This document shows positions 1 to 64,000 of a stretch of DNA of 64,000 bases, piece by piece. Source of the stretch: Methylotenera versatilis 79 (GTDB taxonomy: Bacteria > Pseudomonadota > Gammaproteobacteria > Burkholderiales > Methylophilaceae); assembly GCF_000384375.1 (NCBI RefSeq), contig NZ_ARVX01000001.1:1364001-1428000 (forward strand), in the 5' to 3' direction. Numbering within the stretch: the first letter of the stretch is position 1; each line of letters begins with the position of its first letter. Below the pieces are notes generated by a model. That model worked only from the letters and a program-made list of their open reading frames with translations, did no database searches and was not told where the DNA came from. The translations under genes were made by a program, and so were the position numbers.

Positions 1-1
1 A

Positions 2-778
2 GCCTTAAGTGAGGTAAGCAAATTTGACCGTGTATTTATTTCCTTGCATGGTCGTTTTGGCGAGGATGGCACGATTCAAGGCGCGTTGGAATTAATGGAC
101 ATTCCGTTCACAGGCAGTGGTGTGATGGCGTCTAGCTTAGGTATGGATAAATGGCGCACCAAGCTGATGTGGCGTGCTGTTGGCGTTGCGACACCAGATT
201 TTGAGTTGGTGAATGCTGACAGTGACTTTGCTGCAATTGAGCAGAAATTAGGTTTGCCACTATTTGTAAAGCCGGCCAATGAAGGTTCCAGTATTGGCAT
301 CAGTAAAGTGAAGCAAGCGGGTGGTTTAAAAGCGGCTTATGCATTAGCTGCTGAGGCAGATCCGTTGGTGATTGCAGAGCAGTTTGTCGGTGGCGGTGAA
401 TATACCGTCGGTATTTTGGGTGATCAGGTTTTACCGATTATCAAAATAGTCCCCAAAACTGAATTTTATGATTTTGATGCGAAATACCTGCGCGATGACA
501 CCGAGTATTTGTGCCCATGCGGATTAAGTGCAGAAAAAGAAGCATTGATACAACGTGAAGCCTTGCAAGCATTTCGTGCCATTGGTTGTAGCGGTTGGGG
601 CAGGGTAGATTTTCTGATGGATGAGCAAGGCAATCACTATTTTTTAGAGGTTAACACCAGCCCAGGCATGACAGATCATAGTTTGGTGCCAATGGCTGCC
701 AAAGCAGCAGGACTTTCTTTTGACGAATTAGTGGTGAAGATTTTAACGATGACATTGGGTGTTAAGAATGTGGGATAA
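2..778 (+). CDS. ddl: D-alanine--D-alanine ligase, 5' end outside window
   Basis: Joins two D-alanines with ATP for peptidoglycan precursors in the cytoplasm. The reading frame is open from base 2, so the N-terminus (about 50 residues of a usual ~305) lies upstream of the window. Seen: the [13 protein letters not shown] motif near the start, MDKWRTK, the ATP-grasp stretch [15 protein letters not shown], and the metal-binding [13 protein letters not shown] near the end. It overlaps ftsQ by 11 bases, as is usual for the ddl-ftsQ junction in the division cluster. The order ddl-ftsQ-ftsA-ftsZ supports DdlB. Confidence 0.96.
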
Positions 779-1589
779 ACCCCGCCTATTAAATTGGTTA
801 GCCAATTTACTATATGCCATGTCGGTAGTGTTAATGCTGTACGCCTTGATATTCGTCGTGGTGCATTTGCCTATTTTTCCGCTACGCGAAGTGAAAGTGA
901 ATGGCGAATTAGCACATGTGAATCGTGAGCAGATTAAGTTGATTGTAGCCAAACATTTAAAAGGTAATTTTTTTACCTTGGATTTAGTCAAGACACGCGA
1001 TGCGTTTCAAAAACTGCCTTGGGCGCGCGATGTAAGCGTGCGCCGTCGCTGGCCAGACCAGTTGGAAGTGTCGATTGAAGAGCATCAGGCACTGGCGCGT
1101 TGGGGCAATATTGCGCTGGTGAATACGCATGGCGAATTATTCCAAGCGGCGACAGATGCGGAATTACCTGTGTTTTATGGGCCGGGAGATGGCGTGATGG
1201 AAGTCACTAAAAGTTACGGAAACTATAGCCAGATTTTAAATAAAGCCGACATCAAAATAGCGCAAGTGACGTTATCGCCACGCCGCTCTTGGGAAATTAA
1301 GACAAATAAAGGGTTAACTATTGCATTAGGTCGTACAGAAATGGATGAGCGTTTGAATAAATTCACCGGCGCTTACCAATCGACATTAAGCCGATTAGGG
1401 CTAAAAGTAGTTTATGCCGATTTGCGCTATCCGAATGGGTTTGCCGTGCGTAAACCAGAGGGATTAAGTGCTTTGTTAAGTAGAGAGTTGGCAGCAAAAA
1501 AAGCGTTAATGGCAACTGAAAAAAAATCGCTTATTGCACCTAATCCTGTACATAAACCTGCACTGGAGCCTGGGGCAAAGGCGACATAA
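768..1589 (+). CDS. ftsQ: Cell division protein FtsQ
   Basis: Bitopic inner-membrane divisome protein linking the early and late division proteins (FtsB/FtsL partner). Visible: a short cytoplasmic N-terminus (MWDKPRLLN), one membrane segment at about residues 10-33, then a periplasmic POTRA-like region starting at [16 protein letters not shown] and the FtsQ domain. An upstream GTG at 759 in the same frame is possible, but ATG 768 gives the better start. About 273 residues, normal for the family. Overlaps the end of ddl, so it is probably translationally coupled. The tail is Lys/Ala rich. Confidence 0.93.
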
Positions 1590-1648
1590 CTGAAACAATT
1601 TGGCCTAGTGATATGTTTGGCAAACAAAATGAAAAAAGGGAGTAAATA

Positions 1649-2887
1649 ATGAGTAAGGTTCGTGAAGATAAAAACCTAATTGTCGGGTTAGATATCGGCA
1701 CATCAAAGATCGTGACTATCGTCGCCGAGCTGTTGCCAGAAGGCACTTTAAAGGTGATTGGTCTTGGTCAGCATGTGTCGCGCGGCCTTAAAAAAGGCGT
1801 GGTAATCAATATTGATTCCACTATGCAGGCGATTCAACGCTCAATCGAAGAAGCGGAGTTGATGGCGGATTGCAAAATCAATGCGGTGTTTACCGGTATT
1901 GCTGGTAGCCATATTAAAAGCCTTAACTCGCACGGCATGGTGAAGATTAAAGATGCAGAAGTATCGCAAATGGATATTGACCGCGTGGTAGAAACCGCGC
2001 GCGCGATTGCGTTGCCAGCTGATCAGCAAATTCTGCATATTCTGACGCAAGAATTCATTATCGATGGCCAAGATGATGTGCGCGATCCACTCGGTATGAG
2101 CGGCATGAAACTGGAAGCGAAAGTGCACATCGTCACTGGCGCGGTAGCGGCTGCGCAAAATATCGTTAAGTGCATCAAGCGTTGCGGTTTAGAAGTCAGT
2201 GATTTGATTCTACAACCATTGGCTTCAAGTGTCGCTGTGCTGACAGATGATGAAAAAGATCTAGGCGTTTGCCTGGTAGATATTGGCGGCGGCACGACTG
2301 ATATCGCGGTATTTAAAAACGGCTCTATCCGTCACACAGCGGTAGTACCAATTGCTGGCGACCAGATTACCAATGACGTTGCCGTGGCTTTCCGCACGCC
2401 AACTCAATCGGCAGAAGATATTAAAGTGAAATATGGTTGCGCTTTGCGCCAATTAGCCGATGCACGCGAAATCGTTGAAGTGCCCGGTGTAGATGGCCGC
2501 GAAGCACGTCAATTATCGGTACAAACACTTGCGGAAGTTATTGAACCACGCGTGGTAGAGCTATATGAGTTTGTGTTGCAAGAGCTACGCCGCAGCGGCA
2601 TGGAGGAAATGATTGCTTCTGGCATCGTGATTACTGGTGGGTCTGCGATGATGCGCGGCATGATCGAGCTGGGCGAAGAGATTTTCCACATGCCAGTACG
2701 TTTGGGTATGCCACGTTATGTGGGTGGATTATCTGAAGTCATCAGTAATCCGCGTTATGCAACAGGTGTTGGTTTGATTTTGATGGGCAAGCAGCAATTA
2801 GAGCGTCAAATTAGTGGGCAAATGGAATCGAATTCAATCAGTCGTTTGTTTGAAAAAATGAAGTCGTGGTTTCAGGGTAATTTTTAG
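1649..2887 (+). CDS. ftsA: Cell division protein FtsA
   Basis: Actin-like ATPase that anchors FtsZ to the inner membrane. Visible: phosphate-1 motif VGLDIGTSKI at about residues 13-22, the phosphate-2 motif CLVDIGGGTTDIAVF, and the adenosine motif VITGGSAMMRGM. The C-terminus SRLFEKMKSWFQGNF is the amphipathic membrane-targeting helix. A clear ribosome binding site (AGGGAG) precedes the ATG. 412 residues, standard length. It follows ftsQ after 59 bases and precedes ftsZ. Confidence 0.97.
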   Translation: MSKVREDKNLIVGLDIGTSKIVTIVAELLPEGTLKVIGLGQHVSRGLKKGVVINIDSTMQAIQRSIEEAELMADCKINAVFTGIAGSHIKSLNSHGMVKIKDAEVSQMDIDRVVETARAIALPADQQILHILTQEFIIDGQDDVRDPLGMSGMKLEAKVHIVTGAVAAAQNIVKCIKRCGLEVSDLILQPLASSVAVLTDDEKDLGVCLVDIGGGTTDIAVFKNGSIRHTAVVPIAGDQITNDVAVAFRTPTQSAEDIKVKYGCALRQLADAREIVEVPGVDGREARQLSVQTLAEVIEPRVVELYEFVLQELRRSGMEEMIASGIVITGGSAMMRGMIELGEEIFHMPVRLGMPRYVGGLSEVISNPRYATGVGLILMGKQQLERQISGQMESNSISRLFEKMKSWFQGNF

Positions 2888-3019
2888 TTAACAGTATTTT
2901 TGGGTTAGAAAGTAATTTAAGTAGTTGTTTTTTAGTGTTTTTTAAGTGTTAAGTATGGGTAATAGGGCAGCGTTTAATGCGAGTTAAACGCAAATATTAA
3001 AGGCAAAAAGGAGATAAAA

Positions 3020-4183
3020 ATGTTTGAAATTATGGAAAAAGATTCACAAGAAGCAGTCATCAAGGTGATTGGTGTAGGTGGTTGCGGCGGCAACGCGATT
3101 AATCACATGATTAGCAAAAATGTATTGGGCGTAGAATTTATTAGCGCGAATACCGATGCACAAGCTCTGAAGAAAAGCTCTGCAACCAAAACGATTCAAA
3201 TCGGTTCAGAAATTACCAAAGGCTTGGGCGCAGGCGCAAAACCAGAAGTAGGTCGTGAAGCGGCATTAGAAGATCGTGATCGTATCGCGGAAATGATCGA
3301 TGGCGCGGATATGTTGTTCATCACTGCTGGTATGGGTGGCGGTACAGGTACTGGCGCGGCGCCAATTATTGCTGAAGTAGCCAAAGAAATGGGCATTTTA
3401 ACCGTAGCTGTTGTGACTAAACCATTCGCTTTTGAAGGCAAACGCACTAAAGTGGCGACAGAAGGTCTAGAAGAGTTGTCACAACACGTGGATTCATTGA
3501 TTGTGATTCCTAACGAAAAATTGATGGAAGTGTTGGGTGAAGACGTGCCTTTCACAGAAGCATTCAGTGCCGCGAACGACGTACTACATAATGCTGTCTC
3601 AGGTATTGCGGAGATCATTAATTGCCCAGGTTTGGTAAACGTTGACTTTGCCGATGTACGCACAGTAATGTCTGAGATGGGTATGGCGATGATGGGTTCT
3701 GCAGAAGCCAGTGGCGTAAACCGCGCGATGATTGCAGCAGAACAAGCCGTTGCAAGCCCATTATTAGAAGACGTCAACTTAGCCAATGCGCGTGGCGTTT
3801 TAGTGAATATCACCGCAAGTGCCAGCTTTAAAATGAAAGAGTATTATGATGTGATGAACACCATTAAAGCGTTCACTGCAGATGATGCGACCGTGATTGT
3901 CGGTAATGTGGTTGACGAAAGCATGGGCGATAAATTGCGCGTAACCATGGTGGCAACTGGTTTAAACGGTGCTGTTGCACGTCGCCAACAAAAACCAGAA
4001 TTGCGTGTAATGACGACTTTGATGACAGGTACGAATAGTCAGCCAGTATTTGTAGGCGAAGTTGAAGACGAAGCACCGGCAGTGTTTAGTCAAAATAATC
4101 GTCGCGCGCAAGTAGAAGCGATGAAAATGTCAGGTGTTGAAGAATATGACATCCCTGCATTTTTACGCAAACAAGCAGATTAA
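3020..4183 (+). CDS. ftsZ: Cell division GTPase FtsZ
   Basis: Tubulin-like GTPase that forms the Z ring. The tubulin signature GGGTGTG is at residues 106-112, with the N-terminal VGGCGGNAINHM loop and a C-terminal conserved peptide DIPAFLRKQAD that binds FtsA and ZipA. The linker between core and tail is short. Strong ribosome binding site AAGGAG at 3008-3013. The 132-base ftsA-ftsZ gap is AT-rich and probably holds an ftsZ promoter, as in other species; I could not place its hexamers with confidence. Confidence 0.98.
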   Translation: MFEIMEKDSQEAVIKVIGVGGCGGNAINHMISKNVLGVEFISANTDAQALKKSSATKTIQIGSEITKGLGAGAKPEVGREAALEDRDRIAEMIDGADMLFITAGMGGGTGTGAAPIIAEVAKEMGILTVAVVTKPFAFEGKRTKVATEGLEELSQHVDSLIVIPNEKLMEVLGEDVPFTEAFSAANDVLHNAVSGIAEIINCPGLVNVDFADVRTVMSEMGMAMMGSAEASGVNRAMIAAEQAVASPLLEDVNLANARGVLVNITASASFKMKEYYDVMNTIKAFTADDATVIVGNVVDESMGDKLRVTMVATGLNGAVARRQQKPELRVMTTLMTGTNSQPVFVGEVEDEAPAVFSQNNRRAQVEAMKMSGVEEYDIPAFLRKQAD

Positions 4184-4261
4184 TAGTGGCAACATTTGTT
4201 AAAATGCAAAGTAAGAACTGATTGATATGTTTTGTCATAATAAAGGGAACAAACTAGTTGA

Positions 4262-4273
4262 TTCTAGCTAGAA
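4262..4273. repeat. 12-bp perfect palindrome upstream of lpxC
   Basis: TTCTAGCTAGAA is a perfect palindrome, flanked by loosely matching arms (AACTA on the left, TAGTT on the right), in the 118-base ftsZ-lpxC gap and 29 bases before the lpxC start. It could be a protein-binding site or a small hairpin. Its role is unknown. Confidence 0.4.
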
Positions 4274-4301
4274 ATAGTTAGTTTATATTTGGAAATATTA
4301 A

Positions 4302-5240
4302 GTGCTAAAGCAGAGAACATTAAAAAAACAGATTAGTGCTACTGGCGTTGGTTTGCATAATGGTGAAAAAGTCACGCTGACTTTGAAACCGGCGGCAATC
4401 GATACTGGCATTATATTTAAGCGCGCCGATTTGCCCGGAGCGCCGACGATACAAGCACAACCTGACGCAGTGCGTGATACGCGCATGTGTTCTGCCCTAG
4501 AACATAATGGTGCGCGTGTCGCCACTGTTGAGCACTTAATGTCTGCGCTGGCTGGTTTGGGCGTAGATAATATTCTGATAGAAGTCACTGCCTCTGAGAT
4601 TCCGATCATGGATGGCAGTGCTGGGCCCTTTATTTATTTGCTGCAATCGGCTGGCATCGTGGAGCAGTCTGCCGCAAAAAAATTCATTAAAATCAAAAAA
4701 CTAGTTGAAGTAAAAGAAGGTGATAAATGGGTGAAATTCGAGCCTTATCACGGTTTTAAAATGGATTTCACCATTGATTTTGCACATCCTGTTTTTGAGA
4801 ATTCGGGCAGCAACGTCAAAATAGATTTTAAAGATAATACTTATATTAAAGAAATCAGCCGAGCCAGAACATTTGGTTTTATGCATGAAGTGGAATACCT
4901 ACGCGCCAATGGATTAGCGCGTGGCGGCAGTTTAGATAATGCCATTGTGTTAGATGAATATCGCATTTTAAATACCGATGGCCTACGTTATGACGATGAA
5001 TTTGCCAAACATAAAGTGTTGGATGCAATCGGCGATTTATATATGCTTGGCCATCCATTATTAGGTGCATTTACCGCGTTTAAATCTGGCCATGCGTTAA
5101 ATAATGCCTTACTGATTGCATTGTTGGCAGATGCCGACGCTTGGGAATTTGCGACTTTTGATAACATTGACGAAGCGCCAAAAGGCTTTCAAGATCAAAT
5201 CGCATTTTTTACGCCTAAACTGATGCCGCATTTTATTTAA
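4302..5240 (+). CDS. lpxC: UDP-3-O-acyl-N-acetylglucosamine deacetylase LpxC
   Basis: Zinc enzyme catalysing the committed step of lipid A synthesis in the cytoplasm. Zinc ligands align with E. coli: His78 in [10 protein letters not shown], His237 and Asp241 in HKVLDAIGD. His264 (SGHALNN) is the catalytic histidine. The start is GTG at 4302, preceded by a GGAAAT stretch; this gives 312 residues and the expected N-terminus ([19 protein letters not shown]). It follows ftsZ, the classic end of the division cluster. Confidence 0.97.
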
Positions 5241-5301
5241 CGATTAAACAGATAACGATCAGTTTTTAAACGATAGCGTTTAGATTCCAATCATTCAAAT
5301 C

Positions 5302-5484
5302 ATGGCAATTATCCGCTTAACTATTGTTTTAGTTTTTCTCACAAGCTTAGTATTGTTGGCGCTATATCTAGTCACACGCAATAAAAGGTATTTAACCATC
5401 ATAAAACAAATCCTCACCTACACAGGCTGGATGTTGGTTGTAGTTACACTGCTTTACTTAATAGCTAGGGTTATCCGACTTTAG
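5302..5484 (+). CDS. Small two-segment membrane protein, unknown function
   Basis: 60 residues with two hydrophobic stretches, roughly residues 4-25 (IRLTIVLVFLTSLVLLALYL) and 40-57, separated by a basic loop (RNKRYLTIIKQ). It sits between lpxC and the lytic transglycosylase on the same strand, 28 bases before the latter, so it is probably cotranscribed. I recognise no family. The coding nature is supported by the clean membrane topology and position rather than by a strong ribosome binding site. Confidence 0.65.
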   Translation: MAIIRLTIVLVFLTSLVLLALYLVTRNKRYLTIIKQILTYTGWMLVVVTLLYLIARVIRL

Positions 5485-5512
5485 AAGACGTCTAAAAAGA
5501 GGTTCGGTTAAT

Positions 5513-7591
5513 ATGCGCGCTTTAAATTATTTCAAATTCAATTACTTTAAAAGCAGCTATTTTAAATGCATCGTTGCATTGCTAACGCTATCTGCCAGCA
5601 CTGGTTTTGCTGCCAGCGGCGATGATGAGTTTTTACTTGCACGTGACGCTTACAGTAAAAAAAATGCTATCGCATTATCTGAATTTACCCAGCAGCTACA
5701 AGATGAGCACTATATTCTTGCACCTTATGCTGAATATTGGCTGATGTTATTGAGCCTAAATGAAGCAGATAACAAAACCATCGTCGATTTTATTAATACT
5801 TATAGTGATTATCCTTTTTCAGCAAAACTACGCGCCGAGTATTTAAAAAAACTCGGTAAAGAGCAAGACTGGTCAAGTTTCGCCACTGAATACGCGCGTT
5901 ATAAACAAGAAGATGCGGCAGTTGCGTGTTATGCGGCAGAGGCGAATGCAGTTTTAGACGATGTGAAATCGCTACAAAATGCAAAAGCTTTATGGATGCA
6001 AGCGAAAGAGCAGCCGAGTAATTGCAATAGTTTGTTTGATCGTATGCAAGTGGCCAATGTATTGACTGAGGAAGATATTTGGGGGCGCTTCCGTTTGGCG
6101 TTAACGGATAATCGTATCAGTCTTGCTAAAGGTATTCTGCAACGCAGTAAAACGTTTGAAGCTAGCCAAAACAAGTTAATCGATAAAGTCATGGCAAACC
6201 CTAGCGCGGCATTAACCAAAAGAACGATTGGTTTTAACACGCGATTAGGCCGCGAGCTTAATTTGACAGCGCTGAATCGAGTCGCAAAAACTAACTCGTT
6301 ACAAGCGTTAAGTCTGTTTAATAAACTAGCAGATTCCATTCAAACGGACGATAAAAAATTCTTTTATGGGCGATTAGCTTTATATGCCGCGCAAAGGCAT
6401 GAGCCGCAAGCGCAAGATTGGTTTAAATTAGCCAGCAATGATGGTAAAACGAATGGCTTAAATAATGACCAAATGGCTTGGTATGCGCGCGCTGCGTTGC
6501 GAGATAAAAATTGGAAAAACCTACTCGCAGTTATCGAAAAAATGGATGCAACCCAGTCTGAAGAAGCCGCTTGGCGTTATTGGAAAGCACGTGCGTTAAA
6601 AACGCAAAATCAAACTTTAGAGGCTAATACCTTGTTTGCCAAGCTGTCAGTAGAGCGCCACTTTTACGGCTGGTTGGCGCAAGATGAGCTGGAAGGTTTT
6701 GTTACTGCGCCATTAAATACTTATAAAACTTCAGAGGCCGATGTAAAAGCGATTGCTGCAATACCAGCGATTCAGCGTGCGCAGGCATTACAAGGTTTAG
6801 ACTTTTTGTGGGAAGCAAAAGCAGAATGGGTAATGGCGATTCAGGCATTTGATGATAGCCAATTGATTGCCGCAGCAGAGTTCGCATCACGTCAAAAATG
6901 GCATGATCTAGCCATTATCACGGCTGATAAAACCACGGAGCTACATGATTTTGCACTGCGCTACCCAACGCCATATCGCAACTTGATGAAATCTGCTGCA
7001 AACGACCAAGCAATCGATGAAGCTTGGGTTTATGGCATTACGCGCCAAGAAAGCCGTTTTATGGTTGCGGCAAAATCAGGCGTGGGCGCTGCAGGTTTAA
7101 TGCAACTAATGCCAGCAACGGCCAAATGGATTGCCAGCAAAGCCGGTGTTGAAAATTATCACAATGGCATGATTCATGAAATGGATACGAATATTGCATT
7201 GGGCACTTATTACTTGCGTTACACCTTAGATTTAATGAATGGCCAGCCTGTGATGGCAACCGCGGCTTATAATGCTGGCCCCAGTCGCGCAAGAAAATGG
7301 CAGGCAGATGTGCCGCTAGAAGGTGCGATTTATGCGGAAACGATTCCATTTAGCGAAACGCGCACTTATGTACAAAGAGTGATGGCAAACGCGCATTTAT
7401 ACGCGCATCAACTCGGGTTAAAGCCGATAACATTAAAACAAAGATTAGGTATTATTCCCAGTAATACAGGGTTAATCAGCGATAATGCTGGTGTTAACAG
7501 TGCCGCAGTGACGAATGTGGACGCTGAAAATGTGAATCAAAATAATGCAACTCAGAGTAATATTGAATCTACGCCAGCGGCGGATGAGTAG
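5513..7591 (+). CDS. Soluble lytic murein transglycosylase (Slt70 type)
   Basis: Cleaves peptidoglycan glycan strands in the periplasm with formation of 1,6-anhydromuramic ends. A signal peptide is visible (hydrophobic FKCIVALLTLSASTGFA, cleavage near residue 33). A long alpha-helical repeat superhelix covers about residues 40-490. The catalytic SLT domain follows, with Glu513 in RQESRFMVAAKSGVGAAGLMQL-type sequence and the AAYNAGPSR motif. 692 residues, a little longer than E. coli Slt, with an Asn/Ala-rich tail. Membership in the Slt70 family is clear; the exact paralogue is not. Confidence 0.93.
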   Translation: MRALNYFKFNYFKSSYFKCIVALLTLSASTGFAASGDDEFLLARDAYSKKNAIALSEFTQQLQDEHYILAPYAEYWLMLLSLNEADNKTIVDFINTYSDYPFSAKLRAEYLKKLGKEQDWSSFATEYARYKQEDAAVACYAAEANAVLDDVKSLQNAKALWMQAKEQPSNCNSLFDRMQVANVLTEEDIWGRFRLALTDNRISLAKGILQRSKTFEASQNKLIDKVMANPSAALTKRTIGFNTRLGRELNLTALNRVAKTNSLQALSLFNKLADSIQTDDKKFFYGRLALYAAQRHEPQAQDWFKLASNDGKTNGLNNDQMAWYARAALRDKNWKNLLAVIEKMDATQSEEAAWRYWKARALKTQNQTLEANTLFAKLSVERHFYGWLAQDELEGFVTAPLNTYKTSEADVKAIAAIPAIQRAQALQGLDFLWEAKAEWVMAIQAFDDSQLIAAAEFASRQKWHDLAIITADKTTELHDFALRYPTPYRNLMKSAANDQAIDEAWVYGITRQESRFMVAAKSGVGAAGLMQLMPATAKWIASKAGVENYHNGMIHEMDTNIALGTYYLRYTLDLMNGQPVMATAAYNAGPSRARKWQADVPLEGAIYAETIPFSETRTYVQRVMANAHLYAHQLGLKPITLKQRLGIIPSNTGLISDNAGVNSAAVTNVDAENVNQNNATQSNIESTPAADE

Positions 7592-7629
7592 TTTAAGTAA
7601 TTAAAAGATTGAGTAATTTAAAGGCAAGT

Positions 7630-8595
7630 ATGACAATCAAATCAGTATGTGTTTTGGGCGGAGCAGGTTTTGTCGGTAGCAGTATAGTCGGAAAATTAGA
7701 TGCCGCAGGTTATCAGGTGAAAGTATTATCGCGCCGCCGAGAATCCAGTAAGCATTTGATTTTGCTGCCAAATGTGCAAGTGGTGGAATGCGATGTCATG
7801 AATAATCAATCGCTGAAGCAAGCGCTCACTGGCGCAGATGCGGTGATTAACTTAATCGGTATTTTGCATGAAAATCGCTTAAATACCTTTGAAGCCAATC
7901 ATCACCAACTGCCGCGCCGCGTTGCGCAATTATGCGAAAACTTAGATATTCAACGCTTCATACACATGAGCGCGTTGCAAGCCAGCACCCACGCACCTAG
8001 TCAGTATTTAATCAGCAAAGCCAAAGGTGAAGCTGCATTAAAGGATTTCAGCAAAAAATTAGATGTAACGATTTTTAGGCCTTCGGTTATTTTTGGGCGC
8101 AATGATAGATTTTTAAACCTATTCGCCACTTTGGTTAAATATTTGCCAGTGATTGCTTTGGCAAAGCCTGATGCAAAATTTCAGCCGATTTGGGTGGAAG
8201 ATGCAGCTAGTTGTTTTGTGAACGCTTTAGAAAATACCGATACTTACGATAAAACCTATGAACTTGGCGGGCCTAACGTTTATACCATGCGCGAATTAGT
8301 GCAAAAAGTAATGGATATTTTGGGCAAGCAACGCCCGATTATTGGTTTGAATGATCGCTTATCAATGGCGCAAGCATTTGCGCTAGAGTTGCTGCCGATT
8401 AAGTTAATGACACGTGACAATGTGAAGTCGATGTCGCTAGACAATGTGACACATCAGCCGATTGCGTCAGAGCTAGCTGTTATTCCAACGCCGATTGATG
8501 CGGTTTTGCCAGAGTATTTAATCAACGATACGCCACGCGGCGCTTATGATGGTTTCCGCAGTGCTGCAGGCCGTGCCATTAATGCTAGAAGATAA
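7630..8595 (+). CDS. NAD(P)-binding epimerase-like protein (NDUFA9/complex I 39 kDa type)
   Basis: Rossmann-fold short-chain dehydrogenase relative. The N-terminal nucleotide-binding motif is VLGGAGFVGSSIV. IFRPSVIFGRNDRFLN in the middle is typical of the group that includes the complex I accessory subunit NDUFA9. The YxxxK active-site pair appears as YLISK. ATG 7630 is preferred over the upstream TTG 7609 because a purine-rich site (AAAGGC) lies just before it. Substrate unknown; bacterial members often lie near cca, as here. Confidence 0.85.
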   Translation: MTIKSVCVLGGAGFVGSSIVGKLDAAGYQVKVLSRRRESSKHLILLPNVQVVECDVMNNQSLKQALTGADAVINLIGILHENRLNTFEANHHQLPRRVAQLCENLDIQRFIHMSALQASTHAPSQYLISKAKGEAALKDFSKKLDVTIFRPSVIFGRNDRFLNLFATLVKYLPVIALAKPDAKFQPIWVEDAASCFVNALENTDTYDKTYELGGPNVYTMRELVQKVMDILGKQRPIIGLNDRLSMAQAFALELLPIKLMTRDNVKSMSLDNVTHQPIASELAVIPTPIDAVLPEYLINDTPRGAYDGFRSAAGRAINARR

Positions 8596-8650
8596 GCTGT
8601 TAATGTTCAGAAAATTAGTGTGCAAAAATAAGTGCACAGAAACCTAAATA

Positions 8651-9883
8651 ATGTCTGAAATGCAAGTCTACATTGTTGGTGGTGCGGTGCGTGATAAACT
8701 ATTGGGCTTGCCAGTAAAAGATAAAGATTATGTCGTTGTCGGCAGTACCGCCGAGCAAATGATAGCCGCAGGTTACAAACCAGTCGGCAAAGATTTCCCC
8801 GTTTTTTTACATCCCAGCACGCATGAGGAATATGCGTTGGCGCGCACAGAACGCAAAACAGCTGTGGGCTACAAAGGCTTTGCCGTACATGCTTCGCCAG
8901 AAGTGACGTTAGAAGAAGATTTAGCTCGTCGCGACTTAACCATTAATGCCATCGCAAAAAATGTGAATACCAAAGATGGGCGTCAAGAGTTAATCGATCC
9001 ATTTAACGGATTAGCGGACATCAAATCCAAAACTCTGCGTCATGTAAGCGATGCTTTTGCAGAAGACCCTGTACGAGTTTTGCGTGCTGCGCGTTTTGCC
9101 GCACGCTTTGCGGATTTCACAGTTGCGCCAGAAACCAATAAGCTAATGCAAGAAATGGTAGCCGCTGGCGAAGTGGATGCGCTGGTGCCTGAACGTGTTT
9201 GGCAAGAGTTAGCAAAAGGTTTGATGGAGCAAAAACCTAGCCGCATGTTTGAAGTGCTACGTGCCTGTGGTGCGCTACAAAAAATTCTGCCGGAGTTGGA
9301 TAGATTGTGGGGCGTGCCGCAACCGCCGCAACATCATCCTGAAATTGATACCGGCGTGCATGTGATGATGGTGATTGATTACGCCGCCAAACAAAATTTC
9401 AACCTGCCGATTCGCTTTGCCGCACTAACGCACGACCTTGGCAAAGGTACTACGCCAATCGATGTTTTGCCACGCCATATCGGCCATGAGATTCGCAGTG
9501 TAGATTTGTTGAAAGACGTGAGTAAACGTCTACGTGTGCCAAATGATTGCAAAGAGTTGGCGCATATTGTCGCAAAGTTTCACGGCAAATTACACCAAGC
9601 CAGCAAAATGCGTGCAGATACTTTGCTTGAGTTTTTGATGGAGTTGGATGTGATTCGTCAGCCTGAAAGGTTTAACGATTTTTTAAAAGCCTGCGAAGCT
9701 GATTCACGTGGCAGGACTGGATTAGAAAATTGTGATTTACTCGAAGCTGAACTGCTTAAGAAAGTACTACAAGCAGTTTTAAGTGTGAATGCTGGTGCGA
9801 TTGCGCAAGGTTTTAATGAGCCTGAAAAGATTAAGGCTGCATTGTTTCAGGCAAGACTGAAAACCATTCAGCAAATTATTTGA
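8651..9883 (+). CDS. cca: Multifunctional CCA protein (tRNA nucleotidyltransferase)
   Basis: Adds and repairs the CCA end of tRNAs. The nucleotidyltransferase head has VGGAVRDKLLGLPVKDKDYVV with the DxD metal site, then RRDLTINAIA and EDPVRVLRAARFAARF. An HD phosphohydrolase domain (THDLGKGTT) is in the C-terminal half, so this is the long bacterial multifunctional form (410 residues). ATG 8651 or 8660 could be the start. Confidence 0.96.
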   Translation: MSEMQVYIVGGAVRDKLLGLPVKDKDYVVVGSTAEQMIAAGYKPVGKDFPVFLHPSTHEEYALARTERKTAVGYKGFAVHASPEVTLEEDLARRDLTINAIAKNVNTKDGRQELIDPFNGLADIKSKTLRHVSDAFAEDPVRVLRAARFAARFADFTVAPETNKLMQEMVAAGEVDALVPERVWQELAKGLMEQKPSRMFEVLRACGALQKILPELDRLWGVPQPPQHHPEIDTGVHVMMVIDYAAKQNFNLPIRFAALTHDLGKGTTPIDVLPRHIGHEIRSVDLLKDVSKRLRVPNDCKELAHIVAKFHGKLHQASKMRADTLLEFLMELDVIRQPERFNDFLKACEADSRGRTGLENCDLLEAELLKKVLQAVLSVNAGAIAQGFNEPEKIKAALFQARLKTIQQII

Positions 9884-10070
9884 AAGATTCATCAATCGTA
9901 TTTCTTCTATTCTTTACATATATTTACCTAGTCAGATAGGTCTTACAAGCTTGTCAGCGTCATCCGGATAAAACTTCAGCCGTTATACTTACACAATGAG
10001 TTAGCTACTTGACTAGAAGCTCAATTACATTGATTTTGTAGCATACAAATTTTAAAGATAACGAGGTTTT

Positions 10071-10634
10071 ATGATGAAAAAACAATTTGTTGCATTTAGC
10101 GCATTTGTTGCCCTATCTACGATAGGGATATCTACAGCTCAAGCAGATGTAGGGGTGTCAGTTAGCATTGGGCAGCCTGGCTTTTATGGGCAACTTAATA
10201 TTGGTGATTATTACCCGAGACCACAACTAGTCTATGCGGAACCTAGAGTGGTTTATGTCGAGCCTTTTTATCAGAATGCGCAACCTATTTATTTAAGAGT
10301 GCCGCCTGGTCAGGCAAAACGCTGGGCAAATTACTGCGATAGATATAACGCATGTGGCAGACCAGTTTACTTTGTGCAAGGCACATGGTATCAGAACGTT
10401 TACGCACCTAGATATCAAGAGTATCGTCAACGCGGCGATGATGGCAGGCGCTATGATCAGGACTATTGGAGTAGAAATGATAATAGACAGGGGCGTTATG
10501 ATGGAAATGATGGTCGTTCAAACGATGGGGCAGGGAATGGAAACCATCAAGGCAATGGGCCAGATAAGCATCAAGGTAAAAACAAAGGCAAAAACAACAA
10601 AGGCGGAAACGGTAGAGGTAATGACCGTAACTAA
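10071..10634 (+). CDS. Secreted protein with Gly/Asn/Arg-rich low-complexity tail
   Basis: 187 residues. An N-terminal signal peptide ends near AQA-DVGVS (about residue 25). The middle (PGFYGQLNIGDYYPRPQLVYAEPR, read in pieces) is Tyr/Pro rich, and two cysteines in NYCDRYNACGRPVYFV probably form a disulphide. From about residue 125 the protein is nearly all Gly, Asn, Asp, Arg, Lys and Gln, hence disordered and basic at the end. The ribosome binding site is GAGG at 10063-10066. Small Tyr/Pro-rich exported proteins of this kind are common in betaproteobacteria; function unknown. Confidence 0.8.
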   Translation: MMKKQFVAFSAFVALSTIGISTAQADVGVSVSIGQPGFYGQLNIGDYYPRPQLVYAEPRVVYVEPFYQNAQPIYLRVPPGQAKRWANYCDRYNACGRPVYFVQGTWYQNVYAPRYQEYRQRGDDGRRYDQDYWSRNDNRQGRYDGNDGRSNDGAGNGNHQGNGPDKHQGKNKGKNNKGGNGRGNDRN

Positions 10635-10694
10635 GCCGATATAATATTGCTTTGAAATACTTTGAAGGCGATTGTTTTTATTGAAATGAGTAAG

Positions 10695-10728
10695 AAAAAA
10701 GAAAGGCTGTTTTGGCCTTTCTTTTTTT
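10695..10728. terminator. Rho-independent terminator, probably bidirectional
   Basis: Arms AAAAAGAAAGGC and GCCTTTCTTTTT with a 7-base loop and T/A runs on both sides. It separates the rightward secreted-protein gene from the leftward slmA. Confidence 0.85.
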
Positions 10729-10780
10729 ATTTATGTGAGAGTTAATAGATCTGTCATGTATTTGCAATCTAAATCTACGA

Positions 10781-11347
10781 TTACAGCATACCTAGATGTT
10801 GTTGCACAAATTCCGTTGGCTTACGCTTAAACCCACTCTTAGCATATTGATGCCAACGACCAATCACATAACACACTATCAAATTAGCTTGAGCTTCAGC
10901 ATCACCTTTAACGCCTGTGGCGGTTTCTGCGATACGAATACTTTGTTTTAAGCTGGCTTCTATTCTGTCGTAAAGTTGGTTAATACGCGTTTGCAGCCAT
11001 TCTTCTTCGTTCACTAGTGCATCGCCAGTTAACACGCGAGTCATGCCTGGATTTTTTTCGGCGAATTTTAATAACATGGTGATGATTAACTGTACCTGTT
11101 TTGCGCCATCGGTTTCATCGGTTGTGATCTTATTGATCACGCCAAAAATGGACGCTTCGATAAACTCAATCAAGCCTTCAAACATTTGTGCTTTGTTAGC
11201 AAAATGGCGATAAAGCGCTGCTTCGCTTACGTCGAGTTTTGCCGCTAAACTAGCGGTGGTGATTTTCTCGCGCTTAGGATTTTCTAGTATTTTGGCGAGT
11301 GTTTCTAGTATTTGCTGCTTGCGATTTGTCGTACGGTCTAATGCCAT
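10781..11347 (-). CDS. slmA: Nucleoid occlusion factor SlmA (TetR family)
   Basis: TetR-fold DNA-binding protein that blocks FtsZ assembly over the nucleoid. The helix-turn-helix ITTASLAAKLDVSEAALYRHFANKAQMFEGLIEFIE closely follows the E. coli SlmA pattern (in pieces: SEAALYRHF, LIEFIE), as do NPGMTRVLTGDAL and RINQLYDRIEA. 188 residues, usual length. Transcribed leftward toward the HAD nucleotidase and argB, a common betaproteobacterial order. The identification rests on motif memory, not a search. Confidence 0.87.
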   Translation of the reverse strand: MALDRTTNRKQQILETLAKILENPKREKITTASLAAKLDVSEAALYRHFANKAQMFEGLIEFIEASIFGVINKITTDETDGAKQVQLIITMLLKFAEKNPGMTRVLTGDALVNEEEWLQTRINQLYDRIEASLKQSIRIAETATGVKGDAEAQANLIVCYVIGRWHQYAKSGFKRKPTEFVQQHLGML

Positions 11348-11384
11348 ATTGTTCCCCTGATTATTATTTTATATTAGGCGCTGA

Positions 11385-12014
11385 TTATATCTTAATGTGA
11401 GTGAGTGCTAACACTGAGTTGATTCTGTAATCTACAAAATTTGGTTTTTTTAATTTTGCTGTCACCCAAATCGTTTTCATGCCTAATCGCTTAGCTGTCA
11501 TTAAAGCCGGTAGATTGTCCTCTAGCATAATGCAGTTTTTAGGATGCGTTTTTAAGGTTTTAAGCAACAACTGAAAACCACGTAGGGATGGTTTGGCATG
11601 AAATTTTGTCGACTCCACACTAAAGACTAATTCGAAACAATCGGCAATTCCCATCAATGTGAGCACACGCATCGCATATTCGCGCGGCGCATTAGTGAAC
11701 ACACATTTGCGCCCTTGTAGGTTTTGCAATAAATGGCGCAACTGCTTCACTTGAATCACCATATTCGGCAAATCCATAAACGCATGCGTGGCTTTTAAAA
11801 AGTGGTGCGCATTCACACAATGATGGCGCATTAAACCTTTGAGTGTCGCGCCATAAACCTGCCAATAATGCTGGCGTAATTGATGCGCGGCGATTTCATC
11901 TAAATCCAGTTCGTCCATGATGTACTGCGTCATGGCGCGATTCATCACAGGGAAAATATGCGCAGAAGCGTTGTGTAAAGTATCGTCTAAATCAAAAATC
12001 CAAACTCGGCTCAT
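11385..12014 (-). CDS. Pyrimidine 5'-nucleotidase-like HAD hydrolase
   Basis: HAD-superfamily phosphatase. Motif I is FDLDDTLHN at residues 6-14. A helical cap follows. Motif II is FTNAP near residue 106, and motif III with the late acidic residues is MLEDNLPALMTAKRLGM. The pattern with DLDDTLHNAS resembles the SDT1/PHM8 pyrimidine 5'-nucleotidases that lie between argB and slmA in many betaproteobacteria. 209 residues. Substrate is inferred from family resemblance only. Confidence 0.83.
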   Translation of the reverse strand: MSRVWIFDLDDTLHNASAHIFPVMNRAMTQYIMDELDLDEIAAHQLRQHYWQVYGATLKGLMRHHCVNAHHFLKATHAFMDLPNMVIQVKQLRHLLQNLQGRKCVFTNAPREYAMRVLTLMGIADCFELVFSVESTKFHAKPSLRGFQLLLKTLKTHPKNCIMLEDNLPALMTAKRLGMKTIWVTAKLKKPNFVDYRINSVLALTHIKI

Positions 12015-12053
12015 AGCATTATTTTCTGATGCCGAGTTTCTTTATCAAGGCTC

Positions 12054-12178
12054 ATTCCAGCTCCAATTCGATGATGAGACAAGGCGGCAACGAGCGACCG
12101 ACGAAGATAGTGTAGATGGCGCGGCTATGCAGAAGCGAGGCAGTCAACGCAGTTTCATCGATGAAATTGAGGTTGGAA

Positions 12179-12180
<2 letters not shown>
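12054..12180. repeat. Palindromic intergenic element A (MITE/REP-like)
   Basis: 127 bases with imperfect terminal inverted repeats: left end ATTCCAGCTCCAATT, right end (reverse complement) ATTCCAACCTCAATT, continuing for about 25 bases. The interior carries CAAGGCGGCAACGAGCGACC and GAAGCGAGGCAGTCAACGC. The GC-rich core contrasts with the AT-rich intergenic DNA. The right end runs into the argB stop codon. A related element lies at 22651-22765. Confidence 0.7.
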
Positions 12181-13090
<910 letters not shown>

Positions 13091-13156
13091 TTAAATTTTG
13101 CTTCATTGTATCTAAAAAATGCGTTTTAAATATAAAGATTACCCAAAACAAATAAT

Positions 13157-13186
13157 AAAAGTTAACCAAAAAAATGGTTAACTTTT
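13157..13186. terminator. GTTAAC-armed hairpin between argA-like gene and argB
   Basis: Perfect 12-bp arms AAAAGTTAACCA and TGGTTAACTTTT with a 6-base A loop, with A and T runs on the flanks. It lies 35 bases after the end of the XRE-ArgA gene and ahead of argB, so it probably terminates the former. Confidence 0.7.
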
Positions 13187-13221
13187 ATGTAGGTGGCTTA
13201 ATCGATTCCGCTTTGGCTGAA

Positions 13222-14859
13222 TTAAAGCGACTTAACAAACACTTTAGATTTACGCTGAAAATTGTAAAGTTGCTGTTTTTGTTGCGGTAATTTTTCGATA
13301 CTTTTTTCAATAAAACCGCGCTCTAAAAACCAATGTTCTGTGCGCGTAGTTAAGCAGAATAGTTGTTTGAAACCATTTTCTTTCGCCTGCGCTTGGCAAT
13401 AATTAAAAAGCCTATCGCCACGGCCATTGCCACGGTAAGCATTGTCAATCGCCAAGCAGGCGAATTCTGCCATGCGTTCATCTGCAAACGGGTAAAGCGC
13501 CGCGCAACCGATAGTGCGATTATCGTGTTCCATCACATAAAAATGCTCAATTTCCATTTCGATACGTTCGCGTCCACGGCGTACTAAAATACCGTCATTT
13601 TCCAGCGGTTCAATCAATTTCAATATGCCGCCAACATCGTCGATATTAGCTTGGCGCATAGTTTCTAAACCTTCCTCTGTGACCATCGTGCCAATACCGC
13701 TATGCGTGAATAGCTCTTGAATGATCGCGCCATCGATATGCCGAGAGATCAAATGTGTGCGTGCCACGCCGTGTTCGCAAGCGCGTACTGCTGCTGGCAG
13801 GTAATAATCCACATCTTCAGAAAAGTGAATAGGTGCCTCGTTATTTTGCGCATTATTTTGCACGTTACGCAGCAAGTTTTTGGCTTTTTCTGCGGTCATT
13901 TCGCGCAGTAGATCGCCGCGCAAATTACGTACGCCATCGCTATCCATCAAGAAAATCAGTTTGTCTGCGTCCAGTGCAATCGCTGCGCTCACTGCGACAT
14001 CTTCTAAACTCAAATTAAAAGCTTCCCCAGTTGGCGAATAGCCAAGTGGCGATAACAATACCAATTCGTTGTCATCCAAGCGTTTTTGTATACCAATCGC
14101 ATCTACTTTGCGCACTTCGCCTGTGTGCTGCAAATCAACGCCGTCGCGCACACCAAGCGGTTTTGCCGTCACAAAATTGCCGCTCGCTACCCGAATATCA
14201 GCGCCAGCCATCGGTGAATTAGCAATGCCCATCGAAAGCAAGGCTTCAATTTCCACCCGCACTGCGCCATTGGCTTCTTTTACCGCTTCCATCGCCGCAT
14301 CATCGGTTACGCGCAAACCATTATTAAAAGCAGGCGTGAGTTTATCGCGTTTTAAACGCTGCTCAATTTGCGGGCGTGCGCCATGCACCAATACCAGCCT
14401 CACTTCTAAGCTGGCAAGCAAGTTGAGATCGTGCGATAACGCAATAAATTGTGCTTCGCTGACCACTTCACCACCAAATGCGATTACAAATGTCCGTCCG
14501 CCAAACGCATGGATGTAAGGTGTGACAGAGCGAAACCAGTTAACAAAATTTTGGTGCACGAAATCTTCTGCAGATGGGCTAAAAGTCGATTGATTCAGGT
14601 CTGATGAGTACGACTGACGCTGCTCTTCTACTCGCGTTGGAAAATCGCTTTCCTCCTCGCTCAAAGCATAAAGGCTTGCGGGTGTTGTGTCTAACGCTGC
14701 AGCGATTTTTCGCAATAAAGTTTCAGAAACGCCTAATTCGCCACGTTCTATACGTGACAAGTTACCAGCATCTGCCCCTACTTCGCTGGCGAGTTGTTGT
14801 AAAGTTAAGTTATTAAATTGACGTTTTTGCCGAATAAATCTGCCAAGAGATGTCATCAT
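13222..14859 (-). CDS. XRE helix-turn-helix fused to N-acetylglutamate synthase (ArgA type)
   Basis: 545 residues in one open frame. Residues 1-66 are an XRE/HTH_3 domain (IRQKRQFNNLTLQQLASEVG, NLSRIERGELGVSETLLRKI). Residues 67-98 are a polar linker. From about residue 100 the protein follows ArgA: amino-acid-kinase-like domain (FVIAFGGEVVSE, VLVHGARPQIEQRLK, ELVLLSPLGYSPTGEAFN) and a C-terminal GNAT domain with NAYRGNGRGDRLF as acetyl-CoA motif. ArgA alone is usually about 440 residues, so the HTH is an addition. It acetylates glutamate for arginine synthesis and may also bind DNA. Three dyads sit directly upstream. The fold calls are firm; regulation is inferred. Confidence 0.88.
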   Translation of the reverse strand: MMTSLGRFIRQKRQFNNLTLQQLASEVGADAGNLSRIERGELGVSETLLRKIAAALDTTPASLYALSEEESDFPTRVEEQRQSYSSDLNQSTFSPSAEDFVHQNFVNWFRSVTPYIHAFGGRTFVIAFGGEVVSEAQFIALSHDLNLLASLEVRLVLVHGARPQIEQRLKRDKLTPAFNNGLRVTDDAAMEAVKEANGAVRVEIEALLSMGIANSPMAGADIRVASGNFVTAKPLGVRDGVDLQHTGEVRKVDAIGIQKRLDDNELVLLSPLGYSPTGEAFNLSLEDVAVSAAIALDADKLIFLMDSDGVRNLRGDLLREMTAEKAKNLLRNVQNNAQNNEAPIHFSEDVDYYLPAAVRACEHGVARTHLISRHIDGAIIQELFTHSGIGTMVTEEGLETMRQANIDDVGGILKLIEPLENDGILVRRGRERIEMEIEHFYVMEHDNRTIGCAALYPFADERMAEFACLAIDNAYRGNGRGDRLFNYCQAQAKENGFKQLFCLTTRTEHWFLERGFIEKSIEKLPQQKQQLYNFQRKSKVFVKSL

Positions 14860-14871
14860 AAATCCATTTAT

Positions 14872-14926
14872 TTGTAATATTTACAATATTATAAATATTT
14901 TTGTAAAAAATACAATTTTAATTGTA
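14872..14926 (-). promoter_or_regulatory. Three TTGTA/TACAA dyads in the XRE-ArgA promoter
   Basis: Three perfect dyads in 55 bases: TTGTAA-TAT-TTACAA at 14872-14886, TTGTA-AAAAA-TACAA at 14901-14915, and TACAATT-TT-AATTGTA at 14911-14926. The second and third share a half-site. The cluster fills the 72-base gap between rsmE and the XRE-ArgA start. XRE regulators usually bind such short dyads in their own promoters, so an autoregulatory operator is likely. Confidence 0.65.
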
Positions 14927-14931
14927 TAGAT

Positions 14932-15666
14932 TTAGTAATCGCCCCACAAAGTTTGCATGCTGGCGATGGCGGTTAGTGCTGCCGTTTCGGTGCGTAAAAT
15001 ACGTGGACCTAAAATAATGGATTGAAAACCTTGCGATGTGGCAGCATCGATTTCGCTTTGGCTTAAACCGCCTTCTGCGCCTATTAATAATTGAATTTGG
15101 CTGACAGGTTTGGTTAATGCGGCGATTTTTAATGCACCGACAGGGTTAAGTAAAATGCGCGTGGCATTTCCTTGTGGGTTATATGCTAGCCAATTCGATA
15201 AACTGATTGGCGACAATACTTGCGGCACAAATGCGCGCCCAGATTGTTCGCAGGCAGAGGTGACAATGTTTTGCCAATGCTCAAGCCGCTTTTGTGCGCG
15301 TTCTTGATTGAGTTTTACCACGCTGCGTTCGGTGGAAATTGGCTGAATCGCCTTAACGCCTAACTCTACGGCTTTTTGAATGGTGTAATCCATGCGGTCC
15401 CCGCTGGAAATACCTTGTAGCAAAGTGATGTTAAGTGGTGATTCATTTTCAATCATTTCGCCAGCCAATACTTTGGCAATCACCTCATTTTTTTTGATGC
15501 CGATTAACTCACAACTGTAGTCGAATCCATCGCCATTGAATAATTTGAGTTTATCGCCAATATTCAGTCGTAAGGCGCGCGTGGCATGAGTGGCCGCGCT
15601 GGCAGATAGTGGAGCTAATGCGCCTAAAATGAGTTTTTCTGCACTGTAAAAGCGGGTATTAGACAT
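14932..15666 (-). CDS. rsmE: 16S rRNA (uracil-1498-N3)-methyltransferase RsmE
   Basis: SPOUT-class methyltransferase that methylates U1498 in the decoding centre of 16S rRNA. Visible: N-terminal PUA-like region (HATRALRLNIGDKLKLFNGDG), then the knot with LLIGAEGGLSQSEIDAA and LGPRILRTETAALTAI. 244 residues, typical. It precedes the XRE-ArgA gene on the same strand with only the dyad-bearing gap between them. Confidence 0.95.
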   Translation of the reverse strand: MSNTRFYSAEKLILGALAPLSASAATHATRALRLNIGDKLKLFNGDGFDYSCELIGIKKNEVIAKVLAGEMIENESPLNITLLQGISSGDRMDYTIQKAVELGVKAIQPISTERSVVKLNQERAQKRLEHWQNIVTSACEQSGRAFVPQVLSPISLSNWLAYNPQGNATRILLNPVGALKIAALTKPVSQIQLLIGAEGGLSQSEIDAATSQGFQSIILGPRILRTETAALTAIASMQTLWGDY

Positions 15667-15721
15667 GATTCGTTAGATGAAAGTGTTAAGATTAAATTAT
15701 AAGTTAATTAAGGAGTAAAGC

Positions 15722-16294
15722 ATGGCAAGTTTAAATCCACCTATTTGCGATTTTGGTTGGAAAGCCCCTGATTTTAGTTTGCCTGCTGTGAATTTCAGGG
15801 GTACTGAGGGTAACTTGGTCTCACGCGATATGATTATGGGCAAAAATGGCTTGTTGGTCATGTTTATTTGCAACCATTGCCCTTATGTTAAAGCCATTAA
15901 AACTCGGCTGGTTGTCACTTGTCTTGAGCTTGAACAATATGGCATTAATAGCATCGCGATTCAAAGTAATGACACAGTGAAATATCCAGATGATAATTTT
16001 GAGCGTATGGAAGAAGAAGCAACGCAAAACCGTTTTAGTTTTCCATACGTGTTAGATGAAACGCAAGACGTCGCAAAAGCCTATGGCGCTGTATGTACAC
16101 CAGACTTTTTTGGTTTTAATGCCAAGGGCGAATTGCAGTATCGCGGCCGTTTTGATGCCGCAGCCCGCAACCCAGAGCCGCCAGCAGATAACACGCGTGA
16201 TTTATTTGATGCCATGAAGCTGATTGCGGAAACAGGTAAAGGTCCTATTGAGCAGATCGCAAGTATTGGTTGCAGTATTAAATGGTTTGAATAG
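15722..16294 (+). CDS. Thioredoxin-fold (redoxin/AhpC-TSA) protein with CNHC site
   Basis: 190 residues with a thioredoxin fold: APDFSLPAVN near the N-terminus, then LVMFICNHCPYVKAIK carrying a CxxC pair (CNHC), and ACGxxCTPDFF-like GAVCTPDFFGF with the cis-Pro region. No signal peptide, so cytoplasmic. This matches the PRX-like/thioredoxin-family group with CNHCPYV; partner and substrate are unknown. Clear ribosome binding site (AAGGAG) before the ATG. Confidence 0.85.
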   Translation: MASLNPPICDFGWKAPDFSLPAVNFRGTEGNLVSRDMIMGKNGLLVMFICNHCPYVKAIKTRLVVTCLELEQYGINSIAIQSNDTVKYPDDNFERMEEEATQNRFSFPYVLDETQDVAKAYGAVCTPDFFGFNAKGELQYRGRFDAAARNPEPPADNTRDLFDAMKLIAETGKGPIEQIASIGCSIKWFE

Positions 16295-16304
16295 AGGAAT
16301 TATT

Positions 16305-17342
16305 GTGAGTGAAGTTAGAAAATTAAAATGGGGAATTCTTGGCGCGGCGCGGGTTAATGAGCGTTTATTACCGGCGATTATTGAAGCGCAGAATTCAGAA
16401 TTAGTCGCAATCGCCAGTCGCCGTGCAGGCGCTGCTAAAGCGGTTTTAGAAAAATATGCGCCGTCAGGTTTTATGGAAACGCATTCAAATGTGCTGTGTT
16501 ATGACGATATGGATGCATTAATTAATGACCAAAATGTGGAAGCGATTTACTGCCCGATGGCGAATGAAGAGCACGCAAAATGGGCGATTAAGGCCATTAA
16601 TGCGGGCAAACATATCTTGATTGAAAAGCCGATGGCAACCACTTTAAAAGATGTAGAGGCAATTGAAGCGGCGGCGATTAAAAATAATGTCAAAGTGATG
16701 GAAGGCTTTATGTATCGCTTTCATCCACAACACAAACGCGTGCAAGAGATTATCGATTCTGGTTTGATTGGCGATGTATTATCCGCACGTGCCAGTTTTT
16801 CATTTTTGATGAAACAAGCACGCATGTATCGCATTGACCGCAGTATGGGGAATGGCGGCGGTGCGATGTGGGATATCGGCCCTTATGCGATTCATAGTTT
16901 GCGTTGGTGCTTTCAGAAAGATGGTAAGCCCACAGAACCAGTTTCTATCACCGCGCATGCCAAGTTGAATGAACATAGCGCAGATATTGTGACCAGTGGC
17001 ATATTAGATTTTGGACCAGACGGCGAAGGCCGGGCGCGCTTTGGTCATTTTGATGTGAGTTTTGAGCGCAGTAGAAAATCAGAATATGAAATCATCGGCA
17101 CCAAGGGTTGGGTAAAATGCCACGCTGCTTGGGTGTTTCAAAGTGATGTGCCAGTTATTAGTTGGGCGCTGGAAGATGGAAAATACGCAGAAGAACGCTT
17201 TGCGCCAAGCAATCACTTTAATCTGGAAATCGAGCATTTCAGTGATTGTGTATTGAATGACAAAGTGCCGCACTTGACGTTTGACGATGCAAAAGCTAAC
17301 TGTCGAGCGATTGAGATGGTCATTAAGCAATGTGAAAAGTAG
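16305..17342 (+). CDS. Gfo/Idh/MocA family oxidoreductase
   Basis: NAD(P)-dependent dehydrogenase family acting on sugar-like substrates. N-terminal Rossmann motif WGILGAARVNERLLPA, then the EKPMA motif (HILIEKPMATTLKDV) with the family lysine, and the C-terminal GGGAMWDIGPYAIHSLRW segment. The start is GTG 16305, eight bases after an AGAGGA site; an upstream in-frame start at 16224 would overlap the previous gene by 71 bases and is unlikely. 345 residues. Possibly cotranscribed with the thioredoxin-like gene. Confidence 0.88.
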   Translation: MSEVRKLKWGILGAARVNERLLPAIIEAQNSELVAIASRRAGAAKAVLEKYAPSGFMETHSNVLCYDDMDALINDQNVEAIYCPMANEEHAKWAIKAINAGKHILIEKPMATTLKDVEAIEAAAIKNNVKVMEGFMYRFHPQHKRVQEIIDSGLIGDVLSARASFSFLMKQARMYRIDRSMGNGGGAMWDIGPYAIHSLRWCFQKDGKPTEPVSITAHAKLNEHSADIVTSGILDFGPDGEGRARFGHFDVSFERSRKSEYEIIGTKGWVKCHAAWVFQSDVPVISWALEDGKYAEERFAPSNHFNLEIEHFSDCVLNDKVPHLTFDDAKANCRAIEMVIKQCEK

Positions 17343-17383
17343 GCGTTTTAACTTTCCCCACTATTTAGATTGGAATATTTTGC

Positions 17384-17923
17384 ATGAATAAATCTTTGCG
17401 CAACGCATCATCCATTGCAGTTTCAGCTACTTTATTGCTGTTATTGTCTGCTTGTCAGAACCTGCCAACAAATAAGCACACGGCTAGTGCAACCATTGAG
17501 CCAACTTCTGCCGCAGGCGATTTTAAGCCACATGGCACAGTTAACTTTACGCAAATTGGGGACAAGGTGTTGGTGAATGCCAATATCAGTGGCCTTGAAC
17601 CGAATTCTGAGCACGGTTTTCATGTGCATGCAGTGGCTGATTGCTCAGGTGACGGCACCAAAGCGGGCGGACATTTTAATCCTGATAATCACGCGCATGG
17701 TTATCCTGGCCAAGATCAACGTCATGCAGGTGCGATGTTTAACCTTAAAGCCAACGCAAATGGCGTAGCTAAATTACAGCAAACATTGGATACAGTGACT
17801 TTAACGGAAGGTAAATACGATATTGTTGGTTTACCATTGATAATTCATCGTGATGCGGATGATTATAAATCGCAACCGGTTGGCAATGCTGGACCGCGTA
17901 TTGGTTGCGGTATTATCAAGTAA
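17384..17923 (+). CDS. SodC-family Cu/Zn superoxide dismutase-like lipoprotein lacking the zinc Asp
   Basis: 179 residues with a lipobox LSAC ending at Cys24, so a periplasm-facing lipoprotein. The SodC signature GFHVHAVADC gives copper ligands His80 and His82, bridging His97 (GGHFNP), His105 and His114. His155 is the fourth copper ligand, Cys87-Cys175 fits the conserved disulphide, and Arg172 matches the active-site arginine. The usual HxGD motif reads HAGAMFN, so the zinc ligand (bovine Asp83) is Ala117. Activity may be copper-only, altered or lost. Annotated from alignment by eye to bovine and E. coli SodC. Confidence 0.88.
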   Translation: MNKSLRNASSIAVSATLLLLLSACQNLPTNKHTASATIEPTSAAGDFKPHGTVNFTQIGDKVLVNANISGLEPNSEHGFHVHAVADCSGDGTKAGGHFNPDNHAHGYPGQDQRHAGAMFNLKANANGVAKLQQTLDTVTLTEGKYDIVGLPLIIHRDADDYKSQPVGNAGPRIGCGIIK

Positions 17924-17974
17924 ATCCAGTTGAAATGTTGATGAATATATAAGGTTAACCCATAAAAAATGGCA

Positions 17975-18008
17975 ATAAAAAAACGAGGCGCGAGGCCTCG
18001 TTTTTTAT
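17975..18008. terminator. Bidirectional terminator between sodC-like and BON genes
   Basis: Stem ACGAGGC / GCCTCGT at 17983-17989 and 17995-18001 with a GCGAG loop, an A run on the left and a T run on the right. Serves two convergent genes. Confidence 0.85.
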
Positions 18009-18096
18009 TATCCAAACAATACACGTTATGGACGTCGATTGATTAGTTAGCAAAGATACTTAAATCTAAGCCGTAAAATGTATTTCTACAAAATTA

Positions 18097-18411
18097 TTAG
18101 TGCGCTGTTGTTACAACGATGTCGTTTTTAACGCCAGTTACACCTTTAACATTTTTAGCCAACACAACTGCTTTATCTGCTTCAGCTTGCGATTTTGCTG
18201 TACCTGTTAATTGCACTAAGCCGTTGCTGTCAGTTTCAACTTTAATATCAGTTGCGCTAACTGTTTTGTCTTTTGCTAATTCTGCTTTTACTTTAGTCGT
18301 AATAACCGCGTCGCCAACTTTAGTTTTAACTGAATCACCTTCTGCAGCAAATGCAGCCAAAGGTAATGCTAAAGCACCAACAACTAGTAACGTTTTAAGA
18401 TTTGCTTTCAT
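18097..18411 (-). CDS. Periplasmic BON-domain protein (OsmY-like)
   Basis: 104 residues: signal peptide MKANLKTLLVVGALALPLAA with cleavage at AFA-AEG, then one BON domain (DAVITTKVKAELAKDKTVSA, KVETDSNGLVQLTGTAKSQAEADKAV, GVKNDIV). BON proteins are exported, stress-induced and thought to bind phospholipid or envelope surfaces. A good ribosome binding site (GAAAGGAAATAC) precedes the ATG. Single-BON members are shorter than OsmY. Confidence 0.9.
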   Translation of the reverse strand: MKANLKTLLVVGALALPLAAFAAEGDSVKTKVGDAVITTKVKAELAKDKTVSATDIKVETDSNGLVQLTGTAKSQAEADKAVVLAKNVKGVTGVKNDIVVTTAH

Positions 18412-18605
18412 TTGTATTTCCTTTCGATAATAAATAGATATGTGCTTAACACAGTAGCCATTCTAGGCATTTGAAAAAAATATCGAATAGGCGGTTGCTG
18501 ATATTGCTGTAGGACATTTCTGTCTAACTTAAGCGAACTAACTTAAGCAGCAGAGATGACCATTTTGCTTGATATTTAAAGGTTAAGTGTATTGAGATTG
18601 GTTTG

Positions 18606-18646
18606 GTTGTGACTGGCAAAATTGACAGTAGTGTCAAAATCACAAC
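18606..18646. promoter_or_regulatory. Nested dyad in the 18412-18772 intergenic region
   Basis: Perfect dyad TTGACA-GTAG-TGTCAA at 18622-18637, enclosed by GTTGTGA at 18606 and TCACAAC at 18640 (also reverse complements, but asymmetrically spaced). It lies between two divergent genes and could be an operator. The remaining 360 bases of this gap show no gene. Confidence 0.45.
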
Positions 18647-18772
18647 ATTTAGACATGTTTAAGATAAATCCAATCATTTGATTTATATGTGTATTTTTAA
18701 AAAAATATAATTGGCATCCAACTTGCAAAGGCTTAATTACTTTAAGTTTATTGTCTAAATTGGATATCAAAA

Positions 18773-19111
18773 ATGTTTAAAAAAATGATGGCGTTTATGT
18801 TGTTAAGTATGATTTCGGCAGTATCAACGACAGTTTTGGCTGACATTAACAGTGTGGCTAAAATTGGCGGTAATGTGAAAATGAATGACGCGGCGCCAGT
18901 AATAAGGCTTGCAGTGAATGATGTTGCGCAATTGCAAGGTGTAGATGACACAAACATGGGCGTTAGAAATGTGTCGGAGAAAAATTCGGCATCCGATAAA
19001 TCAACTGTTGAGTTATCTACGTTTGAGTTAAATAAGTTACCGCCGCAGGCTTGGTTAATACTTGGGGCATTATTTTGTTTTGTAATGCGTTCAAGTCGCC
19101 GTTCTGTTTGA
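18773..19111 (+). CDS. Small exported protein with C-terminal hydrophobic-Arg tail
   Basis: 112 residues: signal peptide MFKKMMAFMLLSMISAVSTT with cleavage near VLA-DIN, a short polar body, then LPPQAWLILGALFCFVMRSSRRSV in pieces: a Pro-Pro start, one membrane-length hydrophobic stretch and a basic RSSRR end. This layout resembles PEP-CTERM-type sorting tails but lacks a clear Pro-Glu-Pro. Alternatively it is a simple tail-anchored inner-membrane protein. No family recognised. Followed by a strong terminator. Confidence 0.62.
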   Translation: MFKKMMAFMLLSMISAVSTTVLADINSVAKIGGNVKMNDAAPVIRLAVNDVAQLQGVDDTNMGVRNVSEKNSASDKSTVELSTFELNKLPPQAWLILGALFCFVMRSSRRSV

Positions 19112-19216
19112 TTGATTGATTATCTCAATTAACACTAACCATCATGTACTCAAATAAACATCTTATTAATCCAATACATTGGTAGTTAAAAAATATTAGT
19201 TATATGTGCAGTTTTA

Positions 19217-19250
19217 AGCTAAGTGCGGTTGTTTTGCACTTAGTTTTTTT
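19217..19250 (+). terminator. Rho-independent terminator after the small exported protein
   Basis: Perfect arms CTAAGTGC (19219-19226) and GCACTTAG (19236-19243), followed by a run of T. Confidence 0.85.
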
Positions 19251-19458
19251 TATTGGCTTTTTTATTTGGTTTTTGTTGTTATTGACAGAATAAGATTAAA
19301 GTTGAAACCAAAACAATATTAATACACTCGTATGACTTGTGGATTACACCAAAATAATCTGTAAAAGTGGTGTATTGCCGCCAAATTATCCTCGCTTGAA
19401 ACTTGCTGAAAATGCCTAATTAGGGAATAATTACCACTTTACAAAAAGTGTCTTACTA

Positions 19459-19502
19459 AAAAGCTTTAAAACAGGTTAACAGGTTTTAAAACAAGCTTTT
19501 TT
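19459..19502. promoter_or_regulatory. Nested inverted and direct repeat upstream of tkt
   Basis: Outer arms AAAGCTT and AAGCTTTT enclose an imperfect dyad TAAAAC...GTTTTA whose centre is two direct copies of ACAGGTT. It lies 80 bases before tkt in a 470-base gap that otherwise holds the 19217-19250 terminator and no gene. It may be a hairpin in the leader or a regulator site. Confidence 0.4.
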
Positions 19503-19581
19503 GCAATTTCTATTAGGTTTATCGTTAGTTTAAATATTAATAACAACCTGTTCAGTTTAGCTAAAATTTAGGGAGAAAATA

Positions 19582-21564
19582 ATGGCAACGCGTAAAGATT
19601 TAGCCAACGCAATTCGTGCGTTATCGATGGATGCAGTGCAAAAAGCCAATTCCGGCCACCCAGGTGCGCCTATGGGCATGGCAGAAATTGCCGAAGAACT
19701 TTGGAACAATCATTTAAGCCATAACCCAAAAAATCCATCATGGGCTAATCGCGATCGCTTTGTGCTTTCTAACGGCCATGGCTCTATGTTGATCTATTCA
19801 TTGCTACACCTAACAGGTTACGCATTGCCAATGGACGAAATCAAGACATTCCGTCAATTGCATTCAAAATGTGCTGGTCACCCAGAATATGGTTACGCAC
19901 CAGGCGTTGAAACAACCACAGGTCCATTAGGTCAAGGTATTGCAAACGGTGTTGGTTTCGCGATGGCTGAAAAACTATTAGCAAATCAATTCAACAAACC
20001 AGGCCACGACATTGTTGACCACAGCACATACGTGTTCTTGGGCGACGGCTGTATGATGGAAGGCGTTTCTCACGAAGCTTGTGCACTGGCTGGTACTTGG
20101 GGCTTGGGTAAATTAACAGCATTCTGGGATGACAACGGTATTTCTATCGATGGTCATATCGAAGGCTGGTACACAGACGACACTGCAAAACGTTTTGAAT
20201 CATACGGCTGGCACGTTCAGTCAGTAGATGGTCATGATGTTGCTGCTATCGGTGCTGCAATTGCTGCAGCTAAAAAAGTAACAGACAAACCATCATTGAT
20301 CTGTTGTAAAACAGTAATCGGTCAAGGTTCACCAAACAAATCTGGTTCACATGATTGCCACGGTTCTGCATTAGGTTTAGACGAAGTTGCTGCAACACGT
20401 GCAAACATCGGTTGGGCACATGAGCCATTTGTGATTCCAGCAGATGTTTACGCTGGTTGGGATGCAACTGCTAAAGGTGCGGCTGCTGAATCTTCATGGA
20501 ACGCTAAATTTGATGCGTATGCAAAAGCATTCCCGGCTGAAGCGGCAGAGTTCACACGTCGCATGTCTGGTACATTGCCAGCAAACTGGAAGGAAGCGAC
20601 TGATGCGATCATCGCTGCAACAAACGAAAAAGCAGAAGGTGTTGCAACTCGTAAAGCATCACAAAACGTCATTGGCGCTTTAGCACCATTATTACCTGAG
20701 TTCTTAGGCGGTTCTGCTGACTTAACCGGTTCAAACTTAACTTCAACTGGTAGCTTTGTACACGTTGATGCGAAAAAACCGGGTAACTATATCTCTTACG
20801 GCGTACGTGAATTCGGTATGTTTGCGATTATGAACGGTATGGCATTGCACGGTGGTTTGATTCCATTCGGCGGTACATTCCACATGTTCTCTGACTATGC
20901 AAAAAGCGCATTGCGCATGGCTGCATTGATGAAACAACGCGTGATTGCGGTATTGACACATGACTCTATCGGTCAAGGTGAAGATGGTCCAACACACCAA
21001 CCAATTGAAAATACGGCTGGTTTACGTTTAATTCCAAATATGGATGTATGGCGTCCAGGTAACTCAACTGAAACTGCAGTTGCTTGGGTTGCAGCTGTTG
21101 AGCGTTTGACTGGTCCTTCAAGCTTGGTATTAAGCCGTCAAAACGTAGCAGGCTTCAAGCATGATGCAGCGCAGTTTGCTTTAATGCGTAAAGGTGGTTA
21201 TGTGTTGTCTGATGTTGCTGGCGCGCAAGTGATCATTATTGCTAACGGCTCTGAGCTTGAATTAGCAGTTAAAGCAGCGGCTGAGTTGAATGCAGCGGGT
21301 ACTAAAGTACGCGTAGTTTCAATGCCATCAACAAATGTATTCGACCGTCAAGATAAAGCTTACAAAGACAGCGTGTTAACTCCAGGCGTTAAACGCGTGG
21401 CGGTTGAAGCTGGTGTAACAGATTTCTGGCGTAAATATGTAGGTCTAGAAGGTGCTGTGGTTGGTATCGACACATTCGGTGAATCAGCTCCAGGCGGCGT
21501 ATTGATGAAACACTTCGGCTTTACAGTTGAAAACGTTGTTGCTGTTGTTAAGTCAGTGTTGTAA
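19582..21564 (+). CDS. tkt: Transketolase
   Basis: Thiamine-diphosphate enzyme moving two-carbon units in the pentose phosphate and RuMP cycles. Visible: [12 protein letters not shown] near residue 23, the ThDP motif [18 protein letters not shown] with EGWYTDD following, [25 protein letters not shown] and [11 protein letters not shown]. 660 residues, typical. Strong ribosome binding site GGGAG. First gene of a tkt-gap-pgk-pyk-purC run; each junction has its own terminator or repeat, so expression may be partly independent. Confidence 0.98.
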
Positions 21565-21584
21565 TCATTGAATAGATAGTCTTG

Positions 21585-21617
21585 AAAAGAGCCTCTAAGT
21601 ATTGAGGCTCTTTTTAT
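21585..21617 (+). terminator. Terminator between tkt and gap
   Basis: Arms AAAGAGCCTC (21586-21595) and GAGGCTCTTT (21604-21613) with an 8-base loop and a T run. Confidence 0.88.
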
Positions 21618-21644
21618 TTGTAAACCTTTCATCTTGGAACAGGC

Positions 21645-22652
21645 ATGACGATTAAAGTAGGCATTAACGGTTTTGGGCGCATTGGGCGTATGGCGTTACG
21701 CGCTGTCATACAGGAAAGCGAATTCGCAGATATTGAAGTAGTCGCGATTAACGGTATGCAAGATATCGATTACATGGCACATATGCTGCAATATGATTCT
21801 GTGCATGGGCGTTTTAACGGCACTGTCAGCATTAAAGGTGACGCTTTAATTGTCAACGGCAAAAAAATTGCGGTGAGTAAAGAGCGAGATCCTTTTCATA
21901 TTCAATGGGGTGCAAGAGGGGTTGATGTGGTAATCGATGCGACCGGCGTGTTCTTAACCACTGAAGGTTGCAAAGGCCATTTGGCAGAAGGTGCTAAAAA
22001 AGTAGTGCAATCTGCCCCTGCAAAAGATGACACACCGATGTTTGTGTATGGCGTAAACCATGAAAGTTATGCAGGGCAGGCAATCGTTTCTGCCGCTTCT
22101 TGCACAACGAATGCGCTTGCTCCTATTGCTAAAGTACTTAACGATAACTTTGAAATCAAGCGTGGATTAATGACTACAGTACACGCGGCAACTGCATCAC
22201 AAATGGTTGTGGATAGTGCTAGTAATAAAGATTGGCGTGGCGGACGTAGCGTGTTTGAAAATATCATTCCATCGACTACTGGTGCCGCTAAAGCGGTTGG
22301 TATAGTCATTCCAGCATTAAATAAAAAACTAACTGGTATGGCGCTACGTGTGCCTACTGCGAATGTTTCAGTGGTGGATTTAACTGTTGAGTTAGTGAAA
22401 CCGACCAGTTACGCGGATATTTGCGCTGCTATGCAGGCTGCGTCAAAAGGTTCGCTCAAAAATGTACTGGTTTACACCAACGATAAAGTGGTTTCAACCG
22501 ATTTTAGAGGTGCGTCAGCCGCCAGCGTGTTCGATGCAGATGCAGGCATTATGTTAGACCCGACATTTGTAAAAGTTGTCGCTTGGTATGACAACGAATA
22601 TGGCTATACCTGTAACCTAATGCGCCTAGTGCAATATATTGCTGATAAATAA
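21645..22652 (+). CDS. gap: Glyceraldehyde-3-phosphate dehydrogenase, type I
   Basis: Oxidises glyceraldehyde 3-phosphate to 1,3-bisphosphoglycerate. NAD-binding motif [16 protein letters not shown] at the N-terminus. The catalytic cysteine is in [15 protein letters not shown] (usual form SNASCTTN). [28 protein letters not shown] and the end WYDNEYGYT are all present. 335 residues. The [14 protein letters not shown] stretch is normal for the family. The stop codon overlaps palindromic element B. Confidence 0.97.
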
Positions 22653-22765
22653 GCACAAGATGGGCGAATTGCGGCGTTGCGCAGTGCTCACTTCCTCGCC
22701 TACCTTAATGGTATGTCTCGGTCGTTGCGCGCTGTGCGCCTTGCACTTCATCCCATCTTGAGCTT
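22651..22765. repeat. Palindromic intergenic element B, related to element A
   Basis: Ends AAGCACAAGATGGG (22651-22664) and CCCATCTTGAGCTT (22752-22765) are inverted repeats with one mismatch in 14. On the minus strand the core reads CAAGGCGCACAGCG, CAACGACCGAGACATACC and GAGGAAGTGAGCAC, CGCAACGCCGC, the same order of motifs as in element A (12054-12180). It starts within the gap stop codon. Confidence 0.72.
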
Positions 22766-22810
22766 ATCTTGTGAGAGTTGTGTATAGAAACTGTTTAAAC
22801 TGAGATTAAA

Positions 22811-24019
22811 ATGAAATTTATTAAAATCACCGACTTAGATTTATCTGGCAAACGCGTATTCATCCGCTCCGATTTAAACGTGCCTGTTGCAGATGGAAAA
22901 GTGACTTCAGACGCGCGAATCACAGCCAGCATGGCGACCATTGAATACGCGCTCAATGCGGGCGCAAAAGTGATGGTGACCTCACATTTAGGCCGCCCAG
23001 AAGAAGGCGTTTATTCAGAAGAAAATTCCTTACAGCCAGTGGCTGATGTGATGTCAGCTAAACTGGGAAAACCAGTGCGCTTAGTCAAGAACTGGTTGAG
23101 TGACGCGGCACCAGCAGGCAGCATGACCATACAAAATGGCGAGCTGATTTTACTAGAAAACTGCCGTTTTAATGTGGGTGAAAAGAAAAACAACGATGAG
23201 TTAGCTAAAAAATATGCCGCCTTGTGCGATGTGTTTGTAATGGATGCGTTTGGCACCGCACATCGCGCCGAAGCTAGTACGCACGGCATTGCCAAGTATG
23301 CACCAGTGGCCTGTGCAGGCTTGTTATTAAGCGAAGAATTAGAAGCATTAACTAAAGCATTGTTAAATCCAGCGCGTCCAATGGTCGCGATTGTAGGCGG
23401 TAGCAAAGTATCGACCAAACTAACCGTATTAGAAAGCTTGTCAGAAAAAGTAGACCAAATGGTGGTCGGCGGCGGCATTGCCAATACATTTCTAAAAGCC
23501 GCAGGGTTTGAAGTAGGAAAATCATTATGTGAAGATGATTTAGTGCCAGTAGCACGCACCTTAATGGAAAAAATGAGCAAAAGAGGCGCAGCAGTGCCGA
23601 TTGCAGTCGATGTTGTCTGTGCTAAAAAATTTGGCGCAGACGAGGTCGCAGTGAAAAAAAGTGCCGATGCTGTTGAGTCTGACGATATGATTTTTGACAT
23701 TGGTGCGAAATCTGCTAAAGAACTAGTAGAGATTATCAATAATGCTGGAACGGTAGTGTGGAATGGTCCAGTTGGCGTATTTGAGTTCGATCAATTTGGC
23801 GAAGGCACTAAAACCATCGCGCATGCAATTGCCAACACCAAAGCGTTTACGTTAGCAGGCGGCGGCGACACGATTGCAGCCATTCAAAAATATGATATTT
23901 ACGATAAGATTTCCTACATATCCACTGCAGGCGGTGCATTTTTAGAATTTTTGGAAGGCAAAACATTGCCAGCAGTTGAGATTTTAGAAAGTCGAGCGAA
24001 AGAGCAAGCAAGTAAATAA
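22811..24019 (+). CDS. pgk: Phosphoglycerate kinase
   Basis: Transfers the acyl phosphate of 1,3-bisphosphoglycerate to ADP. Visible: [17 protein letters not shown] near residue 14, [12 protein letters not shown], the [10 protein letters not shown] segment, [12 protein letters not shown] and the C-terminal nucleotide motif [10 protein letters not shown] with [14 protein letters not shown]. 402 residues, standard for bacteria. It follows gap and palindromic element B. Confidence 0.98.
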
Positions 24020-24044
24020 ATATGCGCTTTATTTGCACGTTTTT

Positions 24045-24070
24045 AAAAAGGGGCTGATGGCCTCTTTTTT
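24045..24070 (+). terminator. Probable terminator after pgk
   Basis: AAAAAGGGGC TGAT GGCCTCTTTTTT: an imperfect stem with one mismatch and a T run, 26 bases after the pgk stop. Confidence 0.6.
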
Positions 24071-24190
24071 ATTGCTCAATTTTTGTCATTAAATTGATTC
24101 AATCCTATTTTAGGGTGATGATGTAAATGAGGTCAATTGAATTTAACCATTGTTGATGACAGCATTAAAAGTAATTATTTAGGTCAGCAA

Positions 24191-25618
24191 ATGATATTAC
24201 GCAAAACTAAAATTGTTGCAACGTTAGGTCCGGCAAGCACTTCAGAGGAAATGATTGCGCGTTTGATTACGGCTGGTGTAAATGTGGTGCGGTTGAATTT
24301 TTCACATGGCACGGCTGAGGAACATATTTTACGTGCAGAAATCGTGCGTAAAATTGCGTTAAAGCTTGGCCGGCCCGTTGGTGTGTTGTGCGATTTGCAG
24401 GGCCCAAAAATCAGAATAGGCAAATTTGAGCTGGGTAAAGTCAGCTTAAAAACGGGCGATTTGTTTATTTTGGATGCCGATTGCTTGTTAGGTAGTCAAT
24501 TCAAAGTGGGTTTAGATTATAAAACCTTGCCGCAAGAAGTAACCGAAGGTGTTGTGCTGTTGCTGGATGACGGGCGAATTACCATGCAGGTGGACCGCGT
24601 AAAAGGTAATCAAATCCATTGTGTGGTATTGAGTGGCGGCGTGTTAAGCAACAATAAAGGCATCAATCGCCAAGGTGGTGGCTTATCGGCCGATGCGTTA
24701 ACCATCAAAGATAAAGAGGATTTAAAAACGGCTGTAGCACTTGAGGCTGATTATATTGCCATCTCTTTTCCAAAATCCGTAGCAGATATCGTGTTGGCAA
24801 AAAATCTGGTCAAACAAGCGGGCGGTGCGGCAAGCATTGTGGCCAAAATTGAACGCGCAGAAGCAATCGATCACTTAGAAGCGATTATTGAAGCCAGTGA
24901 TGCGATTATGGTGGCGCGTGGTGATTTAGGCGTGGAAGTGGGCGATGCGGCTGTGCCAGGTCTGCAAAAACGCATGATTCGCATGGCGCGTGCGCAAAAT
25001 AAATTAGTGATTACTGCCACGCAAATGATGGAGTCGATGATTACCAGCCCGATTCCAACGCGAGCAGAAGTGTCCGATGTGGCTAATGCGGTGTTAGATG
25101 GCACGGATGCCGTGATGCTTTCTGCAGAAACTGCGGCGGGGCAATATCCGCTAGAAACGGTGCAAGCGGTTGATAGAGTGGTGAGGGAAGCGGAAAAAGA
25201 ATATTTTATTCAATATCGCAATCAGAAACTAGACCAGGTATTCGTGAAAACGGATGAAGCGATTGCCGCCGCTGCGATTTACACCGCGCAGCATATGCGG
25301 GTAAAAGCCATCGCCGCGCTTACGCAATCGGGCAATGCGGCGCAATGGTTATCGCGTGCAGATGCGCAAGTGCCGATTTACGCGCTTTCGCCAGATAAAT
25401 TTTCACGCAGAAAACTCACTTTGCACCGCGGCGTTTATCCTTATCCGATTGAGCATGAAAATAAAAACAGAGATGAAATTCTGCAGGAGATGCAGCAAGT
25501 TTTATTGCAACAAAAAGTGGTGGATATTGGCGATTTAGTCTTGCTGACATTTGGTGAGCCGATTGGTAGTTTAGGCGGAACCAATACGATGAAGATTGTT
25601 AAAATCGGCGATTATTAA
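24191..25618 (+). CDS. pyk: Pyruvate kinase
   Basis: Converts phosphoenolpyruvate and ADP to pyruvate and ATP. Visible: TKIVATLGPAS at the N-terminus, VVRLNFSHGTAEEH, VLCDLQGPKIRIG, the IVAKIERAEAIDHLEAII catalytic lysine region, MVARGDLGVEVG, and KLVITATQMMESMI. ATG 24191 is chosen over an upstream in-frame TTG at 24137, because it gives the usual N-terminus and 475 residues and has AGGTCAG just before it. Confidence 0.97.
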   Translation: MILRKTKIVATLGPASTSEEMIARLITAGVNVVRLNFSHGTAEEHILRAEIVRKIALKLGRPVGVLCDLQGPKIRIGKFELGKVSLKTGDLFILDADCLLGSQFKVGLDYKTLPQEVTEGVVLLLDDGRITMQVDRVKGNQIHCVVLSGGVLSNNKGINRQGGGLSADALTIKDKEDLKTAVALEADYIAISFPKSVADIVLAKNLVKQAGGAASIVAKIERAEAIDHLEAIIEASDAIMVARGDLGVEVGDAAVPGLQKRMIRMARAQNKLVITATQMMESMITSPIPTRAEVSDVANAVLDGTDAVMLSAETAAGQYPLETVQAVDRVVREAEKEYFIQYRNQKLDQVFVKTDEAIAAAAIYTAQHMRVKAIAALTQSGNAAQWLSRADAQVPIYALSPDKFSRRKLTLHRGVYPYPIEHENKNRDEILQEMQQVLLQQKVVDIGDLVLLTFGEPIGSLGGTNTMKIVKIGDY

Positions 25619-25630
25619 CACTAAAAATGG

Positions 25631-25689
25631 GTTAACTTTTGCACAAATTACTTCGTTAGTTAACACATTAATTTACCCAAAAAGTTAAC
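25631..25689. repeat. Three spaced GTTAAC sites with a 10-bp inverted repeat
   Basis: GTTAAC at 25631, 25659 and 25684. GTTAACTTTT at 25631-25640 and AAAAGTTAAC at 25680-25689 form a perfect inverted repeat 39 bases apart. It lies between pyk and purC in a 186-base gene-free gap. Confidence 0.45.
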
Positions 25690-25804
25690 GTAATATATTC
25701 GTTAAAAATATGCATTAACATCCAGCGCAATTTATAATAAAGCACTTTCTAATTTACACGCCAATTTTTATCCAGCTACAACTGTATATCAAGGTACACC
25801 AAAT

Positions 25805-26713
25805 ATGACAATGCCTTTACTCAAAACCAATATCAATAGCCTAAAATTAATCCACCAAGGTAAAGTGCGCGATATTTATGCGATTAACGACGAAACCATG
25901 TTGCTGGTCAGCACAGATAGACTGTCTGCATTCGATGTGATTTTGCCAACAGGCATTCCGAATAAAGGCGCTATGTTGACGCAAATGGCGAATTTCTGGT
26001 TTGCAAAACTCAAGCATATTGTACCGAATCACTTAACTGGGATTGACCCACTTTCTGTTGTTGATAATTCCGATAAAGCTCAACTTGGACAAGGCAATTT
26101 AAGCCGTGCGGTGGTGGTGAAGCGATTGAAACCTTTGCCGATTGAAGCGATTGTGCGTGGCTATTTGGTTGGCAGCGGTTGGAAGGAATACAAGGCCAAA
26201 GGCACGGTTTGCGGTATTAATTTACCCGCAGGTTTGCAAGAAGCATCAAAATTGCCAGCGCCGATTTTTACGCCATCCTCTAAAGCGGCTGTGGGCGAGC
26301 ATGATGAAAATATCAGCCTGCAAGCCTGCGCCGATTTAATTGGTCATGACATGGCAGAAAAAGTCGCAAAAGTAGCGATTCAACTGTATAGCGAAGCAGC
26401 CGAATATGCACTGACTCGCGGCATTATTATTGCCGATACAAAGTTTGAATTTGGATTAGATTCTGATGGTGTGTTGCATGTGATGGATGAAGTGTTAACG
26501 CCTGATTCATCACGTTTTTGGCCATTGGTACAATATCAAGTTGGCAGTAATCCACCTAGTTATGACAAGCAATTTGTACGCGATTGGCTGGAAAGTATCC
26601 ACTGGAACAAAGCGCCGCCAGCACCTGCTTTACCAGAAGATGTCGCACATAAAACCAGTGAAAAATATTTAGAAGCGTATGAGAAATTAACTGGTCAAAA
26701 GTTAACAGGTTAG
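25805..26713 (+). CDS. purC: Phosphoribosylaminoimidazole-succinocarboxamide synthase
   Basis: SAICAR synthase of purine biosynthesis. Visible: IHQGKVRDIYAI with the VRD motif, DRLSAFDVILPTGIPNKG, the EAIVRGYLVGSGWKEYK segment, FTPSSKAAVGEHDENIS and LTPDSSRFWP. 302 residues, so the longer type found in yeast and many proteobacteria. In other betaproteobacteria fba commonly lies between pyk and purC; it is absent here. Confidence 0.96.
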   Translation: MTMPLLKTNINSLKLIHQGKVRDIYAINDETMLLVSTDRLSAFDVILPTGIPNKGAMLTQMANFWFAKLKHIVPNHLTGIDPLSVVDNSDKAQLGQGNLSRAVVVKRLKPLPIEAIVRGYLVGSGWKEYKAKGTVCGINLPAGLQEASKLPAPIFTPSSKAAVGEHDENISLQACADLIGHDMAEKVAKVAIQLYSEAAEYALTRGIIIADTKFEFGLDSDGVLHVMDEVLTPDSSRFWPLVQYQVGSNPPSYDKQFVRDWLESIHWNKAPPAPALPEDVAHKTSEKYLEAYEKLTGQKLTG

Positions 26714-26750
26714 CAAGTTAACCCTTTAAAAGCTTGAATAGTTCATTCAT

Positions 26751-27038
26751 ATGCTAGAAAAGTTCAAACAAATGGCCGCGCGTTTAAAAGCCGAGTTTGT
26801 TTTTTATCAGCGCCTGCAAAAACATCCTCAAACACCAAAATTGGCTAAAGCTTTATTATGGCTGGCAATTGGCTATGTGCTAATGCCGTTCGATTTAATC
26901 CCGGATTTTCTGCCAATTATTGGGCAATTGGATGAATTGGTGATTGTGCCTTTGCTGTTATATTGGGCTTTGAAATTAACACCAGCAGATATTATTGACG
27001 CGTGTAGAAATACAGAAAGCGGAAGCGTTTTGACATGA
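26751..27038 (+). CDS. YkvA-like DUF1232 membrane protein
   Basis: 95 residues. The DUF1232 core AKALLWLAIGYVLMPFDLIPDFLPIIGQLDELVIVP is easily recognised in its parts PFDLIPDFLP and GQLDEL. It probably forms two membrane hairpin segments. Function unknown. It overlaps the next gene by 4 bases (ATGA type), so the two are coupled. Confidence 0.85.
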   Translation: MLEKFKQMAARLKAEFVFYQRLQKHPQTPKLAKALLWLAIGYVLMPFDLIPDFLPIIGQLDELVIVPLLLYWALKLTPADIIDACRNTESGSVLT

Positions 27039-27667
27039 TGCAAATTTGGCAAATGATTCTCAATTTTGATGCGCATTTGCCACAGTTAGTCGCCGCACAT
27101 GCCAACATGGTTTATTGGATTTTGTTTGCGGTGATCTTTTTGCAAATCGGTGTTTTGCCTTTATTTTTTCTGCCAGGCAACCCATTTTTATTTGTTTGCG
27201 GCGCAGTTTGGGCTGCTTCACAATTAAATATCAGCCTACTGTTAATCGTATTAATAGTCGCTGCCGTGTTGGGTAATTTATGCGCTTATGGCTTGGGTAA
27301 AACCATTGGGCAACTATTTTTTTTGGATTATCTAAAATGGCCAAAGCAAGCGACGTTAGATAAAACCCGTAATTTTTATGATAAACATGGCGAAAAAAGT
27401 TTTTTGATTTGCCTGTTTTTACCAGTGATTCGAACGCTTGCGCCGTTTTTAGCCGGTGTCACGCAAATGGTGTTTATCAAGTTCGCGCGTGCATCTTCAA
27501 TTGGTGCGGTTTTTTGGGTGTTAACTTGCGTATTACTCGGTTATTTTTTTGGCAATATTCCTATCATTAAACAGCATTTAGGTACGTTCACTATGGTGGG
27601 TTTAGGCATCGTTATCATCGTGGTATTGCTTAAAAAAAGCTGGCAATATTTTGCTAAAACGCCTTAG
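27035..27667 (+). CDS. DedA family membrane protein
   Basis: 210 residues with several membrane segments and the DedA/SNARE-associated core: FLQIGVLPLFFLPGNPFLF, LGNLCAYGLGKTIG, and the FLPVIRTLAPFLAGVTQM region (FxRxxxP...G pattern). DedA proteins translocate undecaprenyl phosphate or other polyprenyl/phospholipids across the inner membrane. The DUF1232 gene lies directly upstream and overlaps it. Confidence 0.88.
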   Translation: MMQIWQMILNFDAHLPQLVAAHANMVYWILFAVIFLQIGVLPLFFLPGNPFLFVCGAVWAASQLNISLLLIVLIVAAVLGNLCAYGLGKTIGQLFFLDYLKWPKQATLDKTRNFYDKHGEKSFLICLFLPVIRTLAPFLAGVTQMVFIKFARASSIGAVFWVLTCVLLGYFFGNIPIIKQHLGTFTMVGLGIVIIVVLLKKSWQYFAKTP

Positions 27668-27794
27668 CGTTCATTTAATTTATTGAGCACATAGGTTTTT
27701 CACTTGCGTCTCAGCACATCATCCAGCTTAACGCAACAAATTACACACAAACTTCAAGTATAATTTCGTTTTTTCGTTCAAGGCTATATTCAAC

Positions 27795-28343
27795 ATGTCG
27801 TTAAACCAAGTGCCATCTGGCTTAGATTTGCCCAATGATTTTAATGTGATTATTGAGATTCCAATGCAGGGTGACCCTGTGAAATACGAAGTGGATAAAG
27901 AAAGCGGCGCGATTTTTGTCGATCGTTTTATGGGTACTGCGATGCAATATCCGACCAATTATGGCTATATTCCACACACGTTAGCCGATGATGGTGACCC
28001 AGTAGATGTATTGGTGATGACGCCTGTACCGTTGATTCCTGGTGTCGTTGTACGCTGCCGCCCGTTAGGTGTTTTGTTGATGGAAGATGAAGCAGGGCTA
28101 GACGCGAAATTATTTGCAGTGCCTGTGCCTAAAGTTTGCGGTTTATACGGACATTTAGAAAGCCTTGCCGATGTATCTAATTGGCGTTTAGAAATGATTT
28201 CACACTTTTTTGAGCACTATAAAGATTTAGACAAAGGAAAATGGGTGAAAATCAATGGTTGGGGCGATATTGATGCGGCTAGAAAAGAAATTTTAACTGG
28301 CGTTGAAAACTACAATAATGCGGTAGTTAAGCCAGCATTTTAA
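27795..28343 (+). CDS. ppa: Inorganic pyrophosphatase (soluble, type I)
   Basis: Hydrolyses pyrophosphate from biosynthetic reactions. Visible: the metal site [26 protein letters not shown], and [13 protein letters not shown]. 182 residues. A TATAAT hexamer at 27759-27764 upstream is a plausible -10 box, but I could not place a -35 at normal spacing. A membrane H+-pumping pyrophosphatase is encoded 3 kb downstream, so the cell has two ways to use pyrophosphate. Confidence 0.96.
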
Positions 28344-28388
28344 GGCGCAGTTTTTTATTTAATTTAACTTGTGTTTAAATGCGTAATT

Positions 28389-28414
28389 AAAAAAGCAGCT
28401 TCGGCTGCTTTTTT
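28389..28414. terminator. Terminator after ppa
   Basis: Arms AAAAAAGCAGC and GCTGCTTTTTT around a TTCG tetraloop. A textbook stem that may work in both directions. The rest of the 281-base ppa-ppc gap is AT-rich and shows no gene. Confidence 0.9.
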
Positions 28415-28624
28415 AACGCCTGATTATTTGCACCGTAAAACCGCAACATTTAACTGGCTTGCACATTAAGCGTGCGTGTGAAAATTGGATGAATATAGTG
28501 GTTAAGTTAACCTGCTGTTTATATTGAAATTAATGGTTATTTTATAAAATACTGCTTGTTTAAAGCGTGGTGTAATTGTTGCTTATAATTAATTAATTAA
28601 TACTTATTTTAAGTTGACGATTGT

Positions 28625-31465
28625 ATGAGCAACACATCATTTCAAACTGCAAGCCTTCAATCTATAAGCACCGAGCTGTTCAGTTTAGGTCAGCCTGAAC
28701 CGAATGGTCAGAACCAAGCTTTAAAAGATAATATTCGTTATTTAGGCCGTGTTTTAGGCGAAACGATTTTGGCTAAAGATGGCAAGGCCACGTTTGATTT
28801 AATCGAAAATATTCGGCAAGCTGCGGTTAAGTTTCACCGTGAAAATGATGAGAAATCTACTTTAACTTTAGAAAAGCTGCTTAAAAATCTATCACCGCAA
28901 CAAACTATTTCGGTAGTGCGCGCTTTTAGTTACTTTAAACATTTGGTGAATATCGCCGAAGATCTATTTGCGCGTCAGCAGACACGTTTGAATGAAGACA
29001 AACTGTTGCCAGGCATGCTGGCGTATTCTGTCGATAAAATTGCGCGCCAAGCACTGCCCTTTTCAGCCGTAGAAACGTTTTTCAAAGATGCGCTGGTTTC
29101 GCCGGTATTAACCGCACATCCCACAGAAGTACAGCGCAAAAGCATTTTAGATATTGAGCACAAATTATCTTTTTTATTGGCAGCGCGCGCTAATCTAATC
29201 TCAAAACGCGAACTGGAACAGAGTGATTTATTGATACAGGCGGCTATTTGCTCCTTGTGGCAAACGCGGATTGTGCGCTTTTCAAAACTCACAGTAGTTA
29301 ATGAAATTGAAAATGCGTTAAGTTATTACGAAACCACGTTTTTAAATGTGATTCCGGAAATTCTGCAAGATTTAGAGCGCGATCTTAACAAGCAATATGC
29401 AGCGGAATTAGAAAAGCCTTTCCAGTTACCTAGTTTTTTACACATGGGCAGTTGGATCGGCGGTGATCGCGATGGCAATCCGTTTGTAAATGGCGCAACG
29501 CTAACGCAAGCGGTAGAGATGCAAAGCGCCACTACGTTTAAATTTTATTTAAAAGAGTTGGATGCACTGCGACGTGAATTGTCTATTTCAACGCGTTTGG
29601 TCAATGTGAATCCTGCGCTTTTGGAATTAGCAAACTTGTCATTAGACCAATCTCCACATCGATTGGATGAACCGTATCGACTTGCAGTGAATGGTATTTA
29701 CGATAGGTTGATAGCTACGGCTAAACAAATGTTGCCGCAGTTGGAATTGCGCGAAAGTGCTAATCAAGCCGTGCCTTATCGCAATGCGAACGACTTGCTG
29801 GCGGAATTAAATGTGCTGGTCGATTCGCTGAGAGAATTTGGTGGCGAGGCGCTTATTTATTCACGCTTGGGCAAATTGACTAAAGCTATTGAAACGTTCG
29901 GATTTCATTTAGCTACAGTTGATATTCGACAATCTTCAGATGTGCATGAAGCCGTGATTAAAGAGCTTTTTAACAAAGCCGGTTATGATTTTGAATATGA
30001 CGAATTGACCGAAGAGGAAAAAATTCAGACTCTATTAGATGAGTTAAAACAGCCGCGTTTATTGTTTTCACCCTATCAACAATATTCTGAATTAGTGCAT
30101 AGCGAAATTGATGTGCTGAATAAAGCGCGCGGAATTAAATATATTTTTGGCGACCGCACGGTTAAGCAATATATTATTTCGCACACTGAAACGCTGTCCG
30201 ATCTATTAGAAGTCGCGCTATTGCAAAAAGAAACGGGTCTGCTAAAAGGCGTTTGGGGTTCACAAAAAATTCAGTTAGCGCTAAATGTGGTGCCGCTATT
30301 TGAAACCATTGCCGATTTGCGTAACGCGCCGATGATTATGGGGCAATGGCTCAGTTTGCTCGGCATTCGCTATGTGTTGCGCAACCAAGGCAATGAGCAA
30401 GAAATCATGTTGGGCTATTCTGACAGTAATAAAGATGGCGGTTTTTTAACCTCTAACTGGGAATTGTATAAAGCAGAAGTGTCGTTGGTTGAGTTATTCA
30501 ACCAAGCCAAAATCAAGCTGCGGCTTTTTCATGGGCGCGGTGGCACGGTTGGGCGCGGCGGCGGACCAACTTACCAAGCAATAATGGCGCAACCTAGCGG
30601 CACGGTTGATGGACAGATTCGCTTAACCGAGCAAGGCGAAATCATCGCCAATAAATATGCTGACCCGAAGGTGGGGCGACAACATTTAGAAACGCTGGTT
30701 GCGGCCACTATTGATGCCACGTTATTGCCAGAAACAACATTAAGTACGCCAAAACGGCGCACGTTCGAGGTGGTGATGGAAGATTTATCTACAACTGCGA
30801 TGACCAGCTATCGCAGTTTAGTCTATGAAACACCCGGTTTTGCGGACTATTTTTTTAGCGCAACACCTATTTCTGAAATTGCTGAATTGAATATTGGTAG
30901 CCGTCCAGCCGCGCGAAAATCAACGCGTCGTATTGAAGATTTACGCGCAATTCCGTGGGGATTTTCGTGGGCACAATGTCGATTGTTATTGCCAGGTTGG
31001 TATGGTTTAGGTAGCGCGATCCATCAATATCTGAATCAAGATGAAAGCGTGTATGAAACGCGCTTAAAAACACTGCAGGAGATGTTGGCGGTTTGGCCAT
31101 TATTTAAAACATTAATCGCCAATGTCGATATGGTATTAGCTAAAACCGATTTAATAGTGGCGCGGCATTACGCACATCTGGTGACAGATAAACACCTAAG
31201 AGAAACGATTTTTAGCCGCATAGAAGCGGAGTATGTACTCACCACCAATGCGCTTAATTTGCTGCAAGGTTGCACGGAGAGATTGAGTGGCAATCCGACA
31301 TTGGCTTATTCAATTCGTAATCGTTTGCCCTATTTAGACCCGCTGAATCATTTACAAGTAGAACTGATCAAGCGGTATCGATCTGGTGAAACAGATGAAA
31401 AATTGAAGCTTGCTATACAGTTAACCATCAATGGTATTGCGGCTGGATTGAGGAATACAGGTTAA
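28625..31465 (+). CDS. ppc: Phosphoenolpyruvate carboxylase
   Basis: Carboxylates phosphoenolpyruvate to oxaloacetate, the main anaplerotic step in methylotrophs. Visible: VLTAHPTEVQRKSI with the active-site histidine, MGSWIGGDRDGNPFV, MLGYSDSNKDGGFLTS, FHGRGGTVGRGGGPTY, and a C-terminus ending in NTG as in the family. 946 residues, slightly long. No obvious ribosome binding site other than a weak AAGTTGAC before the ATG. Confidence 0.97.
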   Translation: MSNTSFQTASLQSISTELFSLGQPEPNGQNQALKDNIRYLGRVLGETILAKDGKATFDLIENIRQAAVKFHRENDEKSTLTLEKLLKNLSPQQTISVVRAFSYFKHLVNIAEDLFARQQTRLNEDKLLPGMLAYSVDKIARQALPFSAVETFFKDALVSPVLTAHPTEVQRKSILDIEHKLSFLLAARANLISKRELEQSDLLIQAAICSLWQTRIVRFSKLTVVNEIENALSYYETTFLNVIPEILQDLERDLNKQYAAELEKPFQLPSFLHMGSWIGGDRDGNPFVNGATLTQAVEMQSATTFKFYLKELDALRRELSISTRLVNVNPALLELANLSLDQSPHRLDEPYRLAVNGIYDRLIATAKQMLPQLELRESANQAVPYRNANDLLAELNVLVDSLREFGGEALIYSRLGKLTKAIETFGFHLATVDIRQSSDVHEAVIKELFNKAGYDFEYDELTEEEKIQTLLDELKQPRLLFSPYQQYSELVHSEIDVLNKARGIKYIFGDRTVKQYIISHTETLSDLLEVALLQKETGLLKGVWGSQKIQLALNVVPLFETIADLRNAPMIMGQWLSLLGIRYVLRNQGNEQEIMLGYSDSNKDGGFLTSNWELYKAEVSLVELFNQAKIKLRLFHGRGGTVGRGGGPTYQAIMAQPSGTVDGQIRLTEQGEIIANKYADPKVGRQHLETLVAATIDATLLPETTLSTPKRRTFEVVMEDLSTTAMTSYRSLVYETPGFADYFFSATPISEIAELNIGSRPAARKSTRRIEDLRAIPWGFSWAQCRLLLPGWYGLGSAIHQYLNQDESVYETRLKTLQEMLAVWPLFKTLIANVDMVLAKTDLIVARHYAHLVTDKHLRETIFSRIEAEYVLTTNALNLLQGCTERLSGNPTLAYSIRNRLPYLDPLNHLQVELIKRYRSGETDEKLKLAIQLTINGIAAGLRNTG

Positions 31466-31483
31466 CCATTATTATTGGTTAAC
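31461..31483. repeat. GTTAAC hairpin overlapping the ppc stop codon
   Basis: GTTAACCA (31461-31468) and TGGTTAAC (31476-31483) are perfect arms with a 7-base loop. The left arm covers the ppc stop codon (TAA at 31463-31465). Confidence 0.6.
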
Positions 31484-31506
31484 TTTACTAATCCAAGGCA
31501 GGCAAT

Positions 31507-31535
31507 AAAAAAGGCGATTTATATCGCCTTTTTTA
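31507..31535. terminator. Bidirectional terminator between ppc and hppA
   Basis: Arms AAGGCGAT and ATCGCCTT with a 4-base loop, an A run on the left and T run on the right. It serves two convergent genes. Confidence 0.9.
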
Positions 31536-31564
31536 TTTTAACGTATTGCTTTTAAAGTTCAGTT

Positions 31565-33598
31565 TTAAACATGCAATAACGGCACAATCAACAGTGCGAC
31601 GATATTAATAATCTTAATCAACGGATTGACGGCTGGGCCAGCAGTATCTTTGTATGGATCGCCCACAGTATCCCCAGTGACAGCGGCTTTATGCGCATCT
31701 GAACCTTTACCGCCGTGGTTGCCATCTTCGATATATTTCTTGGCGTTATCCCAAGCACCGCCGCCAGTACACATTGAAATTGCCACGAATAAGCCCGTTA
31801 CAATCGTGCCCATTAATAAGCCACCAAGCGCTACTGGGCCCAATAATAAGCCGACTGCAATTGGCACCGCAACTGGTAATAATGACGGAATCATCATTTC
31901 TTTGATTGCGGCAGTGGTAAGCATATCTACTGCTTTGCCATACTCTGGTTTAGCCGTGCCTTCCATGATGCCCTTGATATCTCGGAACTGGCGGCGCACT
32001 TCTTCTACCACTGCACCCGCCGCACGACCAACCGCTTCCATCGCCATCGCAGCGAATAAGAACGGGATTAAGCCGCCGATAAATAAGCCAATAATCACCA
32101 TTGGATCGCTTAGATCAAACTTAACAGCGATACCTGCGCCTTCTAATTTGTGCGTGTAATCGGCAAATAATACCAACGCTGCCAAACCTGCAGAGCCGAT
32201 TGCATAACCTTTAGTCACGGCTTTTGTGGTGTTGCCAACTGCATCTAACGGGTCAGTTACATCACGCACGCTGCTGGGTAATTCCGCCATTTCCGCAATG
32301 CCGCCCGCGTTATCAGTGATTGGACCATATGCATCTAAAGCCACCACAATGCCCGCCATGCTTAACATGGATGTTGCAGCGATTGCGATACCGTATAAAC
32401 CGCCCAAATGGAATGATGTCCAAATCGCTAAACAGACTGAAAGCACTGGCCATGCGGTGGATTTCATTGAGATGCCAATCCCCGCGATGATGTTAGTCGC
32501 GTGGCCTGTGGTTGAAGCTTGTGCAACGTGCCTCACTGGTGCGTAATCTGTGCCTGTATAGTATTCGGTAATCCAAACCAGTAAGCCAGTTAAGGCTAAA
32601 CCGACGAAACAAGAACCAAATAATTGATTCGCAGTAATGGTTAAGTCGCCCGCAGTTAAGCCTTGCGGGAATAAATGTTGCGTAACAAAGTAAAAAGCAA
32701 TCAGCGATAAGATGCCAGCGACCGCTAAACCCTTGTACAAAGCGGGCATCACGTTTTTCATATCAGGTGACGCTTTTACAAAAAAACACCCGATGATAGA
32801 TGCGACGATGGAAACTGCGCCCAACATCAATGGATAAATCACCGCATTTGCAGCTGCATCAGAAATCAGCAAACTGCCTAATACCATCGTGGCAATCAAT
32901 GTAACCGCATATGTTTCAAATAAATCGGCTGCCATACCTGCACAGTCGCCCACATTGTCGCCCACGTTATCCGCAATAACGGCTGGATTGCGTGGATCAT
33001 CTTCAGGAATGCCAGCTTCAACTTTGCCGACTAAATCTGCGCCAACATCTGCGCCTTTAGTGAAAATGCCACCACCTAGACGCGCAAATATGGAAATTAA
33101 TGATGAGCCAAATGCCAAGCCAATTAACGGATCTAAGTTCGTATTCGCCTCTGCGCCGAGATACCAATAAAAACCTGCGACACCTAATAAGCCCAAACCA
33201 ACCACCAACATGCCAGTCACCGCGCCGCCTTTGAATGCGACATCTAATGCTGGGCCAATTCCTTTGGTTGCGGCTTGTGCGGTGCGCACATTGGCTTTCA
33301 CCGATACGCTCATGCCGATAAATCCGCATGCGCCCGATAAAACTGCACCGATGACAAATCCGACTGCGGTAGTGATTCCTAAAAATATTGCGATTAAAAC
33401 CGCCAATATAATGCCAACGATAGCGATTGTTTTGTATTGGCGGGCTAAATAGGCGGCTGCGCCTTGTTGAATTGCGCCTGCAATCTCTTGCATACGTGCG
33501 TTTCCTGCTGGCAAACTGGTAATCCATCTACTCATTACGACACCATATAGCACTGCTAAAACTGCGGCAGCTATGGCGATTATTAGTGCAACTGACAT
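31565..33598 (-). CDS. hppA: K+-independent H+-pumping membrane pyrophosphatase
   Basis: Membrane-bound enzyme with about 16 helices that couples pyrophosphate hydrolysis to proton export or import. Visible: the [32 protein letters not shown] substrate region in pieces ([34 protein letters not shown]), and [19 protein letters not shown] near the end. The stretch [16 protein letters not shown] has Lys where K+-dependent forms have Ala, so it should be K+-independent. 677 residues. Clear ribosome binding site before the ATG. Confidence 0.95.
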
Positions 33599-33901
33599 GA
33601 CTTCTCCCTATCTATTTGTTATGAATAAATCTGAAACGACATCAATGACTGTAAGAATAATGCGACTAGCTTATAAAAAACGTAAGTTGTAACAAATGTA
33701 ATTAATTTGTAACAGCTCAATGCATTATGGCACTAAAGAACGGTTGCGACAACCGCTTAGATTATTGAAGGAGTTTTCAGATAAAGTGAATTAAAACAAG
33801 CATTTCGAGTCAATTTAAATCTACGTAAAACACTCATCTTTTTAGTGTTCGATCGGTTAGCAGAACACGCTTTGAGGCGTTATTTTGAAAAAATATTAGC
33901 G
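33599..33901. other. Intergenic region upstream of hppA
   Basis: 303 bases with no gene. It must hold the hppA promoter (reading left). A weak hairpin at about 33830-33851 (ACACT / AGTGT arms around a T-rich loop) may end the leftward DUF721 transcript. Confidence 0.5.
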
Positions 33902-34360
33902 TTATTGCGACGGTAATACTTTATTGGCAAGTGAATTAAGTTGGGTAGATAATGGAGATTCGCCCAAATCCAGCGCTAGTTTTTTTAAGCTATTGGCGGC
34001 GTTTTTAGATAGCTTGCGCACGGGTTTTACTGGTGCTTTTTGCTGAGATTTAACTTGCACTTTCACACTAATTGCAGTAACTTTACATTCCCTAAAGTTA
34101 GGGTTGGTTTGTTGCAGATTTTGTAATTGAGTCAAAAGATTAGCGAGTGTGAGCTTGATTTTATTCGCCACAATTGCGCTATGAGCGTAAATGGTTAATT
34201 GGCCATTGATTAAACTGCCTACAAAACTGAGATTGCTTAACATTTGTGGGCTTGCAGCCACCCAAAATTTTTGCAACAACTTATGAGATTGCACATTTTT
34301 AGTCAATGTACTCAGTTGGCTGTTGTGATTAAGTAGCGTATCGATTTTGCGCATACGCAA
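33902..34360 (-). CDS. DUF721 (DciA-like) protein
   Basis: 152 residues. The DUF721 core is seen as FVGSLINGQLTIYAHSAIVANKIKLTLANLL in pieces (GQLTIYAHSAIVANKIK), with a basic, Lys-rich second half. DUF721 proteins include DciA, the DnaB helicase loader/assistant of bacteria lacking DnaC, and the order DUF721, M23 peptidase, secA is common in betaproteobacteria. Divergent from the peptidase gene across 88 bases. Confidence 0.78.
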   Translation of the reverse strand: MRMRKIDTLLNHNSQLSTLTKNVQSHKLLQKFWVAASPQMLSNLSFVGSLINGQLTIYAHSAIVANKIKLTLANLLTQLQNLQQTNPNFRECKVTAISVKVQVKSQQKAPVKPVRKLSKNAANSLKKLALDLGESPLSTQLNSLANKVLPSQ

Positions 34361-34448
34361 TCTTAGCTAAAAAACAGTGATAACGAAACTAGTTAATCTA
34401 GATTATTTACTGGGTTGTGTAGTGGACGCGAGTTAACCAAATTTTTTT

Positions 34449-35366
34449 ATGAATATTATTTTAATTTCTAACAAATTGGCAACGGCCAAAAGTTTGTCGG
34501 CATTCCAAGCTGGTGCACTTATTGCGGCTCTCGTGTTGGTACCAGTGATGTTGACGTTGCTGTTTATTACGCCTCCAAGCAATATTAAAGAACAAGGCAT
34601 GAAAGCCTTATTGCCGCCACAAATCAGAAGTTCTATTATTTCATCACAAGTACATTTAGACGCTTACGCCAAACAACTAGGCGCATTACAAGCACGCATG
34701 ATGCGCTTAGATGCGCAAAGTCAGCGGCTGGCAAAATTAGCCGGCGAAAAAGAAATTCCCGTGATTAATCAACCTAATTCAAAACCGACCAGCAATGTTC
34801 CCCCTAACAGTATTCATCATAGTGGCGTTGGCGGTCCTTATGTGACATCGCATACGATGAGTGAAGCTGAATTAATTGCTGCCATAGAAGAGTTAACTCA
34901 AGCAGTGAATTCGCGCGATGATTATTTGAGTAGTATCGAAGCGAAAATTCTACAAAAAAGCGTGTTGAAAGATATGTTGCCGAACAGCAGTCCTATCAAT
35001 GCAGCTTTTAATTCATCCAGTTATGGCTGGCGTGTCGATCCGTTCAATGGCAATGAAGCTTTTCATGAAGGTTTAGATTTTTCGGCAGATACGGGTACGC
35101 CTATCTGGGCTGCGGCTGATGGTATCGTGACTAGCGCTGAGCGTACGCCCGATTATGGTAATATAGTTAAGATTGATCATGGTTCAGGTTTAGAGACGCG
35201 TTATGCGCATGCTTCTAAATTACTAGTTAAAGCAGGTGAGCGTGTTGTAAAAGGCCAAATAGTGGCGCAAGTGGGTAGTACGGGCCGTTCAACTGGGCCA
35301 CATTTGCATTATGAAATCCGGTTAAATGGCAATGCGCTTGATCCGCGTAAATATTTGCATAAATAA
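34449..35366 (+). CDS. M23 family peptidoglycan endopeptidase
   Basis: 305 residues: one membrane segment at about residues 20-40, a helical/coiled-coil stem, then a LytM domain with zinc-type motifs FHEGLDFSADTGTP (HxxxD) and HLHYEIRLNG (HxH). The catalytic motif set is complete, so it should be an active zinc endopeptidase rather than an EnvC/NlpD-type degenerate activator. It is anchored in the inner membrane facing the periplasm. Lies just upstream of secA. Confidence 0.9.
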   Translation: MNIILISNKLATAKSLSAFQAGALIAALVLVPVMLTLLFITPPSNIKEQGMKALLPPQIRSSIISSQVHLDAYAKQLGALQARMMRLDAQSQRLAKLAGEKEIPVINQPNSKPTSNVPPNSIHHSGVGGPYVTSHTMSEAELIAAIEELTQAVNSRDDYLSSIEAKILQKSVLKDMLPNSSPINAAFNSSSYGWRVDPFNGNEAFHEGLDFSADTGTPIWAAADGIVTSAERTPDYGNIVKIDHGSGLETRYAHASKLLVKAGERVVKGQIVAQVGSTGRSTGPHLHYEIRLNGNALDPRKYLHK

Positions 35367-35550
35367 TGTCTGTTAATTAATAACAAGCTAAGCGAATATT
35401 TAAATAAATAAGGCAAGTAATTAAGCAGATAAGTAAGTTGTCATTCATAAAATAAAAAACGACTAAATTAAAAATCGACATTGAAATAAAAAATAATTAC
35501 CCAATATCCATACAATATAATCAATCCTTTCATTTAATCTCAAATATAGG

Positions 35551-35568
35551 TTTCCGAGGTCTCGGAAA
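35551..35568 (+). promoter_or_regulatory. Perfect dyad/hairpin 15 bases before the secA start
   Basis: TTTCCGAG-GT-CTCGGAAA, 8-bp perfect arms with a 2-base centre. It ends 14 bases before ATG 35583, and no standard Shine-Dalgarno is visible between. It could be a regulator site or an RNA hairpin affecting ribosome access. No secM gene is present. Confidence 0.55.
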
Positions 35569-35582
35569 AGCGGTGTCTCTTC

Positions 35583-38321
35583 ATGTTATCCACGTTGTTT
35601 AGAAAATTCTTCGGTAGTCGTAACGATAGGCTGGTTAAGCAATATGGTCAGGCCGTTAAAGAAATTCATGCATTAGAGCCTGCTATGCAAGCTTTATCAG
35701 ATGAAGCCTTGCGCGCTAAAACAGAAGAATTCAAACAGCGTTTTCAGCAAGGTGAAACTTTAGAAAAGCTGATGCCAGAAGCATTTGCAGTAGTGCGTGA
35801 AGGCAGCGTGCGTGCGTTGGGTATGCGTCATTTTGATGTACAAATGATCGGCGGTATGGTGCTGAATTCGGGCAAAATCGCCGAAATGCGTACTGGTGAA
35901 GGTAAAACCTTGGTGGCAACATTGCCGGTTTACCTGAATGCCATCACTGGCAAGGGCGTACACGTGGTTACCGTGAATGACTATTTGGCGAAACGTGATG
36001 CGGAGTGGATGGCGAAGCTATATAACTTTTTGGGCTTGAGTGTAGGCATTAACTTATCGCAGATGCAACACGATGCGAAACAGTTAGCTTATGCAGCGGA
36101 CATTACTTACGGTACCAATAACGAATTCGGTTTTGATTATCTGCGCGACAATATGGTATTTACCAAAGATGAGCGTGTTCAACGCTCTTTAAGCTATGCG
36201 CTGGTGGATGAAGTCGATTCGATTTTAATCGATGAAGCACGCACGCCGCTAATCATTTCAGGCCAAGCTGAAAACAGTATTGATTTATATAATCAAATTA
36301 ATGCGGTTGCCAAGCAGTTAAGTGCACAAACCGTTGAAGATGGCGCTGGCGATTTTTGGGTAGATGAAAAAGCCCAAACAGTGACCATGAGTGAGAGCGG
36401 ACACGAACGTGCAGAAGCGATTTTAGCGAGTTCTGGTTTGATGGCTGAGGGTTCTAGTCTTTATGAAGCGGCCAATATCACTTTAGTGCATCATCTTTAT
36501 GCCTCATTACGTGCGCAAAACCTGTTCAAAAGAGATCAACATTACGTGGTAGATGACGGCGAAATCGTCATCGTGGATGAGTTCTCTGGTCGTAAAATGC
36601 CAGGTCGTCGTTGGTCAGATGGGTTGCATCAAGCGGTTGAAGCCAAAGAGGGCGTTGCGATTCAGAAAGAGAATCAAACGCTGGCATCGATTACATTCCA
36701 AAATTATTTCCGCATGTATGAGAAATTAAGCGGCATGACGGGTACGGCCGACACAGAAGCGTATGAATTTAATCAAATTTATGGCTTGGAAACGGTTGTT
36801 GTGCCAACGCACAGAAGCATGTTGCGTAAAGATGCGATGGATAAAGTCTATCGTACGTCGGCTGAAAAATACAATGCGGTGATTGAAGATATCAAACAAT
36901 GCCAAGCCATTGGTCAGCCAGTGTTGGTCGGGACGACTTCGATTGAAAATTCTGAAATTATCTCAAGCTTACTTACCAAAGCTGGTTTAAAACATGAAGT
37001 ATTAAACGCCAAACAACATGAGCGTGAAGCGCATATTGTTGCGGAAGCAGGTCAGCCAGGTGCGATTACTATCGCTACCAATATGGCCGGCCGTGGTACA
37101 GACATTGTGCTGGGCGGCAATCCAGAATCGGCGATTCACGCGGTTAATTTAGATGAAAAATTGGATGATGCACAAAAAGCCGCCAAAATCACACAATTAA
37201 AAGCGGAATGGCAACAGCGTCATGATGCGGTTTTAGCATCAGGTGGTTTACATATTATCGGCACTGAGCGTCATGAATCGCGCCGCGTTGATAACCAACT
37301 GCGTGGCCGTTCAGGTCGTCAAGGTGACCCAGGATCAAGTCGTTTCTACTTGGCATTAGATGACCAATTATTGCGTATATTCTCTGGCGATCGCGTTTCG
37401 GCGATTATGGAACGGTTAAAAATGCCAGAAGGCGAAGCGATTGAACATGCGATGGTATCGCGCGCGATTGAAAATGCGCAGCGCAAAGTAGAAGGCCGTA
37501 ACTTTGATATTCGTAAGCAATTACTCGAGTTTGACGATGTATCGAACGACCAGCGCAAAGTGATTTATGAGCAACGCAACGAGCTATTAGAAGCTAACGA
37601 TATTGGTGAAACTATCGCTGCGATGCGTGCTGATGTGATGACCAGTATTTTTAGCGTACACATTCCGCCTGGCAGTGTGGAGGAGCAATGGGATATTCCA
37701 AGCTTAGAAAAAAATCTGATTGCAGAAACTGGTTTGGATTTACCTTTGCAGAAAATGCTGGAAGATAATCCTGATCTGCATGAAGAAACCTTGCGTGAAC
37801 GCATTTTTGAAGCGGCTGAAGCATCGTATAAAGCTAAAGAAGCATTGGCGAGCAATGACACGATGCGTCAATTTGAGCGTGCGGTGATGTTGCAAAGCAT
37901 CGATAGCCATTGGCGTGAACATTTGGCGGCATTAGATCATTTACGCCAAGGTATTCATTTACGTTCTTATGCGCAAAAAAATCCTAAGCAGGAATATAAG
38001 CGTGAAGCATTTGCATTGTTTGAAGGTTTACTAAACACCGTTAAAAGTGAAGTGACTAAAGTGACGATGTTGGTGCAAGTGAAAACGCAGGACGACGTGG
38101 AAGCAGTTGAAAAACCAGTGGATGTGGCAAATGTGCAATATCAACATGCGGATTTTGACGAGGCATTGGCTAATCCAGCCGATGAGTACAGTGGTGAAGA
38201 AAGTGCACAAACGGCTAGAGGCGAATCATTTTTGCGCGAAGGCGTAAAAGTTGGACGTAACGATCCATGTCCGTGCGGCTCTGGCAAAAAATATAAGCAG
38301 TGCCACGGTACTTTGAGCTAA
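35583..38321 (+). CDS. secA: Preprotein translocase ATPase SecA
   Basis: Motor of the Sec export pathway. Walker A MRTGEGKT is at residues 102-109, exactly as in E. coli. The DEVD box is in [19 protein letters not shown], and motif [17 protein letters not shown] follows. The C-terminal zinc motif is [13 protein letters not shown], which binds SecB and phospholipid. 912 residues. It is transcribed away from the DUF721 gene, with the M23 gene before it. Confidence 0.98.
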
Positions 38322-38345
38322 TGCTTTAAAGCGAGTGATTTAAAT

Positions 38346-38375
38346 AAGTTAACACTAAAAAGTGGTTAACTTTTG
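38346..38375 (+). terminator. GTTAAC-armed terminator after secA
   Basis: AAGTTAAC (38346-38353) pairs with GTTAACTT (38365-38372) and is followed by TTT, 25 bases after the secA stop. Confidence 0.65.
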
Positions 38376-38463
38376 CTTTAGATTCATAAAGTGCGCGATT
38401 AAATATCGCGCATTTTCATATCAGCTTCAATCATATTTGGTTTGAATATTTGGAATAACAGAG

Positions 38464-38646
38464 ATGTCAGAAATTGAAATTCAGTCGCCTTGTATAGGCT
38501 TATGCAGCATGGATGAGTTAAGCGGGTTTTGCCAAGGCTGCTATCGCACGATAGATGAAATTCAGGCGTGGTGGGATTTAACTAATCAGCAGAAACAAGA
38601 GGTTGTACATAAAGCAACTGAGCGCGAAGCGCAAATGTTTGATTAA
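38464..38646 (+). CDS. DUF1289 zinc-binding-like small protein
   Basis: 60 residues with the DUF1289 signature: SPCIGLCSMDELSGFCQGCYRTIDEI, read as CxxxC...CxxC (Cys9, 13, 22, 25), and WWDLTNQQK. The four cysteines suggest a bound metal ion. Function unknown; such proteins are often near oxidoreductases or secA in proteobacteria. Starts at ATG 38464 after a weak site. Confidence 0.88.
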   Translation: MSEIEIQSPCIGLCSMDELSGFCQGCYRTIDEIQAWWDLTNQQKQEVVHKATEREAQMFD

Positions 38647-38760
38647 ATACGACTTGATTAAAAGTGTAAATCAAACAAATTTAAGTCACAGTTTTAAATA
38701 ACCATTTTCTCGATTCAATCTATCTTTTTAAGAGTTAACCGACTCAATACTTAACCAGTT

Positions 38761-41700
38761 TTACGCCTTAGTTTTTGTTGCACGCTTAAACATTCTTAAT
38801 AAAAACTGTTCAAAATCGTCCACATAAGTAAACACTACCGGAATCACCAATAAGCTCAACACGGTAGAAGTCAATAAGCCGCCAATCACCGCAACCGCCA
38901 TTGGACTTCTGAACGATCCATCGCCAGAGCCCCATTCCATCGCCAGCGGTAACATACCGGCAGTCATCGCGATGGTGGTCATAATAATGGGACGCGCCCG
39001 TTTATGACACGCATCTTTAATCGCTTCCACTCGACTTAAATGCAATTCGCGACGTGCAACAATCGCATATTCCACCAGTAAGATTGAGTTTTTGGTCGCA
39101 ATGCCCATCAGCATAATCAACCCAATCATCGATGGCATAGACAGCGCTTTTCCGGCAATCAACATACCCAAAAATGCACCGCCTAACGATAATGGTAAGG
39201 CGACTAAAATCGTCACTGGTTGCAAAAAGTCTTTAAATAACAGTACCAATACAAAATAGATACAAACCACACCTGTTAGCATAGCTAAGCCAAAGCTGGC
39301 AAATAATTCGCCCATCGCTTCTGAGTCGCCTAATTCGCGCTGCTCAACGCCAGCCGGTAGATTTTGAATACTGGGCAATGTTTTTACAATCTTGGTTAAT
39401 TCGCCTAAAGGTATGCCCGCTGTTTCAATATCGAACTGAATGTTGCGTGAGCGATCATAGCGGTCAATCATGGCGGGGCCGCTGGCAATTTTCATATTGG
39501 CAACTTGTTCTAATGGCACTGGACCGCGCGAACCTGGCACAGACAATTTTTGTAACACGCTTAAATCAGTTTTCGCAGTTTCATCTAATTTAACCAAAAT
39601 TGGCACTTGGCGTTTTTCCAGATTTAGTTTGGTTAATGCTTGTTGATAATCGCCCACCGTAGCAATGCGCAAAGTTTCGCCTATCGCAGAACTTGTGACG
39701 CCTAAATCTGCCGCAGCAGTAAAGTCTGGCGTCACAATCACTTCTGGCCGCACCAACGATGCGCTAGACGCAATATTGCCTAAGCCTGTAATCTTGCGTA
39801 AGTCTTTTTCAACCGTGTTGGCTGCGGCTTGTAGCGCATTACTGTCTTCCCCAGAAAGTACCAATATGTATTTTTCGCCATTGCCGCCCAAGCCAACATT
39901 AATTCGAGCGCCTGGCAATTGCTGCAACTGTTCGCGTATTTGCTTCTCAATCTCTTGTTTCTTCGGGCGACTATCACGCGCATCCAAAAGAATAGTTAAT
40001 GTAGATTTTCGTGTCTCAACCGCACCAGAACTCACAAAAGGATCAGTGCCTGCAGCGCCGCCGCCAATGGTGGTGTAGATACTTTTAATATGCGGGATTT
40101 TAGCGATAATTAAACGCGCTTGCTCAGATAAAGCAGTCGTTTGATTTAACGACGCGCCGGGCGGCAACTCTAAGCGCACCTGTGTTTGTGAATTGTCATC
40201 TGCTGGGATAAATCCTGTCGGCAAAAGAGGAATGAGCATTAATGACGCAACAAAAAATGCGATAGCCGCTAAGGTAGTTGCAAGCCGATGATTCAAGCAC
40301 CAACCGCTTACGCGCATGTATAAACTCATGATTTTGCCGTCTTCGGGATGACCTGTCGCCACCGGTTTCATCAAATATGCCGCCATCATAGGTGTTAATA
40401 TACGTGCAACAACTAATGAGACGAATACTGCGATAGAAGCAGTCCAGCCGAATTGTTTAAAAAACTTGCCTGGAACACCACTCATAAATGCCGTTGGTAA
40501 AAATACTGCGATCAAAGTGAATGTAGTGGCGATAACTGCCAAGCCAATCTCATCTGCTGCTTCCATGGCGGCTTGGTAAGGTGTTTTGCCCATGCGTAAA
40601 TGCCGCACAATATTTTCTACTTCTACAATGGCATCGTCCACCAGCACGCCAATTACCAAAGATAATGCAAGCAAAGTGACCACGTTGATTGAAAAGCCCA
40701 AATAATGCATGCCGATAAATGCAGGAATGACAGATAATGGTAATGCAACCGCTGATACGAATGTTGCGCGGAAATCGCCCAAAAATAACCAGACGACCAA
40801 CACCGCTAATACTGCGCCTTCAAGCAATAAAGTAATAGACGCATCAAAATCTTCTTGTACTGGCGTTACAAAGTTAAAAGCTTCGGTTATTTGAATATCT
40901 GGATGTGCCGATTTAAGTTCATCCAGCGCCTTTTTCACGCCTGCGCCAACTTCAAGTTCACTGGCGCCTTTGCTTCGTGTGACATCAAAACCAACAACCG
41001 TTTTACCGTTTAATAATGCAGTAGACGTGCGTTCTGCAAATGTATCTTTTACAGTGGCCACTTGGTCTAAACGAATTTTTCGGCCATCATTTAACAGTAT
41101 TTCTAACTGCGCCAGCGCTTCAGCCGAGTTCACTGTGGCGATTGTACGAATAGGCTGATCGCTGCCGCCGAGTTTGGTTGCGCCGCCTGCCACTTCAATT
41201 TGCGATAATCTTAATTGACGTGAGATATCTGCTGCGCTGGCATTTAAAGATTGCAATTTGGCAGCATCTAATTCCACCCATATTTGGCGATTCACACCAC
41301 CGACGCGGCTAACGCTACCAACGCCTTGTACGCCAAGCAGTTTGCGCGTCACCGTGTCATCTACAAACCAAGAGAGCGCTTCGTCATCTAAACTTGGCGA
41401 AAAAATGGTAAACGCCAAAATAGGCGAACCCGCTAAGTTCACTTTTGAAATAATCGGGTCACGCAAATCATCAGGTAAATCTGCACGCACTTCAGATACC
41501 GCAGAACGCACATCATCAACTGCTTCTTGCGTGGCTTTTTCTAAGCGAAACTCTGCGGTAATCGTGACGCTGCCATCTTGAATTTTGGTGTAAATATGTT
41601 TTAGATCTTGTAGCTTGGCGATGGAATTTTCTATTTTTCGCGCCACTTCGTTTTCAAGTTGGCCAGGTGAAGCGCCTGGTAAAGAGGCGTTCACTGTCAC

Positions 41701-41835
41701 AGTCGGCAATTCTAAATCGGGGAAATTCTGTACTTTCATGGCTTTAAAGCTCATGAAGCCAGCAAGCGTTAATAGAATAAATAAAATCAGCGCAGGAACA
41801 GGGTTTTTAATCGACCAACTTGAAACGTTCATCAT
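38761..41835 (-). CDS. RND efflux transporter, inner-membrane permease (HAE1 type)
   Basis: 1024 residues with the RND layout: first membrane helix (NPVPALILFILLTLAGF), two large periplasmic loops, and 12 helices in total. The proton-relay acidic pair is in VLVDDAIVEVENI. It pumps hydrophobic or amphiphilic compounds out by proton antiport with its adaptor and outer-membrane partners, encoded just before it. Its start overlaps the adaptor stop by 4 bases. The MFS-like part KFFKQFGWTASIAVF is normal for the family. Substrate not predictable. Confidence 0.94.
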   Translation of the reverse strand: MMNVSSWSIKNPVPALILFILLTLAGFMSFKAMKVQNFPDLELPTVTVNASLPGASPGQLENEVARKIENSIAKLQDLKHIYTKIQDGSVTITAEFRLEKATQEAVDDVRSAVSEVRADLPDDLRDPIISKVNLAGSPILAFTIFSPSLDDEALSWFVDDTVTRKLLGVQGVGSVSRVGGVNRQIWVELDAAKLQSLNASAADISRQLRLSQIEVAGGATKLGGSDQPIRTIATVNSAEALAQLEILLNDGRKIRLDQVATVKDTFAERTSTALLNGKTVVGFDVTRSKGASELEVGAGVKKALDELKSAHPDIQITEAFNFVTPVQEDFDASITLLLEGAVLAVLVVWLFLGDFRATFVSAVALPLSVIPAFIGMHYLGFSINVVTLLALSLVIGVLVDDAIVEVENIVRHLRMGKTPYQAAMEAADEIGLAVIATTFTLIAVFLPTAFMSGVPGKFFKQFGWTASIAVFVSLVVARILTPMMAAYLMKPVATGHPEDGKIMSLYMRVSGWCLNHRLATTLAAIAFFVASLMLIPLLPTGFIPADDNSQTQVRLELPPGASLNQTTALSEQARLIIAKIPHIKSIYTTIGGGAAGTDPFVSSGAVETRKSTLTILLDARDSRPKKQEIEKQIREQLQQLPGARINVGLGGNGEKYILVLSGEDSNALQAAANTVEKDLRKITGLGNIASSASLVRPEVIVTPDFTAAADLGVTSSAIGETLRIATVGDYQQALTKLNLEKRQVPILVKLDETAKTDLSVLQKLSVPGSRGPVPLEQVANMKIASGPAMIDRYDRSRNIQFDIETAGIPLGELTKIVKTLPSIQNLPAGVEQRELGDSEAMGELFASFGLAMLTGVVCIYFVLVLLFKDFLQPVTILVALPLSLGGAFLGMLIAGKALSMPSMIGLIMLMGIATKNSILLVEYAIVARRELHLSRVEAIKDACHKRARPIIMTTIAMTAGMLPLAMEWGSGDGSFRSPMAVAVIGGLLTSTVLSLLVIPVVFTYVDDFEQFLLRMFKRATKTKA

Positions 41836-43061
41836 TTAGAAATACTTTCAGTTGTAGCATTTTCATTCGAAACTGCATCATTTGAGGCTGCTTCAGTTTT
41901 GCTTACTACTCTCACCGTATCGCCATCGGCTAAAAATGCGCCACCATTGGCAACAAAGTCGTCATTGATTTGATTTTCAACCGTTTGAAACGCGCCGCCT
42001 TGATTTTCAATTTCAAGTAGCTCAACCAAATCGCCACTGCGCCGTCCTGTATTTACTTTTATTTGTTTGATTTGTGCAATGCCGTTTTTATCGGCAGGGT
42101 TACTAACCACTTGCATGGCGTATGAAAAGCCATCGCGCAACACAATCGCACTAGCAGGCAAGGTATGCGCTTCAGTATTTTCTAATATAAACACGCCTCT
42201 GGCATACATGCCAGCCTTAGCCGTTTCTGCAGGAATATCAATATATACCAGCGCATTACGCGTTGCGCTATCAATGCTTGGCGCAATCGCGCGTACTTTG
42301 CCGATAATTTTTTGCCCATCTGGAAGTGTTAAGTCTGCTTGCATGCCAATGCGGATTTTGTTTATATTGGCTGATGTTAATTCTGCGCGCCATTCTAAAC
42401 GGCCTTTGCGCACTAGTTTAAATAGCTCTTGCCCTGCAGCGGCAACAGAGCCGACCGTTGCAGTACGTGACGAAATAACGCCATCATCAGGTGCGTTGAC
42501 GGTGGTTTGTTTTAGCTTGATACTTTGCAGATTAAGTGTCGCCTCGGCTGCTTCTACACGCGCTTTTGTGCTGGCTTCTGCACTTAAAAATTGCTCAATT
42601 TGCTGCGTGCTCAATGCGCCAGAACTTTGAATGCTTTTTGCGCGGCTCGCATTACCAGCCGCTTCTATCGCAGCTGCTTTTGCTTCGGCAAGGCTGGCGC
42701 TGGCTTGGGCTAAATCGGCTGAAATTGTGCCTGATGCAAAACGTGCTAATACCTGACCGCGCTTCACTTTATCGCCCACATTCACCAATACTTCGTTTAA
42801 AAGTAAACCGTTTACTTCTGTGCCTACGACCGCTTCTTGCCATGCTGCGATATTGCCATTTGCGGGAATCGTCAAATTCAACATGCTGCGTTTGATTTTG
42901 ACGGTATTGACGGTAAGCGCTGCATTGGTATTGGATGCTTGAGTTTTTTCAGCAGACAGCTCTTTTGTATCAGGCGATTTTTGTTTAACTACTAAAAAGT
43001 AGACCGCTAAAGCAATCGCAATTGCCAAACCAATCCAAACGAGTCGATTTTTTTTAACCAT
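41832..43061 (-). CDS. RND efflux periplasmic adaptor (MFP) subunit
   Basis: 409 residues: N-terminal signal anchor (LVWIGLAIAIALAVYFLVV), biotinyl-lipoyl-like halves (VGTEVNGLLLNEVLVNVGDKVKRGQVLARF), alpha-hairpin rich in Ala/Ser, then beta-barrel (GMQADLTLPDGQKIIGKVRAIAP). Membrane fusion proteins link the permease to the outer-membrane channel. Five bases separate it from the outer-membrane gene; it overlaps the permease gene, so expression is coupled. Confidence 0.93.
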   Translation of the reverse strand: MVKKNRLVWIGLAIAIALAVYFLVVKQKSPDTKELSAEKTQASNTNAALTVNTVKIKRSMLNLTIPANGNIAAWQEAVVGTEVNGLLLNEVLVNVGDKVKRGQVLARFASGTISADLAQASASLAEAKAAAIEAAGNASRAKSIQSSGALSTQQIEQFLSAEASTKARVEAAEATLNLQSIKLKQTTVNAPDDGVISSRTATVGSVAAAGQELFKLVRKGRLEWRAELTSANINKIRIGMQADLTLPDGQKIIGKVRAIAPSIDSATRNALVYIDIPAETAKAGMYARGVFILENTEAHTLPASAIVLRDGFSYAMQVVSNPADKNGIAQIKQIKVNTGRRSGDLVELLEIENQGGAFQTVENQINDDFVANGGAFLADGDTVRVVSKTEAASNDAVSNENATTESISK

Positions 43062-43066
43062 GATGC

Positions 43067-44632
43067 TTACCTATTTTCTTGAGTATTTTTAGTGTTAACT
43101 TCGGTGCTGTTTTTTGCATGAGATTCAGTATTTTGCCAGCCACCGCCAGCCGCACGATACAACGCAATCCAGGCATTATTGCGATCTTTTAATACGTTAA
43201 CTTGGTTGGTTTGCGCTTGCAAAGCATAACGGCGGTTTTCTTCCAACTCAATCAAATTAGCAAAGCCTGCGCTCACTTTTTGTTCTGTCGCCAAGAATGA
43301 TGCCTGATAGCCATTTAAAGCCGTTTGCACATTCGCTTGCCTGTTTTCGCTTGCGTGTAGATTCACTAACGCATCTTCTACTTCTTTTACCGCATAACGC
43401 GCCTTGCTGCGATAGTTTGCGGCTGCTTCGGCATATTTCGCTTCTGCACTATCTACGTTCGCCCTGCGTTTTCCGGCATCGAAAATCGGTAAAGTAATAG
43501 AAACTGGTCCTATCGACCACACCTCACCTTCACCTTTAAATCCCGTGCCTGAAAGTCGCATCCAGCCTATAGAGCCGTTAAGCGAGACTTTGGGTAAGCG
43601 TTGTACTTGTGTGTTTTTAACTTCAGCTGCCGTTGTCATTAAATCCGCTTCCGCGCTCAGCATATCTGGTCGCTGGCTGATGATAGTTGCAGGCAGTTCA
43701 GCGATAGTAAACAGCGTTTGATTATTTTCATTAGCGCTAAATGGCGTTTCTGCTAACTTTTGCCTTAACGTAGTTTCGTCTAAATCAGTCAACGCAACCA
43801 ATTCTTTAACGCCCAAATCACATTGTGCTTGCTGCGCTTTTACTTGTTGTGCGGCATCTGCTGCGCCAGCAAGCGCTAGCTGGTAAGCGCCATTTGCGCT
43901 AAAACCCGCTTTGTAAGATATTTCAGTCACGCGTGCGCTTTCTGCGCGCGATTTAGCATCATTTTGGTTGATGCTTAATTGCATTTGGCAAAAGCGTTGG
44001 TTAAAGTAAGACGTCGCCAATTCTGCCGCCACGGCTACGCGCGCATCGTGCCAGCCTGCTTGTGCGGCTTTTTCGCGTGCTTGCGCTGCTTTCAATAAGC
44101 CACGATTCGCGCCAAATAAATCCAGTTCCCACGCGGCTTGTGCATTAATTTGCGTGGTGGTGATGGCTTGGCCGCCAAAGCCAAAAGCACCTGCTTGCGC
44201 ACCACCTGTTTGACCAGTTCCAGTCGGAACTGCACTGACGCCAGAACTGCCAATGGCCGGTTGTTGTAAGGCTTTGGATGATGAAAGTGTGGTGTCTAAA
44301 GTCGGTAGCAATGACGATAAAGCGCTGACACGGCTGGCTCTTGCCTCTGCGATTTTGGTGCTTGCTGTGGCAATGTTGACGGATTCAGTTTGCGCTTTTT
44401 CAATCAATTCCAATAACAGCGGATCTTGATATTGCGTCCAAAATGTTTTTAATTGCGACACATCACCGCCGTGTGGCAAGCTGGTTTGCCATGCAGGGGC
44501 GATTTTTGTAGTCGCGATTGTTTCTTTGGGCGAAGCTTTGTTTTTTAGAAAATCCAAAGACGCACAGCCTGATAGATTCAAGCTCAATAAAAGGATTAAC
44601 ACTATGGATAATTGTGGATTTTTAGGTGTCAT
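43067..44632 (-). CDS. RND efflux outer-membrane lipoprotein (NodT/OprM type)
   Basis: 521 residues with lipobox LNLSGC (Cys23) and two TolC-like repeats: AEARASRVSALSSLLPTLD and, in the second half, ISQRPDMLSAEADLMTTAAEVKNTQVQRLPKVSL. The Gly/Gln/Ala-rich stretch near residue 140 is a variable loop. It forms the outer-membrane channel of the pump. The start overlaps the end of the regulator gene by 11 bases. Confidence 0.93.
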   Translation of the reverse strand: MTPKNPQLSIVLILLLSLNLSGCASLDFLKNKASPKETIATTKIAPAWQTSLPHGGDVSQLKTFWTQYQDPLLLELIEKAQTESVNIATASTKIAEARASRVSALSSLLPTLDTTLSSSKALQQPAIGSSGVSAVPTGTGQTGGAQAGAFGFGGQAITTTQINAQAAWELDLFGANRGLLKAAQAREKAAQAGWHDARVAVAAELATSYFNQRFCQMQLSINQNDAKSRAESARVTEISYKAGFSANGAYQLALAGAADAAQQVKAQQAQCDLGVKELVALTDLDETTLRQKLAETPFSANENNQTLFTIAELPATIISQRPDMLSAEADLMTTAAEVKNTQVQRLPKVSLNGSIGWMRLSGTGFKGEGEVWSIGPVSITLPIFDAGKRRANVDSAEAKYAEAAANYRSKARYAVKEVEDALVNLHASENRQANVQTALNGYQASFLATEQKVSAGFANLIELEENRRYALQAQTNQVNVLKDRNNAWIALYRAAGGGWQNTESHAKNSTEVNTKNTQENR

Positions 44633-45410
44633 ATTGACCTTGTTTTTGTACTTTTTTTTCTGACAATGCTGTTTGTTTCAAAGACTTTTCTGTTAACTGC
44701 TGTGCAACTAAATGTTTGCGCCTATCGGCTTCTGCATGCACCATGCTCACTGCAAAAAAAGTTAATCTTTCATGCAATATATCTAATGCTTTATGCGTCG
44801 CAGTCAATTCTGGCGTAATGCGTTCTATCACATCGCGACCAGTAAAAAGGTGTACGCCCATCGCCACAATGCACAATGCTAAACGATGCAAATCATCATC
44901 TACTTGGTTAATGTTTAAATGTTTTTGTAGCAATACGATCAACGCTTGATGATACGGCGCAATGCCATTATCAATTTCTTCTGCCCAAATACCGGTCGGC
45001 TCAACCATTTCACGCATGTGTAAACGCACGCGCAATTTGGCAATATCACCCAGTTTAAGCGGTCCTATAAACCCTTGAAACAAGCCGTTTAAGGCTTGTT
45101 CTAGTGTTAAGTTAACATCGCTAAATAGCGCAATATCGTCATCAGCTGCACCACAAGATTCCGTAAATACCGCACGATACAGACCCGCCTTATCACCAAA
45201 ATAATAGGAAATCGCCGAGATATTTACTTGCGCCTGTCGCGCTATTTGTCTGGTGGATGTGCGTGCGTATCCATGCTCTGCAAATAATTCGAGCCCCGCC
45301 ATCACAATACGTTTTCTGGATTCTTCACCATCTGAACGCTTAGGCGATAGTAATTCACAAATTTTTATTTTAATTACTCCATTTTTAAGCTGATATTTAG
45401 CATTAGTCAA
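44622..45410 (-). CDS. TetR/CecR-family regulator of the efflux operon
   Basis: 262 residues at most: TetR helix-turn-helix TSTRQIARQAQVNISAISYYFGDKAGLYRAVF at about residues 52-83, then a DUF1956-type C-terminal domain as in CecR/YbiH. First gene of the operon, upstream of the channel gene. The start is uncertain: the only in-frame NTG ahead of the HTH is TTG 45410, which lies inside the operator dyad and has no ribosome binding site. A GGAG at about 45374 suggests a non-standard start (ATT/ATA) slightly later. It probably represses its own operon. Confidence 0.85.
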   Translation of the reverse strand: MTNAKYQLKNGVIKIKICELLSPKRSDGEESRKRIVMAGLELFAEHGYARTSTRQIARQAQVNISAISYYFGDKAGLYRAVFTESCGAADDDIALFSDVNLTLEQALNGLFQGFIGPLKLGDIAKLRVRLHMREMVEPTGIWAEEIDNGIAPYHQALIVLLQKHLNINQVDDDLHRLALCIVAMGVHLFTGRDVIERITPELTATHKALDILHERLTFFAVSMVHAEADRRKHLVAQQLTEKSLKQTALSEKKVQKQGQYDT

Positions 45411-45440
45411 TAATTAAATCAAACGATTGATTTAATTATT
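45409..45440 (-). promoter_or_regulatory. Operator dyad of the efflux operon
   Basis: Perfect 14-bp arms AATAATTAAATCAA and TTGATTTAATTATT around ACGA, immediately upstream of the regulator. Size and symmetry suit a TetR-family dimer, so it is probably the autoregulatory site. Confidence 0.75.
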
Positions 45441-45553
45441 TCAGATAGTCATTTTAATTGCAAGCGATAGATTGACTTGCAGGATGTGTGACACCCTATA
45501 AGCGACTAGCACTACCTCATAAGTCGTTAGCACCAACCATATTAAGCACTAGT

Positions 45554-45581
45554 AAAGAGCCTGATAGTTCAGGCCCTTTTA
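45554..45581. terminator. Terminator-like hairpin next to the small ORF
   Basis: AAAGAGCCTGA TAGT TCAGGCCCTTTT: arms of 11 with one mismatch. It overlaps the end of the 23-codon ORF and T-runs are short on both sides. Confidence 0.55.
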
Positions 45582-45650
45582 TAATCCATTTATAATGATG
45601 GCCAAGATTAGCAGAAATATCCATCCAGAAATAATTCTACGATTAAGCAT
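45579..45650 (-). CDS. Candidate 23-residue hydrophobic peptide
   Basis: A 24-codon ORF: basic start MLNRRIISG then a hydrophobic stretch WIFLLILAIIINGL, able to span the membrane once. AAGGA lies 6 bases before the ATG, and the ORF runs straight into a hairpin. The codons contain no rare features. It sits downstream of the broken mlaA gene and upstream of the efflux regulator. It could be a regulatory or toxin-like peptide, or noise; no family recognised. Confidence 0.4.
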   Translation of the reverse strand: MLNRRIISGWIFLLILAIIINGL

Positions 45651-45803
45651 ATGAAATCCTTGATTTCCATTGGTTAAGTGGAGCGCTGCCACTAAATGAG
45701 GCAATTAAAGCCATAATGAATAACTTTTTATTGTGAATGCAAATCCTGCCACTTTCTTTTTAAGAAACTAGAATAGAAGTAGCAGGAATTCGGTGGAGGT
45801 TTA

Positions 45804-46598
45804 CTAGTCCTTAGTAATTTGAGTAGCCCGCTTTTTCATCCATGCATCTCTTACCATTACATATTCGTCAATTGATTGGCTTCGTATTTCGTCAAAAGGC
45901 AAGGCACGAGTACGCGCATCCGTGAGTTGCATAATGTTTAGTCCCAACATTACACTGCCATTCTCTACATAACCAATGGCTGACAATGGTTGATCGCCCA
46001 CTATGCTAGCAGTATCGCGAACCGTGCGGGGGCCTAACAAAGGTACAACGAGATATCGAGAGTCCTGCCAGCCCCATACAGCAAGCGTCTGTCCAAAATC
46101 TTCATATCCTTTAGATATGCCAAAATAGCTAGCCGGGTCATACAATCCAGCTATACCAACAGTCGTATTGATAACAAAACGCCCAATCGTTCGCAGACTA
46201 TTGAGTGGTTCGCCTTGTAAAGTTTGGTTAACTGCGGTACCTGGCTCACGTAGGTTTCCGAAAAAACTACTAACACAATTTTGCACTGATTCAGACGTGA
46301 TTTTTTCGTAGGTCTTGGCAAGAGGACGGGCAATAGCTTTATCGAAGCCATTGTTAAAACTATATATACTCCGGTTATATTCTTCCCAAGGATCGTTTAC
46401 GATTTTTGAGTCATCGACTTAGCTACCATTTGGTGTGACAGCTTGCTCTGGTGTAGAGGAAGCCCCTGAAGTAACGAAACCATTCACTACACCATTACTT
46501 GGGATTAGTGCTTCAATTGCCATTACTTTGGAAATATTGAGTGCCATAGTGATTAATGTAACGGAGACAATTGCATTCAAGCTGGGTATTGTTTTCAT
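45804..46598 (-). pseudogene. MlaA/VacJ-family gene with an in-frame stop
   Basis: Two open stretches in one frame: signal peptide plus N-terminus (46598-46422) and the MlaA domain (46418-45804), joined by a TAA at 46419-46421. After the stop the frame continues as VNDPWEEYNRSIYSFN, the MlaA start motif, then NTTVGIAGLYDPASYFGI and RDTASIVGDQPL. MlaA removes outer-membrane-leaflet phospholipids. The N-terminus lacks a lipobox cysteine and looks like signal peptidase I type (KVMA-IEA). ATG 46598 has an AAAGGAA site. Truncation, read-through or a sequence error all remain possible. Confidence 0.75.
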
Positions 46599-46665
46599 AT
46601 CAAGATTCCTTTTTTTCATTGAAAAGAGTATTAATAGGTTTAAAAATAAGGTTCTGAAAATTTAA

Positions 46666-47349
46666 TCAATCTTTTGATGATCCATAAGCCCGCATAAATA
46701 CTTCAATCGTACGAGTTACGATTTCGGAAATTTCTTTGTCATCGATTTCGGTTACCACATTGAATATACCAGCCTGATGCACCTCGGATTCCAACAAACC
46801 AAAATAGTGGCAAGCGACAACATGCGGATCACTCGGCCTGATCTGCCCTTTTTGTATAACTGCAGCAAAGTATTGCTCTGCAAATTTAATTGCCCGAGCA
46901 GGTCCTTGCTCATAGAACATTCTTCCGATTTCTGGGTTAACTGATGCTGCAATAACCATTCGCTGAACTGCGAGAGTTTTTGGTGTATGAAATGCTTTAA
47001 GCACATGATGACCAAATCTTGTAAGTGCAATAGCTACGTCCTCTGTAGGATTGAGTGTTCCCATCAAGTCCACCACATCATTTGTGGTATTTTGGTCTGG
47101 AGGTACACCACCAGAAGCAGCATGAAGCATGGGGACCATCCTGCCACCTTGCCCATTTGCTGTTCGTTGGATGAGTGCCATAAACAACGCCTCTTTGGAG
47201 TCGAAGTAGCGGTATAGGGTAGCTTTAGAACTTCCTACTCTTGCGGCTATCTCGTCCATAGTTGCCTGATCGAAACTCATCTCCTGAAAGACCTCAGCAG
47301 CAGCAGCTAGAAATGCTTCGTAGCGTGCATTAGTTTTAACTCTTACCAT
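46666..47349 (-). CDS. TetR-family regulator upstream of the MlaA gene
   Basis: About 227 residues: HTH TMDEIAARVGSSKATLYRYFDSKEALFMALI near residues 33-63, then a C-terminal domain with conserved FGHHVLKAFHTPK and AVQRMVIAASVNPEIG (AcrR/TetR_C type). ATG 47349 is taken as start; an in-frame ATG at 47361 is possible. It is 67 bases before the broken mlaA gene in the same direction, probably one unit, and has a dyad 60-70 bases upstream. Confidence 0.85.
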   Translation of the reverse strand: MVRVKTNARYEAFLAAAAEVFQEMSFDQATMDEIAARVGSSKATLYRYFDSKEALFMALIQRTANGQGGRMVPMLHAASGGVPPDQNTTNDVVDLMGTLNPTEDVAIALTRFGHHVLKAFHTPKTLAVQRMVIAASVNPEIGRMFYEQGPARAIKFAEQYFAAVIQKGQIRPSDPHVVACHYFGLLESEVHQAGIFNVVTEIDDKEISEIVTRTIEVFMRAYGSSKD

Positions 47350-47411
47350 CAGAAACTCCAATAATTATTGTTGGCAAAATCTATACTCTTTTACTATAAA
47401 TCCCCTTAAAT

Positions 47412-47427
47412 GAAACTGTACGGTTTC
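47412..47427 (-). promoter_or_regulatory. Operator-like dyad GAAAC...GTTTC before the TetR gene
   Basis: GAAACTGTACGGTTTC is symmetric at 14 of 16 positions (central GTAC). It is 63 bases upstream of ATG 47349, fitting autoregulation by the TetR protein. Confidence 0.6.
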
Positions 47428-47827
47428 GTTTTGTTATTGTCAAGACTATATTCATATTAAAAACTGAATGAAGGGAAATATGTGAGTAAGTCACTGACTT
47501 AAAGTGATCTATTCACGATGAGAGGTTTTATCAGGTACTGCATGAAAAACTCAAAAAGAAGGCTTTTGGAGAGGAGAGGTTTGGGGTGGATGCCACTTCT
47601 GGGAAAAGCAAAGATACAAAATTTATTTCGAAATTTTGAGGTGAAATTGCGGACGCAATTTATGAGTCGTAGCCTATGCGTAAATTTCAGCAGAAACTTT
47701 TGCAACTTACGGGGTATGTAGATTGTGTTTTATGGTGTTACGTATGGCAGCAACTATATGATTTAACTTATACCTAACTAGCATCTTAAGAAGCCCAAAT
47801 ATAGAATTTATTTGTGCTGGGTGGAAT
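47428..47827. other. Intergenic region with possible gene remnant
   Basis: 400 bases before hvfC's end. An open frame without start codon runs 47508-47639 (reading HDERFYQVLHEKLKKK early on), and an overlapping + strand frame 47518-47721 starts with ATG but looks like shadow. No recognised gene. Most likely decayed coding DNA or untranscribed spacer. Confidence 0.35.
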
Positions 47828-48592
47828 TTATTGTGGAATATTTATATCAAGCGTGTTTTGGCTGAGTGTGATTGCTTGTTGCTTGCATAAGTCATGTAGA
47901 ATCTCTGCACCAAATCGCATAAATAGATCTAAATCTGGATGTTGTAATTCATTAGCAAGAGTTGTTAATGCAAGCCTGCCGGTTAATGGTTGTGACTGGG
48001 TAAGCGATAACAGATTAAAAGTAACAGGATTAAGCACAATAAACTTCACTTCGAAACTTGTATTCCTAAATACTAGTAAATAAGTTTTTTCAATAGCTGC
48101 GGGTTTAAAGCGCTTTGATATTTTGTGTACAGGGTAATCGTAAGCCAGTAATGCGCTGGCGGGTGCGAGTGTAATCACATCATCCATACAATTTAACTGT
48201 GTATTCAATGTTTGCTGTGTTGATAACGGACGTGTTTGTTGGCTACTAATCGCCAGCTCTATCCATTCGTAATGCGCAAGCGGTTTTAAATAAGATGGTA
48301 AATCCGTAATGTTTTCTAAAAATGCTAAAAATTGCTGTGGAATTTCTCTAAAAAATGGGCTAATAGCAGAATAATTGGCGACAAAATTGCGTATTAAATG
48401 ACGCCATTTACGCTTACCCAACACGTTTTGACACACAGGAAAGCAAACAGAAACGGACTCAAAGATATTGTTAAATACCGATTCGCGATAAACTGACATG
48501 CGTTTTTCAACCACATTGGCAGGTTTTGCGTGCAGTTTGGGGTTGCGAATATGCGCAGTAAATGCCAGTTGATAACGTTGAAAATCTAGCAT
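47828..48592 (-). CDS. HvfC/BufC-like DUF2063 protein
   Basis: 254 residues with the DUF2063 N-terminal domain (YQLAFTAHIRNPKL, RMSVYRESVFNNIFES, FPVCQNVLGKRKWRHLIRNFV) and a longer C-terminal part. In HvfABC/bufferin systems this partner presents the precursor peptide to the MNIO enzyme. It overlaps the end of the MNIO gene by 7 bases, so it is coupled to it. Named by gene context and family pattern, not by experiment. Confidence 0.85.
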   Translation of the reverse strand: MLDFQRYQLAFTAHIRNPKLHAKPANVVEKRMSVYRESVFNNIFESVSVCFPVCQNVLGKRKWRHLIRNFVANYSAISPFFREIPQQFLAFLENITDLPSYLKPLAHYEWIELAISSQQTRPLSTQQTLNTQLNCMDDVITLAPASALLAYDYPVHKISKRFKPAAIEKTYLLVFRNTSFEVKFIVLNPVTFNLLSLTQSQPLTGRLALTTLANELQHPDLDLFMRFGAEILHDLCKQQAITLSQNTLDINIPQ

Positions 48593-49530
48593 GTGGCGAG
48601 TGTTGAGTCTTGCGGCGCTGCAAGATTGTTTTGGTAATGTGCTTGGTACGCCGCTATTTTGTTCACCTCACGCATCAGTGCTGGCAAAGGCGGAATATTA
48701 TTATCACGTTCCAACAAGGTTGGAAAAGTGCCGAAAAGTTGATACGCGGTATCCAATAAATCCCAAACAGGGTCAATCACATCTTTGCCATGCGTGTCGA
48801 TTAATAGCGTGGGCGATTGCTGATAATGTCCAGCAATGTGGCTGTAGATAATGCGTTCAGCAGGAATTTTTCGTAAAAAATCCTGCGCTAGTTTGATGGG
48901 GTCTTGCTTGTGGGCAAAATTCACGCTGTTGACGTAAATATTATTAATGTCTAAATGCAGCCAGCAATCGGCCTCTTGCAAAACTGCCTTTAAAAAAGTG
49001 ATTTCATCCATAGTCGAAATGGGCGCGGCAGCATAAAAAGAGGCATTTTCTACCGCAATGTGCTGACCTAGAATATCTTGTGTCTGACGAATGCGTTGCG
49101 CCACATATTTAACCGCTTCTTCTGTAAATGGAATCGGCAATAAATCATACAAATAGCCAGTTTTACCTTGATAATTATCAGTGCAATAGCTTAAATGTTC
49201 GGTATAAAGTGGTATTTTATTCACAGATAAAAACTGCTTAACTTGCTTTAAAAAGTGCTTGTTCAGCGGATCTGGGCCACCTAAAGATAAGCATAAGCCG
49301 TGACAAACGATTGGATATCGTTCTACAAACCAAGCTAAATCGGCTTCTGCTTTGCCGCCTGCATTAATCCAGTTTTCTGGTGCGATTTCGACAAAATTAA
49401 TATTGGCAATGAGTGAATCGTGAATAGATAAATCTTGCTGAGATGCTTCTATATAAAGGTTTTGGATTTGAGGAATCAGCTCACGCTTTAACCCCAAACC
49501 CACGCCTTTAATATCCGCTAAAGATGCCAC
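48586..49530 (-). CDS. MNIO (DUF692) enzyme, HvfB/BufB type
   Basis: 314 residues. DUF692 TIM-barrel pattern with metal-ligand type residues: FVEIAPENW, CHGLCLSLGG, YTEHLSYC, AVENASFY, HLDINNIYVN, YSHIAGH and IDTHGKDV. These multinuclear non-heme iron enzymes oxidise cysteine residues of a precursor peptide to oxazolone/thioamide or thiooxazole products. The precursor gene lies 56 bases upstream and the partner overlaps its end. Confidence 0.9.
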   Translation of the reverse strand: MASLADIKGVGLGLKRELIPQIQNLYIEASQQDLSIHDSLIANINFVEIAPENWINAGGKAEADLAWFVERYPIVCHGLCLSLGGPDPLNKHFLKQVKQFLSVNKIPLYTEHLSYCTDNYQGKTGYLYDLLPIPFTEEAVKYVAQRIRQTQDILGQHIAVENASFYAAAPISTMDEITFLKAVLQEADCWLHLDINNIYVNSVNFAHKQDPIKLAQDFLRKIPAERIIYSHIAGHYQQSPTLLIDTHGKDVIDPVWDLLDTAYQLFGTFPTLLERDNNIPPLPALMREVNKIAAYQAHYQNNLAAPQDSTLATC

Positions 49531-49586
49531 AATGATTACGTATAGCTAATAATTATGTGTAACTTTAGTGATTAAATAACGATTAA

Positions 49587-49898
49587 TTATTTAGCTTTTT
49601 CTGCGCCGCTGCCTTCTTTAGCCTTTGCTTCAGCAGCAGCTTTTTTCTCAGCGCTGCATTTGCCTTCGCCACATTTGCCATCTTTGGCTTTAGCGTGATC
49701 TTTTTTCATTTCTGTACTACATTTACCTTCTGCACAGCTACCTTCTTTTGCTTTTGAATCAGCATCTGCCACTTGGTAGCCGCTAGATAATGCTTTAATC
49801 GCAAATGGATTTTCTGCTGCGTTAACAGTTGTCGCACCGACAGATAAAGCGAATGCGCCTGATAATGCTAAAGCGATTGTTTTGTTAGAAGTTTTCAT
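49587..49898 (-). CDS. Secreted Cys-rich precursor of HvfA/bufferin type
   Basis: 103 residues: signal peptide (KTIALALSGAFALSV, cleavage near VNA-AEN at residues 27-28), a short spacer, then Lys/Ala/Glu-rich sequence with four cysteines in EGxC-type motifs: EGSC (52-55), EGKC (57-60), DGKC (73-76) and EGKC (78-81). A fifth copy reads EGSG (95-98) without Cys. This matches the EGKC motif family modified by MNIO enzymes to bind copper or other metals. Start and RBS (AGAAGGAAA) are clear. Alternative: an unrelated Lys-rich periplasmic protein; context makes this unlikely. Confidence 0.85.
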   Translation of the reverse strand: MKTSNKTIALALSGAFALSVGATTVNAAENPFAIKALSSGYQVADADSKAKEGSCAEGKCSTEMKKDHAKAKDGKCGEGKCSAEKKAAAEAKAKEGSGAEKAK

Positions 49899-50028
49899 GA
49901 TTTATTTCCTTCTTGTTAAGTGAATAAGTTTTGATTAAAAAAGTTGTGACAAAAATTAGGTTAAGTAAGCGATTAAGTAAATATTTTATAGAGCCAAACT
50001 CATTTTATATACAATTTATATACGCAAT

Positions 50029-50280
50029 TCAATCAACCACAGATTCAATTGAGTGAGCGATACGGGTTTTAGTTTCCACTGGCAACTGAATGCTATCATC
50101 ATCTTCAATCGATTTAGTCATACGATTCAACGCATTACGCATCACCACCAATTGCTGGCTAAAGCGCTTGCAGTATTTGCATATGCATAAATGTAGACGT
50201 ACCGCAAAACGTTCCCGCCAAGATAACTGGCGATCTAACGATTTTGAAATAAGTTGAGTTGTTTCTCTACAAGTCAACAT
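50029..50280 (-). CDS. Zinc-finger anti-sigma factor (zf-HC2/ZAS type)
   Basis: 83 residues: Cys4 in MLTCRETTQL, then HLCICKYC giving the HxxxCxxC signature (His31, Cys35, Cys38, approximate). This is the zinc-binding anti-sigma domain that sequesters the adjacent ECF sigma factor. No membrane segment follows, so the signal is sensed in the cytoplasm or by the zinc-thiol centre itself. It starts 24 bases after the sigma gene stop. Confidence 0.85.
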   Translation of the reverse strand: MLTCRETTQLISKSLDRQLSWRERFAVRLHLCICKYCKRFSQQLVVMRNALNRMTKSIEDDDSIQLPVETKTRIAHSIESVVD

Positions 50281-50304
50281 GTTAAAGATTTAAGCTCCCC
50301 AAAA

Positions 50305-50865
50305 TTAAACACCAAGCCAATTGATTTCCAGACATTTTCGAATACCCATGCGGGCTCTATACAACATCACCCAAGCATTGGTCGCGGTGATATTCAGTTC
50401 CTTACAAATTTCATCATTATCTGTTTCTTGCACATCTCGTAACATGAAAAGCGCAGCTAATTTGGCGGGTAATTTGTCCATGCAGTTTTGCAATATACGC
50501 AAAAACTGTTTTTGTTCTAACGCATCTTCAGGCATATCCCAAGCCTGCGGTCCTTCAATCCAATGACCAGTATCATCAAAGAATTCATCCATACTGGCAT
50601 CAGCATCGGACATTAAATCGCTGGCTACGATTTCGCGCACATTCTTGCGCATCACATCAATAATTTTATGCTTCAAAATACCGGTTAACCAAGTGCGTGG
50701 GGATGAGTCACCAGCAAATGATGGGCTTTTAATCGCCGCTAAAAAGGTTTCTTGCACCACGTCTTCTGCCAAGTGCGGGTCACGCAAACGTGCTAACGCG
50801 AATCGATATAAAAAATCTCCATGTTGATTCAGCCAGTCATGCACATTGCTTGTTGTCATGGTCAA
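50305..50865 (-). CDS. ECF RNA polymerase sigma factor
   Basis: 186 residues with sigma region 2 (LYRFALARLRDPHLAEDVVQETFLAAIKS) and region 4 (LPAKLAALFMLRDVQETDNDEICKELNITATNAWVMLYRARMGIRKCLE, in pieces). Between them an acidic linker. No long C-terminal extension. It directs RNA polymerase to a small regulon, probably including the downstream anti-sigma and RiPP genes. This organisation resembles the gig locus of Cupriavidus (sigma RpoQ), from memory. Confidence 0.9.
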   Translation of the reverse strand: MTMTTSNVHDWLNQHGDFLYRFALARLRDPHLAEDVVQETFLAAIKSPSFAGDSSPRTWLTGILKHKIIDVMRKNVREIVASDLMSDADASMDEFFDDTGHWIEGPQAWDMPEDALEQKQFLRILQNCMDKLPAKLAALFMLRDVQETDNDEICKELNITATNAWVMLYRARMGIRKCLEINWLGV

Positions 50866-50946
50866 TATTCAATCATGTAAGGAAAAATTAAGCAAATTGA
50901 AGGGTTAAGTCGCGTCAAAACGCTGCTTGAAGCTGCGGCTTGAAAG

Positions 50947-51387
50947 CTAAATAATGCCGGCTTTTTGCTGCAATAAAGTTAAATAATGTGCGCTATCTAA
51001 ACCCGTATTATTGCGCTGCGCCAGCCAAATCGTTTCGGCCAAACAATCTAAAATATCATGTAATGCATCGTGCTCATTTTGATGTTTGATCTTTAGTTTT
51101 TCATAGATTGGCGCAATGCCAATCGGCTGATTAATGCTGATCTGTTCCAAAATAGATAAGTGTAAACTCATGTGCAAAAACGGGTTGGTTTCACCCAATT
51201 CTGGATAATAAGCGACTTGTTTATAGTGTTCTGGTTTACTTAAAATATCCTGATATTCGGGATGCAGATGCATCACGCTTAAGCCGATTTTTTCTAATTC
51301 GGTTAAGGTTTGCTGCGAATTAAATTTAGCCCAAGTACCAAAAAAGAATTCACGCACTTCATCACGAGAAGGATTGAATAAAGCCAT
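50947..51387 (-). CDS. DUF1841 protein
   Basis: 146 residues starting ALFNPSRDEVREFFFGTWAKF, the DUF1841 signature, followed by HPEYQDIL, NPFLHMSLHLSILEQI and a late ALHDILDCLAETIWLAQR. Function unknown; common in beta- and gammaproteobacteria. ATG 51387 begins 2 bases before the FIST gene's stop end, so the two are coupled. Confidence 0.85.
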   Translation of the reverse strand: MALFNPSRDEVREFFFGTWAKFNSQQTLTELEKIGLSVMHLHPEYQDILSKPEHYKQVAYYPELGETNPFLHMSLHLSILEQISINQPIGIAPIYEKLKIKHQNEHDALHDILDCLAETIWLAQRNNTGLDSAHYLTLLQQKAGII

Positions 51388-51388
51388 A

Positions 51389-52537
51389 TTAACGTCCAAA
51401 AAGTCCTAACACTGCAGAATATTGTAACAAGGTATTTTTGCCCAGAATCGGCGCGATTTCGCCATTGCCATAAAAACCGATCAACGGTAATTGTGGAAAT
51501 AGCGTTTTGATTAATGCTAGATCCTGATCAATGCCGTTGTATAGATACGGCCCACGACCAAGGTTTGAAAACAATAAAGAAAACGCAGGTTTTACCGCTA
51601 ATTGTTGTTTAAGTTGCGTGGCTGTTTTCACTAAATCTATTTGCGCGGCATCACTATCGCGCACTGCCCAACTTAACCAATCGCCCACTTGTAAAGGCTT
51701 GGCGAGTGTTACTGTACCAGCCGATTCGTCTCCTGCAATAATCGTAGCCAGCGAATAATCACCACGCTCGATTTGCGATGCGTGCGTGGCATGAACCGCC
51801 ATTAGCTGATGATAAGGTAGTGAAGTTTGGCTTGTTGGCGCAGTGTTTGCTGCATGTTTGTTGAACGCAGATTTTAAGGTATTCAATGCGGGCAAATTAG
51901 CCACTTTTTGAATGTCATGCTGATGACAAGCGGTAACTCTGCGTGGGCTGGTGATTAATTTTAAGCCATGCGTGGCGCCGACCGCGTAATCCGTATTGCT
52001 TAATTGCATTTCGCATAAACCTTGCGTCACGCCCTTTGCGTTCTCCCATACCGAAAAAGCGCCATGTCCAATCGCATCACCAGAAACACCACCAAATCGA
52101 GCGGACTTTGAATCTAGCCATGAACTATTGATCGCGCTGGGCGCGGCAAGCGTGAGTAAAATAGACTGCTTAGTTAACCCAAAATTTTCATTAGTTTTAT
52201 CATTCAGTATTCCCGTATTTTCCTCTTGGTTTTTATCTGTATTTTTTACCCAAATATTTTCAGAAAAAACCATGGCAGCAGCAGCGGGGCTATCAATCAC
52301 CCAATCTTCTTCGGTAAAAATACCAATCGCAGAACAGCCGATTATTTGCGTGCAACTTGCCGCTTTGGCGGCGGCTTTAATCGCTAACTGCGGCTTTGCA
52401 GCAAACTCTGAGGTTAAAAATAATAATACGCAAGTTGGCGAATCTAACTCTGCTTTTTGCATCGCGCTTAACACGGCTTGCGCTGCCAATTCTGGCAACG
52501 CTTTATTGCCGATTGCTAATCCAGTGGCGACTTTCAT
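51389..52537 (-). CDS. FIST sensory domain protein
   Basis: 382 residues with the FIST_N (CVLLFLTSEFAAKPQLAIKAAAKAA, IIGCSAIGIF, ARFGGVSGDAIGHGAF) and FIST_C (SLLFSNLGRGPYLYNGIDQDLALIKTLFPQLPLIGFYGNGEIAPI in pieces) halves. FIST domains are thought to sense small ligands such as amino acids. There is no output domain. Cotranscribed with nth; the stop overlaps the nth gene's neighbourhood by 4 bases. Confidence 0.87.
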   Translation of the reverse strand: MKVATGLAIGNKALPELAAQAVLSAMQKAELDSPTCVLLFLTSEFAAKPQLAIKAAAKAASCTQIIGCSAIGIFTEEDWVIDSPAAAAMVFSENIWVKNTDKNQEENTGILNDKTNENFGLTKQSILLTLAAPSAINSSWLDSKSARFGGVSGDAIGHGAFSVWENAKGVTQGLCEMQLSNTDYAVGATHGLKLITSPRRVTACHQHDIQKVANLPALNTLKSAFNKHAANTAPTSQTSLPYHQLMAVHATHASQIERGDYSLATIIAGDESAGTVTLAKPLQVGDWLSWAVRDSDAAQIDLVKTATQLKQQLAVKPAFSLLFSNLGRGPYLYNGIDQDLALIKTLFPQLPLIGFYGNGEIAPILGKNTLLQYSAVLGLFGR

Positions 52538-53235
52538 ATGTTGCTCAATAACTCTTCAGGCATTTTATTCAGGCTACCTTCACCCGCCATCAGATGTGTT
52601 TTGGGAATGTTTTTATGCGTATATTCACACAAATCCACGATGCAACATTCGCCGCATTTTGGATTGCGCGCGGTGCAAGTGTAGCGACCGTGCAAAATCA
52701 ATAAATGATGCGCATCTTTTAGAAAAACGGCTGGAATCGTCTTTAAATATTTTTGCTCGACTGCGAATACGTTTTTGCCGGTGGCTAATTTAATGCGATT
52801 GCCTAGACGAAACAAATGCGTATCTACCGCAATAGTGGGTTGGCCGTAAGCAGTGTTCAAGATTACGTTGGCTGTTTTGCGACCTACGCCTGACAAGGCT
52901 TCTAACGCAACTCTGGTGTCCGGCACATTGCTATTGTGCAAATCAACTAACTGTTTGCAGCAGGCAATCACGTTTTTCGCTTTTGCATGATATAAACCGA
53001 TGGTTTTAATATAAGGCTCTAAGCCTTCAATGCCCAAATTGAATATGGATTGTGGTGTATTAGCGACGGCGAATAATTTGCGCGTAGCAATATTTACGCC
53101 TTTATCGGTAGCTTGTGCGGATAAGATGACGGCGATTAGCAATTCAAATGTGCTGCTAAATTCCAGCTCAGTCGTTGGATGCGGAATCGCAATACTTAAG
53201 CGCCTGAAAATCTCAAAACGTTTTTCTGCGTTCAT
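52534..53235 (-). CDS. nth: Endonuclease III
   Basis: DNA glycosylase/AP lyase for oxidised pyrimidines. Visible: ILSAQATDKGVN, the helix-hairpin-helix GVGRKTANVILN with the catalytic lysine, VDTHLFRLGNRI with the aspartate, and the iron-sulphur pattern C-x6-C-x2-C-x5-C in CTARNPKCGECCIVDLC. 233 residues with a C-terminal extension over the usual 211. It overlaps the FIST gene by 4 bases. Confidence 0.95.
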   Translation of the reverse strand: MNAEKRFEIFRRLSIAIPHPTTELEFSSTFELLIAVILSAQATDKGVNIATRKLFAVANTPQSIFNLGIEGLEPYIKTIGLYHAKAKNVIACCKQLVDLHNSNVPDTRVALEALSGVGRKTANVILNTAYGQPTIAVDTHLFRLGNRIKLATGKNVFAVEQKYLKTIPAVFLKDAHHLLILHGRYTCTARNPKCGECCIVDLCEYTHKNIPKTHLMAGEGSLNKMPEELLSNI

Positions 53236-53312
53236 TTTAGGGTGTAATTAATAAAGGTACGATTATTCATAGAAATATAAGGTTAAGTATAGGAGTTATC
53301 TTTAGTAGAGCA

Positions 53313-54011
53313 TTAATCTTTAGCGATGTTGGTTAAGATTTGTGATGCTATTTTTAACAGCTTCGCACGTTCTATGGCGGTAGCAACGGCAGATTTTTTT
53401 ATAGACTGTTTTGCCGATTCGACTTTAGATATCGCAGTGCGTTCAGCATGTTTTTGCATAAGCTCCACTTTGTCGCGCTCAATTCTACTCAGCCTGAAAT
53501 CGTAACGTTTGCGTGCTAAATCGGCTACTGCTTTGGCTTTATCACTAGTAATGACAGGGTAATTCAACGACCAGTCATGCGAGATATCTTCTTGCATCGT
53601 GATGCAATCGACAGGGCAGGGCGCCACACACAATTCGCAGCCAGTACATTCCATTGCAATCACCGTATGCATCTGTTTAGACGCGCCCAATATCGCGTCT
53701 ACTGGACAAGCTTGAATGCATAAAGTACAACCGATGCAAGTTGCTTCGTCGATAACAGCCAATGCTTTAGGTTTTTCTAACCCATTTTTAGGGTTAAGTG
53801 GCTTATATTGTTGGTGCGTCAAATTAGCCAATGCGCGTATGCCAGCATCGCCACCTGGTGGACATTGGTTAATATCTGCCTCGCCATTTACAATAGCTGT
53901 TGCGTAAGGTTTGCAACCAGGATAGCCGCATTTTTCACATTGCGTTTGTGGCAAAATCGCATCGATTCGCACGATTAATGATTCAGCTTTAATATTTGAA
54001 TGAATTTGCAT
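53313..54011 (-). CDS. rsxB: RnfB/RsxB-like electron transport protein
   Basis: 232 residues. Fe-S domain [17 protein letters not shown] with three close cysteines plus CPPGG, then two 4Fe-4S clusters: [16 protein letters not shown] and [16 protein letters not shown]. The usual N-terminal membrane helix of RnfB is missing, and no other rnf/rsx genes are nearby. The C-terminal tail is helical and basic. It might serve as a soluble ferredoxin partner, for example for Nth or another Fe-S enzyme. Confidence 0.88.
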
Positions 54012-54261
54012 GTTAATTATTTCAATTTGAGTTGAATTATACCGCTTAAAGCCTAGTCATCTCATCAGCTTAAACGCTTAAATGCAATGACGAATCAACC
54101 AAAATAGAGCTAAGGCGTTGCTTGTCATATTGGTGTAAACACATGCATGAATACTCGTTAATCAATTTATCAAGCTTTATGCCAATTGAATCAGCGACGT
54201 ATTCGCATTAAGCAGCTAGTTTCAGTTAAAATACTCATAATTTTGTAGGTGAAGGTTAACT

Positions 54262-55137
54262 ATGTTGCAAGGTAGTATGGTTGCTATCGTCACGCCGATG
54301 TTTGATGATGGTAGTTTAGATTTAGGCGCGCTACGCAAACTGATTGATTGGCATATCGAAGCTGGCACAGACGGCATCGTGGTCGTCGGAACGACGGGTG
54401 AATCGCCTACGGTAGATGTCGATGAGCATTGTTTGCTGATTAAAACGACGGTTGAGCAAGTGGCTGGTCGCGTGCCAGTGATTGCAGGTACTGGCGCAAA
54501 CTCCACGCGTGAAGCGATTGAGCTAACCAAAAATGCGAAAGAATTAGGCGCGAACGCTTGTCTTTTAGTGGCGCCTTATTACAACAAGCCGACACAAGAA
54601 GGTTTGTATCAGCATTTTGCGGCGATTGCTGCTGCGGTTGATATTCCGCAGATTTTGTATAACGTACCAGGTCGTACAGGCTGTGATATTAGTAATGATA
54701 CGGTGATACGTTTATCGGCAATTGCGAATATTGTCGGTATTAAAGATGCGACCGGTGGTATTGAGCGCGGAACCGATTTGCTGTTGCGTATGCCTAAAGA
54801 TTTTGCAGTTTACAGTGGGGATGACGCTACTGGAATGGCACTAATGTTGCTTGGCGCACAAGGTGTGATTTCAGTAACGGCTAACGTTGCGCCAAAACTG
54901 ATGCATGAGATGGTTGTGGCTGCGATGGCGGGAAATGTAGCGAAAGCGTGTGAGATCAACGGGAAATTATTTGCACTACATCAAAAATTATTCGTTGAAG
55001 CAAATCCAATCCCCGCAAAATGGATTTTACAACAAATGGGTCTAATTCAATCGGGTATTCGTTTACCAATGGTTAATTGTTCGGCGCAATTTCATGATGT
55101 GTTGCGGTTGGCAATGAAAAGCGCAGAAATTACTTAA
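54262..55137 (+). CDS. dapA: 4-hydroxy-tetrahydrodipicolinate synthase
   Basis: Condenses pyruvate with aspartate semialdehyde in lysine and diaminopimelate synthesis. Visible: [24 protein letters not shown] with the catalytic Tyr, [12 protein letters not shown] with the Schiff-base lysine. 291 residues. The 250-base gap from rsxB holds the divergent promoters and no further gene. AAGGTTA precedes the ATG. Confidence 0.96.
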
Positions 55138-55257
55138 GCTTTAAAATGATAAAAATGTTGCATTAGTAGTGTTTAAGCGACGCAGTGTTTAAATGACAAC
55201 ATTGAAATGATGGTATTTAAATTATTAGGGCTAGCAATATAAATGGTGATAATTAAT

Positions 55258-56526
55258 ATGAAACAACTCGTAAAAAAGCAGGTGTTAAAATTGACAGCAG
55301 GAATTGTATTGGCAATGTTAGTAACAGCTTGCGATTCTATTCCATTCATTGATACTTCTTCTGATTATAAAGGCGCAGGACGTGCAAAACCGTTAGAAGT
55401 GCCGCCAGATTTGACCAGTGTACAAACGAGCGATGCTTACAATGTTCCAGGTGGCAGCACCAGTTACAGTACCTATAATCAAGCGCAAGACGGCCAAGAA
55501 GTGGGCGTGGAAAAAGTATTGCCGACTTCAGAGGGTGTGCGTTTAGAAAAAGCTGGTGCGCAACGTTGGTTGGTAGTAAATGCGCCAGCTGAAAAAATTT
55601 GGCCAGCAGTGCGTGAATTTTGGATTGAGCAAGGTTTTGCGGTACGCGTAGAAAATGCGCAAACAGGCGTGATGGAAACCGAGTGGATTGAAGCGGATGC
55701 GATTAAAGCCAAAGATGAGAAAAGAAATATTGGCGAAAAATTCGATAAATGGATGGATAAATTATCTGGTTTAGCAGACAGACGCAAATTTCGTACGCGT
55801 TTAGAACGTGGCGAAAAAGAAGGCTCAACTGAAATTTATATGACGCACCGCACAGTTAGTGGCGCGCCAGACGACGGTAAAAATAGAGTGCAAACGCAAT
55901 TGGGTGAAATCGATACTGGTTATCGTGCAGACCCTAGTCAAAAAACCGTAGAAGAAAAAGATGGCGATTTAGATGCTGAATTATTGCGTCGATTGATGGT
56001 TAAGTTAGGCGTTGAAGAAAAACGTGCACAAGAAATCGTTGCGAATCCTGTGAATGAAAAACGTGCCGATGTGGTTAAAGAGGCCGATAACAGTGTCACA
56101 CTTAATTTGAATGATCCGTTTGATCGCGGCTGGCGCAGAGTTGGTTTGGCTTTAGATAGAGTCGGCTTTGTGACTGAAGATAAAGATCGTTCTACTGGCC
56201 TATTCTTTGTACGTTATTCAGATGTAGACATTGATACTGGCCCGAAAAAGAAAAAAGGCTTGTTAGATACGTTGGCATTTTGGAAAGATAGCGATGAAGA
56301 AATCGAAAATAAATCTAAGCCAAAAGAAGAGAAAACTATAGTCGATAAAATGAAGTTTTGGAAAGGTGATGACACAAAATCTGATCCTTCTAAACAATAT
56401 CGCATCAAAGTGGTTGAAGTAGAAAATGGTGGAAGTAGTGTGAACGTGGTGAACGAAGATGGTACCCGCAACCGCAGCACGACCGCTAATCGTATTATTT
56501 CATTGTTATATGATCAACTGAAATAA
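55258..56526 (+). CDS. bamC: Outer-membrane assembly lipoprotein BamC (NlpB)
   Basis: About 422 residues with signal peptide and lipobox LVTAC (Cys25 from ATG 55258). Domains: PLEVPPDLTS motif, ERWLVV-like RWLVVNAPAEKIW and a second helix-grip domain at SVTLNLNDPFDRGWRRVGLALDRVGF. A Lys/Glu/Asp-rich insert (GLLDTLAFWKDSDEEIENKSKPKEEK, in pieces) lies in the second domain. BamC docks with BamD in the assembly complex. The dapA-bamC order is conserved in proteobacteria. Confidence 0.9.
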   Translation: MKQLVKKQVLKLTAGIVLAMLVTACDSIPFIDTSSDYKGAGRAKPLEVPPDLTSVQTSDAYNVPGGSTSYSTYNQAQDGQEVGVEKVLPTSEGVRLEKAGAQRWLVVNAPAEKIWPAVREFWIEQGFAVRVENAQTGVMETEWIEADAIKAKDEKRNIGEKFDKWMDKLSGLADRRKFRTRLERGEKEGSTEIYMTHRTVSGAPDDGKNRVQTQLGEIDTGYRADPSQKTVEEKDGDLDAELLRRLMVKLGVEEKRAQEIVANPVNEKRADVVKEADNSVTLNLNDPFDRGWRRVGLALDRVGFVTEDKDRSTGLFFVRYSDVDIDTGPKKKKGLLDTLAFWKDSDEEIENKSKPKEEKTIVDKMKFWKGDDTKSDPSKQYRIKVVEVENGGSSVNVVNEDGTRNRSTTANRIISLLYDQLK

Positions 56527-56551
56527 GGCTACTCTGCGGACTTACATTTAA

Positions 56552-57325
56552 ATGCGGTTTGCATCTATTGGTAGTGGTAGCGCGGGCAACTGCATGGTGG
56601 TCGAGCAAGGTTCAACAAGATTATTGCTCGACTGCGGTTTTGGTGCAAAAGAAGTCATCGCGCGGCTAGAGAAATTAACCTTAACACCTGAACAAATCAC
56701 TGGCATTTTAATCACGCATGAGCATGATGATCATGCAAAGGGCGCTTTTAAATTAGCCGCTAAATACGATATTCCTGTTTGGCTATCGCACGGCACGCAC
56801 AAAATGATTGAGCGTTATCTGCCAGAGCGCGCGCCTATTCAATGGAATCTTATTGATAGCCACACTTGTTTTGAAGTACAAGATTTACAAATTACGCCTT
56901 ATCCTGTGCCGCATGATGCGCGCGAGCCGACACAATTTACTTTTTCTGATGGTCAGTACAAATTAGGCGTATTAACTGATGCAGGCTCGTCAACATATCA
57001 TATCGAACAGGTATTAAATGGTTGTGATGCCTTGGTGCTGGAATGTAATCACGACTTGAATATGTTGGAAAATGGTCCATATGCTTGGTCACTTAAAAAG
57101 CGTGTTGGCAGTCGCCTGGGTCATTTGGATAATACGAGTGCTGCGCAACTGTTGGCTAAGTTGGATAATACAAAGCTAAAACATATTGTTGCCGCGCATC
57201 TTAGCGCAAAAAATAACACACAAGATTTAGCTAAAACTGCCTTAAGTAACGCATTAAATTGCGAAGCCGATTGGATTGGGATTGCACAACAGACCAGCGG
57301 TTTTGAATGGCGCGGTTTTAGCTAG
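56552..57325 (+). CDS. Metallo-beta-lactamase-fold hydrolase (YycJ/WalJ-like)
   Basis: 257 residues. FASIGSGSAGNCMVVEQG at the N-terminus, then metal motif THEHDDHAKG (HxHxDH), PHDAREPTQF and LECNHDLNMLENG. The sequence pattern matches the YycJ family of MBL-fold hydrolases with proposed nuclease activity. It follows bamC by 25 bases in the same direction and may be cotranscribed with it. Confidence 0.87.
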   Translation: MRFASIGSGSAGNCMVVEQGSTRLLLDCGFGAKEVIARLEKLTLTPEQITGILITHEHDDHAKGAFKLAAKYDIPVWLSHGTHKMIERYLPERAPIQWNLIDSHTCFEVQDLQITPYPVPHDAREPTQFTFSDGQYKLGVLTDAGSSTYHIEQVLNGCDALVLECNHDLNMLENGPYAWSLKKRVGSRLGHLDNTSAAQLLAKLDNTKLKHIVAAHLSAKNNTQDLAKTALSNALNCEADWIGIAQQTSGFEWRGFS

Positions 57326-57448
57326 CCAATTAATGGATGCTTTTTAAGGGTTAACTCTGTTCGATTGGTTGTGATTTACTCACTTAATTGGACCTATTTT
57401 TAGTTTGAAATACATTCTGAAATTATTAAAAATAAAAAGATTCAACAT

Positions 57449-57483
57449 AACAAAAAAGCCGACATTAAGTCGGCTTTTTTGTT
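57449..57483. terminator. Bidirectional terminator, MBL hydrolase / repeat lipoprotein
   Basis: Perfect 15-bp arms AACAAAAAAGCCGAC and GTCGGCTTTTTTGTT with a 5-base loop. Between two convergent genes. Confidence 0.92.
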
Positions 57484-57535
57484 ATCTAGTCTTCACTAAA
57501 ACCTAAAATTAATTAGGTTTTAACGATTAACTAAA

Positions 57536-57766
57536 TTATGGTGCAGTTGCAGGAGCTGGCTCTGCTGGTGCGGCTTCAGCAGGAGCAGCTTCAGCTGGTG
57601 CGGCTTCAGCAGGAGCAGCTTCAACTGGAGTTTCAGCAGCTGGAGTTTCAGCGGCAGGAGCTTCAACAGCAGGAGCGTCAGTAACTGGAGCTTCTTCAGC
57701 AGGTTTTTGACCACAAGCAGTTAATGCAAGTGCTAATAATGCAGCTAATAGGGCAGAACGTGTCAT
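57536..57766 (-). CDS. Ala/Pro/Glu repeat lipoprotein
   Basis: 76 residues: signal peptide and lipobox LTAC (Cys18) then only Pro, Ala, Glu, Thr and Val in repeats such as AAPAEAAPAE. The DNA repeats GCTTCAGCAGGAGCA and GCTGGAGTTTCAGC as approximate units, so length variation by slippage is likely. Small proline/alanine-rich lipoproteins of this type are common in betaproteobacteria, with no known function. The hydrophobic leader is followed by CGQKPAEEAP. Confidence 0.8.
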   Translation of the reverse strand: MTRSALLAALLALALTACGQKPAEEAPVTDAPAVEAPAAETPAAETPVEAAPAEAAPAEAAPAEAAPAEPAPATAP

Positions 57767-57965
57767 TTATATATCCTTAACGAGAGTGTGTAGACTAAGA
57801 GTTTTAACCATTACGGTGGACCACCTAAGTCCGCCGGATGGAAAGAATTTTACCAGCAATTATAAAATATTCCACTAGATTTTTGAACTTAACCCGTTAT
57901 TTGAAGAATAAAGGCGTTGATTTGCAACAATTTATGCTGTAAATCTCATTTAAATTGCAAAGTAA

Positions 57966-58811
57966 CTATTCGACTTTGATGTTTATATTGCTATTTTGAC
58001 TATTGGACGTTGATTGTAAGCCCAAAATTTTGCGACTTATTTCATCATTATTTTGCATTGTGCCGCCAATATTCACCCAATCACCTAGACCAACTCTAAT
58101 GGTGGTTGTTAGCGATTCAAAATCAATAAACCCTTGATTATTTAATCGTGCGATGCGCGGCGTGATTTCCAGCTCAACTTGATTACCAATCGTACGTGGT
58201 CTTACCGCAAAACCAGTGGTCACTTCACGCCAATCGGTTAATCGGTCAATTTGTATATAACGCTTACTGAGGCTGATCCATTCCTGCGTAAAAGGCACAA
58301 TTTGGCCATTGCTAATGTAAGCGCGCTCGCCATCGACCACATTAATAAACTGATTGTTGTTGCGAGAGGTGTTTGAAGTGCTGCGCTCAATGTCGATTCG
58401 CCCAGTATTCGGTGCTGCGCGTCTATCGTTAGAGATGATGACATTGCCTCTTCTAATCGTTCCGCTGGCTTCGGTTCTGTCTAACTGGCTGTCGATATTA
58501 TTGCTATTGCTTACCGTAATTCTGCGGTTAACGCGCTCAGTATCTAAGGTCTCTATCATCGCCTCAATATTCCGCATGCGTTCTGACGATGCGCGCAAAA
58601 TTAATTGGTTTTGCATACCAGTCGCTGTGCCATCTGCGCCGACCATTGGCGTAATAGTCGGCAATAAATCACTGGCAAAACGGTGTTGTAACGTGATGAT
58701 TTTAAATTCAGTTTCGGCATGCGCAATCAAACTAATTATCATTAAACCAAACATTGCGAAAACTAAGCTTACATGGAGCAATCTAGTATTAAGTAATCTG
58801 GATTTTTTCAA
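57966..58811 (-). CDS. Short secretin-like protein
   Basis: 281 residues: signal peptide (HVSLVFAMFGLMIISLIAHA), secretin N1-type domain (IITLQHRFASDLLPTITPMVG, QNQLILRASSERMRNIEAMIETLD), an Asn/Ser/Arg-rich linker, and a shortened C-terminal region with secretin-like PRIARLNNQGFIDFESL and TTIRVGLGDWVNIGG. Secretins are about 400-700 residues with a full beta-barrel; this one is too short to form a normal gate. Possibly a NolW/secretin-remnant or a pilus-related partner. No other secretion genes are near. Confidence 0.68.
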   Translation of the reverse strand: MKKSRLLNTRLLHVSLVFAMFGLMIISLIAHAETEFKIITLQHRFASDLLPTITPMVGADGTATGMQNQLILRASSERMRNIEAMIETLDTERVNRRITVSNSNNIDSQLDRTEASGTIRRGNVIISNDRRAAPNTGRIDIERSTSNTSRNNNQFINVVDGERAYISNGQIVPFTQEWISLSKRYIQIDRLTDWREVTTGFAVRPRTIGNQVELEITPRIARLNNQGFIDFESLTTTIRVGLGDWVNIGGTMQNNDEISRKILGLQSTSNSQNSNINIKVE

Positions 58812-58867
58812 GCATATTCCTTAAAAATAGCGGTTTAGATATATTCAAAAATTTAAACACACTCTAA

Positions 58868-59368
58868 TCACAAGCCTAATTTGGTCACTGAAATCGTGTC
58901 AGCAGTTTCTGCTAACAATTCATCATATCGCAACAGCAAACTTGCTGTCGTTTCCACATCATTCAGCGCAAATTTAAAGCGCGCTTGGTCGATATGAAAG
59001 CGTCGGCAGTAATGTTTTTTATCGGCAATCACAAAGCAATCTTTGGCTATTTTGGCAAAGTCATTGGTTTCATACACGCGCATTTTATGCGCATAAATGC
59101 TTAATAAATCGAATAAACGCGGGCAGTTAACACTAAAAAACTGTGCATTTTGCAAAATAATAGTCAGCTCAGATTGTGCATTTTTGGCAAGAAAATGTTG
59201 AATCAACTCAAAACGTTTCAAGCTGGCGTAATCGCCTTTTTCAAAACTTTGGTCAAAGATCAACAAATGATTTTCGGCCTGCGCAATCACCAAATCCAGC
59301 GCTGCAACGTAACTGCGCTCACCTAGCATCACGCTATCGGCAATTAATTCTGTTTCATCCATCATCAT
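58868..59368 (-). CDS. Uncharacterised conserved protein (DUF7931-like)
   Basis: 166 residues with no signal peptide. It starts MMMDETELIADSVMLG, has alternating hydrophobic strands and helices (LLIFDQSFEKGDYASL, ELTIILQNAQFF, DCFVIADKKHYCRRFH) reminiscent of phospholipase-D-like folds but lacking the HKD motif. Cys/His residues near HYCRRFH may bind metal. Family assignment is tentative. It is upstream of the secretin-like gene, same strand, 56 bases apart. Confidence 0.6.
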   Translation of the reverse strand: MMMDETELIADSVMLGERSYVAALDLVIAQAENHLLIFDQSFEKGDYASLKRFELIQHFLAKNAQSELTIILQNAQFFSVNCPRLFDLLSIYAHKMRVYETNDFAKIAKDCFVIADKKHYCRRFHIDQARFKFALNDVETTASLLLRYDELLAETADTISVTKLGL

Positions 59369-59407
59369 TCCTGCAAAATTAATTTAAGCTTAATTAACTC
59401 AAAAAAA

Positions 59408-60556
59408 CTATTCAAAGACAATAAAGCCAGCCAAATAATGTTCAAAAAACGTATCTGCAAGTGAGTTATGTAAGCTTTCTGTTACGTTATTTTTGTCTAA
59501 GTAACGATTATTGGCAAAGTCTTTCAGTGTTTCTATCAATGCATTTTCTACCAACAATTTTTCGCCATTTAAATAAAAGACATGATTGGTAAACAACAGT
59601 TGCGATTTTAAATCCAGCCGTAACGTTTTTTGTTGCAAACGCACCAGAAATTGCTTTTTACTTAACCCTTTCGCAGGTTCAAAAAACACGTCTGGCTTAG
59701 GTTCTGTTAAATACTTACCTAAAAAATCCGCTACATTATTTTTATCCCAAGTGATTTTTTGCAGCATATCGCTTACTTGGTCAATCATCGCATCGCCGAT
59801 TTCAGCAGGATGTTTTTGCAACTGTAAATCTGGGTCAGAGTATAAATTTTGACTGTTTTTTAGGGTTAAGTCATCTTGCAGATAGCTTAAAAATTCATGC
59901 ATCAACTCTTGTTCCTTAGGCGCGCGAAAACCAATGGAATACGTCATGCAATCTTCGCCCACGGCAGTGCCCAAATGGGCGATTTGTGGCGGCAGATAAA
60001 GCATATCGCCCGCTTCTAAAATCCATTCTTGCTCTGGCTCAAAGTTTTTCAGTATTTTTAGCGGCGCATTTTCAATCAAACTTAAGTCTGTTTGGCTGCT
60101 GATTTTCCAATTTCTACGTCCACTACCTTGTAGCAAAAATACATCATAACTATCTACATGCGCACCAATGCCGCCGCCGTCTGGCGCGTAACTTACCATT
60201 AAATCGTCTAATCTGGCATGCGGAATAAAATCAAATTGCGCCAATAGATCCGCCGCTTCTGGCAAATAATGATTCACGCTTTGTACTAATAATGTCCAAT
60301 CTTTATTCGGTAATTTGCTGAAAGTCGCTTCATCAAAAGGACCATTCTTAACCAACCATTTGCCGCCTTTTATTTGCGCGATGCGCGATTGCACTTCATC
60401 TTCGCAAGCTAATCCAGCCAAATCATCTGGGCTTAATAATCCGGAAAAATTGGGAATCGCATTCTTGATTAGCAGCGGTTTTTTTTGCCAATATTCTGTT
60501 AAGAATTCGCTAGGTGCTAATCCGCCGAGTAAGGTTAATGCTTGGTTTTTTGCCAT
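59408..60556 (-). CDS. Ribosomal-protein L16 arginine hydroxylase (RoxA/YcfD-like)
   Basis: 382 residues, JmjC/cupin 2-oxoglutarate oxygenase. The N-terminal motif EFLTEYWQKKPLLIKNA, the iron ligands in GIGAHVDSYDVFLLQGSGRRNWKI (HxD) and HLGTAVGEDCMTYSIGFRAP (late His), and the wing domain after it all match YcfD. This enzyme hydroxylates Arg81 of L16 in E. coli. Together with the preceding uncharacterised gene, it runs leftward from the shared 146-base divergent region with the molybdopterin gene. Confidence 0.87.
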   Translation of the reverse strand: MAKNQALTLLGGLAPSEFLTEYWQKKPLLIKNAIPNFSGLLSPDDLAGLACEDEVQSRIAQIKGGKWLVKNGPFDEATFSKLPNKDWTLLVQSVNHYLPEAADLLAQFDFIPHARLDDLMVSYAPDGGGIGAHVDSYDVFLLQGSGRRNWKISSQTDLSLIENAPLKILKNFEPEQEWILEAGDMLYLPPQIAHLGTAVGEDCMTYSIGFRAPKEQELMHEFLSYLQDDLTLKNSQNLYSDPDLQLQKHPAEIGDAMIDQVSDMLQKITWDKNNVADFLGKYLTEPKPDVFFEPAKGLSKKQFLVRLQQKTLRLDLKSQLLFTNHVFYLNGEKLLVENALIETLKDFANNRYLDKNNVTESLHNSLADTFFEHYLAGFIVFE

Positions 60557-60702
60557 AAATAAAGTGTTAAGTAAGCCGATAAATAAGAGGTTAATTATGC
60601 CATTGCACTGCTATACAGATAGGTATATATTGATGCAAACACTATAAAATAAAAGACTTAAATTCAATAAGCAAAGTCCGTATCAATCTTGAGGAGTTGT
60701 AT

Positions 60703-62871
60703 ATGAATGCGCCAGTTGCCAAAGATTTAGCCAATAGTTTACAAGAGAATATAAGTGATTCTGGCACTAAAACCTTTCACGGCGGTTGTCCGCATGATTG
60801 CCCTGATACTTGCTCTATGGTTTATACGGTTAAAGATGACAAGCTTATTTCAGTAACTGGCAATAAAGAACACCCCATGACGCGCGGCGGTTTATGCGTC
60901 AAACTCAAAGATTACGAAAAACGCCATTATCATCCAGATCGCCTGCTTTATCCGATGAAAAGAACGGGTCCAAAAGGCAGCAAGCAATTCGAAAGAATCA
61001 CTTGGGATGAAGCATTAGATACGATTGTAAATAAGTGGCAAGCCATCATTAAAGAAAATGGCCCGCGTGCGATTATGCCTGCCAGCTATCTGGGCAATCA
61101 AGGTTTGGTGCACGGTTTAAATGGAGGCGATGCTTTTTTTAATCGCCTTGGCGCAACGGTTACTGAGCGTACATTCTGTGGTGAAGGTTCATGTACCGCA
61201 TGGCTATTGACTGTTGGGCCAACGGCTGGCGTAGATCCAGAAAGTTTTATTCACTCTAAATATATTGTTATCTGGGCATGTAACTCGGTTTCTACCAATT
61301 TGCATCACTGGCATATTATTCACGAAGCGCAGAAAAGTGGCGCAAAAGTCGTCGTGGTAGATTCTTATGCATCTAAAACCGCCAAATTAGCGGATTGGCA
61401 TATTGCGCCAAAACCCGGCACAGATGGCGCATTGGCGATGGCGATGATGAATGTGATTATCGAAGAAGGTTTGGTCGACCAAGATTATGTTGATAATTAC
61501 ACCGTTGGCTATAAAGAATTAGCAGAGCGCGCCAAAACTCGCACGCCAGAATGGGCCGAAAGCATCACTGGTATTCCAGCAGAAGATATCCGTCAATTCG
61601 CTAGAGAATATGCCACTACGCCACCGGCTGCGATTCGTTTAGGCGTTGCTTTAGAACGCAGTTATGGCGGCAGTCAAGCCATTCGCGCTGTGACCTGTTT
61701 GCCTGCATTGATTGGCGCTTGGCGACATGTTGGCGGCGGCGCGCTGCAATTTCCTGTCTGGGAACATCCCTATAAATTCGATGTAATTTCGCGCCCTGAT
61801 TTAATTCCAGAAGGCACACCAGTCGTGAATATTCTGCAACTTGGCCGTGTGTTAACGAACGAAATCAAACTAGATGTGCCGATTAAATCCATTATGGTTT
61901 GGAATACCAACCCAGTGACGCAATCGCCCGAAACTGACAAGATAGTTGCGGGTTTACAACGCGAAGATTTATTTACCATTGTGGCGGATCACTTTATTAC
62001 CGATACCGCCGCCTATGCCGACATTGTGCTGCCAGCCACCATGGGCGCGGAGATGGAAGATATGATTCTTTCGTGGGGACATTTGTACTTGACCTACAAC
62101 GCGAAATGCATAGATGCACCAGGTGAGGCAATTTCTAATAACGAGATTTTCCGCCGTTTGGCCAAGCGATTGGGTTTTGAAGAAGAAAACTTCAAATGGT
62201 CAGATTCTGAATGTTTGGAAAACTATGTTGCTTGGGATGCGCCAGCTTGTGATGGTATTGATTTAGCCTATTTGCGCGAGCATGGCTTTGCAAGGTTAAA
62301 CGTAGGCACTAAAGACAACCGAGTACCGCACAAAGAAGGTAAATTTCCAACGCCAACAGGCAAATGTATGTTCTTGGTAGAAGGTGCAAAAAACTTTGTC
62401 GCAGGGCCTTTTAGACAAATGTACGAAGGCTTTCAGCCAAATGAAGATTTAGATTCTCTGCCCGATTACGTTGCCTCGCGTGAATCTGCAGACAGTAATC
62501 CAGCATTGGCTGCCAAATATCCCTTAAGTATTATTTCACCAAAAAGTCATGGCTTTTTAAACTCTTGCTACGCTAATGTGACCGAAAAGATCAAAGGGCA
62601 GGGTGAGCAGTTTGTGATGATTAATGCAGCCGATGCCGATATGCGTGGTATTAAAGACGGTGCAAAAGTGCGCGTGTTTAATGAACGTGGCGCGTTTGAA
62701 GGTGATGCACGCATAACCAAAGATGTGAATCCTGGGATTGTGGTGGCGACGCTTGGGTATTGGCGGCAGTTAAATAAGGGAACGGTGAATTGTATTAGTT
62801 CGGCGGAGTTTGGGGATATGGGGCATTCGACTACGTTTTCGGATAATTTGGTGCAGGTAGAGCTGGGGTGA
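60703..62871 (+). CDS. Molybdopterin oxidoreductase, Fe-S containing
   Basis: 722 residues. N-terminal 4Fe-4S site HGGCPHDCPDTCS plus Cys65 (C-x3-C-x3-C-x27-C), MopB domains with MTRGGLCVKLKDYEKR, AWDEAL-like ITWDEALDTI, and the C-terminal molydopterin-binding fold starting near PLSIISPKSHGFLNS. No twin-arginine or other signal, so cytoplasmic. The cysteine in RTFCGEGSCTAW is near the usual metal-ligand position but I cannot be sure. No partner subunits (beta, gamma, MobA-like) nearby. Start ATG 60703 with GAGGAG 7 bases before; TTG 60697 is rejected. Confidence 0.82.
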   Translation: MNAPVAKDLANSLQENISDSGTKTFHGGCPHDCPDTCSMVYTVKDDKLISVTGNKEHPMTRGGLCVKLKDYEKRHYHPDRLLYPMKRTGPKGSKQFERITWDEALDTIVNKWQAIIKENGPRAIMPASYLGNQGLVHGLNGGDAFFNRLGATVTERTFCGEGSCTAWLLTVGPTAGVDPESFIHSKYIVIWACNSVSTNLHHWHIIHEAQKSGAKVVVVDSYASKTAKLADWHIAPKPGTDGALAMAMMNVIIEEGLVDQDYVDNYTVGYKELAERAKTRTPEWAESITGIPAEDIRQFAREYATTPPAAIRLGVALERSYGGSQAIRAVTCLPALIGAWRHVGGGALQFPVWEHPYKFDVISRPDLIPEGTPVVNILQLGRVLTNEIKLDVPIKSIMVWNTNPVTQSPETDKIVAGLQREDLFTIVADHFITDTAAYADIVLPATMGAEMEDMILSWGHLYLTYNAKCIDAPGEAISNNEIFRRLAKRLGFEEENFKWSDSECLENYVAWDAPACDGIDLAYLREHGFARLNVGTKDNRVPHKEGKFPTPTGKCMFLVEGAKNFVAGPFRQMYEGFQPNEDLDSLPDYVASRESADSNPALAAKYPLSIISPKSHGFLNSCYANVTEKIKGQGEQFVMINAADADMRGIKDGAKVRVFNERGAFEGDARITKDVNPGIVVATLGYWRQLNKGTVNCISSAEFGDMGHSTTFSDNLVQVELG

Positions 62872-62933
62872 CTTGCAACTTTTAAAGTTTGCCCATTATT
62901 ATAAACAGCGTTAAAACTCAAGGGGATTAAAGT

Positions 62934-63701
62934 ATGGCGATTACAAAAAAAGTCAGTGACAGGATTAGTCTTAACCTTAAACGTTTTCAAACCATACTAT
63001 CAGATGCAAAAAGTCGAGATATTAGTGAGTCAGATACTGTAGTCATTTTGGGGGACATGCTTGCTGAGCTTCTTGGCTATAAAAAATACATTGAAATTAC
63101 CACTGAGTTTGCAATACGAGGCACGTATGTGGATTTGGCAGTAAAAGTAGGTAGTGATGTTAGATTTCTTATTGAAGCTAAAGCAATAAATGTTGACCTG
63201 AAAGACAATCATATTAAACAAGCCATTGATTATGGAGCTAATCATGGTATTGAATGGATTGTGCTAACTAATGGTGCGATATGGCAAGTTTACAAAATTC
63301 ATTTTAGACAGCCAATTGATAAGTCCTTGATTTTTGAAGTGGACTTATTAAATACCAGTCCAAAAAACTCCCAACTCTTAGACTGCTTTGGTACTTTAAG
63401 TCGAGAAGGGTTTACCCAATCATCAATGACTGCGTTTTTTCAACAGCAACAGGCAACCAGTAAATTTTCATTAGCAGCTTTATTAACAAGTGAGAGTGTG
63501 TTGGCAGCGTTAAGGAAGGAGTTGAAAAAACTAAGCCCAACGATAAAAATTGATGATGATTTTTTGAAATTCACGTTGCAAAATGAAGTGTTAAAGCGTG
63601 AGCTTGTTGATAGTGACGAAGCAAAGGCCGCCTTAGAACTTATTAAAAAGGCTAATAAAATACAAGCAAAGCAAAAAGCCAAATTAATAGAAGCGCAATA
63701 A
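62934..63701 (+). CDS. HsdR-N-type PD-(D/E)XK protein, orphan
   Basis: 255 residues: type I restriction HSDR_N-like domain with the PD-(D/E)XK pattern YVDLAVKV...FLIEAKAINVDL and a following helix with QAIDYGANHGIEWIVLTNGAIWQVY. A C-terminal helical part is Lys-rich. There is no HsdM/HsdS or helicase domain nearby. It might be a restriction relative, a mobile-element defence remnant, or a Card/anti-phage single-gene nuclease. Ribosome binding site AAGGGGAT is clear. Function unproven. Confidence 0.75.
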   Translation: MAITKKVSDRISLNLKRFQTILSDAKSRDISESDTVVILGDMLAELLGYKKYIEITTEFAIRGTYVDLAVKVGSDVRFLIEAKAINVDLKDNHIKQAIDYGANHGIEWIVLTNGAIWQVYKIHFRQPIDKSLIFEVDLLNTSPKNSQLLDCFGTLSREGFTQSSMTAFFQQQQATSKFSLAALLTSESVLAALRKELKKLSPTIKIDDDFLKFTLQNEVLKRELVDSDEAKAALELIKKANKIQAKQKAKLIEAQ

Positions 63702-63920
63702 ACCGTTGGGCTCAAACAGTCCTCGCTTAAAAACTCCCAACTTTTAATAGCAGCGCAGGCGCGGTAGCAGGGGAATTTAAAACCAACTAAAATTTAAGAG
63801 TTGAGCATTTGTTATGATTGTCATGGTGCGCGAAACTTCTATTTAGATACAAGTTAATTAAACAGTCTGTATTTACTTTTATTAACATCTTTTATTAAGC
63901 ATTATTGGTAAACTATTTCT
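63702..63920. other. Intergenic stretch after the HsdR-N gene
   Basis: 219 bases with no recognised gene; AT-rich toward its right end, leading into the GTTAAT repeats. Confidence 0.5.
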
Positions 63921-63989
63921 GTTAATGTGCGTTAATTAACAGAGGTTAAAATCTTTGTTAATGCATACTTTGCGTTAATTATTAACAGA
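63921..63989. promoter_or_regulatory. Duplicated GTTAAT palindrome region at the window end
   Basis: Two similar units: GTTAATGTGCGTTAATTAAC at 63921-63940 and GTTAATGCATACTTTGCG followed by TTAATTATTAAC at 63957-63986. Each contains TGCGTTAAT and ends TTAACAGA. The palindromes are GTTAATTAAC (63931-63940) and GTTAAT-T-ATTAAC (63974-63986). It probably controls a gene beyond the window. Confidence 0.5.
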
Positions 63990-64000
63990 TTTTCTTAACG

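Follow-up and report, generated by a model that had tools for sequence, protein, structure and literature searches.

In Haemophilus influenzae, the ECF sigma factor RpoE2 and the anti-sigma factor HrsE control msrAB and doxX-hvfABC under HOCl, and RpoE2 is only a weak activator of the promoter in front of its own gene (PMC7907618). HrsE is a cytoplasmic zinc-finger (ZAS) anti-sigma factor, a type defined by the motif C/H-X23-26-H-X3-C-X2-C and the lack of a membrane segment (PMC7907618); the genes controlled encode HvfA, HvfB and HvfC (oxazolin), a DoxX protein and periplasmic methionine-sulfoxide repair. In Neisseria, a set of precursor, MNIO and DUF2063 genes, described as hypothetical proteins, forms one operon (NMB2140-2145) with DoxX, sigma-E and the cytoplasmic anti-sigma factor MseR (PMC2893595). 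With the promoter ahead of DoxX, the sigma-dependent transcript includes sigma itself, which is thereby amplified. Gonophorin, the product of an operon of this type in N. gonorrhoeae, carries 5-thiooxazole (PMC13097082). An ECF sigma factor near a precursor/MNIO/DUF2063 set is also seen in the bufferin and gig operons of Caulobacter (SigF-NrsF) and Cupriavidus (gigPABT, RpoQ-RsqA), which are linked to copper or gold (PMC10304878, PMC12452194), and ECF16 SigF-type sigma factors govern msrPQ-type genes under HOCl in Brucella (BcrS-AbcS) and Azospira (SigF) (PMC8315932).

The locus studied here lies in a window of 64 kb from Methylotenera versatilis 79 (the whole stretch of DNA that was analysed, to which coordinates refer unless stated otherwise). 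Five genes, all on the minus strand, were found with the content and in the order given by the original prediction, each with a family profile above cut-off: an ECF sigma factor of 186 aa (50305..50865; Pfam Sigma70_r2/r4_2, TIGR02943), a soluble ZAS anti-sigma factor of 83 aa (50029..50280; PF13490 (zf-HC2), NF052368 with 75.1 bits, cut-off 50), a precursor peptide of 103 aa (49587..49898; NF050137 with 28 bits, cut-off 19.5), an HvfB-family MNIO (DUF692) enzyme (48586..49530; PF05114, NF003818 with 369.8 bits, cut-off 360; PDB 3BWW, E 3.5e-66) and an HvfC-family DUF2063 partner (47828..48592; PF09836, PF22106, NF050145 with 238.9 bits, cut-off 142; PDB 3DEE, E 9e-10). The start of hvfC overlaps the stop of hvfB. 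Of 87 such loci retrieved from Methylophilaceae, 79 had the identical gene order, and the arrangement is therefore not due to chance. In six loci of the family precursor and hvfBC were retained in place and the sigma pair was missing, indicating that hvfABC is able to run without it. With precursor, HvfB-type MNIO and HvfC-type DUF2063 protein each identified, the locus belongs to the HvfABC/oxazolin (EGKCG) type, a cluster type that is already known. The original prediction had spoken of an HvfABC/bufferin logic; the HvfABC part stood, but for the MNIO enzyme the bufferin family proper is not the best fit (BufB NF050167, 243.4 bits, cut-off 310).

The precursor starts with what by inspection is a Sec signal, and alignment with relatives revealed a conserved NPFxxKxLxxGYxVA segment. 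It contains the motifs EGSC, EGKC, DGKC and EGKC, exactly the two EGKC, one EGSC and one DGKC counted before, followed by a fifth, degenerate EGSG in which the Cys is lost; hence, two paired EGxC repeats with four Cys are followed by a degenerate third repeat. The score against the full-length HvfA equivalog NF050188 was 38 bits, below the cut-off of 95. The Cys residues may be converted to 5-thiooxazole and bind copper. The anti-sigma factor has the arrangement C4-X25-H30-X3-C34-X2-C37, and its 83 residues are, by inspection, hydrophilic with no membrane segment, as had been claimed; it is thus a ZAS protein of the MseR/HrsE type. Family and gene pairing suggest that it binds and inhibits its sigma factor and acts as a zinc and redox switch. 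For an hvf operon under a sigma factor with a cytoplasmic anti-sigma there are precedents, Neisseria MseR (PMC2893595) and Haemophilus HrsE (PMC7907618).

New is a promoter-like element, TGTAAGG-N15-CGACYAA, including a copy inside the sigma gene. The 2.6-Mb genome contains exactly four perfect copies, with about 0.04 expected, and each lies on the coding strand at a distance of 69-134 nt from the gene that follows (bufA2, the anti-sigma gene, msrP or hvfX); the identities of these genes are above NCBIfam cut-offs. In relatives, 88 perfect sites were found compared to 3 with a reversed control pattern; they precede recurrent envelope redox genes (three loci were checked with Pfam), and in Methylophilaceae the motif precedes msrP in 14 of 14 loci. 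In its bases and its spacing the element matches the sigma-E consensus published for Neisseria, GTMAGBWTT-N12/13-CGTCTAAH (PMC2893595), and it has the same overall shape, with one base of the -10 element different (CGAC versus CGTC); motifs and gene order for Neisseria and Haemophilus were taken from the papers. An element of the Neisseria sigma-E/Haemophilus RpoE2 type thus stands in front of the Msr genes as well as the hvf set. Across genomes, sites other than the one within the sigma gene co-occurred with the sigma factor (32 of 42 genomes versus 2 of 19; Fisher 2e-6, uncorrected for kinship). The two genomes having sites and no detected sigma factor are drafts, G001, in which the locus contig is cut, and G014; seven sigma-bearing genomes had no perfect site. 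Matches with two mismatches were at chance level (31 in all, 37 in the control), and two one-mismatch sites were left uncounted, one at genome position 511207 with no convincing gene behind it and one at genome position 731129 before a DsbD-like gene. Two further conserved elements were rejected as promoters of the regulon. AATTGCGTATA, between the anti-sigma stop and the precursor, is conserved in the genus of the window and could be a second promoter, but its genome counts were not above control (5 vs 8). RTGRTTGAATA, conserved just before the sigma start, gave modest counts in the own genome (11 vs 2 with the reversed control); its position at -11 does not fit a sigma-70 -10 element.

The copy inside the sigma gene (50378..50406, minus strand) comprises a -35 element TGTAAGG (50406-50400), a 15-nt spacer and a -10 element CGACCAA (50384-50378), and lies 126 nt upstream of the anti-sigma ATG. 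It is carried by the codons of a C-K-E-L-N-I-T-A-T-N stretch in region 4 of the sigma factor. The site was perfect in 65 of the 75 sigma genes of the family and the -10 element of all 75 was within [N]GAC[CTG]AA, counts that are inflated by kinship. Perfect internal sites were also found in sigma genes from other families of the class (L092, L094, L098, L099, L318, L319); a sister clade (L082, L083, L142, L148, L149) has none. The sequences themselves show the genes and the motif, where the motif occurs and that it is conserved at the DNA level; the motif is predicted to be a promoter, and this sigma factor to be the one that reads it. A literature search that mostly missed subscription journals found no precedent for transcription of an anti-sigma gene from an ECF promoter within a coding sequence.

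The original prediction had noted that no DoxX gene follows hvfC. This holds true within the 64-kb window, and the locus thus lacks a frequent, though not universal, trait of HvfABC clusters; genome-wide it does not hold, since the proposed search for DoxX elsewhere revealed an HvfX-family DoxX (NF050144, 132 bits, cut-off 80) at genome position 2139788, directly behind msrPQ, 0.73 Mb away from hvfABC and preceded by a motif copy of its own. The genome's second MNIO locus is a BufA2 bufferin operon (bufA2-MNIO-DUF2063). Here, unlike at the hvfABC locus, both the bufferin precursor (BufA2, 100.3 bits, cut-off 60) and the BufB equivalog (390.1 bits, cut-off 310) were found.

We consider it likely that the hvfABC operon is part of an ECF sigma/ZAS circuit with a promoter inside the sigma gene and with msrPQ, hvfX and bufA2BC as co-regulated genes. 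The sigma factor would recognise TGTAAGG-N15-CGACYAA and, from the promoter in the 3' part of its own gene, active sigma would transcribe the anti-sigma gene, the precursor gene, hvfB and hvfC but not itself. Since sigma would stay outside its own transcript, output and negative feedback would increase jointly while sigma is not amplified. Elsewhere in the genome, this sigma factor would also switch on msrPQ for periplasmic methionine-sulfoxide repair, hvfX and the bufA2 operon. The trigger would most likely be oxidation of the Cys/His site of the anti-sigma factor or loss of its zinc, caused by an HOCl-type oxidant or a thiol-reactive metal such as copper. Beyond this genome, a clade of ECF sigma factors in several proteobacterial families probably carries a self-read promoter within the codons of the domain that recognises the -35 element, which would give hard-wired feedback, with the anti-sigma factor raised by active sigma and sigma itself not; motif and reading domain, encoded by the same bases, would have to co-evolve. 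One oxidative-damage regulon would thus tie the HvfABC and BufA2 copper-binding RiPP pathways and HvfX together via an exact, searchable promoter, which makes the purpose of the peptides (copper alone, or copper under oxidative stress) directly testable, and this in a methylotroph that is harmless. From the promoter sequence a small genome-wide gene set for surviving oxidative and metal damage of the envelope is predicted, and the motif now allows regulons to be predicted in related bacteria.

Could TGT AAG and CG ACC simply be kept by constraint on the protein or the codons of the region 4 helix, with the internal site as a by-product? The C-K and T-N residues are conserved and force part of the motif, and the window's own codon usage gives a perfect site with a chance of 1.3%. 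However, synonymous resampling produced a mean of 1.4 and a maximum of 5 sites in 75 genes, compared to the 65 observed. At codons 154, 155 and 161 the third base is the same in 75 of 75 genes, and these positions take ranks 1-3 of the columns tested; codon 161 reads NCG for A, T, P and S alike (in one gene it is AAG, K), AAG is invariant in the motif although the loci use it for a median of 29% of Lys, and the spacer codons vary freely. Furthermore, these 14 bases recur with identical spacing in non-coding DNA before msrP, hvfX and bufA2, which makes mere constraint very improbable. It is likewise improbable that another of the genome's ECF sigma factors reads the motif: specificity is deduced, and the two draft genomes have sites with no sigma detected, but sites and this sigma factor co-occur, the Neisseria sigma factor with the same type of anti-sigma has a nearly identical published motif and the own genome yielded one sigma factor and one anti-sigma factor of this kind.

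A minor but real possibility is that the internal promoter serves feedback on the anti-sigma factor only, with most hvfABC transcription coming from another promoter, in the gap between anti-sigma and precursor, or from upstream readthrough. Indeed, in L316, L318 and L319 the internal site precedes the anti-sigma gene with no hvf genes behind, and the conserved AATTGCGTATA lies in this gap; in many members of the family, however, the gap is shorter than 40 nt and leaves little room for a separate promoter. A reading along the lines of the original prediction has a bufferin/HvfABC locus without DoxX, expressed as a single unit whose promoter precedes the sigma gene, in which a thiol-reactive metal is sensed in the cytoplasm. 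The soluble ZAS anti-sigma factor is real, EGKCG and bufferin peptides bind copper (PMC13097082, PMC12452194) and gig is induced by copper and gold (PMC10304878), but the predicted sigma promoter is inside and not upstream of the sigma gene, and HvfX is present with its own site. Moreover, the predicted regulon is mainly envelope repair, of methionine sulfoxide and thiols, plus two metallophores, and the Haemophilus ZAS counterpart responds to HOCl. For these last two reasons oxidant or thiol stress is the more likely signal and a thiol-reactive metal alone probably is not; in its entirety, the metal-sensing scheme is unlikely.

Control of an HvfABC-type RiPP locus by an ECF sigma factor with soluble ZAS anti-sigma, previously deduced from gene order, is now backed by the promoter motif. 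The proposed circuit differs from the known systems in several respects. In the bufferin and gig operons the anti-sigma factors NrsF and RsqA are membrane proteins and the precursors are of DUF2282/Buf types without EGKCG repeats; the ECF16 SigF-type systems likewise have a membrane anti-sigma with DUF1109 (NrsF type), and a Met-rich scavenger peptide in place of the EGKC peptide. Unlike in Neisseria, sigma comes first and would be outside the transcript from its own promoter. In Haemophilus, sigma and hvf are at separate loci, whereas here they share one locus, the sigma gene contains the predicted promoter, and the set would include a second bufferin operon. Haemophilus has DoxX in the hvf operon and MsrAB for repair, whereas here HvfX stands behind msrPQ; in five deep-branching relatives the same DoxX is still located after hvfC.

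The five-gene set of the original prediction was found complete, in the claimed order, on the minus strand: an ECF sigma factor (50865-50305), an anti-sigma factor (50280-50029), a precursor (49898-49587), hvfB (49530-48586) and hvfC (48592-47828); the MNIO enzyme (DUF692) and its DUF2063 partner scored above the HvfB and HvfC cut-offs of NCBIfam, respectively. The precursor is a Sec-exported peptide (N-terminus MKTSNKTIALALSGAFALSVGATTVNA-AENPF...) in which the predicted four Cys motifs were read as two pairs (EGSC, EGKC, DGKC, EGKC), a third pair having degenerated to EGSG. By analogy to the hvf, ngo and fon products, in which Cys is converted to 5-thiooxazole and copper is bound (PMC13097082; PMC13419390), the same modification and copper binding are expected here. 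Downstream of the signal peptide and ahead of the Cys repeats lies a segment, AxNPFxxKxLxxGYxVA, that is highly conserved, also in all precursors of relatives, and better than the repeats themselves (49587-49898, minus strand, and relatives' precursors); it is possibly a docking segment for HvfC/HvfB. The anti-sigma factor lacks a membrane segment, as predicted, and bears C-X25-H-X3-C-X2-C, the motif that defines the soluble zinc-finger (ZAS) type for Haemophilus HrsE and Neisseria MseR (PMC7907618). The cluster as such is of a kind already known.

Among 87 HvfB-type loci fetched from Methylophilaceae, the family of this organism (2.60-Mb genome, single contig), 79 had the five genes in identical order, usually with nth, a FIST gene and DUF1841 as upstream neighbours, and two were cut by contig ends. 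The other six (L176, L179, L185, L198, L202, L205) have lost both sigma and anti-sigma genes at the locus and kept precursor-hvfB-hvfC at the same chromosomal place, a natural decoupling of peptide from regulator. In a class-wide sample, hvfC and ZAS-type anti-sigma genes were mostly unlinked; HvfC lay within ~3 kb of such an anti-sigma in 3 of 65 genomes with HvfC over the cut-off, our own included. The linkage is therefore fixed in Methylophilaceae and rare elsewhere.

The motif TGTAAGG-N15-CGACYAA, a predicted sigma-dependent promoter, was found with minor variants 5' of msrP in 14/14 loci examined, and the distance between its elements is identical to that of the published Neisseria sigma-E consensus (GTMAGBWTT, 12-13 nt, CGTCTAAH; PMC2893595). 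A weight matrix derived from the msrP sites and then run on the sigma loci placed its best match within the sigma gene at almost all family loci that carry sigma; in the window, its best match did not fall upstream of sigma. The window holds one perfect match (50406..50378, minus strand) and, with up to two mismatches, two (0.48 expected). The genome has four perfect matches, compared to none for the reversed control and ~0.04 estimated from base composition: 134 nt upstream of the ATG of bufA2, the precursor gene that opens a second MNIO operon; the site inside the sigma gene, 126 nt before the anti-sigma gene; 111 nt before msrP; and 69 nt before hvfX. BufA2, BufB, MsrP, MsrQ and HvfX, encoded behind or near these sites, each exceeded their own cut-off. 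A one-mismatch site (TGTAAGC...CGACTAA; C1:731129 on the genome contig, L260) lies 249 nt before a DsbD-like gene, a possible fifth regulon member.

The internal site reads TGT AAG GAA CTG AAT ATC ACC GCG ACC AAT (C-K-E-L-N-I-T-A-T-N) and falls in sigma region 4. When the codons of 75 family sigma genes were scored by likelihood ratio, with the codon usage of the respective locus as reference, codons 154, 155 and 161 were the three highest columns. Codon 154 is TGT and codon 155 AAG in 75/75; across these loci, the median share of AAG among Lys codons is 29%. The third base of codon 161 is G in 75/75, although the codon stands for A, T, P, S or, in a single gene, K. Codons 157-160, in the spacer, score close to background. 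Only 6 of 156 columns have a third base at least 90% identical, and five of them lie within this stretch. The perfect motif occurs in 65/75 genes, [N]GAC[CTG]AA fits all 75, and resampling of synonymous codons gave a mean of 1.4 and a maximum of 5 perfect motifs; the genes are related and the counts thus non-independent, yet they have diverged so far that adjacent codons vary freely. Sigma genes of other families, only 45-52% identical (L092, L094, L098, L099, L318, L319), also carry perfect internal sites; a sister clade has no internal site. L090 and L390 carry related internal forms with a CGTCYAA -10, and a TGTAA- or TGCAA-type sequence followed by CGTCYAA was seen at the same codons in L090, L101, L107, L110, L144 and L390. 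This -10 is of the Neisseria type and encodes S-N in place of T-N. These forms hint that the predicted internal promoter predates Methylophilaceae.

In 61 relatives, 88 perfect matches were found versus 3 for the reversed control. Genes recurring after the sites are bufA2-MNIO-DUF2063 operons, msrPQ, hvfX, MsrA/MsrB, the anti-sigma gene, cytochrome b561 paired with an MsrP-like protein, a DsbD-type membrane protein together with a periplasmic thioredoxin, and a secreted DUF1223 protein. Pfam checks covered one MsrA, one DUF1223 protein and one thioredoxin/DsbD pair; the others were assigned by similarity or eye. Sites outside the sigma gene were present in 32/42 sigma-bearing genomes, and sites occurred in 2/19 genomes without sigma, both drafts <90% complete. 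The original prediction that no DoxX gene follows held at the locus but not genome-wide: the genome search found an HvfX-family protein (NCBIfam) at C1:2139788, directly after msrP and msrQ. Since the DoxX-like gene (169-177 aa) of which it is the counterpart lies directly 3' of hvfC in five deep-branching relatives (L058, L060, L061, L062, L209), DoxX was displaced, not lost. One relative (L252, 4603-5926) carries a second sigma/anti-sigma pair, which is diverged and has an HvfX-like gene directly behind it and a near-motif upstream of the sigma gene. Three features are new: a predicted promoter within the sigma gene, a predicted regulon of exactly four sites that links msrPQ and hvfX to two metallophore pathways, and the relocation of hvfX. 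A search of the open-access literature gave no earlier example of such an internal promoter.

We propose that active sigma uses the site inside its own gene to transcribe the anti-sigma gene and hvfABC. Since this transcript would start within the sigma gene, sigma would not be self-amplified, unlike in the Neisseria operon, where sigma sits within the sigma-dependent transcript. The anti-sigma factor probably releases sigma upon oxidation or zinc loss at its Cys/His site. The signal had been predicted to be a thiol-reactive metal; copper is plausible as a second input, but oxidant or thiol stress is the more likely trigger because the co-regulated genes serve the repair of oxidised methionine and disulfides in the envelope and because the nearest studied system, Haemophilus RpoE2/HrsE, governs msrAB and doxX-hvfABC under HOCl (PMC7907618). 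As a hypothesis, retention of copper in the periplasm under oxidative stress would restrict copper-driven oxidation.

Immediately before the sigma start codon (~50866-50880, minus strand), RTGRTTGAATA is conserved in several genera (also at L037, L039, L042, L048, L051, L054, L058 and L060) and may act as a binding site or encode a short upstream peptide (MIEY*, MIE*, MVE*). In the anti-sigma/precursor gap (50010-50032, minus strand), a conserved (T)AATTGCGTATAWA directly follows the anti-sigma stop, also at L037, L039, L040, L042 and L044, loci with a long intergenic gap; it is a possible second promoter for the precursor. The MlaA lipoprotein gene (45804-46665, minus strand) looks frameshifted: its readable frame (45804-46286) spans MlaA profile positions 40-194 only, and a signal-like N-terminus lies in a different frame (46419-46619).
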